A DNA stretch of 47,813 bases. Origin: Pseudomonadota bacterium. Lineage in GTDB: Bacteria; Pseudomonadota; Gammaproteobacteria; Acidiferrobacterales; Acidiferrobacteraceae. The first letter of the stretch is position 1, and each line of letters opens with the position of its first letter. Below the pieces are notes generated by a model. The model did not search any database. It saw only the letters and a list, made by a program, of their open reading frames with translations, and was not told where the DNA came from. Below, piece by piece: positions 1 to 47,813 of this stretch. Both the position numbers and the translations under genes were made by a program. The stretch covers positions 1 to 47,813 of the forward strand of contig JAJYDN010000017.1 in the NCBI GenBank assembly GCA_021777535.1, in the 5' to 3' direction.

Positions 1-303
1 CGCACTGGCCCGCCATGGCGGAACACAAAGCATGCGCGTCCAGCCCGGCGACACGCTCTATGGGATCGCCCAGCAATATGGCGTCAGCGTCGGAAGCCTC
101 ATGGCCTCCAATCATCTGGGTAGTTCGATGCTCAATGTCGGCCAGGTGTTGCGGATTCCGGGTGGCCAGGCGGGCGGCGGCGTCACCGTCGCACTGGCCC
201 GCCATGGCGGAACACAAAGCATGCGCGTCCAGCCCGGCGACACGCTCTATGGGATCGCCCAGCAATATGGCGTCAGCGTCGGAAGCCTCATGGCCTCCAA
301 TCA
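1..303 (+). repeat. Perfect 114-bp direct repeat, period 189 bp, inside the LysM gene
   Basis: Bases 1-114 and 190-303 are identical, third codon positions included. Identity stops abruptly after the codons for ASN, and the following 75 bases of each unit are clearly different. The 189-bp period equals 63 codons, so frame is kept. The left copy may extend beyond the window. This indicates recent unequal exchange or gene conversion between LysM units. Confidence 0.9.
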
Positions 304-586
304 CCTTTCCAGCCCCCTCCTCCACATTGGCGAAGTACTCCGGGTGCCCGGTCGCGTAGGTCTCGCGCTCGCCAGCAGCAACCGGAGTCGCGTACGGATC
401 GTGCACCGCGTCCGTCCCGGCGAAACCCTCTGGAGCATCGCCCAACGCTATCGCGTCTATGTCAGTCAGCTCGAGCACTGGAACGCCAATGTCCGTGGTA
501 TACTGCACCTTGGTCAACGCATCCTTATCTGGGAACCTCCATCCATGGTTGCGACAGCGGAAGCTGCAAATAGAGTCTCCGAATAG
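2..586 (+). CDS. LysM-repeat cell-wall binding protein, 3' end (likely C-terminus of a MltD-type lytic transglycosylase)
   Basis: The reading frame is open from the left window edge to a TAG at 584-586, so the start lies outside. The visible part carries three LysM modules, which bind the glycan strands of peptidoglycan. Two are near-identical (each with the core [20 protein letters not shown]) and the third is more diverged ([15 protein letters not shown]), with a short basic linker in between. No catalytic domain is visible. In many gammaproteobacteria a MltD-like murein transglycosylase with C-terminal LysM repeats lies just before fabI, so that is the likeliest identity, but it is inferred from the order of genes. 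The first ATG in the window (32) sits inside a LysM motif and is not a credible start. Its first two modules share a perfect DNA repeat, described separately. Confidence 0.8.
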
Positions 587-654
587 CACATAAACCTCGC
601 CTCGCGTTACCATTTGGATTGCAAAAGCCGTTAGTGCTTGAAAGGGGACATGTC

Positions 655-1446
655 ATGGGATTTTTGACAGGGAAGAAGGCACTGGTTCTAGGTGCCCTCA
701 ACGAGCGTTCGATTGCCTGGGGTGTGGCGCAAGCCATGCATCGCGAGGGCGCCGAGATCGCTTACACATATCAAAATGAAAAAATCTTAAGCCGCATCCA
801 GAATCTGGCGGCGCAGACCGGCAGCAGCATACTGTTGCCCTGCGACGTCGGGCGCGACGAGGAGATAGACAAAACCTTCTCCACCCTTCGGCAGCACTGG
901 ACGGATGGCCTCGACATCCTTGTTCACTCGGTCGCCTTCGCACCCAAAGAACAGCTCGAGGGGGATTTTCTCGATTCCATTACCCGCGAGGGTTTCCTCG
1001 AAGCCCACAACATCAGCTCCTATAGTCTGGCCGCCGTCACCAAGGCCGCCAAACCCATGCTCATGGCGCGCCAGGGCTCCGTGCTGACGATGTCGTATCT
1101 CGGGGCCGTCCGCGTCATACCGCACTACAATGTCATGGGTTTGGCGAAAGCGAGTCTTGAAGCCAATGTCCGCTACCTCGCGCAAAGCCTGGGGGCCCAT
1201 AACATACGGGTAAACGGCATATCCGCCGGTCCGATCAAGACCCTTGCGGCAGCCGGTATCAGTGACCTGCGCAAGATGCTGGATTATTACGAAAACAGTG
1301 CGCCACTGCGCCGAGGCGTCACGATCGAGGAAGTGGGAAATGCGGCGGCGTTCCTTGCCTCCGACCTCGCGTCAGGCATTACGGGTGAGATCCTGTATGT
1401 CGATTGCGGTTACCACATCGTGGGCATGCCCAACGCGGCCGTCTAG
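655..1446 (+). CDS. fabI: Enoyl-[acyl-carrier-protein] reductase (NADH), FabI
   Basis: FabI performs the last reduction of each fatty-acid elongation cycle in the cytoplasm, converting enoyl-ACP to acyl-ACP with NADH. The 263-residue product matches the usual length of about 262. The N-terminal nucleotide-binding segment [16 protein letters not shown] is typical of the FabI branch of short-chain dehydrogenases. The catalytic set is present as Tyr148, Tyr158 and Lys165 (SYLGA and YNVMGLAK), two positions beyond the E. coli numbering. I chose ATG 655 over an in-frame TTG at 619 because an AAAGGGG ribosome binding site lies about 7 nt upstream and the protein then begins MGFLTGKK as in the family. 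It converges with ppiD across 88 nt in which I see GC-rich palindromes (CCCCGCGGGG) but no T-tailed terminator. Confidence 0.96.
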
Positions 1447-1534
1447 GCCGCCTGCCGTCCACCTCTCCCCGCGGGATCCGCCAACAAACACGGAACCCCC
1501 GCGGGGATCCCTTCCCGCCGTTCCCCCCCCGGCT

Positions 1535-3445
1535 TTACAGCTGCCCTAGATTCAGGTGGACGTCCGCACGGGCGTGCAACGTCTTCATATAGGCCAGGTA
1601 GGCGTCGATACCGGAGGCGTTGCTCAAGAGGCTGGTCGTCCTTGCCGTGAGATTCGGATGCGCGGCCGCGTTTCCGAGCGTAACGGATTTCACCACAAAA
1701 ACGGCCACCCGCCCGCCAGAAAGCGCCACACTCTCCGCGACCGGCTTTTGGGTCACAGGTGATGCAAAGATCGCTTCGCGCAACATCGCGGAAACCTTCG
1801 TCGTCTTCACGTCAAGCGGCGATGGCTCCTTTGTCGCGAGCCGCAGCCTTTGGGCTGCACGGGCAAATTGCGTCCCCTTGTCTACCGCCTGCACAAGCTG
1901 CGCAGCCACCTCTCTGGCCCGGGCGCGCGCCTGCTTTGCCCGTATCATGCCCGTAATCTGCCCGCGTACGGCCGCAAGCGGCTTGCTCCGCGACTTTTTC
2001 CGCCCCACCACATGCGCTACCAGGATGGCATTCTCGCCCACGGGAATCGCGTGCGTGTTGCGCTGACCCGCCAGCACCTTGGGCGCGAATACCGCCTGCA
2101 CCACCTTCGGCAACCCCGCCACTCCGGTGCCGCCTGCGCGGGTAAACCAGCCACTTTGATGAACAGTGAGTCCGACCGCTTTTGCCGCCCGCAGGAGGCT
2201 ATGGGGATGCTCATACGCCTCGTTGCGCAGCCGCTGCGACAGCCGGTAGAGACGGTGCCGCGCCCGTTCCTGCAGCACCATGCGGACCAGCGCGGGACGG
2301 GCTTTCCGGAAGCTCGTCCGCACGGCCTGATGGATGGCATAGACCTTCAACAGATGAAATCCGGACTGTCCCCGTACCGGCAAGCTCATGCCGCCCACCG
2401 GCAACGCAAACAAAGCCTTCGCAACCGGCTTCGACAGATCGCGACGGCCGACATAGCCAAGCCGCCCGCCCTGGGCCGCCGTGCTGGTGTCCTGTGAGTA
2501 CTGGCGCGCCATCGCCGCAAACGAAGCACCATGCAGGATGCGCGTGCGCACTGCCATCAGTTTCGCATAGGCCGCCGCGACCTGTGCACCGCTCGGGTGC
2601 GCGGGCAATGCGATCAGAATATGCGCCGCGAGGCGCTCCTGCGGATGCGTAAACTGGGCGATGTGCGCGGCATAGGCGCGCTTTAGCGTACTGACGGCAA
2701 TGGCCTTTCCATTCATGTGGCGGGAAATGGCCTCCGGCGACAGCAGGATATAGTCGACGCGCACCTGTTGCGGCAACCGGAAATCACCGAGGTGTTTTGC
2801 GTAAAACTGGGCCACTTGCGCAGGCGTCACGGCGACACGGGCTGCGTACGCGGCCGGCGAGACGACCGCATAGGCAACAGTACGCCGCTGCGCCAGCAGG
2901 GCAATGGCGCGCTCCGCCATCTGATGCGGCACGAAGGTGCTTGCGAGCAGTCCCACCTTTACTTCGTTTATGAGCGTAAGATCCCGGACGCGCTGCTCGA
3001 AACGGGCCGGAGTCATACCCTGTTCCTGCAAGAGTTGCTGGTAGCGTGCCTCGTTAAACGTCCCCTTGACGCGAAACGCCGGCACATGGCGGATCTCTTC
3101 GGCGAGTGTGACGGGGCTTATCGAGAACCCCGCGCGCTCGGCATCCCGCAGCAACAGCGTCTTGTTGACAAGGCCCGTGAGCACCGCTTTCTTGAAGGTC
3201 ATGCTGCTCAGTGCGGCGGGATTCAGTTCCTTGCCGTAGGCAGCCGCCATCACGGCGCGCTGTTCACTCAGGTTCTGCTCGAATTGAGCACGTGTGATGC
3301 GCAGGCCGTGACCCCGGGCCACATAGGTCGCCGAGGCCCCGTCAAAGTAGGAACTGACACCCCAGAGGGCAAACGGTACGACAAGCACGATCAGGAGGGC
3401 CGCTCCGATCAGGCCCTGGGTCTTGTCACGTAAGGCATTTAGCAT
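1535..3445 (-). CDS. ppiD: Periplasmic SurA/PpiD-type peptidyl-prolyl isomerase chaperone
   Basis: PpiD is an inner-membrane-anchored periplasmic chaperone that helps newly exported proteins fold near the Sec translocon. The 636-residue protein starts with a short cytoplasmic N-terminus and one membrane segment (about residues 12-30, LIGAALLIVLVVPFALWGV). A SurA_N-like helical region follows. A parvulin domain lies at about residues 260-370, recognisable from AAHILIALP, GGRLGYVGRRDL and the closing SGFHLLKV. The length is close to that of E. coli PpiD (623). The neighbours agree: lon-hupB-ppiD is the classical gammaproteobacterial order, here with two tRNA genes inserted. The start ATG follows an AAGGAGG about 12 nt upstream. 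Whether the parvulin domain is catalytically active cannot be judged; in E. coli PpiD it is reported to be largely inactive. Confidence 0.93.
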   Translation of the reverse strand: MLNALRDKTQGLIGAALLIVLVVPFALWGVSSYFDGASATYVARGHGLRITRAQFEQNLSEQRAVMAAAYGKELNPAALSSMTFKKAVLTGLVNKTLLLRDAERAGFSISPVTLAEEIRHVPAFRVKGTFNEARYQQLLQEQGMTPARFEQRVRDLTLINEVKVGLLASTFVPHQMAERAIALLAQRRTVAYAVVSPAAYAARVAVTPAQVAQFYAKHLGDFRLPQQVRVDYILLSPEAISRHMNGKAIAVSTLKRAYAAHIAQFTHPQERLAAHILIALPAHPSGAQVAAAYAKLMAVRTRILHGASFAAMARQYSQDTSTAAQGGRLGYVGRRDLSKPVAKALFALPVGGMSLPVRGQSGFHLLKVYAIHQAVRTSFRKARPALVRMVLQERARHRLYRLSQRLRNEAYEHPHSLLRAAKAVGLTVHQSGWFTRAGGTGVAGLPKVVQAVFAPKVLAGQRNTHAIPVGENAILVAHVVGRKKSRSKPLAAVRGQITGMIRAKQARARAREVAAQLVQAVDKGTQFARAAQRLRLATKEPSPLDVKTTKVSAMLREAIFASPVTQKPVAESVALSGGRVAVFVVKSVTLGNAAAHPNLTARTTSLLSNASGIDAYLAYMKTLHARADVHLNLGQL

Positions 3446-3484
3446 GAAACGACAGGCCTCCTTCCGATGCCCGTCTTGGAGAAA

Positions 3485-3561
3485 TGGCGGAGTGGACGGG
3501 ACTCGAACCCGCGACCCCCGGCGTGACAGGCCGGTATTCTAACCAACTGAACTACCACTCC
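3485..3561 (-). tRNA. tRNA-Asp (GUC)
   Basis: The minus strand folds into a full cloverleaf of 77 nt including an encoded CCA end. The acceptor stem is GGAGTGG/CCACTCC, the anticodon loop CTGTCAC reads GUC, and the T arm is GCGGGTTCGAGTCCCGT. It differs from E. coli tRNA-Asp at only a few positions. It lies 14 nt downstream of tRNA-Val and ahead of ppiD on the same strand. Confidence 0.97.
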
Positions 3562-3575
3562 GAACACAGCTTTTA

Positions 3576-3651
3576 TGGTGGGTGCTGAGGGGTTCGAACC
3601 CCCGACATTCGCCTTGTAAGGGCGACGCTCTACCAACTGAGCTAAGCACCC
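3576..3651 (-). tRNA. tRNA-Val (UAC)
   Basis: A 76-nt cloverleaf with encoded CCA on the minus strand. The acceptor stem is GGGTGCT/AGCACCC, the D arm is AGCTCAGTTGGTAGAGC, the anticodon loop CTTACAA reads UAC, and the T arm is GGGGGTTCGAACCCC. It lies between hupB (33 nt upstream) and tRNA-Asp. The pair may be cotranscribed with hupB, since I see no clear separate promoter. Confidence 0.97.
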
Positions 3652-3683
3652 GGACAACGGCGGGTCTCCCCACCCGAGGGCCG

Positions 3684-3956
3684 CTAATTTACGGCATCCT
3701 TGAGACCTTTACCAGCCTTGAACCGAGGGTTGCGGGATGCGGCGATGTCGATGGTCTCCCCGGTACGCGGATTGCGTCCGCTACGGGCCGCCCGCTCGCC
3801 CACCGAGAACGTGCCAAAGCCCACCAGATTGATCGTCTGTCCATCCCGCAGGGCATCCGTAATACTGTCGAACACCGCGTCCACTGCGCGCGCTGCCTGG
3901 GCCTTCGTCAATTCGGCGGTCTCCATGACCTTTTCGATCAGTTCTGATTTATTCAC
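3684..3956 (-). CDS. hupB: DNA-binding protein HU, beta-type
   Basis: HU is a small dimeric nucleoid protein that bends DNA without sequence specificity. The 90-residue length is exactly typical. The family signature runs through [21 protein letters not shown] near residues 46-66, ending with the DNA-intercalating arm around RNPRTG. The N-terminus [10 protein letters not shown] is standard. The start is GTG at 3956, supported by the purine-rich site AGGGGGAGATA just before it. The gene follows lon after 104 nt, and that gap holds a near-consensus sigma70 promoter, so HU can be expressed independently of lon. Confidence 0.97.
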
Positions 3957-4018
3957 TATCTCCCCCTTCGAATGTTCCCGGCCCGACTGATCTCCGACCA
4001 GTCTCGTGGCAGAGAGCC

Positions 4019-4048
4019 GTTATACAAGCGGCCCCCTACCACTGTCAA
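4019..4048 (-). promoter_or_regulatory. Sigma70-type promoter of hupB
   Basis: On the minus strand a perfect -35 hexamer TTGACA (4048-4043) is followed after 18 nt by TATAAC (4024-4019), a 5/6 match to the -10 box. The predicted transcription start is near 4012, leaving about a 55-nt leader before the GTG of hupB. The -35 lies only 13 nt beyond the lon stop codon. Confidence 0.7.
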
Positions 4049-4060
4049 GGCAAGGCCCCC

Positions 4061-6475
4061 TCAGTGCGTTGTTATGAGCTTCGCGCCGGTCTCGCTTTCG
4101 CGTGGCTTGACCTTCTCACCCTCCACTTCGAGCGGCTTTGGCATCCGCTCAAGCGCCACTTCGAGCACCTGATCCATCCACCGCAAGGGCCGGATGTTCA
4201 GCGATTCGAGGATGTTTTTCGGGATCTCGACCAGATCCTTGCGATTCTCCTCAGGGATGATGACCGTCTTGATGCCACCGCGGTGCGCGGCAAGGAGCTT
4301 TTCCTTCAGTCCGCCGATCGGCAAAACCTCACCGCGCAGCGTAATCTCACCGGTCATCGCCACGTCCGCCCGCACCGGAATCCCCGTGAGCGCCGACACC
4401 ATGGCGGTACACATCCCGATGCCCGCGCTGGGACCATCCTTCGGTGTCGCTCCTTCCGGCACATGCACGTGAAAATCGTGCTTCTGGTAAAAATCCTCCG
4501 GCAAGCCGAGCGAGGCTGCCCGCGAACGCACCACACTCATCGCCGCCTGAATGGATTCCTGCATGACATCCCCGAGCTTGCCGGTGATCGTCAGCTTGCC
4601 CTTACCAGGCAGCAGCGCGCTTTCGATCGTCAGCAGCTCGCCACCTACCTCGGTCCACGCAAGACCCGTGACCTGGCCGACCTGGTTGGTCTTTTCCGCC
4701 ATTCCATAACGGAAGTGCCGCACCCCGAGATAGTGGTCAAGATTGTCCGGCTCCACCATGGCGTGCTTGCGCGTCTTGTCGAGGAGGAGTTCACGGGCCA
4801 CCTTGCGGCAAATTTTCGCAACCTCGCGCTCGAGGTTGCGCACGCCGGCTTCCCGCGTGTAGTAACGCACGATGTCGCGGATCGCCGCCTCCGACAAATC
4901 GAGCTCGTCTTCGCGCAATCCGTTGCTCTGCTTTTGTTTGGCCACCAGATACTTCATGGCGATGTTGATCTTCTCGTCTTCGGTGTAACCCGACAGGCGG
5001 ATGACCTCCATGCGGTCAAGGAGCGGGCCCGGAATGTTCAGACTGTTCGATGTGGCAATGAACATCACATCCGACAGGTCGTAATCGACCTCGAGATAAT
5101 GATCATTGAAGGCATGGTTCTGTTCCGGATCCAGCACCTCGAGCAGCGCTGACGACGGGTCGCCACGGAAATCCATGGCCATCTTGTCGACCTCGTCCAA
5201 CATGAACAGCGGGTTGCGCGTCTTTGCCTTGGCCATGTTCTGGATGATCTTGCCGGGCAGCGAGCCGATATAAGTCCGCCGATGGCCACGGATCTCCGCC
5301 TCGTCACGAACGCCGCCAAGCGACATGCGGATGAACTTGCGGTTGGTCGCCCGCGCAATCGACTGCCCAAGCGAAGTCTTGCCCACGCCAGGCGGCCCCA
5401 CGAGACACAGGATGGGCCCCTTCACTTTGTTTACACGTTGCTGGACGGCGAGATACTCAAGGATGCGCTCCTTGACCTTCTCCAGCCCGTAATGATCGCT
5501 TTCCAGGATCTGCTCGGCCGCGGCGAGATCCTTGCGGATAAGGCTGCGCTTCTTCCACGGCACTGCGACAAGCCAGTCGATGTAGTTGCGCACGACGGTC
5601 GCTTCCGCAGCCATCGGCGACATCATCTTGAGCTTGTTCAGCTCCGCCAGCGCCTTCTCGCGTGCCTCCTTGGGCATGCCGGCCTTCTTGATCTTCTGGG
5701 CGAGCTCTTCGGTCTCGCTCGGCGTCTCCTCGAGATCACCGAGCTCCTTCTGGATTGCCTTCATCTGCTCGTTCAGGTAGTACTCACGCTGGCTCTTCTC
5801 CATCTGCCGCTTGACGCGCCCGCGGATGCGCTTTTCCACCTGCAAGAGATCGATCTCCGCCTCCATGACACCCAAAATGTGCTCGAGGCGGTCCCGGACA
5901 TTCAGCATCTCGAGAATCTGCTGCTTCTCATCGATCTTCAGGCTGAGATGTGCGGTTACCGTATCTGCCAGACGACCTCCATCATCTATGCCCGCAAGCG
6001 ACGTGAGGATCTCCGGCGGGATCTTCATGTTGAGCTTCACGTACTGGTCGAATTCGTTCAGGACGGAACGCATGAGGGCCTCTCCCTCCTTGTCATTCAG
6101 CCCCTCCGCCTCCAGCTTGCGGACCTCCGCCGCAAAATACTCGTCCGTCTCCATGAACTGGTCGACGACTGCGCGCTGCTCACCCTCGACCAGCACCTTG
6201 ACGGTACCGTCCGGAAGCTTCAACAGCTGCAGGATGTTTGCGATCGTCCCGATCCGATGAATATCCTCCGGCACGGGATCATCGTCCGAGGCGCTCTTCT
6301 GAGCGACCAACATGATCTGTTTTCCGCCCTCCATGGCGTTTTCGAGGGCCTTGATCGACTTTTTTCGGCCCACGAACAGCGGGATGACCATATGCGGAAA
6401 CACAACTACGTCCCGCAAAGGCAGAACCGGCAGGGTGAACGGGCTCGTCGCCTCGATTAAGCGCTCTTCAGTCAT
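4061..6475 (-). CDS. lon: ATP-dependent protease Lon (La)
   Basis: Lon is a cytoplasmic hexameric AAA+ protease that degrades misfolded and some regulatory proteins. All three parts are present in 804 residues. The N-terminal substrate-binding domain begins at [18 protein letters not shown]. The AAA+ module has Walker [10 protein letters not shown] (about residue 359) and Walker [12 protein letters not shown]. The C-terminal serine protease domain has catalytic Ser683 in KDGPSAGIG and the catalytic lysine in the segment [10 protein letters not shown], about 4 positions offset from E. coli. The tail of about 20 residues after PLEVEGEK is a little longer than usual and charged. It is flanked by clpX upstream and hupB downstream, as in most relatives. 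A 7-bp hairpin precedes the start, listed separately; I did not find a convincing heat-shock promoter. Confidence 0.97.
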
Positions 6476-6487
6476 GAGAACCTCGTG

Positions 6488-6503
6488 TGGCGGAAATCCG
6501 CCA
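6488..6503 (-). promoter_or_regulatory. Small perfect inverted repeat just upstream of lon
   Basis: The sequence TGGCGGAAATCCGCCA forms 7-bp arms around a 2-nt centre, ending 13 nt before the lon start codon and next to the likely ribosome binding site GAGG. With so short a loop it is more plausible as a protein-binding palindrome or a weak leader structure than as a stable hairpin. Its function is unknown. Confidence 0.35.
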
Positions 6504-6640
6504 AGATGAAGCCTGAGCCGCAGCCCAGGCGCATACCGATTATGGGCCCGCGAGGCCGGAAATCAAGACCGGCGTGGCAACCGGAGACACGGGCCTCCGG
6601 GGGGGCTTTGCTGCCTGTCGTCGGGTGGGGGGGTGGGCGC

Positions 6641-7933
<1,293 letters not shown>

Positions 7934-8002
7934 TGCGAAACCTCACTGATAGAACCTCTCTCACTCGGCAGTCACTACATAATAACAGCCTAGCATATCC
8001 CC

Positions 8003-8626
8003 CTATTTACGCTTGTCGATGACCGCGTCAATCAGACCGTAAGCTTGTGCCTCATGGCCTTCCATGAAGTTATCGCGCTCCGTGTCCTGCTCGATCCTCT
8101 TGATGTCCTGTCCCGTATGTTTGACTAGGATCTGATTCAATCGTTCGCGAACACGCAGGATCTCCCGCGCCTGGATGTCGATGTCGGTCGCCTGTCCCTG
8201 AAAACCGCCGGAAGGCTGATGCACCATCATCCGTGCGTGCGGCAGGGCGTAACGCTTGCCCTTGGTGCCACCCGCCAGGATCACCGCACCCATGCTGGCC
8301 GCCTGCCCGATACAGACTGTACTCACATCGGGCTTGATGAACTGCATTGTATCGTATATGGCAAGCCCAGCCGTCACGACCCCACCAGGCGAGTTGATAT
8401 AGACGTGAATGTCCTTGTCCGGATTTTCCGACTCCAGGAAGAGCAGTTGGGCCACGATGAGGTTCGCCATGTGGTCCTCGACCGGGCCCACCAGAAAGAT
8501 CACGCGCTCTTTGAGCATCCGTGAGTAGATGTCGTACGCGCGCTCCCCACGGCCGGTGGTTTCGATGACCATCGGCACGAGCCCCAAAGCCTGTGGCGCC
8601 AGATCCATGCTGCCTCTCATTGTCAT
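8003..8626 (-). CDS. clpP: ATP-dependent Clp protease proteolytic subunit ClpP
   Basis: ClpP forms the 14-subunit barrel peptidase that works with ClpX. The 207-residue length and even the numbering match the E. coli precursor: Ser111 (GQAASMGA), His136 (MMVHQPSGG) and Asp185 (DTERDNFM). The first residues before about A13 are expected to be a self-cleaved propeptide. The ATG at 8626 has CAGGGC about 5 nt upstream. It starts 21 nt after the tig stop codon, so tig and clpP are very probably one transcript. Confidence 0.98.
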
Positions 8627-8647
8627 ATATGCCCTGCTGTTCCCCTG

Positions 8648-9937
8648 TTAACCCATCTCCTCAAAACCCATGACCTTGTCTTGCAGGCGCGCTTCCGCCG
8701 CCAGCAATGTCACGACAGCGTCTTCCAGAACCAGTGATTCCGCTTCGGCCAGACGCTCAGGCTGACTGTAATACCACTCCACGAACCGGCCCGGCTCATC
8801 GTAATCGGCAGCCATTTCCTCGACCCGCGCGCGCACCTGCGCCGGCTCCACCTTCAGTTGGCGGCTGCGCGCCACTTCCGACAGGATGATGCCGAGCGCA
8901 ACGCGCTCACCGGCCCGTTCCTGGAAGGCGCTCGTGTCCGCCGGCAACGACCCCGGAGCAACACCCTGCGCGCGCAGCGCCTCGACCGCGTTCTGCCGCA
9001 GGCGCCCGGCTTCGGATTCCACGAGATTCGCCGGAAGATCAAGCGGATTGATCTCGCGCAGCTTGCGGAATATCTGCCCCTTCAAGCTCTCCCGCATGCG
9101 CCGCGCCGCCTCACGATCGAGATTCTGCCGAACCTCGGTGGTCAGCGTCTCGACACCGCCCGCCACACCAAGGGACGCGGCGAACGCCTCATCCAGCGCC
9201 GGCATCACCGGCTCCTCGACCGTCTTGATCGTAATGCTGAACGTCGCCTCGCGGCCGGCCAGATTCGTCACGCCGTAGTCGGCCGGGAAATGCACCGTCG
9301 CCTCCCGCGTCGCACCGGCCTGCGCTCCGCGCAACGCCGCCTCGAAATCTGCCAGCAGCCGCCCGCTCCCGATGACCACCTGATGATCCTGACCGGCACC
9401 GCCTGGAAATTCCTCTCCGCCGGTTCGGCCCACGAAATCGATCGTCACCCGATCCCCATCGGCCGCCGGCCGCGTCACCGCGCTCCAGGTCACCCGCTGT
9501 TTGCGCATGATATCGATGGTGCGCGAAACGTCCTCATCCGTAACCGTGCATACAGGCCGCTCGACTTCGATATCCTTCAAATCGAGACGCACCACTTCCG
9601 GATATACCTCGAAAATCGCCACATACTCCATGTCCTGCCCGCGCACGACGGCCTTGGGCTCTATTGCAGGGCCACCGGCCATCTTCAGGCCCTGCTCGTT
9701 CAGGGCCTCGTAAAAGCTGTCCCGCATCAGATCCTGCGCCACCTCATCGACAATGCGGTCGCCGTACTGCGCCTCGACGATCTTCATCGGCGCCCGGCCG
9801 GGGCGGAATCCAGGAAGCTTGGCCGTGCGCGAGGCGCGCTTCAACCTCTCGCTGAATTCCTGCTCGAATCGGGCCGCCGGTACCGCGACGGTCATGCGGC
9901 GCGAAAGGCCCCCGGTGGCCTCAATGGATACTTGCAT
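8648..9937 (-). CDS. tig: Trigger factor, ribosome-associated chaperone
   Basis: Trigger factor binds the ribosome exit tunnel and shields nascent chains. The 429-residue protein has the three family domains. The N-terminal ribosome-binding domain carries the signature GFRPGRAP near residue 45. An FKBP-type isomerase domain lies at about residues 150-245 (GDRVTIDFVGR, then VIGSGRLL). A long helical C-terminal chaperone arm follows. The reading frame stays open upstream through a tRNA-Leu gene, but ATG 9937 gives the conserved start MQVSIEATGGLSRRM and is the true one. The order tig-clpP-clpX-lon is conserved across proteobacteria. Confidence 0.97.
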   Translation of the reverse strand: MQVSIEATGGLSRRMTVAVPAARFEQEFSERLKRASRTAKLPGFRPGRAPMKIVEAQYGDRIVDEVAQDLMRDSFYEALNEQGLKMAGGPAIEPKAVVRGQDMEYVAIFEVYPEVVRLDLKDIEVERPVCTVTDEDVSRTIDIMRKQRVTWSAVTRPAADGDRVTIDFVGRTGGEEFPGGAGQDHQVVIGSGRLLADFEAALRGAQAGATREATVHFPADYGVTNLAGREATFSITIKTVEEPVMPALDEAFAASLGVAGGVETLTTEVRQNLDREAARRMRESLKGQIFRKLREINPLDLPANLVESEAGRLRQNAVEALRAQGVAPGSLPADTSAFQERAGERVALGIILSEVARSRQLKVEPAQVRARVEEMAADYDEPGRFVEWYYSQPERLAEAESLVLEDAVVTLLAAEARLQDKVMGFEEMG

Positions 9938-10056
9938 GCTGCGTTCTCTGATTAGGGTTGGAAATCGTAATGGATAGATTTCATCATACCGCTTCGGCTG
10001 GACCGGGCCAAGAAGCCTCAGCCGCAGGTACCTCTCCCGGTCCAATAGCGGCAAGC

Positions 10057-10141
<85 letters not shown>

Positions 10142-10197
10142 GCCCCCGTGATAAGGACGGTACCATAAGGGCGGGTAGATGGGCCAGTCTGACGCCG

Positions 10198-11073
10198 CTA
10201 GCGGGTCAGGACCGCGAGCGCCTCCGCATACTTCGCGGAGGTACGCCGCACCACCTCGTCCGGCAGCACCGGACCGGGCGCCTTCTTGTCCCAACCGATA
10301 GACTCGAGGTAGTCGCGGACATACTGTTTGTCGTAGCTTTCAGGGCTTGTCCCCGGCCGGTAACCGGCCTTCGGCCAGAACCGCGACGAATCCGGCGTCA
10401 GCACTTCATCGATCAGAACCAGCGCCCCATCGCCATCCACGCCGAACTCGAATTTCGTGTCGGCGATGATGATGCCGCGACTCAAGGCATAGGTCGCCGC
10501 CTCCTCATAGAGTCGCAGGCTGACGCGGCGCACTTCGGCTGCCCGCTCGGCTCCGAGCAGGCGTTCGATCTCGCCTGCGCGCAACGGCTCATCGTGCTCC
10601 CCGACTGCGGCTTTGGTCGAGGGGGTGAAAAGCGGCTCGGGAAGCGGGGCGGCCTCCACAAGACCCGCTGGCAGCGGTATGCCACTCACCGTTCCCGCCT
10701 GGCGATACTCCTTCCACGCCGAACCCGCCAGATAGCCGCGGACGATGGCCTCGACAGGCAATGGCCGCACCCGCCACACCAGCAGACTGCGGCCGCGGAC
10801 CACCTCGCGCTCCTCCGGCGCCACCACATCTTCGGGCGCCCCATCCGCCAGATGGTTGCGGACGATGGGCGCCATTTTCGCAAACCAGAAACGCGAGAGT
10901 TCCGTCAGGATCCGCCCCTTGCCTGGAATCGGGTTCGGCAGCACGACGTCGAAGGCCGACAGCCGGTCGGTCGCCACCATCAGCAACCGTCCGCCATCGA
11001 CCTCGTAAAGATCCCGCACCTTCCCGCGGTGCACGAGCGGCAGATGCAACCGCGATTCAAACAACGCATCCAT
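10198..11073 (-). CDS. purC: Phosphoribosylaminoimidazole-succinocarboxamide synthase (SAICAR synthetase)
   Basis: PurC joins aspartate to CAIR with ATP in the eighth step of de novo purine synthesis. The 291-residue protein belongs to the longer PurC branch (about 290-300 residues, against about 237 in E. coli). Visible signatures are [11 protein letters not shown] at the N-terminus (nucleotide-binding strand), [13 protein letters not shown], the region [27 protein letters not shown] and [12 protein letters not shown]. It starts 69 nt downstream of htpG on the same strand. The ribosome binding site GGGGAG, 6 nt before ATG 11073, lies in the 3' arm of a GC-rich hairpin, so translation may be controlled. 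Confidence 0.96.
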
Positions 11074-11081
11074 GATGAGCT

Positions 11082-11098
11082 CCCCGGCGGCGCCGGGG
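11082..11098 (-). promoter_or_regulatory. GC-rich hairpin covering the purC ribosome binding site
   Basis: On the minus strand CCCCGGC, a 3-nt loop and GCCGGGG form a perfect 7-bp stem. The last bases of the 3' arm (GGGG) are the start of the purC Shine-Dalgarno GGGGAG, 6 nt ahead of the ATG. Folding in the mRNA would hide the ribosome binding site. It could also serve as a weak stop for htpG transcripts, but no U-tract follows. Confidence 0.55.
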
Positions 11099-11142
11099 CG
11101 CCCGCTATCTTTGACCCGTTAGTACACCACGTTCAGCCCGCT

Positions 11143-13023
11143 TCAGGAAGCAGGTGACAGCGCGAGCAGAAGCTCATTCAAGCGCCGCACATAGCCGGCA
11201 CCGTCCTCGAGCATGCCGCCTTCGGCCAGCAACGCCTGATCGAACATGAGTCGTGACCAGTCCTCAAAATGCCGCCCATCCGCTTCCGCGGCAAGGCGCC
11301 GGATCAGCGGATGCGTGGCATTGATTTCCAGCACGGGCTTGGCCGCAGGCGCCTTTTGTCCGGCCGCCTTCAGCAGCCGTTCCATATGCATGCCGAGATC
11401 GTGCTCGCCCGCCACGAGGCAGGCCGGTGAATCGGTAAGACGGGCACTGACGCGCACCTCCTTCACCCGGTCACCCAGCGCTTTGGCCATGCGCGCCGTG
11501 AGCGCCTTCACCTCCGGCTCCTCCGGCGGTGCCGCCGGCTCCTCGATCTCGCTGCCCACGCCCTTCAGGTCGAGATCGCCCTTGGCCACCGAACGCAGGG
11601 GCTTGCCGTCGAATTCCGTCAGGTGCGTCATGACCCATTCGTCGATACGGTCGGTAAGCAGCAGTACTTCGATGCCCCGCTTGCGAAACACCTCGAGATG
11701 GGGACTATTGCGGGCGGCGCTTGGCGACTCGGCGGTCAGGTAGTAGATTTCCTTCTGGCCGGACACCATGCGCGCGACATATTGAGCGAGCCCGACCTTG
11801 GGTTCGTCGCTCGCCGTCGAAGACCAACGCATGAGCCTGGCTAGCCGTTCGCGATTGGTATGGTCTTCGATGATGCCCTCCTTCAGCACAGTCCCGAACT
11901 CCGCCCAGAACTCCTGGTACTTGTCCTTCTCGGACGCACTGTCCGCCAGTTCAGCAAGCAGATCGAGGACACGGCGCGTCGCGCCGCCACGAATGGCGTC
12001 GATATCGCGGTTGTTTTGCAGAATCTCGCGGGAAACATTGAGCGGCAGATCGGCCGCGTCGATGACTCCCCGCACAAAACGAAGATAAGCCGGCATGAGC
12101 TGCTCGGCGTCGTCCATGATGAAAACGCGCCGCACGTAGAGCTTGATACCGTAACGCCGATCGCGCTCGTAGAGATCAAAAGGCGCATGGCGCGGGATGT
12201 ACAGCAAGGCGATATATTCCTGCTTGCCCTCCACCCGGCTGTGGATGTGCGCAAGCGGCGCCTCGTAATCATGTGTCGTCTGCTTGTAGAATTCGTCGTA
12301 CTCGAGCTCTGTTATCTCGTTACGCGGGCGCGCCCAAAGCGCCGATGCCTTGTTGACCGTCTCCTCGCCGCTGCCGTCCTCCTTGTGCATCAGGATCGGC
12401 CAGGCGATATGATCCGAATATTTGTGGATGACCGACCGCACACGGAAGGGGTCGAGAAATTCATCCTCCCCGGCGCGCATATGGAGAGTCACGCTCGTGC
12501 CGCGTCCGGGGCAATCCGCATATTCGATCGTGTACTCCCCTTCACCGTTCGACTCCCAGACGACACCTTCGCCAACCGGCGCTCCTACATGCCGCGTACG
12601 CAGTGTCACGCGATCGGCCACCATGAACGCCGAGTAGAAACCGACCCCAAACTGGCCGATCAATCGCGCATCTTTGGCCTCGTCGCCGGTCATGCGCTCG
12701 AAAAACCGCCGCGTACCCGAATGGGCGATGGTACCTATGTTGGTGATGACCTCGTCGCGCGTCATGCCAACACCGTTGTCCGAGACCGTGAGCGTCCGCG
12801 CCTCGCGGTCGATGGCGACCCGAATGGCCAGATTCGAATCACCCTCGTAGAGCGCATCATTCTTCAACGCCTCGAAACGCAGCTTGTCGGCGGCATCCGA
12901 GGCGTTGGAGATCAATTCGCGCAGAAAGATTTCCTTCTCGCTGTAGAGGGAGTGAATCATCAGATTGAGGAGCTGGCGCACCTCGGTCTGAAAGCCCATG
13001 GTCTGTTTCTCGGCAGCGGTCAT
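11143..13023 (-). CDS. htpG: Molecular chaperone HtpG (Hsp90 family)
   Basis: HtpG is the cytosolic bacterial Hsp90, an ATP-driven dimeric chaperone. The 626-residue length is typical (E. coli 624). The N-terminal GHKL ATPase motifs are complete: the ATP/Mg-binding helix ELISNASDAADKLR, then VSDNGVGMT, IGTIAHSGT and FGVGFYSAFMVAD. The middle domain (LYIPRHAPFDLYERDRR and NVSREILQ) and the C-terminal dimerisation domain are also present. I kept ATG 13023 because the family has about 10-15 residues before GFQ(T/S)EV. It precedes purC on the same strand; a functional link between the two is not expected. Confidence 0.97.
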   Translation of the reverse strand: MTAAEKQTMGFQTEVRQLLNLMIHSLYSEKEIFLRELISNASDAADKLRFEALKNDALYEGDSNLAIRVAIDREARTLTVSDNGVGMTRDEVITNIGTIAHSGTRRFFERMTGDEAKDARLIGQFGVGFYSAFMVADRVTLRTRHVGAPVGEGVVWESNGEGEYTIEYADCPGRGTSVTLHMRAGEDEFLDPFRVRSVIHKYSDHIAWPILMHKEDGSGEETVNKASALWARPRNEITELEYDEFYKQTTHDYEAPLAHIHSRVEGKQEYIALLYIPRHAPFDLYERDRRYGIKLYVRRVFIMDDAEQLMPAYLRFVRGVIDAADLPLNVSREILQNNRDIDAIRGGATRRVLDLLAELADSASEKDKYQEFWAEFGTVLKEGIIEDHTNRERLARLMRWSSTASDEPKVGLAQYVARMVSGQKEIYYLTAESPSAARNSPHLEVFRKRGIEVLLLTDRIDEWVMTHLTEFDGKPLRSVAKGDLDLKGVGSEIEEPAAPPEEPEVKALTARMAKALGDRVKEVRVSARLTDSPACLVAGEHDLGMHMERLLKAAGQKAPAAKPVLEINATHPLIRRLAAEADGRHFEDWSRLMFDQALLAEGGMLEDGAGYVRRLNELLLALSPAS

Positions 13024-13115
13024 AGCGGCACAGAATCCTCGTCGTGAAATCCGGATAGATGGGAAGAACGGCCTAGCGAAAGCCGACCGCTACATGGGGA
13101 CCGCACCGCGGATTT

Positions 13116-15740
13116 TCAAGCCCGGCGCAGGTAGGCCTCGGCTTCGGGCACGCCAAGCGGGTCCGAAACATAGCGGCCCTGGGCAATATCACAACCCGCC
13201 GCCCGCAGAAACTCGTACTGGGCCGCGCTGTCTACACCCGCGCCGATGACAAGCAGCCTCAGGCTGTGTCCGAGCGCAATGATGGCACGGACGATGGCCT
13301 CGTTGTCCTCGTCGCCGGGGATCCCCTGGACAAAGGACCGGTCGATCTTGAGCGCGTCGATCGGCAGCTGCCTCAGAAAACCAAGCGACGGCAAGTCGGC
13401 ACCGAAATCGTCGACCGTAAGGCCCACACCGATGTCCCTCATTGCCCTGAGAACCGCAAGGGTTTCCGCTGGCCGCCGGGCCAGCGCCCTCTCCGCCACC
13501 TCGATTACGAGATCGGCCGGCGCAAGTTCGCTGTTTTCCAGCGCCTGCCGCACGAGGGCCGGCGTTTCCTCATGCAGGCACTGGCGCGCCGTCATGTTTA
13601 GGGCCATGGGCACCCGTCCCACGCCCCGGTCCCGCCAGGCTCGCTTGACGTCACAAGCCATTCTCAGCATCGAGGCGCCAAGCGGCAAGATGAGCCCACA
13701 ATCCTCTGCCACGGTAATGAACTGGCTGCTTGGCATCACGCCCTCCGTGGGATGGTGCCATTGAAGAAGCACCTCGAATCCGGCGACGGTGCCTGCCTGC
13801 AGCGACACCTGGGGCTCAAAGAGCAAATCGAATTCGCCGTGCTCGAGCGCGCGGCGCAGGTGGCCCTCGAGACTCAAAAGATAAGTGCTATGCTCGCTCA
13901 TCGCCGCCCGGAAAAAGCGGTGGGTGTTTTTCCCGGCCGCCTTCGCCTCGTACATGGCTATGTCGGCTGCGCGTACAAGCCCTTCCGCGTCTTGCGCATC
14001 GGCGGGATAAAGGGCGATTCCAATGCTGCCGCCAAGGAAGATCTCCTCCGGCTCCGTAAGCGCAGGCTCGGCAAACGCGTCGGCGAGCTTGCGCACGATC
14101 CGCGCCACCTCATCGGGCTCCTTGACGTTGGGCAGGATCACACCGAATTCGTCACCACCGAGGCGTGCGAGAAGATCGGTCGAGCGCAGCACATCGGCGA
14201 GCTTGCGGCCGATATTGGCGAGCGCCGTATCGCCGGCGCCGTGACCGAGCGTATCGTTGACCCGCTTAAAACCATCCAGATCGATGAGCAGCAATGCAAG
14301 CGGCCGGCTGCGGGCGTCGGCCTCGCCGATCACGGCATGCAGACGGGCATTGAACAGCGCGCGATTGGGCAGGCCGGTGAGCGGATCGTGGGACGCCTGA
14401 TGGGCAAGGCGCGCCGCCAGCATGCGTTTTTCGCTCACGTCATGAAACACCATGACGATGCCGGTGATGCTGCCGTCGTGCGCACGCATGGGAGCCGCCG
14501 TGCGCTCCACCGCCAGAGCGCGCCCGTCCCGGTGCAGCAGCAAGCCATCCTCGGGTCCGATCGCCTGGCGGCGGAGACAAACCGGAATCGGATCCAGTAA
14601 ATCCCCGTTTTTCTCGTCGAGACACGGAAACACTTCATTCAGGGGCCGCCCCGCGACCTCCTCGAGCGTCCACCCGGTCATGCGCTCCGCAGTCGGATTC
14701 AGATACTGGATGTATCCCTTCGTATCGGCAGCGACGACCGCGTCCAGAATCGACCGCAACGTCACTTCGATGCGTTCCTTGGCCGCGAAGAGTTTGCTCT
14801 CTCCTTCGTGCCGCTCCTTTTCCCATGCCCGCTGGCGGGACAAGGCCCAGCGGTAGATGCCATAGGCGGCACCCAATACCGCGAGCAGCACCAAAAGAGA
14901 CGCGCGCACGAGCCGCCACCAGGCCCAGACGACGGTGGTTTCGGGTATGGAGGCATACGCGACCAGCGGATAACCCTTGACGGGATCAAACGCCCCGAGC
15001 CGGTACTGGTGACCGACGTGAAGGAGTCCCGCATAATCCCCGTGCCCGGCATCACTGCGCCCCAGAATGGGCGAGCGCAGGCCAGACAGTGGCTGCCGGT
15101 AATGCACTGGCACGAGCGGCCAACTGTTTTCCAGATAGTCGCCCTTGCGCAAAAGATCGATCGAGAGACCCGCGGGCATGATGAGCTGGCCCCACACCCG
15201 GCGCTGATTGCGCGGGGTCAAGAGGGCCAGGATGGTGAACGGATGTTCCCCGCCCACGGCGGTGCAGACCGGGATATAACGCCGGCCGCCGGGACGGATC
15301 CGCTCCGGCATGCCGATGCCGAAGCCTCTGCAACGGGCATCCATCATATGCCGCCAAGGGATCGTGGACGTGCGCAGACCGCGCGAGAACGACAGCCATG
15401 CCGGACCCCGCGCACCCAGAACCGCGATCGCCTTCAGGGCCGGATAGGCGGCACCGAACCGGGCCAGCACATTGGCCGCGTCACGCGGCTGCCTGAATGG
15501 ATGCACGCGGCCGAGATCGGCCGCAAGAAAATGCAGACCCGTCCGATAGTGATCGAAATAGAGGTGGGAAGTCGCCGCAACGAAGCTTGCGAGGCGCTCA
15601 AGCCGCTGCTGGCGTCCGTATTGCTCGAGATTCAGGGTATACAGTCCATAGACCGTCAGCATGACGGTGAGCAGGGTCGCCGTAACGACGAATGCAGTGC
15701 GAATTTCCGAACCAGCCTCCCGGGAACGGCCTGGCCCCAT
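13116..15740 (-). CDS. Membrane-bound PAS-GGDEF-EAL protein with degenerate EAL (probable diguanylate cyclase)
   Basis: An 874-residue cyclic-di-GMP signalling protein. Order of parts: an N-terminal membrane helix (about residues 14-36), a periplasmic sensor region of about 230 residues, a second helix (about 272-298), a PAS domain (about 320-440), GGDEF (about 450-610) and EAL (about 625-870). The active site GGDEF (528-532) is intact, with the entry motif DPLTGLPNRALF. The EAL domain has drifted. The signature Glu-Ala-Leu is EVL at 656-658, and the metal-ligand Glu of the usual AEGVE is Ala834 (GAGVD), although Asp777-Asp778 of DDFG remain. I infer cyclic-di-GMP synthesis, with the EAL acting as a binding or regulatory module. 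Start ATG 15740 is chosen because GGAGGA lies 3 nt upstream; an in-frame GTG at 15773 lacks a good site. Confidence 0.9.
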   Translation of the reverse strand: MGPGRSREAGSEIRTAFVVTATLLTVMLTVYGLYTLNLEQYGRQQRLERLASFVAATSHLYFDHYRTGLHFLAADLGRVHPFRQPRDAANVLARFGAAYPALKAIAVLGARGPAWLSFSRGLRTSTIPWRHMMDARCRGFGIGMPERIRPGGRRYIPVCTAVGGEHPFTILALLTPRNQRRVWGQLIMPAGLSIDLLRKGDYLENSWPLVPVHYRQPLSGLRSPILGRSDAGHGDYAGLLHVGHQYRLGAFDPVKGYPLVAYASIPETTVVWAWWRLVRASLLVLLAVLGAAYGIYRWALSRQRAWEKERHEGESKLFAAKERIEVTLRSILDAVVAADTKGYIQYLNPTAERMTGWTLEEVAGRPLNEVFPCLDEKNGDLLDPIPVCLRRQAIGPEDGLLLHRDGRALAVERTAAPMRAHDGSITGIVMVFHDVSEKRMLAARLAHQASHDPLTGLPNRALFNARLHAVIGEADARSRPLALLLIDLDGFKRVNDTLGHGAGDTALANIGRKLADVLRSTDLLARLGGDEFGVILPNVKEPDEVARIVRKLADAFAEPALTEPEEIFLGGSIGIALYPADAQDAEGLVRAADIAMYEAKAAGKNTHRFFRAAMSEHSTYLLSLEGHLRRALEHGEFDLLFEPQVSLQAGTVAGFEVLLQWHHPTEGVMPSSQFITVAEDCGLILPLGASMLRMACDVKRAWRDRGVGRVPMALNMTARQCLHEETPALVRQALENSELAPADLVIEVAERALARRPAETLAVLRAMRDIGVGLTVDDFGADLPSLGFLRQLPIDALKIDRSFVQGIPGDEDNEAIVRAIIALGHSLRLLVIGAGVDSAAQYEFLRAAGCDIAQGRYVSDPLGVPEAEAYLRRA

Positions 15741-15884
15741 GAATCCTCCGCGCGCCACCGCTCTCCGCAGCACCGCCTACCATGCCCCGCGTGGTACGCC
15801 GCACCCGCGCGGGAAGCCATTTTTTTGTTTTTTTCCGCAGACGGCACCCGGCCGCGCCACCCCGCGCTCCGCGCCTCCGTGGCA

Positions 15885-15906
15885 GGCTTATGCATGCGCA
15901 TAAGCC
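15885..15906. promoter_or_regulatory. Perfect 9-bp inverted repeat in the divergent promoter region
   Basis: Arms GGCTTATGC and GCATAAGCC are separated by ATGC. The element is AT-richer than its surroundings and lies about 145 nt upstream of the GGDEF/EAL start and 218 nt upstream of TauE. No T-run follows on either strand, so an operator is more likely than a terminator. The cognate regulator is unknown. Confidence 0.45.
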
Positions 15907-16012
15907 GCTCCCCCTGGGTTGCCCCATAAGGGTTTTCTTTCCTGTAGTATAGCGGAGCCTGCATCGCCCGCACGAGTGATGGGGCCGCTGCTCGGTACGC
16001 CAGCCTTCCGCG

Positions 16013-16035
16013 GTCTGCACCAATATGGTGCAGAC
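16013..16035. promoter_or_regulatory. NtrC-type palindrome
   Basis: Arms GTCTGCACC and GGTGCAGAC flank AATAT. The core TGCACCA-N3-TGGTGCA matches the enterobacterial NtrC (GlnG) binding pattern as I know it, TGCACC-N5-GGTGCA. It lies about 90 nt upstream of the TauE/SafE start and about 60 nt beyond the possible minus-strand -10 box. I found no clear sigma54 promoter (GG-N10-GC) on either side, so the regulator assignment is only a motif match. Confidence 0.5.
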
Positions 16036-16123
16036 GGACCGGGGCGATGGCATCACGGATCACAACACCCTGCCTGCATGGCGGAGGGCCACCAAAAAGT
16101 CCTCCGGGGGACCCTATAGAAAT

Positions 16124-16876
16124 ATGCAACTGACGATCACCGATCTTCTCCAGCATCCCGCGGTACTCATCGCCGCCGAATTCGCGGTACTGGCCGCCTT
16201 TTACGTGCGCGCGACCATCGGTTTCGGGTCGGGACTCATTTCGGTAGCGCTCCTGTCGCTCATGTTCCCTGTCAAAGAGGTGGTGCCCGTCGTCCTGCTG
16301 CTCGATCTCGTCGGCTCCGTCCTGCTCGGGGCCTACGACTTTCATGAAATGCAGTGGCGTGAACTATCGTGGCTGATACCAGGCAGCATCATCGGCCTGG
16401 CACTCGGCGCCTTTGCCCTCGCGGACACGGACGCCCAGAGCCTGATGCGTTTCCTCGGGGTCTTTATCCTCGCCTACGTCCTCTATGCGGTCACCGCCAG
16501 ACCCGAACGCATGCCGCAGATTTCCCGTGGCTGGGCATTGCCCCTCGGCACCCTGGGAGGGCTGATCGGAAGCCTCTACGGGGGCGGCGGACCACCCCTC
16601 GTTGCCTACCTGCAGATGCGCCACCTCGATAAACGCGCCTTCCGCGCGACCTTCCAGGCCATCGCCCTGTCCGACAACGTCCTGCGTGGGGGTCTGTACG
16701 TTGGCCTTGGTCTGCTCAATTTGCCGCTCACTGTCGCCTTCGCGGCACTCAGCGTAGCGGCCGCCATCGGTTTGTACCTCGGCAATCATTTGCACATGCG
16801 CATAAGCCAGCGCGCGTTCATGCGCGGCACACTCCTGCTCCTGACGATTGTCGGCCTGAAATACCTTGTCTTCTGA
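16124..16876 (+). CDS. TauE/SafE-family membrane permease (putative sulfite/organosulfonate or other anion exporter)
   Basis: A 250-residue polytopic membrane protein with about eight predicted helices in two repeats of the family. The N-terminal half has the typical ATIGFGSGLISVALLS and the second half GGLIGSLYGGGGPPLVAYL, both glycine-rich segments characteristic of TauE/SafE (formerly DUF81). Family members export or import sulfite, sulfoacetate, taurine-linked anions and others; the substrate cannot be read from sequence. In a presumed sulfur oxidiser sulfite export would fit, but that is inference. The frame is open upstream to 16025, but ATG 16124 (MQLTITDLL) gives a normal hydrophobic start. 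It is alone on its strand, with an NtrC-like palindrome upstream. Confidence 0.85.
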   Translation: MQLTITDLLQHPAVLIAAEFAVLAAFYVRATIGFGSGLISVALLSLMFPVKEVVPVVLLLDLVGSVLLGAYDFHEMQWRELSWLIPGSIIGLALGAFALADTDAQSLMRFLGVFILAYVLYAVTARPERMPQISRGWALPLGTLGGLIGSLYGGGGPPLVAYLQMRHLDKRAFRATFQAIALSDNVLRGGLYVGLGLLNLPLTVAFAALSVAAAIGLYLGNHLHMRISQRAFMRGTLLLLTIVGLKYLVF

Positions 16877-16921
16877 ACGGACAGGCCAGAACGGCCGCGC
16901 CGCGCCGCCCCGGCCTTGCGC

Positions 16922-17419
16922 CTAGCTTGCGAAATGATACGTCACACCACCCAGCAGTTCGCTGCCGTTGACGAGGGGGCCGGTGTGCGTCGCGGGTCCA
17001 AAAATGAGGTCATATTCCGCGCGCAGACTGAGGCGTGGCATGAATCGGTAACTGACGCCGGCTCCGATCATCGGCCGGGTCGATGAACTCGTGTATCCGT
17101 TGCGCACACTATGGATGTAGGCGATGCCGCCGCGGGCCAGAAACCGCATGTTGCGGACATTCGGGATGGCATGCCGGTAGATGGCCGTGGCCGTAAAAAG
17201 CCCTTCCCGCGCCGGATTCAGGCTCAGAAACTGATAACTCAGTTCGCCGCCCACCGGGAAGCCCCGCGCGGAGCCGCCGAGATAGACGCCGAGGGGCGCG
17301 GTCTGCGACAGCGCGCCGCCCGCCACACCCAACTCGGCACCACCCCAGATGCCGGCGATACCCGCCACGGGCCACAACAGCGAAACCGCAAGACCAGCAA
17401 CGGCCGTATATCTTCTCAT
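16922..17419 (-). CDS. Small outer-membrane beta-barrel protein of unknown role
   Basis: A 165-residue protein with a signal peptide (MRRYTAVAGLAVSLLWPVAGIAG, cleavage near residue 22). Alternating hydrophobic segments follow (GAELGVAGGAL, GELSYQFLSL, TATAIYRHAI, IGAGVSYRFM, LSLRAEYDLIFG). It ends in a beta-strand with a near-terminal aromatic residue (LLGGVTYHFAS), the usual signal for outer-membrane insertion. This is the pattern of an eight-stranded OmpA/OmpW-like barrel. I do not recognise a specific family. ATG 17419 is preferred to 17443 because AGGAGG lies 5 nt upstream and gives a standard signal peptide. It converges with the TauE gene across 45 nt of GC-rich sequence. Confidence 0.75.
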   Translation of the reverse strand: MRRYTAVAGLAVSLLWPVAGIAGIWGGAELGVAGGALSQTAPLGVYLGGSARGFPVGGELSYQFLSLNPAREGLFTATAIYRHAIPNVRNMRFLARGGIAYIHSVRNGYTSSSTRPMIGAGVSYRFMPRLSLRAEYDLIFGPATHTGPLVNGSELLGGVTYHFAS

Positions 17420-17604
17420 GACTGCCTCCTTGATAAATTGCATTTGTCATGCGCCGAGAGCACCCTTGCCGCACTTTTTCCTGGCTTGTGCATCGCCATT
17501 CGGGCGCTCTCGCCATCCGTGGACATCCGCTCGTTTGACCGCATCCGCACCAGACAGTTGCGGCGTAACGGCACGCTCATCATTTTGTTGTACACTGGGT
17601 GTCC

Positions 17605-18882
17605 ATGAGTGCACGCAAACCCTTCATACCGGACACAGGTTGCGAAGCCACCCCGCCCGCCCGTAGCGTCTCACAGCGGCTTGCGGCCGGCGTCCGCCGA
17701 CAGTTATATCGCCTCGTGGCCACGGGCGGCGGGATTGGTGCCCCGCTCCGCTACCTGAAGAGCGTCGCCGATCTCGGCCAGCTGCACCTGAAGTCACGGC
17801 ACATGAAGCTCAAGGTGCACATGCTCGGGCGGCGCTACCTCGCCCTGCGCGCCGAATGTGAACAGCTCGAGCGCATGCAAGCCGGACATCCCGTCGAACA
17901 GCCGCCAGCGACACCTGCCGCCATCGCGGCAAGCCGGCACGGACCCATCTGGCTCCATGGATCCTGGCGGACCGGATCGACCTACGTCTGGCACAAATTC
18001 CGCGCCGATCCGCGGTATCTTGCTTATTACGAACCGTTTCATGAACGGCTCGAGCAGATGTCCATCAAGGATGCCGAGACCGCACGGCACGACTCGTGGA
18101 ACTCCCATCACCCCAATATCGGGGCACCCTATTTCGAGGAATACAAGGGATTCATAGAGGGGGCCGGCGTGGCGGGCTTTGCGCCGGCCTTCTCGTACCG
18201 CAACTTCTTTGTCAACGAAGATCCCCTGCGCGATCAGCGCGCCTATCTGGACGCATTGATCGGCTGGGCCGACAGGCAGGGCCGCCGCCCGGTATTCGGG
18301 TTCTGCCGGTCCTGGGGCCGCGCCGCGTGGTTCCGGCGCCATGCCGCACCCGGCGTGCACATCGCGCTTACCCGCGACCCCTTGAGTCTCTGGCGCTCCG
18401 TCCTGCAGCGGCATGAACGCTATGGCGATACCTATTTTCTGATCATGCCGCTCGTCACGCTCATGCTTAGCCGGCGCGAGCCCTGGCTCGCGCGTTATCT
18501 CCGCGCGTTGCATCTTGACGAGATCGAGCCTGCGGTCGATTTCGGCTGCGCCCAACGCACCGCACAGAGCCTCCTGAAGACCGATCCGCCACGCATCATG
18601 CACGCATTTGCCGCGGCCCAGGGCCTCGGCATGACCATCGCCCTGCGCCATGCGGACCTGATCGTGCCGATCGAGGATCTGGCGTGCGCGATGCGGCGGC
18701 GCACCCTGCATGACACCCTCCGTGGCCGCTACGATATCGATCTCGACTGGAGTGATTGCCAGATTCCCGTCACCGAACCGCGTACCGAGGATCGGGCGTT
18801 TCTCGGTGCCTGGACACAGGCCCGGACCGAGGCTGAGAAGGTCCTCGACTCCCATCCGTTTCTCGCATCTCCAGCAGCATGA
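17605..18882 (+). CDS. Sulfotransferase-like protein
   Basis: A 425-residue protein with the two PAPS-binding hallmarks of sulfotransferases. These are the 5'-phosphosulfate loop GSWRTGSTYVWHKF (about residues 119-132) and the 3'-phosphate motif LTRDPLSLWRSV around Arg257, with the conserved Ser retained. Such enzymes move sulfate from PAPS onto a hydroxyl or amine of a sugar, lipid or protein. The first 110 residues are basic with a short coiled-coil-like stretch (YLALRAECEQLERM) and have no family I recognise. The acceptor is unknown. A heptosyltransferase-like gene follows 134 nt downstream, which makes a surface glycan a possible target (inference). GTG 17599 is an alternative start two codons earlier; neither has a strong ribosome binding site. 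Confidence 0.7.
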   Translation: MSARKPFIPDTGCEATPPARSVSQRLAAGVRRQLYRLVATGGGIGAPLRYLKSVADLGQLHLKSRHMKLKVHMLGRRYLALRAECEQLERMQAGHPVEQPPATPAAIAASRHGPIWLHGSWRTGSTYVWHKFRADPRYLAYYEPFHERLEQMSIKDAETARHDSWNSHHPNIGAPYFEEYKGFIEGAGVAGFAPAFSYRNFFVNEDPLRDQRAYLDALIGWADRQGRRPVFGFCRSWGRAAWFRRHAAPGVHIALTRDPLSLWRSVLQRHERYGDTYFLIMPLVTLMLSRREPWLARYLRALHLDEIEPAVDFGCAQRTAQSLLKTDPPRIMHAFAAAQGLGMTIALRHADLIVPIEDLACAMRRRTLHDTLRGRYDIDLDWSDCQIPVTEPRTEDRAFLGAWTQARTEAEKVLDSHPFLASPAA

Positions 18883-19016
18883 GAACCGGTCGATTGCGTT
18901 GCGGCACCACAGGGCCACTGATAGGATGGTTTTGCGTTCGCTGAATCGCCCCGGAAATCGCAGGCAACCTTCATGGGGCGCGCCTGCCCTTGCCGCACAG
19001 ACAGGGAAATATCACG

Positions 19017-20138
19017 ATGACAGATCTCCGTACCTCGACACCGGCAAACCTCCGGCGGGTACTCATTATCATGCCGCAGCTTCTCGGCGATCTGGTCCTT
19101 GCGACATCCCTCTTCACCGCCCTCAAGGCGCGCGTACCGCAGTGTACGATCGATGTCCTGACCTATGAGCGCAACGCGTCGATTCTCGACGGGCACCCAC
19201 ATATCGGCCGGATCTTCGTCATCGGGGGCGACTGGCGGCGCAAGGGGCTCTTGCGCACCCTGGGACCGCGGCTGAAGCTCCTGCACACCCTGCGCGAACA
19301 CCCCTACGATCTCCTCATCCAGTCGCCACACACGACCGACGGGTCGTGGGGTCCTGCGCTGATCGTCTTGCTTGGGGTCCCGCAGGCCGTGGGTGCCCAC
19401 GCCTCCACGCACGGTTCACCGATGAAGCGCCTGTTCTGGAAGCATACTTTTACGCACATGCTCCCGCGGCCGCATCCCGGGCAGGGGTCCCGCCACACGG
19501 CCGAACTCCATCTCGATCTGTTGCGCCGCATGGGCATTCATCCAGATCCCGGCAATCGCGGCGCTTCCATCATCCCGAATGCAGCTGCAGAGCTACGGGT
19601 CCGCCAGCTCCTGCAAGACCGCGCACTGCAAGCCAAGGGTTTTCTCCTCTTCGCCCCGACCGCCGGCGCGAGCGGCCGGTTCCTGAACCGGCCCATGGCG
19701 CGCACGCTGATAAGCGGGCTCGCAGAGCGCGGCGAACGCGTGGTGGTTACAGCTGCCCCCACGCCGCCGGAACTGGAGTACGTGGGCGAAGTCACGCATG
19801 ATCTGCCGGGCGTCCATAACCTCGCCGGCGCCTTATCCCTGCAGGAACTGGCGGCACTCGCACAACACGCCGAATGCTTCATCGGCACCGATTCCGGCGC
19901 CATGCATATCGCTGCGGCCATGGGCGCCCCCGTCATCGCCTGTTTCGGCCCCGGTGACGAAACCATCTTTGGCCCCTGGCACACGCAGGCGCGTGTCGTC
20001 GCCATGCCCTGGCCCTGCCGTCCCTGCGACACGAATGGATGCGGCGGCGGGGGGATCGCCGAATGCATGACCGCACTTTCCGCCGATGCTGTCCTCTCGG
20101 CCCTGTCCGACATCCGCCGCCATAAACCGGTTGCCTGA
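19017..20138 (+). CDS. Glycosyltransferase family 9 protein (lipopolysaccharide heptosyltransferase-like)
   Basis: A 373-residue GT-B glycosyltransferase. The N-terminal half opens with RRVLIIMPQLLGDLVLATSL, the usual GT9 start (cf. IgDhvla/t). The donor-binding half has the strongest signature, GTDSGAMHIAAAMGAPVIACFGP near residues 290-312. The C-terminal cysteine cluster CRPCDTNGC...C resembles that of RfaQ/WaaQ-type heptosyltransferases. It would add ADP-heptose or a similar sugar to the LPS core at the inner membrane face. Start ATG 19017 follows AGGGA by about 9 nt. It lies downstream of a sulfotransferase-like gene on the same strand and converges with a GGDEF/EAL gene. The exact acceptor is not predictable. 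Confidence 0.88.
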   Translation: MTDLRTSTPANLRRVLIIMPQLLGDLVLATSLFTALKARVPQCTIDVLTYERNASILDGHPHIGRIFVIGGDWRRKGLLRTLGPRLKLLHTLREHPYDLLIQSPHTTDGSWGPALIVLLGVPQAVGAHASTHGSPMKRLFWKHTFTHMLPRPHPGQGSRHTAELHLDLLRRMGIHPDPGNRGASIIPNAAAELRVRQLLQDRALQAKGFLLFAPTAGASGRFLNRPMARTLISGLAERGERVVVTAAPTPPELEYVGEVTHDLPGVHNLAGALSLQELAALAQHAECFIGTDSGAMHIAAAMGAPVIACFGPGDETIFGPWHTQARVVAMPWPCRPCDTNGCGGGGIAECMTALSADAVLSALSDIRRHKPVA

Positions 20139-20191
20139 TCCGGGATATGATCGCCCCCCCGAACGGGCCGCCCAGGTCCCCCGGGTACCCC

Positions 20192-21976
20192 TCAAGACCC
20201 CGGCCCGAACTTTGCCATCAGTTCCGCCTCAGGCATCGCTTTGGCGAACAGATAACCCTGTGCCTTGCGGCAGCCGCTCGCCACGAGAAACGCGCGCTGC
20301 GCATCCAGCTCGACCCCCTCGGCAATAACATCAATGCCAAACGCGCGCGCGGCGCTTATGATGCTGCCGACGAGGACCCGGTCCGCCTCGGACGTCATGA
20401 GTTCGCCCACGAAACTGCGATCGATCTTGATGTGATCGATCGGCAACAGCCTCAGATGCTGCAAAGATGCGTACCCGGTGCCAAAGTCGTCCAGTACCAC
20501 CGATACGCCGATTTCCTTGCAATCACGAATAAGACGCGAGGCCGCCTCCGCGTCGCGGATCGCACTCCATTCCACAAGCTCGAGGCAGAGACTCGAGGAC
20601 TCGACATGCGCATGCTGGGTCAAGATCTGCTCGAGAAGATCCGTAAACCGCGGATTCGCCACCGACGACAGCGTCAAATTGACGTGCAATGTCCAGTCCA
20701 GACCCCTTGCGTGCCAGTCCGCCAGTACCCCGACGGCCCGCTCCAACACCCAGCGATCGAGCTTGGCGCTGTTATGGCTGTGCTCCAGAGCGGCCATGAA
20801 CGAGGCCGGGGCAAGCAGACCCTGCGTGGGATGATCCCAGCGTAAGAGGGCCTCCACGGAAACCATCTCACCCGTTTCCATGTCCACTATCGGCTGAAAG
20901 AAAAGGCGCATCTCGCCCTCGTCGATGCCGCGGGCGAATTCCCACACGATAGCGTCGTGCCGCAGACTTTCATGCACAAAATCGTCCGCGTAGCACAACA
21001 GCATGCCACCGCCGCGGCGGCGCGCCTCACGCATGGCCGTGTCGGCGTGATGCAAAAGTTCCCGCGCGTCACCGCTGTCCAGCGGATAGACCGTCATGCC
21101 GACACTTGCGCTCACGTTCACGCTGCCGCCGCCTGACCCCCACGCGAATTGCAGGCTGTCCCGGACACGCAAAGCCACCATCTCGATATAGCTCATGCAG
21201 GCGACGTTCTCGATGACGAGGGCGAATTCGTCATCGCCAATGCGCGCCACCGTGTCGCTTCTGCGCAATATCGCGGCAATACGCTTCCTGGCCTCGATCA
21301 GCACTGCATCACCTGCTACCGATCCCAAACGGCCGTTCAAGGCTTTGAAATTGTCTATATCTATCGCCAGAATCGCGATCAGGCGGCTCTCCCTCTCCGC
21401 CACCGCCATCGCATGTTCAAGACGGTCGAAAAAAAGCGCGCGGTTGGGTGCCGCGGTAAGCGAATCGTGGGTCGTGGCCACCCTGAGCTCGCGCTCCATG
21501 CGTGCGCGGCGCAAGGCCGCCCCGATGAAATCGGCCATTACCTCGAGCAGATAAAGATGCGCGGCGCCCGGCAGATCAGGCTGCACCGAACACCAGCTGA
21601 CGGCCAGTACCGCCATGACCTTCCCTTCGCTGCGCACCGGCACACAAAGGCATGCGCCAAGCCCCATGGCGACGCATTCCGGCATGGCTTGCGGGCTATC
21701 CGGATAATCGGGGACGAAAAGAGGCGCATTCGCGCGCAACGCCGCGCCCGCCGCCCCTTTTTCGTCGCTGAAGGTGCGACCAGCCAGATGTTCGCGGTCG
21801 AATGGCAGACCGTAGAGAAACTCGTAGCGAAGCCGGTTCGGTGCTTCGCGCATCATGAGTGCCGCGCCATCGGCACCGAGAAGCGCCGCCATCCCGATCG
21901 CCGCCCGCCGAAACACCCCCCCCACATCGGGCTCGCACGCCAAACCGTGCAAGAGTGCGAGCTCGCCCGGGGGCAT
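20192..21976 (-). CDS. GAF-GGDEF-EAL protein with degenerate GGDEF (probable c-di-GMP phosphodiesterase)
   Basis: A 594-residue soluble protein: GAF sensor domain (about residues 15-155), GGDEF (about 165-330) and EAL (about 340-590). The cyclase site reads GDDEF (247-251), and the entry motif is DSLTAAPNR, not the usual DxLTGLPNR, so cyclase activity is doubtful. The EAL domain looks complete: EALLRW from Glu375, DDFGTGYASL, KIDRSF, and AEGVE with both acids. I infer c-di-GMP hydrolysis to pGpG, perhaps controlled by the GAF domain and by GTP binding at the GGDEF relic. ATG 21976 (AGGGGGGG about 6 nt upstream) is preferred to GTG 22006. It mirrors the defect pattern of the other GGDEF/EAL gene about 4.5 kb away. 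Confidence 0.9.
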   Translation of the reverse strand: MPPGELALLHGLACEPDVGGVFRRAAIGMAALLGADGAALMMREAPNRLRYEFLYGLPFDREHLAGRTFSDEKGAAGAALRANAPLFVPDYPDSPQAMPECVAMGLGACLCVPVRSEGKVMAVLAVSWCSVQPDLPGAAHLYLLEVMADFIGAALRRARMERELRVATTHDSLTAAPNRALFFDRLEHAMAVAERESRLIAILAIDIDNFKALNGRLGSVAGDAVLIEARKRIAAILRRSDTVARIGDDEFALVIENVACMSYIEMVALRVRDSLQFAWGSGGGSVNVSASVGMTVYPLDSGDARELLHHADTAMREARRRGGGMLLCYADDFVHESLRHDAIVWEFARGIDEGEMRLFFQPIVDMETGEMVSVEALLRWDHPTQGLLAPASFMAALEHSHNSAKLDRWVLERAVGVLADWHARGLDWTLHVNLTLSSVANPRFTDLLEQILTQHAHVESSSLCLELVEWSAIRDAEAASRLIRDCKEIGVSVVLDDFGTGYASLQHLRLLPIDHIKIDRSFVGELMTSEADRVLVGSIISAARAFGIDVIAEGVELDAQRAFLVASGCRKAQGYLFAKAMPEAELMAKFGPGS

Positions 21977-22180
21977 GTAGTCCCCCCCTGCATCCACGGC
22001 CCTCACCGCCCCGTCCCCGCGCGCCGCCCGCCGCGGGCCAGCGCCATTCTGCTAAGGCACACGGCAATCCCCTCGGACGATCCCTCGACCATCTTATCCC
22101 TCCTGAATGCGGAGACGATCACCGACTCCGGGTATCGTTAGTATAGGCAACCAGTGCCCGCACACCACCCAAGGCGGCAA

Positions 22181-25100
22181 TCAGGGCCGACGTCGCAGCG
22201 AGAAGCCCTCCACCATCAGATAGAACGCAGGCGTCACATACAGGGTCAGAAACTGTGAAAAAACGAGACCGCCCAGAACGGCCACGCCAAGCGGCACACG
22301 CGCCTGGGCGCCCGCCCCAAAACCTATCGCGATCGGCAAAACACCAAGGATTGCCGCGAAGGTCGTCATCATGATGGGACGGTACCGGATCGCGCAGGCC
22401 TCGATAATGGCTTCGCGCGGAGGCACTCCCTCCCGGCGCCGGGCAAGCGCGAAATCGACCAGAATGATGCCGTTTTTCTTGACAAGACCCAGCAACATGA
22501 TGATGCCGATGAAACTATAGAGATCGAGAGGGAGCCCCGTGACATAGAGGGACGCAAGGGCCCCAAAAGCCGCAAGCGGCAACGCCGTCAGAATCGTCAG
22601 GGGGTGAATGAAGTGTTCGTATAATACCGCGAGGACCACGTAAATGAGGAGAACCGTCGCCAGAAGAAGAAATGGCAGGGCGCGGAATGATGAACGGAAG
22701 AGGGCCGCATTACCGCCAAAACGCCCCGTGACACCGGCCGGCAACACCTTCGCCGCCGTAGCCTGCACGCGCCCCACCGCCTGCCCCAGCGTCACACCCG
22801 GCATCAGATCGAACGATATGGTGGTAGACGGCAGACCCCCGTGCTGATCGAGCTCCAGAGGGCCCGCCGAGTAGCGCTCGCGCGTTACAGCCGCAAGCGG
22901 CACCAATGCCCCATTGAGCGCCGGCACCGTCAGGGCCGCCAGTGCAGCCAGGTTGTCCTGATAGCGAGGGGACAACTCCATCAGCACTTCATATTGGTCC
23001 GCCGCGCCATAGATCGTTCCCACCTGGCTGCCGCCAAACGCAAGACCCAAAGTCTTCTCGACCGCCTCCGGAGTCACGCCGAGCGCCGCCGCCCGCGCCC
23101 GCTCGATCTCCACGGAGACCTCGGGATTGCGGCTTTCGAGACTGTTGTTTACGGACACCAGTTGCGGCAGCTTGCGCAGCGCGTTCGTCAGCCGCCCGGT
23201 GGCCGCATCAAGCTGCCTCCAGCTCTCCCCGACGAGTTCGTAGGCATAGTCACCATCTATGTTGGCAGTCCCCGCCTGCGCCCCCTGCGCTCCCTGAAAA
23301 ACGATCTGCGCATTATAGAAACGCCGCGTTGCCCGCCTGAGCGCCGCACTGAGCGCCGCGGCATGCTGCGCATAATCGGACCGGATACGCACGAGGCAAT
23401 GCCCCGTGTTGGCCGAGGCGAACGCCCCCGGCCCCTGACCGACCGACGACACCACGGACAGCACATGCGGATTGGCCCGGAAGGCCGCGACAATCTCCTG
23501 CTGTTCCGTGGCGACCCGCGGGAAACTCAAGCCCGGCGGATACTCGATGTTGACGTTGATGACGCCCGCGTCCTCGTTCGGCAGAAACGCCTTGTGAACC
23601 AGCATGCCAAGACCCAGACTGCCAATGAGCGTAAGCCCCGCAAGGCCAACGACGAGACCCCGCCGCCGCAATGCCGCCTCGAGCGAGCGGACGTAGATCC
23701 CCTGGCTGCGCGCGAACGCCCGCTGAAAGCGCCCCTCCTGCTCAACCCCCGCGCGCAGAAACCGGCTCGACAGCATTGGTGTGACGGTAAGCGCCACCAG
23801 ACCGGAGACCAGGATAACGACCGCTATGGTGACCCCGAAGGCTGCAAACAGATGGCCGACGAATCCACCGAGAAGAACGAGGGGCAAAAAGATGATCGCG
23901 AGCGAAATCGTCATCGACAGCACGGTAAAGCCGATCTCCTGGCTCCCGCGCAGCGCCGCTGTCATCGCGCTCTCTCCGCGCTCCAGATGCCGGTTGATGT
24001 TCTCAAGCATCACCACTGCATCGTCGACCACAAAACCGACGGCCAGAGTGAGCGCAAGCAGCGTCAGCGTATTGAGGCTGTAGCCAAGCATCATCATGAC
24101 GATGAACGTACCGGCAAGCGACAGCGGGATCGCCAGGGCGCCGATCAGGGTCGATGACCGGCGCCGCAGGAAGACCCACATGACCGCCGCCACCAGCACA
24201 CTCGCAAGCGCCAAGGTAAAAAACACCTCATGGGCTGCGGCATTGATGTAGGTGGCATCGTTAAAGACAACGTGCAGCGCCGCGCCACCGGGAGCCGCCC
24301 GCTTCAGGATGGGAATCAGCGATTTGATGCCGCGGGCGATCGATACCGTATTGCTGCCTGCCTCGCGGACCACGGCCAGGACGATGCCGGGCTGCGCGTT
24401 GATCCAGGTCTTCTGCAGATTGTATTGCGTACTGTTGCGCGCGTGGCCGATCGCGCTCAGCGGTACCGGGTTCCCGTCCTCATAGGCGAGTATCAGGTGA
24501 TTGAAGGCCGCTGCCGTGTGCAGCTGCCCATGCACGTCGGCCTCCAGATTCCGATCGGTGCCCTCGATCGTGCCCTGCGGCAGATTGACGTTCGCCGCTC
24601 CGAGCGCCGTCTCGACGGCCTCCAGACTAAGTCCGCGCGCAGAGAGCGCGAACGGGTTCACATAGATGCGCACCGCATAAGTCTTGGCACCAAAAACCTC
24701 GACATTCGCCACACCAGGAACGGTCGCAAGCGACGTCGCCACCTGCGTCTGTGCGTAGCGATCCAGCTGATAGAGCGGCATGTTCGGCGCCGACAGACTG
24801 AGATACATGATCGGCTGCGACGCCGGGTTGAGATTCTTCACAAGCGGCGGATTGGGCATGCCAGGCGGCAGAAAGTGCTGCGCCTGCGCCACTGCGTCGG
24901 AGACCTGCTGAACCGCAGCCGTCGCTGACGTGCTGAGCGAAAATTGCAGGATGATGCGCGTCGAACCGTTTTGGCTGACCGCACTCATCGACATAAGGCC
25001 CGGTACGCTCGAAAACTGCCTCTCGAGCGGCGTCGCGACGGCGCTCGACATGGTTTCAGGGCTTGCGCCCGGAAGGCCCACTGTCACGAGGACCGTGGGG

Positions 25101-25225
25101 AAACTCACATTGGGCAGCAGGGCCATCGGTAACCGGAAATAGGCGAGCAAACCGAGCAGGGCGAGCGCCACCGCCAGCACCGTGGTGGCAACGGGGCGCC
25201 GGATAAACGGTGCCGACAGGTTCAT
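22181..25225 (-). CDS. RND multidrug efflux transporter, inner-membrane permease
   Basis: A 1014-residue proton-driven pump of the hydrophobe/amphiphile efflux (HAE) class, closest in look to MdtB/MdtC-type proteins. The N-terminus MNLSAPFIRRPVATTVL is classical. The proton-relay aspartates are present in GFVVDDAVVMLENI (helix 4), and the matching lysine in GLVKKNGIILVDFA (helix 10). The two large periplasmic loops and the closing helices (FSQFLTLYVTPAFYL) are intact. Substrates cannot be predicted. It is the last gene of a translationally coupled set with the adaptor (4-nt overlap) and an outer-membrane channel, forming a complete tripartite pump. Confidence 0.93.
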   Translation of the reverse strand: MNLSAPFIRRPVATTVLAVALALLGLLAYFRLPMALLPNVSFPTVLVTVGLPGASPETMSSAVATPLERQFSSVPGLMSMSAVSQNGSTRIILQFSLSTSATAAVQQVSDAVAQAQHFLPPGMPNPPLVKNLNPASQPIMYLSLSAPNMPLYQLDRYAQTQVATSLATVPGVANVEVFGAKTYAVRIYVNPFALSARGLSLEAVETALGAANVNLPQGTIEGTDRNLEADVHGQLHTAAAFNHLILAYEDGNPVPLSAIGHARNSTQYNLQKTWINAQPGIVLAVVREAGSNTVSIARGIKSLIPILKRAAPGGAALHVVFNDATYINAAAHEVFFTLALASVLVAAVMWVFLRRRSSTLIGALAIPLSLAGTFIVMMMLGYSLNTLTLLALTLAVGFVVDDAVVMLENINRHLERGESAMTAALRGSQEIGFTVLSMTISLAIIFLPLVLLGGFVGHLFAAFGVTIAVVILVSGLVALTVTPMLSSRFLRAGVEQEGRFQRAFARSQGIYVRSLEAALRRRGLVVGLAGLTLIGSLGLGMLVHKAFLPNEDAGVINVNIEYPPGLSFPRVATEQQEIVAAFRANPHVLSVVSSVGQGPGAFASANTGHCLVRIRSDYAQHAAALSAALRRATRRFYNAQIVFQGAQGAQAGTANIDGDYAYELVGESWRQLDAATGRLTNALRKLPQLVSVNNSLESRNPEVSVEIERARAAALGVTPEAVEKTLGLAFGGSQVGTIYGAADQYEVLMELSPRYQDNLAALAALTVPALNGALVPLAAVTRERYSAGPLELDQHGGLPSTTISFDLMPGVTLGQAVGRVQATAAKVLPAGVTGRFGGNAALFRSSFRALPFLLLATVLLIYVVLAVLYEHFIHPLTILTALPLAAFGALASLYVTGLPLDLYSFIGIIMLLGLVKKNGIILVDFALARRREGVPPREAIIEACAIRYRPIMMTTFAAILGVLPIAIGFGAGAQARVPLGVAVLGGLVFSQFLTLYVTPAFYLMVEGFSLRRRP

Positions 25226-26319
25226 CCGCCCGTGCCTTCCCGTACAACTACCGCCGCGCCCGGATGCAGCCGCGTTGGCGGATCAATGATGACCTGGGTA
25301 CCGGCAGCAATTCCGCCAAGAGCGACACGCTTGCGGTCTTCTCCCTTGAAGACAACCGTCTGCATGACCGCCTTGTGCTTGCGTATGACGTAGACGAAGG
25401 GGCCCGCCTCTCCCTGCTGCAAGGCACCTCGCGGCACCAGCAACGCGTGACGCAGCTTCCGGTAGGTAAATACGACTTGCAGGTACTCGTTCGGCCACAG
25501 TGCGTCATGCCGGTTGGCAAGTACCGCACGCGCCGTCACGGTCGCCGATACGTTATCGACGCTGTTGCCGATGGCAACGACCGGTCCTCTGCCCAACCGC
25601 ACACTGCCATCGTCGCTCCACACCGCAACAAGCGGGTGGCGGCTGGCAAGTCCCGCCCGCAAGGTGCCGAGATACCGTTCTGGCAGACTGAACTGCACAT
25701 CCATCGGACGGATCGCGTTCACGGTCGTCAGCACTGTGCTGTTGGCGGTCACCAGATTGCCCGTCTTGATGGTCAGCAAGCCAGCATGGCCCCCGATCGG
25801 CGCCCGGATGGTCGTGTCCGCCAGCACGAGCTCGGCATCGCGCAGCGCCGCCCGGTCGGCCGCCACGGCGGCACGGGCGCTCTGCGCCTGCTCCTGCGCC
25901 TGCTGAAACGTCTGCAGCGTCACATAGTCCTTGCGCACAAGCGGTGTGTACGCCTTCACCTGGGCCATGTCGTATTTCTCCTGGGCGATGGATCCCGCCA
26001 GATTGGCCCGCGCCTGCCAGACCTGCGCCTGAGCGGGCCGGGGATCGATCTGATACAGCAATTGCCCGGCGCGCACCTTTTCTCCCGAATGGATGGCGAC
26101 CTCGTCCAGGACGCCGGTCACCTGCGGCACGATCGTGACGCTCTGCGAGGCCACCGCCTGCCCGAGGGTGCGCACGGTGAGATCAAGCCGTCCTGCCCGC
26201 ACCGCCACCGCCTGCACGGAGAGAGGCGGTGTCTTCACGGGCCGCCTGCTCTGGCAGCCGCCAAGCAGCAGCACGAGCGCTACCGCCCCCCACCCCCATC
26301 CGGTCAACACCTTTTTCAC
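25222..26319 (-). CDS. RND efflux periplasmic adaptor (membrane fusion lipoprotein)
   Basis: A 365-residue HlyD/AcrA-family adaptor that bridges the permease and the outer-membrane channel in the periplasm. The N-terminus has a lipoprotein signal with lipobox LLGGC (Cys22). The lipoyl-like half-motifs flank a helical hairpin (GEKVRAGQLLYQIDP and later ADTTIRAPIGGHAGLLTIKTGNLV). A beta-barrel domain follows (MDVQFSLPERYL). The stop codon overlaps the permease start by 4 nt (ATGA), and its own start overlaps the channel gene, so the three are made in balanced amounts. Confidence 0.93.
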   Translation of the reverse strand: MKKVLTGWGWGAVALVLLLGGCQSRRPVKTPPLSVQAVAVRAGRLDLTVRTLGQAVASQSVTIVPQVTGVLDEVAIHSGEKVRAGQLLYQIDPRPAQAQVWQARANLAGSIAQEKYDMAQVKAYTPLVRKDYVTLQTFQQAQEQAQSARAAVAADRAALRDAELVLADTTIRAPIGGHAGLLTIKTGNLVTANSTVLTTVNAIRPMDVQFSLPERYLGTLRAGLASRHPLVAVWSDDGSVRLGRGPVVAIGNSVDNVSATVTARAVLANRHDALWPNEYLQVVFTYRKLRHALLVPRGALQQGEAGPFVYVIRKHKAVMQTVVFKGEDRKRVALGGIAAGTQVIIDPPTRLHPGAAVVVREGTGG

Positions 26320-27761
26320 AATCCCCCCTTTGAATCCGCCTGCGCAGGCAATCCGATATAACCGAGCGCATCGGCGAGATCGGCAAGCTGCACATAGGCT
26401 GTCGTGACATCCTGAATGGCGGTCTGTTTGGCCGTTGTGAGCGCGGCCTGCGCCGCGAGGACATCCAGCATCGTCGCAAGACCGACCTTGTACTGGGCCT
26501 TAATGGCCGTCAGGGACGCGCGCGCACTCGCCACCGCAAGCTGCGCTGCGCCCGCCGCCGACCGTGCACCCAAAACCGTCTCATAGTCCTGGTAGACCGT
26601 CATGTCGATCTTCTGCGTTTGCGCGTCGAGCGATGCCTCGGCGCTGCGCACGTTCGCACGGGCCTCTCCGATCTGATAGGCATTCTTGAAGCCGCTAAAA
26701 AGCGGTACGTGCAGGTCGACACTGACCGACCAGTTCTGGGAGGGACCAAGCGTCTGCTGGAAACGCTTGCCCGCGGTTCCTGCCACATCGATGCTTGGCC
26801 ACCCGGCCGCTTCATCGGCACGAACCGTGGCCCGGTTGGCGAGGACTTGCGCGGCGGCCGCCAAAATGCCGGGATTACTCTGCTGCGCGCGCCGGATGAG
26901 GGCGCGCAGCGACGGGGCCACCACAGGCGGCAACCGCCCGACGTCGAGCGGCATGACCGGCATAGCTTGGTCGGCCGGCAGTCCGCATGCCTCCGCGAGC
27001 CCGCCCATATCGGCGCGCGTCTGTGCCTGCGTGGCGATCCATTCCGACCGGGCCTGCGCAAGCGCCGCGCGGGCCTGCAGCACGTCGCTTATGGTGGCCA
27101 GGCCAGATTCCTGCTTGATCCGCGCCGCGTCCAGGCTGGCACGATCCTCGCGAACCGTCTGCCGGTAGGCGTGCACCAGCGCCTGTTCGCCGATCAGCTG
27201 GTAATAATTCTGCGTAACAGAAAGCGCCACCGACTGCAGCGCGCCATTGTTGTCGAAACCTGCCAGATAAATCCGGGCCAGCGCCTCCTCGCGCTGGGCG
27301 GCGCGCGCGCCAAAATCCAGGAGAACGTAATTCAGCGACAGCGCGGCCGAGTTGACGTTCTGAATGGGGATCGAAAAACCTGTGGTCGTATTCGCTTCCG
27401 TGCGGCTTGCCGTATCGTCAAAACTGAGCGTCGGAAAGAATGCCGAATCGGCCACACCGAGGCCATCTGCCGCCGCCTGCAGGTTCGCAAAGGCCACACG
27501 CGTGTCCGGGTTGTGGGCGAGTGCGAAGGCCGTGAGCGCAGCAAGGCCCATCGGTTGTGCAAACACCCTGCGCGGTGGCGCCTTGGCTCTGGGCAGGCCC
27601 GACGGATGCCGGTTCCAGACCTGTCCGGCACCGCGCACGGCCAGATCCTGCGTAAAAAGCGGATCCCGCCAGAGGCCCTGCAAAAGCCCTGCTTCCCCGG
27701 CGCGCGGGATCAGGCAGCACAGCCAGGCGGCCGCCAGCAGAGCCCGCCCGCCACTTTTCAC
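26316..27761 (-). CDS. TolC-family outer-membrane efflux channel
   Basis: An outer-membrane factor of about 481 residues, first gene of the efflux operon. It shows the internal duplication of the family, with long helices and the repeated strand pattern (AALSLNYVLLDFGAR in the first half, VSVDLHVPLFSGFKN in the second). I place the start at GTG 27761, which gives a normal signal peptide (KSGGRALLAAAWLCC, then ending at GEA). An in-frame GTG at 27809 would add 16 residues before it. No typical lipobox is evident. It overlaps the adaptor gene by 4 nt. The 227-275 nt upstream hold a 6-bp inverted repeat (CGGTCC at 27947, GGACCG at 27960) but no clear promoter. Confidence 0.9.
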   Translation of the reverse strand: MKSGGRALLAAAWLCCLIPRAGEAGLLQGLWRDPLFTQDLAVRGAGQVWNRHPSGLPRAKAPPRRVFAQPMGLAALTAFALAHNPDTRVAFANLQAAADGLGVADSAFFPTLSFDDTASRTEANTTTGFSIPIQNVNSAALSLNYVLLDFGARAAQREEALARIYLAGFDNNGALQSVALSVTQNYYQLIGEQALVHAYRQTVREDRASLDAARIKQESGLATISDVLQARAALAQARSEWIATQAQTRADMGGLAEACGLPADQAMPVMPLDVGRLPPVVAPSLRALIRRAQQSNPGILAAAAQVLANRATVRADEAAGWPSIDVAGTAGKRFQQTLGPSQNWSVSVDLHVPLFSGFKNAYQIGEARANVRSAEASLDAQTQKIDMTVYQDYETVLGARSAAGAAQLAVASARASLTAIKAQYKVGLATMLDVLAAQAALTTAKQTAIQDVTTAYVQLADLADALGYIGLPAQADSKGGL

Positions 27762-28036
27762 GCCCACCTGCGCCACTCCACTGTCCCCGACCCTCCAGCC
27801 GCCCGTCACCCGGGCATGCCCCCTGCCCTGCCCGCCCGTGACGCGGGATAGAGACCATGACAGCCCATCCGGCGAGCGATCTTAGCAGGAAAGACTGCGC
27901 GCCGCGGTAAGGAATTGTCTCCTGCTGCATTGACGCGGCGATGACACGGTCCTTTGTCCGGACCGGCGCCGCATCCATCGCAGCCCCATGGCCGCCGCCC
28001 GGCTCACGGACTGGTGTGCGTCTGGCCAGGGGACCG

Positions 28037-28324
28037 TCAGGATTTTTCGACGAGTCCGCGTGTGTGTTCGGCGATCTTGAAGATGGCGATAAAGAGCTCG
28101 AGCGTCACGCGCACAAAGAGCACGGTGATCACAAACCCGATCGGCGCGAGGATGAACATCTGGAAAACGCCCCGCAAAACCCCGCCCATGAAGCCATCGA
28201 CACCAAACATGATCCAGGCAATCACGCTCGCCAACAGCTCGATTGCATAGATGACCCCAACCAACCTGGGCGTAATGAAGTTCTCGAAGGAAAAATCAAA
28301 CAACGCAGAAATGAATGCTGGCAT
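28037..28324 (-). CDS. DUF4282-type small membrane protein
   Basis: A 95-residue inner-membrane protein with two predicted helices (about residues 20-45 and 50-80). The opening FDFSFENFITPRLVGVIY and the end LFIAIFKIAEHTR match the DUF4282 pattern as I remember it. The function of that family is unknown. Start ATG 28324 is chosen over an upstream in-frame start at 28369 because GGGAGA lies 4 nt before it and the protein then begins at the conserved segment. It stands alone between the efflux operon and the heme genes, with about 190-230 nt of unassigned sequence on each side. Confidence 0.75.
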   Translation of the reverse strand: MPAFISALFDFSFENFITPRLVGVIYAIELLASVIAWIMFGVDGFMGGVLRGVFQMFILAPIGFVITVLFVRVTLELFIAIFKIAEHTRGLVEKS

Positions 28325-28517
28325 ACCGTCTCCCTTGATAATTTTTATCCCGAGCCAACCCCGATCCACCCGATACGCCGGAGTCGATCGTCATGATTCA
28401 TTATGGCGTGAGGAATCAAGGCCAGCAAGAAACGAAAAGCGCGCAAAACAAGGTGCCTTCATGACTCAAATCGCGGGATATGCCAGCCGGCGGGCGGCCG
28501 CCCACCGGTCGGGCCCT

Positions 28518-29732
28518 TCAGGAACTGGCGCGGCTCTGGCGGCCGTGGACAAATAATCCGCTCACGCTTTCTGCAACAAGCAGAAAGCCCACTGCAGCCA
28601 CCATCCAGAATACCCCCCGCGCCCCGATGCGGCTCAACTCCCAGCCGCCAACCGCGGCGCCGATGAAGATGCCCATGAACTGGAAGACCGAGTAGACGCC
28701 GCTCACGGTGCCACGCAGTTCCGGGCCGGTGGTGCGGCTCATCATCGACGGCAGCAGCGCCGATGCGAGATTGTATCCCGTAAAAAACGCAGTCGACGCG
28801 ACCATCACGAGCCAGAAATGACCAGGCCATGCCGCCACGGCACCCGCCCCGGCGAAGATCAACAGCCCGCTTGCAGCCAGCATGACGAGATGCCTTTTGT
28901 GCCGCTCGGCAACGATCACCGGATAGACCATCAGGGCACCGGCCACTACCATCACGGGCACATACACAAGCCACAACCGGCTGGTGGGAACATGCAGGAC
29001 GCGCACAAACTCCGGCGACAAGACGACAAAGCTCGCCCCGAGCGTCAACTGCAAAAGAAAAATGCCGACACTCACCGTAATGACCGGCATCCTCGCCAAG
29101 ACTCGCAGAACCGACCGCCAGTCACCTGCAGCCGACCCCTTTTCCGTTTCGACGGGCGGCACCCACCGGAACAACGCCCACAGCGCCACCACACCCAGGG
29201 CGGCCGCACCGAGGAAAGTGCCCCGCAAACCGCCCACACCGTAGATCAGCGGCCCCAAGGCGACACCGAGGACATAGGCAAGGCTGATGCTGCCGCCGAT
29301 CGCCGCCATTGCCTTGGTGCGGTGGGCCTCGGCCGTGAGATCCCCGGCCATCGCCAGCAGGACGGCCGACACCGCACCCGCGCCCTGGAGGACACGGGCA
29401 ACGATCACGCCCGTCATCGAATCCGAAAACGCGCCGAGCAGCGAGCCGCCGATAAAGAGCGCAAGCCCCAGCGAAACGACCGGCTTGCGGCCGAAACGGT
29501 CGGACGCATATCCAAAAGGAAACTGCAGCAAGGCCTGCGCCAGTCCGTAGATGCCGACGGCGAGACCGAGGAGGAAGGGGGTGGCGCCATGCAGACGATT
29601 GCCATCAAGGGCGAGAACGGGCATCAGCATGAACAATCCGAGCATGCGCGCCACATAGATCGCGCTCAGACCCATCACCGCCCGCCGCTCACCACGCGAC
29701 ATGCGCATGCCAGGTCTTTCTTTGGCGGCCAT
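28518..29732 (-). CDS. Major facilitator superfamily transporter (YajR/CtaT-like position)
   Basis: A 404-residue 12-helix MFS protein. Motif A is clear between helices 2 and 3 (GYASDRFGRKPV), and motif C-like glycines follow in helix 5 (LAYVLGVALGPLIYG). The fold resembles YajR-type drug/proton antiporters but lacks their C-terminal soluble domain. It starts 21 nt after the stop of ctaB and is the third gene of a ctaA-ctaB-MFS set. As I recall, acidophilic iron oxidisers such as Acidithiobacillus ferrooxidans have an MFS gene called ctaT at this place. The substrate is unknown; a link to heme or copper handling is inference from context. Confidence 0.88.
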   Translation of the reverse strand: MAAKERPGMRMSRGERRAVMGLSAIYVARMLGLFMLMPVLALDGNRLHGATPFLLGLAVGIYGLAQALLQFPFGYASDRFGRKPVVSLGLALFIGGSLLGAFSDSMTGVIVARVLQGAGAVSAVLLAMAGDLTAEAHRTKAMAAIGGSISLAYVLGVALGPLIYGVGGLRGTFLGAAALGVVALWALFRWVPPVETEKGSAAGDWRSVLRVLARMPVITVSVGIFLLQLTLGASFVVLSPEFVRVLHVPTSRLWLVYVPVMVVAGALMVYPVIVAERHKRHLVMLAASGLLIFAGAGAVAAWPGHFWLVMVASTAFFTGYNLASALLPSMMSRTTGPELRGTVSGVYSVFQFMGIFIGAAVGGWELSRIGARGVFWMVAAVGFLLVAESVSGLFVHGRQSRASS

Positions 29733-29753
29733 ACTGCTATTCCTCGAGGTTCG

Positions 29754-30713
29754 TCAGATCTTCAAAAGCCCCGACGTCTGAACGAAATGCCCAAGAATCA
29801 GAGCCGCAAATAATATGAAAAGGTAACTGATCGACACGGCGAACACCCGCCGCGCATAACGGTCCATCTCTGGCCCCTCATGCATTCTGCGCAGGCGCAG
29901 CGTCATGGCCAGATACCAGACACCGGTGACGAGCGCCGCCGCACCATAGATCCAGTCGTGCGCAAGATACGCCGGCACGAGACTCACAAGGAGGGTCGCC
30001 ACCGCGTAGCGTACCACCTCCCGGCGCGTCCGCTCGACACCATGGGTGACCGGCAACATCGGCACACAAGCCTTCGCATAATCCTCGCGGCACGAAATCG
30101 CGAGCGGCCAGAAATGCGCAGGCGTCCATGCAAAGACGAGCGCCACCAGCCACAAGGGCATGGCCTCGATCCGGTCACTCACCGCAACCCAGCCGATGAG
30201 CGGAGGGAGTGCGCCCGCAAGGCCGCCCCAGACGATATTCCACGGGGTCGCGGGCTTCAGGTAGAGCGTATAGACCACACCATAACCGACTGTGCCCAGC
30301 AACGTCAAAACCAGGGTGAGCTCATTGGTGCCCCACCACAGGATGGCCACCGACAAGGCCATCAGGATGCCGGCAAATCCGGCGGCCTGGGCGCGGCCAA
30401 TCCGCCCATCGACGAGCGGGCGCCGATGCGTGCGGTTCATGTGCTGGTCAAGCTCCGGCTCCACCAGCTGGTTTATCACGCCGCCCGCCCCGCCCGCGAA
30501 GGCGATGCCGGCGAGCGCCGCGAGCGCCGCGAGCCAGTGCTGACGAAAGCCCGGGGCCAGCACTTCCCCTACCGCAGCCGCGAAAACGAGCATCGACACG
30601 ACGCGCGCCTTCGATAGCACCAGGAGATCCTGCACGCGCATCACAAGCGGCGAGCGTGGCGGCATGATGAGGCTTTGCACCCCGTCATTCCCATGCACAT
30701 TCGCTTCCATCAT
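29754..30713 (-). CDS. ctaB: Protoheme IX farnesyltransferase (heme O synthase)
   Basis: CtaB (CyoE) is a polytopic UbiA-family prenyltransferase that attaches a farnesyl group to heme B, giving heme O for terminal oxidases. The prenyl-diphosphate site reads NQLVEPELDQHMNRTHRRPL, matching the NxxxDxxxD pattern with the middle Asp replaced by Glu, a change seen in some members. The second motif is LAISCREDYAKACVPMLPV. About eight helices are present. The frame is open to 30776, but ATG 30713 or the adjoining ATG 30710 follow GGGGTAAGG and give about 318 residues. It starts about 63 nt after the ctaA-like stop. Farnesyl diphosphate is also the precursor for the squalene synthase at 36.9 kb. Confidence 0.94.
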   Translation of the reverse strand: MMEANVHGNDGVQSLIMPPRSPLVMRVQDLLVLSKARVVSMLVFAAAVGEVLAPGFRQHWLAALAALAGIAFAGGAGGVINQLVEPELDQHMNRTHRRPLVDGRIGRAQAAGFAGILMALSVAILWWGTNELTLVLTLLGTVGYGVVYTLYLKPATPWNIVWGGLAGALPPLIGWVAVSDRIEAMPLWLVALVFAWTPAHFWPLAISCREDYAKACVPMLPVTHGVERTRREVVRYAVATLLVSLVPAYLAHDWIYGAAALVTGVWYLAMTLRLRRMHEGPEMDRYARRVFAVSISYLFILFAALILGHFVQTSGLLKI

Positions 30714-30776
30714 GACCTTACCCCCCACTTTGTGCCCCATCACGGCCCACGGCCACGCAATGGCCCGCCGCTTCAT

Positions 30777-31682
30777 TCATCTCCACTGGAACACCACCGC
30801 CGTCGTCATGAGCAGCGACATCGTCTGATGGAAGGCGACGATGCCTCCTGGCGTCTTCGGCTGCAGATTGACGGCCTGGAAAAGGAAAAAACCCACGGCC
30901 GCCTGGAAAAGCACGAGCCAGAAGGCGACAGGATAGGCGGGCATCAGCCAGCCCAGCGTGCCGATGACGAGCAGGGCGGCCAAGGCATGGACGACAAACA
31001 CCCACTGCGAGGCCTTCTGTGGACCATAGAACGCCCCGATCGGACGACCGAAACCCCGCTGCCCGGTCACCATCCCGCCCATGAAGACGGCAAACAGAAT
31101 CGCATGCAGGGCAATCGTCTGCCTCAGAAAAACCCAGACCGGTAACCCGGGGGCGGCCAGCGCGACCAGATAGGTAAGAAACACGCCGTATGCGAGCAAA
31201 CCATGTGTCCCATGCACGAAAGCAGGCGCACGCCCGGCCAGTACATAGAGGGTACCCATGCCAAAGAGCGCCGTGACCACGATCAGCCCGAGGCCCATGC
31301 CCGTCGCCGCACCGGGCGCAAGAATCACGAGCAAGACGGCGACCAGACCCACTGCGGTCGCCACCAGACGGTGAGCCGCCTCGGGATCGCCGCGCAGCAT
31401 GAGGACGAAGATGTTCCGCGTGTAGGGCCACTGCGTACCCAGCGACAATCCGAAACCGAAACCCTCCACCAGACTCCCGAGCAGGATGAGGGCTGCCGCG
31501 AATATCACCTCGGTGACCATGAGACCGTGCGCCCATGCCACCGCGCCGCCCAAAGGATTCGTCAACCCGCGCCATAAGCCGGCCACCATGGCGAGCGCCA
31601 TGAGGATCAAGATGCCCGCATTGAATCCGCGAACCACAGGGGTGACTTCACTTTCGACGACACCCGCCTGCACCTTTGCCAT
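30777..31682 (-). CDS. ctaA: CtaA/COX15-like heme A synthase
   Basis: A 301-residue eight-helix membrane protein. The family uses paired histidines to hold hemes and oxidises a methyl of heme O to the formyl of heme A. Here Glu101-x-x-His104-Arg matches the E-x-x-H-R motif near the start of CtaA proteins. Further histidines occur in later helices (His193, His232, His285). The sequence is diverged, so the call rests on this pattern plus the position directly ahead of ctaB. If correct, the organism makes an aa3-type or related oxidase. It is the first gene of the ctaA-ctaB-MFS unit, and the region before it carries repeated and palindromic elements. Confidence 0.8.
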   Translation of the reverse strand: MAKVQAGVVESEVTPVVRGFNAGILILMALAMVAGLWRGLTNPLGGAVAWAHGLMVTEVIFAAALILLGSLVEGFGFGLSLGTQWPYTRNIFVLMLRGDPEAAHRLVATAVGLVAVLLVILAPGAATGMGLGLIVVTALFGMGTLYVLAGRAPAFVHGTHGLLAYGVFLTYLVALAAPGLPVWVFLRQTIALHAILFAVFMGGMVTGQRGFGRPIGAFYGPQKASQWVFVVHALAALLVIGTLGWLMPAYPVAFWLVLFQAAVGFFLFQAVNLQPKTPGGIVAFHQTMSLLMTTAVVFQWR

Positions 31683-31809
31683 ACGACTCCCTCAGCCGTG
31701 CCGGACCTCGCCGCGCACATCCGCTCCATTAGGCCGCCAGCATGCTTCAGGGACAGGCGGTCGGGCTTTGGGCGGATTGCTGCAAGGATATCGGCTGTAT
31801 GAGCGCTGC

Positions 31810-31838
31810 ATTGTGGTGTAAGAACTGCCATAATGCAA
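31810..31838 (-). promoter_or_regulatory. Possible promoter of the ctaA-ctaB-MFS unit
   Basis: On the minus strand TTGCAT (31838-31833) and CACAAT (31815-31810) are separated by 17 nt. Each matches 4 of 6 consensus bases. It is weak alone but lies in the AT-rich patch just downstream of the tandem 9-mer, as expected for an activated promoter. Confidence 0.3.
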
Positions 31839-31854
31839 TAAGAACCCGTCTAAA

Positions 31855-31872
31855 TCCTCCACTTCCTCCACT
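31855..31872 (-). repeat. Tandem 9-bp direct repeat upstream of ctaA
   Basis: On the minus strand AGTGGAGGA occurs twice head to tail (31872-31864 and 31863-31855) with no spacer. It ends 17 nt before the putative -35 box. Tandem direct repeats about one helical turn apart just upstream of a -35 are typical of response-regulator binding. The regulator is not known. Confidence 0.5.
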
Positions 31873-31888
31873 AAGTCTATGAATTAGA

Positions 31889-31905
31889 ATGGGATCCGTT
31901 CCCAT
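31889..31905. promoter_or_regulatory. Interrupted palindrome upstream of ctaA
   Basis: Arms ATGGGA and TCCCAT are separated by 5 nt. The element lies 16 nt upstream of the tandem 9-mer on the minus strand and could be an operator for the same promoter. Chance occurrence of a 6-bp arm is not excluded. Confidence 0.35.
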
Positions 31906-32203
31906 CCATGAGGGCCTGCAGTGCGTGGCACGCGCGAAAGCGCAGACACGTCCCCGGAAGGGAATCTCCGGATGCCCGGGACACCAGCCGAGTCATGCGG
32001 CCCAACTTGCGGGACACCGGCAGCATCCCGCGCCAAAGCGGCCCGACCACCGAGCATGGGCCATGTAGGCGACACGGTGCGCCGCGCCGGGCATGAGGGT
32101 GAACGGGGCACTTGGCGGGGACCGGCGCAACCGGCTTGGGACTCGAGGCGCGTATCGGCCTCCTGCCACCGCACCCAAAGGACGACCAGGGCACCCAGGA
32201 CGA

Positions 32204-33130
32204 TCAGCCGACAGCGGTCTTGCCCGTCACTGGGGACCAGACCCTGCAGAGTTCCGGCAGCCTGCGCCCGAGCTCGGCTTCGAGCGCGGCGAGCTCCGGC
32301 GTATACAAGTCAGCCAGATACTGCCGGGCGCGCGCATCGAGCGGCGGTTTTGGCGCCTCTTTCTGCATCCAGTGCTCCCAGATGTATTCGCCGAGACGGC
32401 GTGGCACCACATGCTCTCCCAGGAAACGGCTTATGGGGCTACCGGCCAGGCGCCGTGCCCACTCACCCTTGGGGCTCCGGTAATGGTTATGCGCCGTATC
32501 GGTATTGATGGTTTCGATCGGCCCCCCGGCGATACCAAGGAAGTGTCCGATGGACCGCAAGGTACCGCGCGGATCCTTCTTCAGGTCTTCGAGCAGCAAA
32601 ACGAGTACCTGATCGGCCCCGAACACCCGCCGGTAGCGGCGAATCTGTTCCGTATACTGACCCAGTTCCACATAGAGCTGCGACACGCCCCAGCCTTTGT
32701 CCGGACGCAGCCAGTCACGCTGCAACGCCTCGAAAAACGGCTCCTCGATCGCCCCTTCGGAATAGTCCATGAGATACTGCGCATAGGCGCGCTCGACGGG
32801 ATCCCGCAGGATGACGATGATGCGTGCAGCCGGCGATACGGCATGGATCCGCGCAGGGGCATCCGGCGCCCACAAATACGACGGACTCGCATCGCCGCGC
32901 CATGGATAACCCTCCCCCTTCGCATACAGGCGCCGGTAAGCGGCTTCGTCGTTGATGTACGTGATAAGGTGCGTCTGCTCTGCCGACGGCTGCGGGCAGG
33001 AAAAAAAATGCGGCTCCTTCATGTCAGGAAAAAATATCTCGGGGTGCTGTCCGAGATACGCATACAGAGACGTCGTGCCGCTCTTGACTGCGCCGACAAT
33101 ATAGAGATTAGGCCATGTCCAGCCTGCCAC
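32204..33130 (-). CDS. Sulfotransferase at the distal end of the hopanoid operon
   Basis: A 308-residue PAPS-dependent sulfotransferase of the bacterial NodH/heparan type. The 5'-phosphosulfate loop is at residues 11-23 (IVGAVKSGTTSLY). The 3'-phosphate motif is IVILRDPVERAYAQYL around Arg109. The serine usually found there (RAYS) is Ala117, an oddity. A KEPHFFS segment and the terminal part fit the family. Such enzymes sulfate sugar or lipid hydroxyls. The GTG start at 33130 is supported by a strong AGGAGGGGG about 7 nt upstream. It begins 40 nt after the stop of the second HpnL-like gene on the same strand, so it is probably transcribed with the hopanoid genes. That makes a sulfated hopanoid or co-exported lipid a reasonable but untested product. 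Confidence 0.85.
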   Translation of the reverse strand: MAGWTWPNLYIVGAVKSGTTSLYAYLGQHPEIFFPDMKEPHFFSCPQPSAEQTHLITYINDEAAYRRLYAKGEGYPWRGDASPSYLWAPDAPARIHAVSPAARIIVILRDPVERAYAQYLMDYSEGAIEEPFFEALQRDWLRPDKGWGVSQLYVELGQYTEQIRRYRRVFGADQVLVLLLEDLKKDPRGTLRSIGHFLGIAGGPIETINTDTAHNHYRSPKGEWARRLAGSPISRFLGEHVVPRRLGEYIWEHWMQKEAPKPPLDARARQYLADLYTPELAALEAELGRRLPELCRVWSPVTGKTAVG

Positions 33131-33170
33131 CGTACCCCCTCCTCATGACAAACGATGTCCGCCATACCCT

Positions 33171-34199
33171 TCAGACCGATCCGGCCTGTGCCTGCACGCT
33201 TTGCGCCATGCGCAAGCGTCGTTCGCCGCGCACCCAGGTTCCAAGAACCGGTACCCCAAAGAAGATTTGCCGCAACCGCCTGGTCAGCGACACGGCGAGC
33301 GCCATATCCATAGGCACGCCGGCCAGCATGCCGACTGCGACCAGCCCGCCTTCCTGGACACCGATCGCGCCCGGCACGATAAAGGCGGCACTCTGCAGCC
33401 CCTGGATCATGCTTTCGAAAAGCACCGCAAGGCGCGGACTCACCACCACCCCGAGAATCCGGAAAATGACCCATACCTCGCAGGCGCCCCCGAAAAGGCT
33501 CGCCAGCTGCCACAGGCCACAGCGCACAATCCGTGGCCGCTGCAGGTAGAGCGTACGGATTGCCTGATCGATCAGCCCCCCCTCGGCGCCGTCTGCGAAC
33601 CCGCGGCCGCTCAACCACACGAAAATACGTTCAACGCGCGCAAAAAGCTGTCCGCGCGTCTGCACGATGAGAAACGCGATCGCGACCGCCGCGGCCATGA
33701 TGACCCCGTAGACCACATCAGACAGGACTCTCCCGTGATGCACGTACGACAGGAGCAGCGCAATACCGAGCAGCGAAAAGAGGATTTGAACGAAGATGGT
33801 CGTCGTCGTTTCGACGACGATGGTCGCCATCGCCGGCGCACCCGCGAGCCCCCGGTGGACGAGCAGACGCAATCCCGCCGCATCGCCACCGACCCGGAAC
33901 ACAGGCAACAGATTGTTGATGGCATCCCGCACGAGCGCCACCCACAGCAGAAAAGCCAGCGGCACCCGCAGCCACGTGCGTACGAGGATCCGCCATGCCT
34001 GTGCGTTCAGGCCGACAACCACGAAACGTACGGGAATCAGCCACAAGAATCCCCACTGCACGGCCAGCAACAGCGAGAACACCCGCTCAAATCCGCTTTG
34101 CGCGATGAGCGCGATGGCACCGCCGAGCCCCGTAAGACCCGCCATTACCGTCAGCATGTACAGCAGCCGCTGTCGTGTCATCCGGTTGGACCCTGGCAT
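33171..34199 (-). CDS. HpnL-like membrane protein (LPG_synthase_TM / flippase-like domain), second copy
   Basis: A 342-residue membrane protein with about seven or eight helices. It has the family segments LVRDAINNLLPVFRVGGDAAGLRLL, VVETTTTIFVQ and the C-terminal VPGAIGVQEGGLVAVGML. These mark the transmembrane domain shared by lysyl-phosphatidylglycerol synthases and the hopanoid-associated HpnL. There is no aminoacyl-transferase domain, so lysinylation is not expected; lipid flipping is the usual guess. It is clearly paralogous to the gene at 38.2-39.2 kb, sharing IRDGINNILPVARVGGE- and PAALGIQEGG-type motifs. ATG 34181 is an alternative start. It lies 64 nt after hpnG and 40 nt before the sulfotransferase. 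Confidence 0.85.
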   Translation of the reverse strand: MPGSNRMTRQRLLYMLTVMAGLTGLGGAIALIAQSGFERVFSLLLAVQWGFLWLIPVRFVVVGLNAQAWRILVRTWLRVPLAFLLWVALVRDAINNLLPVFRVGGDAAGLRLLVHRGLAGAPAMATIVVETTTTIFVQILFSLLGIALLLSYVHHGRVLSDVVYGVIMAAAVAIAFLIVQTRGQLFARVERIFVWLSGRGFADGAEGGLIDQAIRTLYLQRPRIVRCGLWQLASLFGGACEVWVIFRILGVVVSPRLAVLFESMIQGLQSAAFIVPGAIGVQEGGLVAVGMLAGVPMDMALAVSLTRRLRQIFFGVPVLGTWVRGERRLRMAQSVQAQAGSV

Positions 34200-34263
34200 A
34201 CCGGCAAGTATTGACCCTCATGGCGACGGGTGACAATCCCGCGCTCTTTATGCACGCACGGCC

Positions 34264-34956
34264 TCAGGAGCCAGCGAGCGCACGCGCAACCCTGCCAAGC
34301 GTCCGCTCGGCCTTGTGCGCCGAGCGCATAAGCGTGGCGATTTCCCCCCATGCGTGCGGAGAAAACCCGAGATGCCGTAAAAACGGCATCCATGCGACGT
34401 CGCCATTGGGACGCACCGACGCGGTGACGGCGCGCGGCAGCACCGTATCCGCATCATCGACGACCGCCCGCACGACAATGAAGGGCCGTCCGCAGCGGAC
34501 TGCGGCCGCGGCAACCGCCGCGCTCTCCATATCCACGGCACAGGCGCCCGAACGTGCGCGCAGCGCGCGCTTGGCATCGCAGTCCGCAACGACGCCCGCG
34601 GCGCTCACAAGCAGGCCGCGCACGGTACGCGCCCCTGCCCGCTCCGCGACCCACCGGCTCGCCGCTTCGTCGGCCCCGTAACATGATCCCGCGGCATCCA
34701 TCACAGACGAGGCGACCACGAGATCGCCGGCACGCAAGCCCCCGTCGAGACCACCGCACGTTCCGAAACTCACGAGACCGCGTGCGCCCGTATCGATCAG
34801 CCTCTGCGCGCCAAAAGCCGCCGGACCAGCGCCCATCCCGCTTACCATCACATGCCTGTCCGGCGTGACATTCCGCAGGGAACCAACCGGCCACCGTCTG
34901 CCGGTCAAAGCGGCGCATTCCCGTGGCAGCGCGCACAGAAAGCCCCAGCCGTTCAA
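34264..34956 (-). CDS. hpnG: Hopanoid-associated phosphorylase HpnG
   Basis: A 230-residue member of the purine nucleoside phosphorylase / MTA-SAH nucleosidase fold. HpnG removes adenine from adenosylhopane to give phosphoribosylhopane, the second step of side-chain building (established for the family). Visible motifs are VSGMGAGPAAFGAQRLI (phosphate and ribose site), VSFGTCGGLDGGLRAGDLVVAS, and the purine-site segment CAVDMESAAVAAAA with the Glu expected to contact ribose. The frame is open to 35076, but that part overlaps shc. I choose TTG 34956, which overlaps the shc stop as TTGA and leaves the natural N-terminus NGWGFLCALPRE. Its substrate requires HpnH, which is not in this window. Confidence 0.88.
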   Translation of the reverse strand: MNGWGFLCALPRECAALTGRRWPVGSLRNVTPDRHVMVSGMGAGPAAFGAQRLIDTGARGLVSFGTCGGLDGGLRAGDLVVASSVMDAAGSCYGADEAASRWVAERAGARTVRGLLVSAAGVVADCDAKRALRARSGACAVDMESAAVAAAAVRCGRPFIVVRAVVDDADTVLPRAVTASVRPNGDVAWMPFLRHLGFSPHAWGEIATLMRSAHKAERTLGRVARALAGS

Positions 34957-36902
34957 TGTGCCTGATGGTTTCGGTAGCACGCCAGCGCCCACAACGGGAA
35001 ATAGCGCGCGTAGCCGTGATATTTCAGGTAGAACACGCGCGGAAAACCGGGGGCCGTATAGTGGACGTCCCGCCATGACCCATCAGGGCCCTGCGTCTTC
35101 AGGAGATACTCGATGGCGCGCTCGATCCGCGAGTTCTGCGGCTCGCCCGCCGCCATGAGCGCAAGCAATGCCCATGCCGTCTGAAACGGCGTGCTGGGGA
35201 TTCCCTGGCCGGCGAGGCCGGCGTCACTATAGCTGTCGTTGCTTTCGCCAAAGCCGCCGTCGTCGTGCTGAACCGAATACAGCCACTGCACGGCGCGCTG
35301 GATCATGGGATCAGCCGCCGCCACGCCTGCGGCTTTCAGTCCGACCAGTACCGACCATGTCCCATAGATGTAATTCGTACCCCAGCGGCCAAACCACGAA
35401 CCATTCGCCTCCTGCTCCTTGCGCAGATAGACGAGCGCCCGATCCAGCACCTTCTGATACGCAGGTGTGTCCTTGACAAGGCGCGCGAGCAGGCATACGC
35501 ACCGCCCGGTTACATCGCTCGTCGGCGGATCGAGCAAGGCGCCATGGTCGGCGAAGGGAATCTCATTCAGATAATAATGGGTGTTGTCGACATCGAACGC
35601 AGCGAACCCCCCGTTGCGCGACTGCATGCCGGCAATCCATTCGCCCGCCCGGTCGACCGCCTCGGCGTAGACCGGATCTTCCGCCTCGAACATCGCCCAT
35701 CCGACAACACTCGTGTCGTCGAGATCCGGATAATGACCATTCTCGAACTGAAACGGCCAACCACCGCCGCGCAGTTGGGGCCTCTTGCTTCGCCAGTCTC
35801 CCGGCGCATCCAGCAACTGCTTATCCTTCATCCACACCAGGGCACGGCGGATGGCATCCTTATGCCGTTCAGCCCCTGCCGCCTGCAGGGCCAGACAGGC
35901 AAGGCCCGTGTCCCAGACCGGCGACACACACGGCTGACAGTAAGCCGAATCACCGTTTATGACGAGCAATTTCTGTAAAGCTTCCAGGGCAGTTTTCCTG
36001 TACGGATGGTCGGCGGAATAGCCGCGCACATGCAGGACTTCGTAGGCGTTCACCATCGCCGGGAAAATTGCCCCCAGCCCCCCGAGCCCGTTCAGCCGCT
36101 CGATGATCCAGCGGTCCGCCTCCGCGAGCGCCCGCTCACGCAGCCGCCAGGCAATCAACGGCTCGAGCCGCTGGGCGGCGCGCTCCAGCCAGAAGAGCAC
36201 CCGGTTCATCGCCGAGCGCATCGGAAAATAATGCCGCTCCTTTTCAGGGTCCACCACGAAGAGTTCGCGCACGCCGATACCGAGCGGGTTTCGCGCGCGG
36301 ATCTTCAGGCTGCAGAGAACCAGCAGGGGGACCACGACCGTACGGGACCAATAGGACACACGCGCAAGATTCACCGGAAACCAGTCAGGAACCAGCATGA
36401 GCTCCACCGGCAAGAACGGAATTGCCCGCCATGGCACCTGACCGAACTGGGCGAGCGCAATGCGCGTAAAGACGTTCGCCCGCGCAGCGCCCCCATGGGC
36501 AAGAATCGCCTCGCGCGCCATCACCATGTGCGGCGCCTGGATGTCGTCGCCGGCAAGTTTCAGGGCGTAGTAGGCCTTTACGGATCCGCTTATATCGAAG
36601 GCGCCGCCGTAATAAAGGGACCACCCTCCTTCGGCGACCTGGTGGGCGCGCAGATGCCGCGCGAGCCTGGCCTGCAGATCCTCATCGATCTCGTCCAGGA
36701 AATGCATCATCAGGATGTATTCGGCGGGAATCGTGCAATCGGCTTCGAGCTCGTAGCACCAGTACCCCTCCGCCACCTGCTCGCCGAGAAGCGCCTTTTC
36801 CGCCCGCTCGATCGCCGTGTTCAGGCGCGGGTTCGTGAACCGGGCGGGAGACGGCTGCCCCTCTCCCTCCCACTGCCCCACGGGAACCGTCTGGCTCTTC
36901 AT
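34953..36902 (-). CDS. shc: Squalene-hopene cyclase
   Basis: Shc is a monotopic membrane enzyme that cyclises squalene to hopene and hopanol in one cascade. The 649-residue protein is of normal length (630-720). The catalytic acid motif DxDD is present as Asp393-Leu-Asp-Asp396 (PDLDDTSVVGWAM). Several QW repeats are visible, for example EGGWSLYYGG, NGGFAAFDVDN, NGSWFGRWG, DGGFGESNDSY and DGSWRDVHYTA. The C-terminal GFPRVFYLKYHGY is diagnostic for bacterial Shc. ATG 36902 (MKSQTVPVG) is preferred over the TTG at 36923 because AAGGGA lies 10 nt upstream. It follows squalene synthase by 35 nt and overlaps hpnG by 4 nt, so substrate supply, cyclisation and side-chain building are coupled. Confidence 0.97.
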   Translation of the reverse strand: MKSQTVPVGQWEGEGQPSPARFTNPRLNTAIERAEKALLGEQVAEGYWCYELEADCTIPAEYILMMHFLDEIDEDLQARLARHLRAHQVAEGGWSLYYGGAFDISGSVKAYYALKLAGDDIQAPHMVMAREAILAHGGAARANVFTRIALAQFGQVPWRAIPFLPVELMLVPDWFPVNLARVSYWSRTVVVPLLVLCSLKIRARNPLGIGVRELFVVDPEKERHYFPMRSAMNRVLFWLERAAQRLEPLIAWRLRERALAEADRWIIERLNGLGGLGAIFPAMVNAYEVLHVRGYSADHPYRKTALEALQKLLVINGDSAYCQPCVSPVWDTGLACLALQAAGAERHKDAIRRALVWMKDKQLLDAPGDWRSKRPQLRGGGWPFQFENGHYPDLDDTSVVGWAMFEAEDPVYAEAVDRAGEWIAGMQSRNGGFAAFDVDNTHYYLNEIPFADHGALLDPPTSDVTGRCVCLLARLVKDTPAYQKVLDRALVYLRKEQEANGSWFGRWGTNYIYGTWSVLVGLKAAGVAAADPMIQRAVQWLYSVQHDDGGFGESNDSYSDAGLAGQGIPSTPFQTAWALLALMAAGEPQNSRIERAIEYLLKTQGPDGSWRDVHYTAPGFPRVFYLKYHGYARYFPLWALACYRNHQAH

Positions 36903-36937
36903 AATCCCATCATCCCTTCGCAAAAAGTCGCACGCAC

Positions 36938-38023
36938 TCAGCCGATCTGCACCGCCGTACTGGGTACACCGGCGCCGATCATGCGAAAAAGCAGCCGCAG
37001 AAGGCGGTCGTTACGAACCGTCCACTGGCTTATCGCAATGGTGGCCTTGACGCTGCGGCGCGTAATTTTGACTTCACGGCCGCTTGCGAAACCACGATTT
37101 TTGTTGATCTTTCGCAACGTGAGGATCGCCATGCCGAGCGCCCACAGACAGAAATTGCGCAGACCCGTCTCGTGAGACGGCAACAGCAGGGTATAGCGCA
37201 AGGCGTTGCGGACATGGCCGTGTGCAACGCCGATCAGATAGGCCAGTCCCTCTTCAAAGCCCGGGTCCTGGCGCCCTGCCGACAGATCCCGCAGATCGAA
37301 ACCATGGGACGCGAAAACATCGCGGGGCAGCCAACAGGCGCCCCGCTCGCGATCCTCCCAGATATCCTTCAGGATATTGGTCATCTGGAGGGCCTGGCCG
37401 AACGACACGGCGAGCCGCATCAATTCCTCGCGCTCGGCGGCGATCTCGGTGGAGTAGTCGCAAAAGAGCCGGGTCAGCATCTCGCCTACGACGCCTGCGA
37501 CATAATAACAGTAACGATCCATGTCCTTCAGCGCAGGCACGCCCGCCGGATCCTTGCTCTCCTGGAACATGGCCATGCCTTCGGCCATCACGGCGACACA
37601 GATGCGCAAGGCCTCTTGCTGGGCCGGCCTGAATCCGTTCATGATGGCGATGACACGCGGCGTGTCGATGACGAGATCCCGTTCGGCCGCGGGCGTCGAA
37701 GGTCCGAGGGCGGCACTTAAATCCGCGGCAAACTGCGCGGCGTCTGCGCGGCCCTCCACGACTGCCGTAAACCATTCACAGAAGCGGCGCTTCTCCTGAG
37801 CCGGCATGGCGGCATCGTCCTCGATGGTGTCGACGATCCGGCAAAGCAGGTAGCCGTTGCCCACGGCCTCGCGCAGCGCGCCAGGAAGCTGCGGTATGGT
37901 CAGCGCGAACGTGCGCGACACGAACTGCAGCATGCGCGCCTGAAACTGTTCGTCGCTTTCCGGCCGCTCGCCGCCCAGCCGGACAGGATGAGCCGGTAAA
38001 ATGGTGGCCTTACTGGTCGACAT
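36938..38023 (-). CDS. sqs: Squalene synthase, eukaryote-like single-enzyme type
   Basis: This enzyme couples two farnesyl diphosphates and reduces presqualene diphosphate to squalene with NADPH. The 361-residue protein looks like eukaryotic and methanotroph SQS, not the bacterial HpnC/HpnD/HpnE set. It has FVSRTFALTIPQLP, the first aspartate motif DTIEDD (residues 65-70), the tyrosine-rich DMDRYCYYVAGVVGEMLTRLF (168-187), and the second motif LKDIWED (218-224). Those central residues are needed for the reductive half in SQS. No C-terminal membrane anchor is obvious. ATG 38023 fits the family N-terminus; an AAGGAG lies about 15 nt upstream, somewhat far. It is preceded by a 157-nt gap with promoter-like boxes and followed after 35 nt by shc. 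Confidence 0.92.
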   Translation of the reverse strand: MSTSKATILPAHPVRLGGERPESDEQFQARMLQFVSRTFALTIPQLPGALREAVGNGYLLCRIVDTIEDDAAMPAQEKRRFCEWFTAVVEGRADAAQFAADLSAALGPSTPAAERDLVIDTPRVIAIMNGFRPAQQEALRICVAVMAEGMAMFQESKDPAGVPALKDMDRYCYYVAGVVGEMLTRLFCDYSTEIAAEREELMRLAVSFGQALQMTNILKDIWEDRERGACWLPRDVFASHGFDLRDLSAGRQDPGFEEGLAYLIGVAHGHVRNALRYTLLLPSHETGLRNFCLWALGMAILTLRKINKNRGFASGREVKITRRSVKATIAISQWTVRNDRLLRLLFRMIGAGVPSTAVQIG

Positions 38024-38045
38024 ACGGTTCGGACACAATCTCCTT

Positions 38046-38150
38046 ATTATATTTTCGCCGTGGCCGACAAAAACCTCGATGTGCGCCGACGCTCCCTTGG
38101 TGCGCCGCTGCAACAGGTCCAACCATAACACAAACAGGGTGCACCTTGAA
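38046..38150 (-). promoter_or_regulatory. Possible internal promoter(s) for sqs-shc-hpnG
   Basis: The only sizeable gap in the hopanoid run holds two candidates on the minus strand. TTCAAG (38150-38145), 17 nt, then TATGGT (38127-38122) is the first. The second is a perfect TATAAT (38051-38046) without a good -35 at normal spacing, preceding AAGGAG and the sqs start. The second would give a very short leader. Neither is strong by both boxes. Confidence 0.35.
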
Positions 38151-38180
38151 CATCAGACCCCGCCACCTCGAAGCCCTGCC

Positions 38181-39227
38181 CTAACCGCGTCTGTGGGACG
38201 CCGCCCCGGCCAATGCCAGCACCCGCCTGCCCCGGCCGTCCTGCCACCACCAGATCGCGAGCGCCGGCAACCCCGTCACCACCTGCCGCAGACGCCGCAC
38301 CAGCGCCAGCAGCAATGCAGCGTCCATCCCAAGCCCCAGGGCCGATCCCAGGATGACGAAGCCGCCTTCCTGGATACCAAGGGCCGCCGGCACCACGAAG
38401 GAAAGGTTCTGCAGGGCAAGAAGCAGGCTTTCCAGAATGAAGAGCGGCCCGAGGCCGATCGGGACACGAACAAGCCGCAGCACCCACCAAAGCTCGAGCA
38501 TGCCGCCGGCGAGCCCCGCCAACTGCCAGCCCGCGCACCGCCACAGGCCCGCGCGGCGGGCATAGATCGCGAGGACATCCTGATCGAAGCGCGCAAACGC
38601 GGCCGATTTGGCGGCCAGAGCATCCCCGAAGAAGCGGGCGAGCACGCCCTGCATGGCCCGCGCAAGGCCGATGCGCGCCTGCACGACAACGAAAACCGCC
38701 ACCACGGCGCTGCCTGCGACTGCGGCCAGCAGCATCGACAGCACGGCCGGCGTACCGCCCACGCGGCCCAAGAGGCCTGCAAGGCCCGCGAAGGTGAGCG
38801 CCATCAGCAAAACGAGCGTCAGCGAGGTCTCGGCGACGATGGACGCCGCCGCGAGCGCCATGGGCACACGGGCCTGCCCCAGCAGACGCACCGCCACCAT
38901 CTCGCCGCCGACTCGCGCAACCGGCAGGATATTGTTGATCCCGTCCCGGATAAAAGCGAGCACCGCCAGCCGTGGCCACGCCGGTCTCTCGCTGCGGCCG
39001 GGAAAGAGGTTCCACCACCCGCGCGCGTCCAGTCCGAGCGCCGCCACCCTGAGCGGCACGACCCAGAAGAGCCCCAAACCGGCCGCGTGGACCAGCCTCA
39101 CAAGACCCGGCCAGGCACCGTCCATGAGGTGCACGGTAAGCGCAAGTCCCGCCGCGCCGAGCAATAACGTAATAGGGTGGATGCGCCGTCTCGTTCGCGC
39201 CTGCCCCTCTTGCCCGTCTCTCGACAT
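38181..39227 (-). CDS. hpnL: HpnL-like membrane protein (LPG_synthase_TM / flippase-like domain), first copy
   Basis: A 348-residue multi-helix membrane protein of the UPF0104/HpnL family, which is repeatedly found in hopanoid clusters and whose role is unproven. Conserved parts are FIRDGINNILPVARVGGEMVAVRLL, SIVAETSLTLVLL and FVVPAALGIQEGGFVILGSA. No catalytic soluble domain follows. Start ATG 39227 is taken because GGGGAG lies 8 nt upstream; ATG 39245 is an alternative with a weaker context. It sits 53 nt downstream of hpnN and 157 nt upstream of squalene synthase. A second, diverged copy lies at 33.2-34.2 kb in the same run. Confidence 0.88.
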   Translation of the reverse strand: MSRDGQEGQARTRRRIHPITLLLGAAGLALTVHLMDGAWPGLVRLVHAAGLGLFWVVPLRVAALGLDARGWWNLFPGRSERPAWPRLAVLAFIRDGINNILPVARVGGEMVAVRLLGQARVPMALAAASIVAETSLTLVLLMALTFAGLAGLLGRVGGTPAVLSMLLAAVAGSAVVAVFVVVQARIGLARAMQGVLARFFGDALAAKSAAFARFDQDVLAIYARRAGLWRCAGWQLAGLAGGMLELWWVLRLVRVPIGLGPLFILESLLLALQNLSFVVPAALGIQEGGFVILGSALGLGMDAALLLALVRRLRQVVTGLPALAIWWWQDGRGRRVLALAGAASHRRG

Positions 39228-39280
39228 CTCCGTCACTCCCCTCATGCGCCAACCCGGCCGAGGCGCCGGCCGGCCCCCTC

Positions 39281-41944
39281 TCAGGTACTCTCGGCTGTCG
39301 GTTGCTTGCGCAGTGCAAGCAGTGCCGGAAGCACCAGCAGAATCGATATCAGGGCGCTCGCCATCGCAATGAATAACGTTTCACCGAGAACCGCCATGCC
39401 GGGGTTCGACGACACCGCAAGGCTGCCAAACGAACTCATCGTCGTCAAAGCACTGAACACCACGGCGTCCGAGGTACTGGTATCAAGGAGAAACCAGGGC
39501 CGCACACCCGCCCGCCAGCGCACCACGAGATAGATGCTAAACGCCACACTCAGCCCAATCAGAAGCGGAAGAACGATGATGTTCGCAAGATTGAAGGAGA
39601 TGCCAAAAAGACGCATCGCCGCCACCGCGCCCATCGCCGCCATGCCGAGCGGGATCAGAATGGTGATCGCATCCGCGATACTGCGCAGCGTCAGCAACAG
39701 CAAGACCGTGATGAGCGCAAACGAAATCAGGGTTGCCTCGCGGAACGCCTGCACAACGGCATCGCCTCCCTCAACCAGCAGTACCGGGGGACCCACGGCA
39801 TCCGGCACCACCTGCTGGACGCTTTTCACAAACCGGCGAATGTTCTCGTTGCGATTGAGATCAAGCGAGGAAAAGACCTCCACGCGCGCAGCCCCATTCG
39901 CCGCCACATAGCGGTCCCGCAAATCGGCCGGCAGTGTGGCGATACTGACGGGTCCGGCGCCAAGCGCCGTCTGCAGGCCTCTCAGCTGCCACGGCAACGT
40001 ACCGATGACACGCTTTTGCAGCCGCAGCAGGGCTTGCCGCGAATCCCCGAATCGCGCCACGTACTCCGCGATGGCCGACGCCAGATTGCGCGCCACGGCG
40101 GCCTGCTTCGGATCGGTCTTTGTGCGGGCGAACGCGGCCAGCGCCCCCTGCAGGCGCACGAGCGAGGAAAGCATCGCCTGCGTCGTGGGCTCGGGCGCGC
40201 CGGGCGGCGCAAAAACGAATGGGGGAACCACGAGCGCGGTCTGCGTGAGCACCGCGAGCTTCTGATTCTGGTGGTCTGGGATATAGCTTCCGAGCGTCAA
40301 CACCCGCCCCACCGTCGGCTGCTTTTCAAGCCGCTTCGCGAGCGCCTGTGCAGCTTGCAGATTCGGCGTCAGAATATTGATCGGATAAGGCGAGATGCGC
40401 CGATTCTTCAGGAGCTGCTCGAAGGTCTTCACCGCCTCGCCGTGACGGTTCTGCAGGTGCATGGGGTCAAAATCGAAATGCACGTCCATGACGACGGGAA
40501 TCAGCGCCACGGTCACCACGCAGACAGCGGCCACGACCGCCCGTGGATAGCGGTGGAGCGGCAGTCGCGCCAGCAGGGCGCGCGCCGGACTTGGGCCCTG
40601 GGCGGGGGATCGCGGGTTCAAGACAGTGATGAGCGCCGGCAGAACCGTGAGGTTCGCAAGCAGCGCAAAGAACATGCTGGTCCCGGAGATGATGCCGAGA
40701 TCGACTATGCCTGCGTAGTTCGTGGGCACGAAGGAATAAAAACTGATCGCTGCCGCCGCGGCCGCAAGACTCAACGCATTGCCGACACGGCGCGCCGTTT
40801 GGCGCAGCGCAGTTGCGTGATCGGCACTCAGGCGCTCTTCCTGGTAGCGGAATGAAAACTGGATTCCGAAATCCACTGCGAGCCCCACGAACAGAACCGC
40901 GAAGGCGACCGATATCAGATTGAGCGGACCGGTCGCAAAAAGCGCAAACGCGGCCGTCCACGTCAGCCCCAACACCAGGGTCACGAGGATGGCAAACACG
41001 AAACCAGGGCTGCGCAGACCCAGCAACAGAAAGACCAGCACGAGCCCGAACGATAGCGTGGTCGCAAGGCCCGCACTGTGTGATACGGTCTGGACCTGTT
41101 CATTGTCGAGCGCCGCCTCGCCGGTTATATGGACTTGCACGCCGTTACCGGCCGTAAGTCCGAGGGCCCCGATACCCCGCTGGACACTCGCAAGGGCCGT
41201 GCGCACCGGCGCGCCGCCCTCATAATTATAAAGGGGCTTTAGCACGAGAAACGCCGTGTGACCGGCCTGCACCGAACCGCTGCCCGTCATGATCGCGCCC
41301 CACGGCATCAGCGCGAATGCGCCCCGACCCGTCGCCTGGATGGTGCCCGTGAGCGCCGTCAGGATCCGGTCGAGGCCGGGGAGACGCTGCGTGCGATCGG
41401 CCGCCAGCGCCTTGACAAGGAGATCATTGAAATGCGGCAATGTCGGATGCGCCGCCAGCACCGCCATGAAGGGCTGCGCCCGCGACAACCGGTCGGAGAG
41501 CGCCCACAGCGCCTTGGGCGAGAGATAAAGCAATCCCTCGCGCGCAAAGAATGCGCCGCCGCCCGGCTCGTAGACGCTGGTGATCCCCTTGCCATGCCGC
41601 TTGAGCCACACCGCCAGACGCGCAGCGCTCTGCCGCGCGAGCGATGGCGAAGTGCTGTGCACGACCACGAGCAAGGTCTTGTTGAGTCCGGGAAATGCCG
41701 CATCCAGTTGCCGTTGCGCGCGCTCGAAGGGCAGATCCGCCGACAGCATTTTGCCGGTGTTCGTGCTGATCCCGAAATGCGTTACGGTATAGGCGACCGA
41801 CAATGCGCCAAGAAGCAGGGCCGCGAACAATACCCAGCCGGCCCGGCGCCTCGAGTACTCCGCAAGACCAATGAGAAAACCGAAGTAAACCCGGTCGACC
41901 CGGTCGACACTGCCACCAGCCCGCTTTTCCCGCATAAACGCCAT
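39281..41944 (-). CDS. hpnN: Hopanoid transporter HpnN (RND/MMPL family)
   Basis: HpnN moves hopanoids from the inner to the outer membrane (shown in Rhodopseudomonas palustris). The 887-residue protein has the RND-like two-fold layout: helix 1 (about residues 38-58), a large periplasmic domain, helices 2-6 (SFGLVLVFLLLGL onward), a second periplasmic domain (about 460-720), and helices 7-12. The proton-path-like segment LFVGLAVDFGIQFSFRYQEE lies in helix 4, and the paired LPLLIGLSVAFSIYLVVRW in helix 10. The length fits HpnN (about 860-890). It begins 11 nt after hpnK, indicating cotranscription. The ribosome binding site is weak; ATG 41935 is a possible alternative start. Confidence 0.93.
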   Translation of the reverse strand: MAFMREKRAGGSVDRVDRVYFGFLIGLAEYSRRRAGWVLFAALLLGALSVAYTVTHFGISTNTGKMLSADLPFERAQRQLDAAFPGLNKTLLVVVHSTSPSLARQSAARLAVWLKRHGKGITSVYEPGGGAFFAREGLLYLSPKALWALSDRLSRAQPFMAVLAAHPTLPHFNDLLVKALAADRTQRLPGLDRILTALTGTIQATGRGAFALMPWGAIMTGSGSVQAGHTAFLVLKPLYNYEGGAPVRTALASVQRGIGALGLTAGNGVQVHITGEAALDNEQVQTVSHSAGLATTLSFGLVLVFLLLGLRSPGFVFAILVTLVLGLTWTAAFALFATGPLNLISVAFAVLFVGLAVDFGIQFSFRYQEERLSADHATALRQTARRVGNALSLAAAAAAISFYSFVPTNYAGIVDLGIISGTSMFFALLANLTVLPALITVLNPRSPAQGPSPARALLARLPLHRYPRAVVAAVCVVTVALIPVVMDVHFDFDPMHLQNRHGEAVKTFEQLLKNRRISPYPINILTPNLQAAQALAKRLEKQPTVGRVLTLGSYIPDHQNQKLAVLTQTALVVPPFVFAPPGAPEPTTQAMLSSLVRLQGALAAFARTKTDPKQAAVARNLASAIAEYVARFGDSRQALLRLQKRVIGTLPWQLRGLQTALGAGPVSIATLPADLRDRYVAANGAARVEVFSSLDLNRNENIRRFVKSVQQVVPDAVGPPVLLVEGGDAVVQAFREATLISFALITVLLLLTLRSIADAITILIPLGMAAMGAVAAMRLFGISFNLANIIVLPLLIGLSVAFSIYLVVRWRAGVRPWFLLDTSTSDAVVFSALTTMSSFGSLAVSSNPGMAVLGETLFIAMASALISILLVLPALLALRKQPTAEST

Positions 41945-41955
41945 TATCCGTTTAT

Positions 41956-42783
41956 CTACAATTCACTGAAGCTCACACGCTGCGCGCCGCAATTCTCGAG
42001 CGCGGCGCGTACGCGGGGACTCAAAAGGGCAGCCAGCTCGCCCCGCCCCACCGGGTCTGTGGATGGATGGAAATAGACTTCACTGGTGCCCGCTGGCAAA
42101 CGGCCCATGACCTCGATGACGGCCGCCTCTTCAATCGCACCCGATTTCCTGAGCCCGAAAACAAAATCATTGTGCCGTAAACCCGCCCGCCTGAGCTGCC
42201 AGCGCATGAACGCCACCCACGGGCCGATCACTGCAGATCCGCTCGCGCCGGTCAACCGCTCGCGCAGCGGCAAGGATCCGGCCAGCGCGCGTGGCTCAAA
42301 CGGCAGACGTACCGCCCGCATCCCGTAGCGCTTGCCCGTTGCCATGATGAATCGGAGAACCGTGGGATGCAGATGCATGTGCTTGTGGGCATTCACATGG
42401 TCGAGCGCAAGCCCGGTATCGGCGAAGGCGGCAAACTGCGCCTCGATCTCCGCCCGCAGCTGGGCCGCCGCCCGCGAACGAAAGAAAAATCGCACACCCG
42501 CCCGGACGAGCCGCCCGTCGAGACGCCCATCGGCATCGCACAGGTCCGGAATCTGTGATGGAGAAAGGACGGGCCTGCCCGCCGCCACGACGATATGCAG
42601 GCCGACCCGCAGCGCGGGAATCCTGCGCGCGCGGGCCACCGCGTCCGCCGCCGCCACTTCCCCCACCATAAGGCTTGCGCAGGTCAGAATCCCGTCCCGC
42701 GCCGCCTGTTCGACGGCCTCGTTGACGGCGCTACTGAGACCAAAATCGTCGGCGGTCGTAATGACCCGTCTGGGCGCTCTCAA
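41956..42783 (-). CDS. hpnK: Hopanoid-associated deacetylase HpnK (YdjC/ChbG family)
   Basis: A 275-residue carbohydrate deacetylase. In Burkholderia, HpnK deacetylates N-acetylglucosaminyl bacteriohopanetetrol made by HpnI. Metal-site residues are visible: the tandem Asp12-Asp13 in TTADDFGLS and the histidines of VNAHKHMHLHP. A further conserved segment is EVYFHPSTDP near the end. The start is TTG at 42783, overlapping the hpnJ stop as TTGA. No other in-frame start lies between it and the conserved TTADDFG, so the unusual codon is well supported. The ribosome binding site (AGG) is weak, consistent with translational coupling to hpnJ. Confidence 0.93.
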   Translation of the reverse strand: MRAPRRVITTADDFGLSSAVNEAVEQAARDGILTCASLMVGEVAAADAVARARRIPALRVGLHIVVAAGRPVLSPSQIPDLCDADGRLDGRLVRAGVRFFFRSRAAAQLRAEIEAQFAAFADTGLALDHVNAHKHMHLHPTVLRFIMATGKRYGMRAVRLPFEPRALAGSLPLRERLTGASGSAVIGPWVAFMRWQLRRAGLRHNDFVFGLRKSGAIEEAAVIEVMGRLPAGTSEVYFHPSTDPVGRGELAALLSPRVRAALENCGAQRVSFSEL

Positions 42784-44204
42784 GCCTGGCGCTGCCTGAA
42801 AAACCGCATGAACTCGACACCTTCCCGCAGACGGCGCCGCATCATCTGGGGGCTGCGCACCATCTCGCCCACCATCTCGGCGATCTTGCCTGAACGGAAG
42901 TAAAACCGCTTGTAGAAGGTCTCGACCGAATCGTAGATCTCGGTACGGTTCAGGTGCGGATAGGACAGCGCGCTCGTCTGCACGCCCCGATCATTCACGA
43001 GATGGGTGCTGTCCTCGTCCTCGAGCCAGCCATTTTCCATGGCCTGCTTGTAGAGGAAGGTTCCGGGATAAGGGGCTGCCAGCGATACCTGGATGGTGTG
43101 GGGATTGATCTCCTTCGCGTAACGGATCGTTTCCTCGATCGTCTCGCGCGTCTCGCCGGGCAGGCCGAGAATGAACGTTCCGTGGATCGTGATCCCGAGC
43201 GTATGGCAGTCCTTCGCGAAGCGCTTGGCGACATCGACGCGAAGCCCTTTCTTCACGTTGTTCAGGATCTTCTGATTGCCGGACTCGTAACCCACGAGGA
43301 GCAGGCGCAGACCGTTGTCGCGCAGGACCTTCAGCGTTTCATAGGGCACGTTGGCCTTGGCATTGCAGGACCAGGTCACGCCGAGCTTGCCCAGCTGGCG
43401 CGCGATCTCCTCGGCCCGCGGGATGTTGTCGGTGAAGGTGTCGTCGTCGAAAAACACTTCCTTGACCTGCGGAAAGTAGCGCTGGATGAGCCTGACTTCC
43501 TCAACCACATGTTCGGCACTGCGCACGAGATAGCGATGTCCGCCGACCGTCTGCGGCCAGAGGCAAAACGTGCAATGCGATTTGCAGCCGCGGCCCGTGT
43601 AGAACGACACATACGGGTGCTGGAGATAGCCGATGAAATAATCCTCGATGCGCAGATCCCGCTTGTAGACCTCCGTCACGAAGGGCAGGTCATCCATGTT
43701 GGCGATCGGCGAGCGATGCGGCGTATTCACGGCCTCACCCTTTTCGCCACGGTAAGTCAGTCCGTCGATCGAGGCAAAAGGCCGCCCTTCGGCGATTTCC
43801 TTGATGGTGAAATCGAAGTCTTCGCGTGCCACGAAATCGATGGCGGGCGATGCCAGCAGGGATTCTTCGGGCGCCACCGCAACCTTGGCGCCGACGAAGC
43901 CGATGATGAGTTTCGGATAGGCCTGCTTCAGCGACTCCGCCACCTGGACGTCGTAAGGAAAGGACGGGTTGCTTGTGTGGAGAACGGCGAGCTCGTAACC
44001 GTTCACCATGGGCAGGACGTCTTCCAGGCTGAGACCCGCCGCAGGCGCATCGATCAACTTGCTGCCGGGTATCAGCGCCGCCGGCTGAGCAAGCCAGGTC
44101 GGATACCAGAACGACTTGATCTCCCGCTTGGCCTGGTACCGAGATCCGGCCCCGCCATCGAATCCTTCGAAAGAGGGTGGATGCAAAAACAGGGTTTTCA
44201 TCAT
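42780..44204 (-). CDS. hpnJ: B12-binding radical SAM protein HpnJ
   Basis: A 474-residue enzyme that, after HpnI and HpnK, contracts the glucosamine ring to the cyclitol ether of bacteriohopanetetrol (established in Burkholderia). An N-terminal cobalamin-binding-like domain covers about residues 1-170. The radical SAM core follows, with the [4Fe-4S] ligands Cys207, Cys211 and Cys214 in GRGCKSHCTFCLWP. The GxExG-like segment is VGYESGN and the SAM-binding strand is GTFILGLPGET. The frame is open far upstream, but ATG 44204 (MMKTLFLHPPSFEGFDGG) is the family start, with GGGAG 7 nt upstream. It lies 11 nt after hpnI and overlaps hpnK. Confidence 0.95.
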   Translation of the reverse strand: MMKTLFLHPPSFEGFDGGAGSRYQAKREIKSFWYPTWLAQPAALIPGSKLIDAPAAGLSLEDVLPMVNGYELAVLHTSNPSFPYDVQVAESLKQAYPKLIIGFVGAKVAVAPEESLLASPAIDFVAREDFDFTIKEIAEGRPFASIDGLTYRGEKGEAVNTPHRSPIANMDDLPFVTEVYKRDLRIEDYFIGYLQHPYVSFYTGRGCKSHCTFCLWPQTVGGHRYLVRSAEHVVEEVRLIQRYFPQVKEVFFDDDTFTDNIPRAEEIARQLGKLGVTWSCNAKANVPYETLKVLRDNGLRLLLVGYESGNQKILNNVKKGLRVDVAKRFAKDCHTLGITIHGTFILGLPGETRETIEETIRYAKEINPHTIQVSLAAPYPGTFLYKQAMENGWLEDEDSTHLVNDRGVQTSALSYPHLNRTEIYDSVETFYKRFYFRSGKIAEMVGEMVRSPQMMRRRLREGVEFMRFFRQRQA

Positions 44205-44215
44205 AACACTACTCC

Positions 44216-45343
44216 CTACTCGCTTTTTATGCTCCCGTTTGCGCCAACCGCGAGCCGCTGGTCGCGCCACTGTACGCGTCGCCCGAGGAATCCCGCCACC
44301 CAAAGAGCGAACAGCAAAACATCGGCTGCCGGCCAAAGACCCCACCGGGCAGGCGTTCCGAGGCGCCTGTTGATTTGCCAATGTAACATGAGGCGGAACG
44401 CGAACGCTAGGAACAGACAGGCGCCGGCGGGGGGGCTTGCGGCCATGAGCGCACCGATCCCGGCCACAGGCAGCGCGAACGAAAAAACGGACGCCGCATA
44501 ACCTGCCGGATTGACCAGACGGATAGTGCGCAGCCACCGCAACTGGTGAGCCCACAGACTGCCGAACGTGGGTTCGGCAACCGCAGTGCCGACCACATAG
44601 GAGGACAACACCGTCCGCAGCCCGAGTGCCCTGGTGCGGGCGCCGATTTCATAATCGTCGGCAAGATGGGAGGCGAGCGCCGCAAAGCCGCCAATGGCAT
44701 CGAGGGCGCTGCGCCGCAGCGCAATGGTCGCCCCGAAGGCGAAATTGCTCTGGCCGAGCAGCCGCGCGAGCAGGACAGACGGCACGAACCAGTCCTGAAT
44801 GAAAAGCGTCCCGAGACGCGACCATATACCGCCCTGCGGAACACCCCGATACAGGCAGGTGACAATGCCCACGCCCGCGTCAGCAAGCGGTGCGACCACC
44901 GTGCGCACATAATCCGGACCCACCGTGATGTCCGCGTCCGCCAACACCAGGGTATCGTAGCGCGCATGCCCGAGCATGTTGGCGAGATTGCCGGCTTTCC
45001 GGTTACTGCCGATAAGCCGGTCATCGATCACCAGCACGAGGTCCTGCCCCCCGAACTCCTTTTGCAGACGCCGGACCACTGCACAAGCCGGATCCTCTGC
45101 GTCATGGACCCCAAAAACCACCTGATAACGCGGGTAATCCTGCACACAGAAAGTCCGTAGCATCCCATAGAGATCGGGCTCGAGCCCGTAGAGGGGCTTT
45201 AGCACCGATACCGGTACCGGCGGACCGCCGGGCGGCGGCGGCGATGCCGGCCAGACGCGCACAGCAACGAGATCGGCTGCGAGAACCAGGAGTGCCCCGG
45301 CCAGCAAAAGCCACCCGCTGACGGCGAGGATTGCGCCCCCCAT
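44216..45343 (-). CDS. hpnI: Hopanoid glycosyltransferase HpnI (GT2)
   Basis: HpnI transfers N-acetylglucosamine to bacteriohopanetetrol in the first capping step. The 375-residue protein has an N-terminal membrane helix (about residues 4-26), a cytoplasmic GT-A domain and C-terminal helices. The domain opens with VPVSVLKPLYGLEPDL. The nucleotide-sugar DxD site is VLADADITVG, the acceptor-side acid is DDYEIG, and the QxxRW-type motif is HQLRWLRT. It shares one base with hpnA (TGATG), so the two are translationally coupled. Confidence 0.94.
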   Translation of the reverse strand: MGGAILAVSGWLLLAGALLVLAADLVAVRVWPASPPPPGGPPVPVSVLKPLYGLEPDLYGMLRTFCVQDYPRYQVVFGVHDAEDPACAVVRRLQKEFGGQDLVLVIDDRLIGSNRKAGNLANMLGHARYDTLVLADADITVGPDYVRTVVAPLADAGVGIVTCLYRGVPQGGIWSRLGTLFIQDWFVPSVLLARLLGQSNFAFGATIALRRSALDAIGGFAALASHLADDYEIGARTRALGLRTVLSSYVVGTAVAEPTFGSLWAHQLRWLRTIRLVNPAGYAASVFSFALPVAGIGALMAASPPAGACLFLAFAFRLMLHWQINRRLGTPARWGLWPAADVLLFALWVAGFLGRRVQWRDQRLAVGANGSIKSE

Positions 45344-46329
45344 CAGCGGAAATAGCCGTGATCGCGAAACCAGCGCACGGCATCGGCAAGCGCCTCGACA
45401 GCCGGACGCGCCCGGTAGCCCAGCAGCCGCTCGGCCTTGGCCGAGGAAAAGAACATGCGCTTTTGTGCCATACGCAGTTCGTCAGTCGTCACAAGCGGCA
45501 CACCACGGCCGCGCGCGCGGCAGACCCCTTCGGCGGCCCAGGCGACCGGCCAGAGAAGGCGCGGCGACAGCCGCACCCTGGGTGCGCGCCGCCCGACGAG
45601 ACCGGCGATGGCAGCAAGCATCTCGCGCAACGGCAGATTCTCGCCCCCGAGCACGTAGCGCTCCCCGACGACCCCCTGTTCGAATGCGAGGCAATGCCCC
45701 TGCGCGACATCGTCGACATGGACCACATTGAGACCCGTATCCACATACGCGGGAATCCGGCCGCAGGCCGCATCGCGAACGATCCGGCCGGTCGGCGTCG
45801 GCTTGATGTCCCGCGGCCCCACGGGGGTCGACGGATTGACGATCACGGCCGGCAGACCCTGCGCGATCAGTTCGCGAACCGCCTCTTCGGCAAGATATTT
45901 CGAGCGCTTGTACGGCCCGATCATATCGGCGACCGTCACCGGCGTTTCTTCGTCGGCCACCCCGCCCCGCACAAGCCCCAGCACCGCCACGCTGCTCGTG
46001 TACACCACGCGTGACACGCCAGTCCGCAGTGCCGCCCTCATCAACATGCGCGTGCCCTCGACGTTGGCGCGGTACATGGCATCCGGATCGGGCGCCCACA
46101 ACCGGTAATCCGCAGCCACATGAAAGAGCCCTTCGCAACCCGCAAGCGCACCGATCAGGGAAGATTCGTCGGTCAAGTCACCGACTACGCATTCCACGGG
46201 CAGATCAGCGAGATTGCGCCGGTCGCTGTGCGGGCGCACCAAGGCGCGCACCGTATACCCGCGGACCAGCAGCGCACGCGCCACCGCCGATCCCACGAAA
46301 CCGCTGCCGCCCGTCAGGAGGATCTTCAT
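45343..46329 (-). CDS. hpnA: Hopanoid-associated NAD-dependent sugar epimerase HpnA
   Basis: A 328-residue extended short-chain dehydrogenase/epimerase. It has the Rossmann motif TGGSGFVGSAVARALL at the N-terminus, SSVAVLG with the catalytic Ser/Thr region, and the YxxxK pair in YKRSKYLAE. HpnA is regularly encoded in hopanoid clusters; a role as sugar epimerase/reductase on the head group has been proposed but its true substrate is uncertain. It lies 4 nt after mlaA and overlaps hpnI by 1 nt. Confidence 0.94.
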   Translation of the reverse strand: MKILLTGGSGFVGSAVARALLVRGYTVRALVRPHSDRRNLADLPVECVVGDLTDESSLIGALAGCEGLFHVAADYRLWAPDPDAMYRANVEGTRMLMRAALRTGVSRVVYTSSVAVLGLVRGGVADEETPVTVADMIGPYKRSKYLAEEAVRELIAQGLPAVIVNPSTPVGPRDIKPTPTGRIVRDAACGRIPAYVDTGLNVVHVDDVAQGHCLAFEQGVVGERYVLGGENLPLREMLAAIAGLVGRRAPRVRLSPRLLWPVAWAAEGVCRARGRGVPLVTTDELRMAQKRMFFSSAKAERLLGYRARPAVEALADAVRWFRDHGYFR

Positions 46330-46333
46330 GCCG

Positions 46334-47173
46334 TCATTCCCCCGGCACGGGCGGCCGCGTGATCGCCGTCCGTGTCGGCCAGGAAGGCGGTAGCTTCATG
46401 GGTGGATCACTTCGCGGCGGCGACGGCGTTGGCACCGCCGTCCCGGGCGGCAACATCAGCTGCTCCACGGAATTCAGCCCCAGATGCTTGCCGTGAAGGA
46501 GATAGTTGCGGTGCTGCAGATAGGCATTGCGCGTATACACGTAAGGATCGACCGCGTTGCGGCGCACATATTCGATTTCGCGGCTTTCGTTGGCGCGGGT
46601 ATTGACGAGACTGATGATACTCAAGGGTACGGTCACCTCGGCGTTGCCCACGTAGTAGAACACGTTCGTCAATATGCTCAAGGCCAGATTCGGCGTGTTA
46701 CGCAGCGTATCGGGTCCCACGAAGGGCAGAACCAGATAAGGCCCGCGCGGCACACCCCAGCGGGCAAGCGTAAGTCCCGCATCCTCCATATGGGCCTTCA
46801 GGCCGAGACGGCCGGCGACGTCGAAAAAACCCAGCATGCCGAGCGTGCTGTTCACCACAAAACGGCCGATGTCGCTTGCCCCCTGGTCAATACGCCCCTG
46901 CAGGAGATCGTTCAGGATGACATTCGGATAACTGACGTTGTCGAAAAAGTTCGTCAGCGATCCGCGCACGGGCTTGGGCGTGACCGCCTTATAGGCATTG
47001 GACACCGGTCTCATCACCAGCCGGTCGGCCTCGCTGTTGAACTGATAGAAGACCCGGTTCATCGGCTCGAGCGGGTCGTCCACCCCCCCGCCAGGACGGC
47101 TCGCCATGCCGGCACATCCGCATAGCGCCATGACCAGTATGCCGGCCGCCGCCCGCAACAGCCCCTTAGGCAC
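46334..47173 (-). CDS. mlaA: MlaA (VacJ) phospholipid-trafficking lipoprotein
   Basis: MlaA sits in the outer membrane and removes mislocalised phospholipids, passing them to periplasmic MlaC. The 279-residue protein has a lipoprotein signal (lipobox LCGC, Cys20) and the family core DDPLEPMNRVFYQFN, NVSYPNVILNDLLQG, GRFVVNSTLGMLGFFDVA and GPYLVLPFVGP. After about residue 235 there is a proline-rich tail of about 40 residues with no family match. The start is GTG. Next to hpnM and hpnA it probably serves lipid exchange linked to hopanoid placement. The MlaFEDB ABC transporter genes are not in this window. Confidence 0.93.
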   Translation of the reverse strand: MPKGLLRAAAGILVMALCGCAGMASRPGGGVDDPLEPMNRVFYQFNSEADRLVMRPVSNAYKAVTPKPVRGSLTNFFDNVSYPNVILNDLLQGRIDQGASDIGRFVVNSTLGMLGFFDVAGRLGLKAHMEDAGLTLARWGVPRGPYLVLPFVGPDTLRNTPNLALSILTNVFYYVGNAEVTVPLSIISLVNTRANESREIEYVRRNAVDPYVYTRNAYLQHRNYLLHGKHLGLNSVEQLMLPPGTAVPTPSPPRSDPPMKLPPSWPTRTAITRPPVPGE

Positions 47174-47208
47174 AATCTGGGCCTGCTGTTTTCGCGTCCG
47201 CCACCGTC

Positions 47209-47813
47209 CTAGGCAGCCTTGTGCGGAACCATCAGTAGCGCCACCTTGGCGCGCAGCTTGTTCAGGAGCGCCGGGAAACCCTGGGCCCGCATGACAGCCG
47301 TATACTGTGCCTGTTTCAAGGCCAAATCGCTTACCCCGTTGGCCAGGATGTTGACGATCCGCCAGGTGCCGGCCGACGGCGCCAGCAGATAATCGAGACT
47401 TGCCTGCCGCCCCTTGTCGGACACCAGTTCGGTCGCCACGATGACGTCGCCGTTGGGCAGCGCGCGGGAGCCCGTCACATGAAATGCCTGCCCGGGACTG
47501 TATCCATCGAATTCCGACGCATAGGTGGCGATGGTAAGGCGCGCGAAGGTCTTTTTGAATTCAGCGCGCTGCGGCGGGGTCAACCGACCCCAGTACGGAC
47601 CGAGCGTGACCTGTGCTATGAACGCGAGATCATGGCTCTTTTGCACGGCCGGCCCGAGGATGTGGTAGCGGCCATTGAACCCGAGGGTCTTGGCATGCTT
47701 CATCACGGACAACAGCGTGCCCTGGAAGCGGGTGATGACGCCCACGGCGGGCGCCGCTTGCGTCTGCGCAACGGCGGTCCCGATCGACGCCAGACAGAAC
47801 ATGCCTGCCAGCA
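47209..47813 (-). CDS. hpnM: HpnM / MlaC-family periplasmic lipid carrier, 5' end cut by window
   Basis: At least 200 residues of an ABC-type Tol-organic-solvent-tolerance (Ttg2D/MlaC) protein, the family called HpnM in hopanoid operons. It carries lipids across the periplasm. Recognisable parts are MKHAKTLGFNGRYHILGPAV, then LTPPQRAEFKKTFARLTIATYA, and WRIVNILANGVSDLALKQAQY. The hydrophobic stretch ending at AVAQ looks like the end of a signal peptide that continues beyond the right edge (LAGMFCLASIG), so ATG 47802 is probably not the start. It precedes mlaA by 35 nt and opens the visible part of the operon. Confidence 0.9.
   Translation of the reverse strand, partial: LAGMFCLASIGTAVAQTQAAPAVGVITRFQGTLLSVMKHAKTLGFNGRYHILGPAVQKSHDLAFIAQVTLGPYWGRLTPPQRAEFKKTFARLTIATYASEFDGYSPGQAFHVTGSRALPNGDVIVATELVSDKGRQASLDYLLAPSAGTWRIVNILANGVSDLALKQAQYTAVMRAQGFPALLNKLRAKVALLMVPHKAA

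Follow-up and report, generated by a model that had tools for sequence, protein, structure and literature searches.

According to the excerpts of the papers cited here, PAS-GGDEF-EAL proteins usually keep one activity while the other domain is degenerate (PMC6510439). The dead EAL domain of Escherichia coli DgcE is inhibitory (PMC6510439), and two-hybrid contacts between DgcE and PdeR are described (PMC5635695). The GEDEF variant of CC3396 binds GTP (PMC4823724). ExLxR is named as the motif through which dead EAL domains bind c-di-GMP, and lineage-specific degeneration of the GGDEF domain is reported for ZMO1055 (PMC10333796). Glu475 of the EVL motif in FimX has been proposed as the general base (PMC3527489).

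Motif reading is the usual route to assigning cyclase or phosphodiesterase activity. Here it is applied to two GGDEF-EAL hybrids, proteins A and B, encoded in a stretch of 47,813 nucleotides (the window) from a member of the Acidiferrobacteraceae. A first-pass annotation had described them as complementary half-dead proteins that form a dedicated synthase and hydrolase. Comparisons cover 18 genomes of the family in three genera: g1, which includes the window, its sister genus g2, and g3. Motifs, conservation, domain folds, gene order and selection were computed; all activities, ligands and contacts we infer. The preferred reading, at a probability of about 0.65, is that A is a periplasm-sensing cyclase of the DgcE type and B a phosphodiesterase of the CC3396/PdeR type, with a common c-di-GMP pool.

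Domain architecture and motif changes of A and B

The features of the locus are as follows.

13116..15740, minus strand: protein A, TM-dCache-TM-PAS-GGDEF-EAL with a degenerate EAL (ORF and Pfam; the ORF is extensible to 15773)
14910..15641, minus strand: predicted periplasmic dCache sensor of A (range aligned to 3lif_A; AlphaFold, mean pLDDT 78.9; Foldseek and VIA)
14436..14774, minus strand: PAS domain of A (Pfam PF00989)
13926..14396, minus strand: GGDEF domain of A, with an intact GGDEF at 14145-14159 and an RxxD I-site
13158..13862, minus strand: degenerate EAL domain of A, with EVL at 13767-13775 and GAGVD for AEGVE at 13230-13244
13091..13120, minus strand: sigma32-type htpG promoter, CTTGAAA-N14-CCCCATGTA, whose -35 element holds the A stop codon TGA at 13116-13118
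11143..13023, minus strand: downstream neighbour of A, which we take to be htpG (Hsp90)
20192..21976, minus strand: protein B, GAF-GGDEF-EAL with a variant GGDEF (ORF and Pfam; the ORF is extensible to 22006)
21512..21916, minus strand: GAF domain of B (Pfam PF01590)
21008..21472, minus strand: GGDEF domain of B, with GDDEF at 21224-21238
20240..20935, minus strand: EAL domain of B, with the full catalytic set (Pfam and alignment)

The likely start of A, read from the sequence, is the ATG at 15740, which has GGAGG ahead of it (the ORF list gives 15773). Pfam scores its PAS, GGDEF and EAL domains at 55, 165 and 207 bits. Hydrophobic segments at approximately residues 24-47 and 281-311 enclose a periplasmic part, and the AlphaFold model of this part has the two stacked PAS-like modules and the long N-terminal helix of dCache domains. 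The best structural match found with Foldseek and VIA is 3lif_A (Z 19.4, 225 residues, rmsd 3.2). The amino-acid chemoreceptors PctA and Mlp24 match the model at Z 16-18, and the 50 structural matches listed, at Z 15-19, are mostly of the dCache type. A dCache sensor fold is supported by the model, in agreement with the extracytoplasmic sensing that had been attributed to A. This genome also encodes a GGDEF-only protein, L070 (G000:C6:11000-14000), whose periplasmic part is related to the A sensor and scores 115 bits against the A profile.

Seven positions are catalytic in EAL domains, namely E, N, E, DD (counted as one), K, the glutamate of AEGVE, and Q. In the window species A retains six of the seven positions treated as catalytic (E667, N726, E758, DD, K809 and Q865), and residual weak hydrolysis of c-di-GMP is therefore possible there, to judge by its motifs. 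Alignment confirms that A retains GGDEF and has EVL for EAL and GAGVD for AEGVE. It adds changes that had been missed: ExLxR reads ExLxQ, the loop after DDFG is altered (GADLP), and R stands in place of the aromatic residue after the conserved QG.

A is present in 16 of the 18 family genomes (three of g1 and 13 of g2). All 16 orthologues carry the diguanylate cyclase signature, an intact GGDEF with the RxxD I-site, and all have lost both the AEGVE glutamate (replaced by Ala, Gly or Ser) and the aromatic after QG. DDFG is retained in the three g1 orthologues and reads QNFG in the 13 of g2, so the complete catalytic set is absent throughout, with the glutamate replaced in 16/16 and DD in 13/16; the Asn of the set is retained in 15 of the 16. 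EVL is found only in g1, with EVF in two g2 orthologues and EAL in the other 11. It also occurs in C74, a paralogue from the same genome in which everything else is intact. EVL is for this reason incidental and weak evidence of damage to the EAL domain of A, and the first-pass annotation was right about its presence but not about its weight. The loss of the AEGVE glutamate in all 16 orthologues indicates a common ancestral defect, with later damage separate in each genus. As read from these alignments, the EAL defect of A is old and stable, and the earlier view of A as a synthase only is in keeping with its motifs. Conspicuous letters such as EVL and GDDEF can inform less than the quieter change of the AEGVE glutamate, fixed across the relatives of A.

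The likely start of B is the ATG at 21976, as had been proposed (the ORF list gives 22006), and its GAF, GGDEF and EAL domains score 48, 127 and 226 bits in Pfam. The GAF domain accords with the cytoplasmic sensing suggested for B, and alignment confirms GDDEF together with a full EAL, DDFG and AEGVE. Two further changes in the GGDEF domain, ND to NG and GHxxGD to GSxxGD, had been overlooked. B orthologues occur in 12 of the 18 family genomes, and the EAL catalytic set (E, N, E, DD, K, E, Q) is full in 11 of the 12, B of the window included, the exception being L042 with DH for DD; a hydrolase role for B is consistent with this. GDDEF is limited to the window species, with GGDEF in G001 and GADEF in G002. 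The signature GG(D/E)EF, missing from B of the window, is present in G001 and in 9/9 g2 orthologues, which also have GHxxGD intact; the His of the latter motif is Ser, Ser and Thr in the three g1 orthologues. The expectation that the defects would be conserved among orthologues therefore holds for the AEGVE glutamate of A but not for the GGDEF of B. By the same comparison the GGDEF defect of B is recent, and some cyclase activity might be left in its GDDEF. Another GAF-GGDEF-EAL protein of this genome, L072 (G000:C42:12600-16500), is placed beside B, with a long branch, in a tree of 58/61 rows and has lost both signatures (GGHEF, EAQ and no DDFG).

Selection was estimated as dN/dS on chosen pairs, nine of the possible A pairs and eight of B, with synonymous sites near saturation in several. 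In A the EAL domain gives values of 0.07-0.27, GGDEF 0.04-0.18 and the sensor 0.18-0.40. EAL exceeds GGDEF in 7/7 g2 pairs, which points to weaker constraint on EAL in g2, and lies below GGDEF in 2/2 g1 pairs. The ratio of EAL to GGDEF distances in A has a median of 1.51 in g2 (range 1.04-3.71, 78 non-independent pairs) and is 1.04, 1.18 and 0.56 in g1. For B it has a median of 1.05 in g2 without L042 (0.78-4.32, 28 pairs) and is 0.77, 0.78 and 0.86 in g1. These values are suggestive of a mild relaxation of the A EAL domain in g2, with ratio ranges that overlap. Purifying selection on this domain means that it is not simply decaying, and it is probably retained for something other than hydrolysis.

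One such use would be that of a c-di-GMP receptor of the FimX/LapD type, with the A EAL domain feeding back on GGDEF or on an effector. That the domain is under purifying selection would fit, as would the EVL motif, also found in FimX (excerpt of PMC3527489), and an ExLxR that is intact in 10 of the 13 g2 orthologues. However, ExLxR, determinative for binding according to the excerpt of PMC10333796, is broken in the other three and reads ExLxQ in 3/3 g1 orthologues; the aromatic lost in all 16 maps to the FimX ligand contact Tyr673; and the GGDEF of A is intact, unlike that of FimX. A receptor role is quite unlikely on this balance.

Neutral drift, under which both proteins are still bifunctional or one is becoming a pseudogene, could explain why the B motif varies among three congeners, why A retains most catalytic positions and why its EAL domain evolves somewhat faster than GGDEF in g2. 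It sits poorly with a loss in A that is fixed in 16/16 orthologues of two genera, with dN/dS values that do not exceed 0.40 in any domain of A or B across the 17 pairs computed, and with the lack of an internal stop in A or B in any orthologue. We regard drift as very improbable.

In the preferred reading A would be a membrane diguanylate cyclase whose periplasmic dCache domain binds a small ligand. PAS would relay the signal to GGDEF, by its motifs a competent and product-inhibited domain, and the dead EAL domain may be kept as a regulatory or dimer-contact part, by analogy with E. coli DgcE. B would be a soluble c-di-GMP phosphodiesterase under the control of its GAF and GGDEF domains. The GGDEF domain, having recently lost the cyclase signature in the window species, may bind GTP as an activator in the manner of CC3396.

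Gene order and the pairing of A with B

Four genes on mixed strands separate A from B. They encode a membrane protein of the TauE type, a small protein that resembles outer-membrane proteins (below the Pfam cut-off), a protein without a Pfam match and a family 9 glycosyltransferase. A 427-aa gene at 17599-18882 (plus strand), sulfotransferase-like by our impression and with no Pfam match at 0.001, accompanies the glycosyltransferase in several relatives. An RND pump cluster lies upstream of B. Its pump, adaptor and outer-membrane genes (22181-27809, minus strand, as is B) occur in 3/3 g1 genomes, the G002 stretch compared ending within the adaptor gene, and found no match in the five g2 B loci compared. 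The genes downstream of A are presumably htpG, purC, tig, clpP and clpX.

The adjacency of A and B is found in all three g1 genomes, where B stands beyond the glycosyltransferase at 4.4 kb from A. In g2 the order A, htpG, purC, tig, clpP, clpX is kept in 7/7 loci compared, and the TauE and outer-membrane genes adjoin A in six of them (the contig of G009 ends at A). The glycosyltransferase and its neighbour are located further out in four of six g2 loci, and no match to them was found in G012 or G013. B is absent from all seven g2 A loci compared, and lies 0.65 Mb from A in G008 and 0.10 Mb in G007. Four of the five g2 B loci compared have B near genes that we take from their translations to be nfeD, an SPFH protein gene and lgt, with no matches to these in G011. 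No B orthologue was detected in the A carriers G003, G005, G010 and G016, of which G003 and G005 are 99% complete.

In the genome of the window, 2.3 Mb in size and 99.6% complete, there are 20 GGDEF and 13 EAL matches; 22 of its proteins were aligned, three without a GGDEF row and nine without an EAL row. Eleven are GGDEF-EAL hybrids, and by motif judgement five of these have one or both domains damaged: EAL in A and C13, GGDEF in B and C11, and both in C42. The other six look intact or close to it. Hybrids with a dead half are therefore nothing unusual in this genome. When the 11 hybrids were placed uniformly in simulation, some two of them fell within the A-B distance in 28% of runs. A scan of genome contigs gave 597 confirmed matches, the best 80 of which are generic GGDEF-EAL proteins, none of them close.

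These data bear on the dedicated local pair of the first-pass annotation, in which A and B would bind one another as a single module for synthesis and breakdown, on the precedent of DgcE and PdeR in E. coli (excerpt of PMC5635695). The defects are complementary, the two genes are neighbours throughout g1, and alteration of the B GGDEF is confined to g1, the genus in which B is near A. Nevertheless, the four mixed-strand genes between them are incompatible with one operon, B goes undetected in four genomes that carry A, the two genes are far apart in G008 and G007, and such proximity arises by chance in 28% of simulations. Conserved proximity and co-occurrence are both wanting, with adjacency in g1 only, A in 16/18 genomes and B in 12/18. 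Gene order and presence or absence across the 18 family genomes argue against an obligate pair. The claim of a dedicated pair is weakened by the proximity restricted to g1, the species-specific GGDEF change of B and the four A carriers lacking a detected B; it is unsupported beyond g1 and, if weakly, possible within it. Overall, we consider a dedicated pair unlikely.

Under the preferred reading A and B would have become neighbours in the ancestor of g1, both acting on the common c-di-GMP pool. Against it stand the possible weak hydrolysis by A, the weaker constraint on the A EAL domain in g2 and the possible cyclase activity of the B GDDEF. The decay of the B GGDEF domain also coincides with the place of B beside A, which a division of labour would predict as well.

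The junction of A and htpG

In 16/16 carriers A immediately precedes htpG, the two sharing a strand, with a gap of 66-92 bp in the 14 that were measured. The junction sequence matches all 16 positions of the sigma32 consensus used (the published form is quoted in PMC4263515) and is the only match of at least 14/16 in the window on both strands. The same site, with the TGA stop of A within TTGA (TTGAWW) and CCCCA 14 bases on, is found in 16/16 A orthologues. It scores 16 in the three of g1 and, among the 13 of g2, 12 in eight and 10-11 in five. Of 1217 TGA triplets in the window, used as a control, four reach 12 and 8% reach 10, so the five scores of 10-11 are insufficient alone. A freer promoter scan has its best placement at the A-htpG junction in 15 of the 16 genomes, and htpG promoters score 13-14/16 in the five genomes examined that lack A alongside. 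G014 is without A, but there the contig stops within htpG, which makes that absence uninformative.

A functional A-htpG operon was considered and rejected, since htpG has its own sigma32-type promoter starting inside the last codons of A. The overlap with this promoter is enough by itself to account for the conserved order, and A may keep its place because it shares DNA with htpG rather than a function. The interval between the two genes has no listed site resembling a terminator, so read-through is possible. Deletion of the P. aeruginosa cyclase PA2072 is accompanied by a value of -2.3 for htpG in a table of transcripts (PMC13380032), and overproduction of FcsR by more HtpG and DnaK (PMC5579053). 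The excerpts of these two papers describe expression changes in another organism and state no linkage of htpG with a cyclase gene.

A reversed relative and comparison with known systems

L017 (G004, L175:9649-12513), a related protein from g3, carries the reverse defect, in that its GGDEF reads SENKF and its EAL is complete. It is not beside htpG. Its sensor matches the A profile, with the sensor of the GGDEF-only protein on C6 matching slightly better. L017 groups with A at 100/97 in a tree of 58/61 rows and at 100/99 in a tree of 16 chosen rows. Because its branch is long it is called a related protein here, not a proven orthologue. The hybrid beside it (L175:14102-15754) has an intact GGDEF and a damaged EAL, with AKHIE for AEGVE. 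Three full-length proteins of family f5 (L196-L198) have a sensor related to that of A and both domains intact; further f5 matches are L199, which is cut, and L200, with both signatures. In the tree of 16 chosen rows the GGDEF-EAL part of L196-L198 falls among intact paralogues, away from A and L017, and hence the tree does not establish these proteins as the ancestral form.

Opposite losses within one family are the simplest reading of L017 and A, given that the branches around them are intact. The reversed defect and its complementary neighbour are one case each and are best treated as a lead. A fuller version would have the dCache-PAS-GGDEF-EAL lineage split in opposite directions from an intact state, with EAL lost in A in two genera and GGDEF lost in L017 in a third. 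In g1 the unrelated hybrid B, now beside A, would be losing its GGDEF signature, with a complementary local module in the making from two once-complete proteins. This we hold to be decidedly unlikely, the more so in view of where L196-L198 group. Should the reciprocal losses prove real, the family would be a natural series from intact hybrid to specialised enzymes.

The preferred reading, in which A and B are half-active enzymes that share a c-di-GMP pool, has close counterparts among described proteins. E. coli DgcE (MASE1-PAS3-GGDEF with a degenerate EAL) resembles A in being membrane-anchored, with PAS, an active-type GGDEF and a C-terminal EAL without catalysis. A has this layout of membrane sensor, PAS, intact GGDEF and degenerate EAL without MASE1; it carries dCache and one PAS where DgcE has MASE1 and three PAS domains, and its EAL keeps more active-site residues. 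FimX and LapD share with A a dead EAL in a GGDEF-EAL protein, and FimX also the EVL, but differ from A in its intact GGDEF and broken ExLxR. Caulobacter CC3396 is similar to B in that the second Gly of GGDEF is replaced by an acid (E in CC3396, D in B) next to a complete EAL. B differs in its N-terminal GAF and in the species-specific nature of the change, and by analogy activation by GTP is possible in B. E. coli PdeR (PAS-degenerate GGDEF-EAL), a partner of DgcE and DgcM, is likewise of the phosphodiesterase type with a degenerate GGDEF, and published work connects it with a cyclase whose EAL is degenerate; B differs in having GAF in place of PAS. The arrangement of A and B is a further example of a common and known half-active type, and is mostly ordinary.
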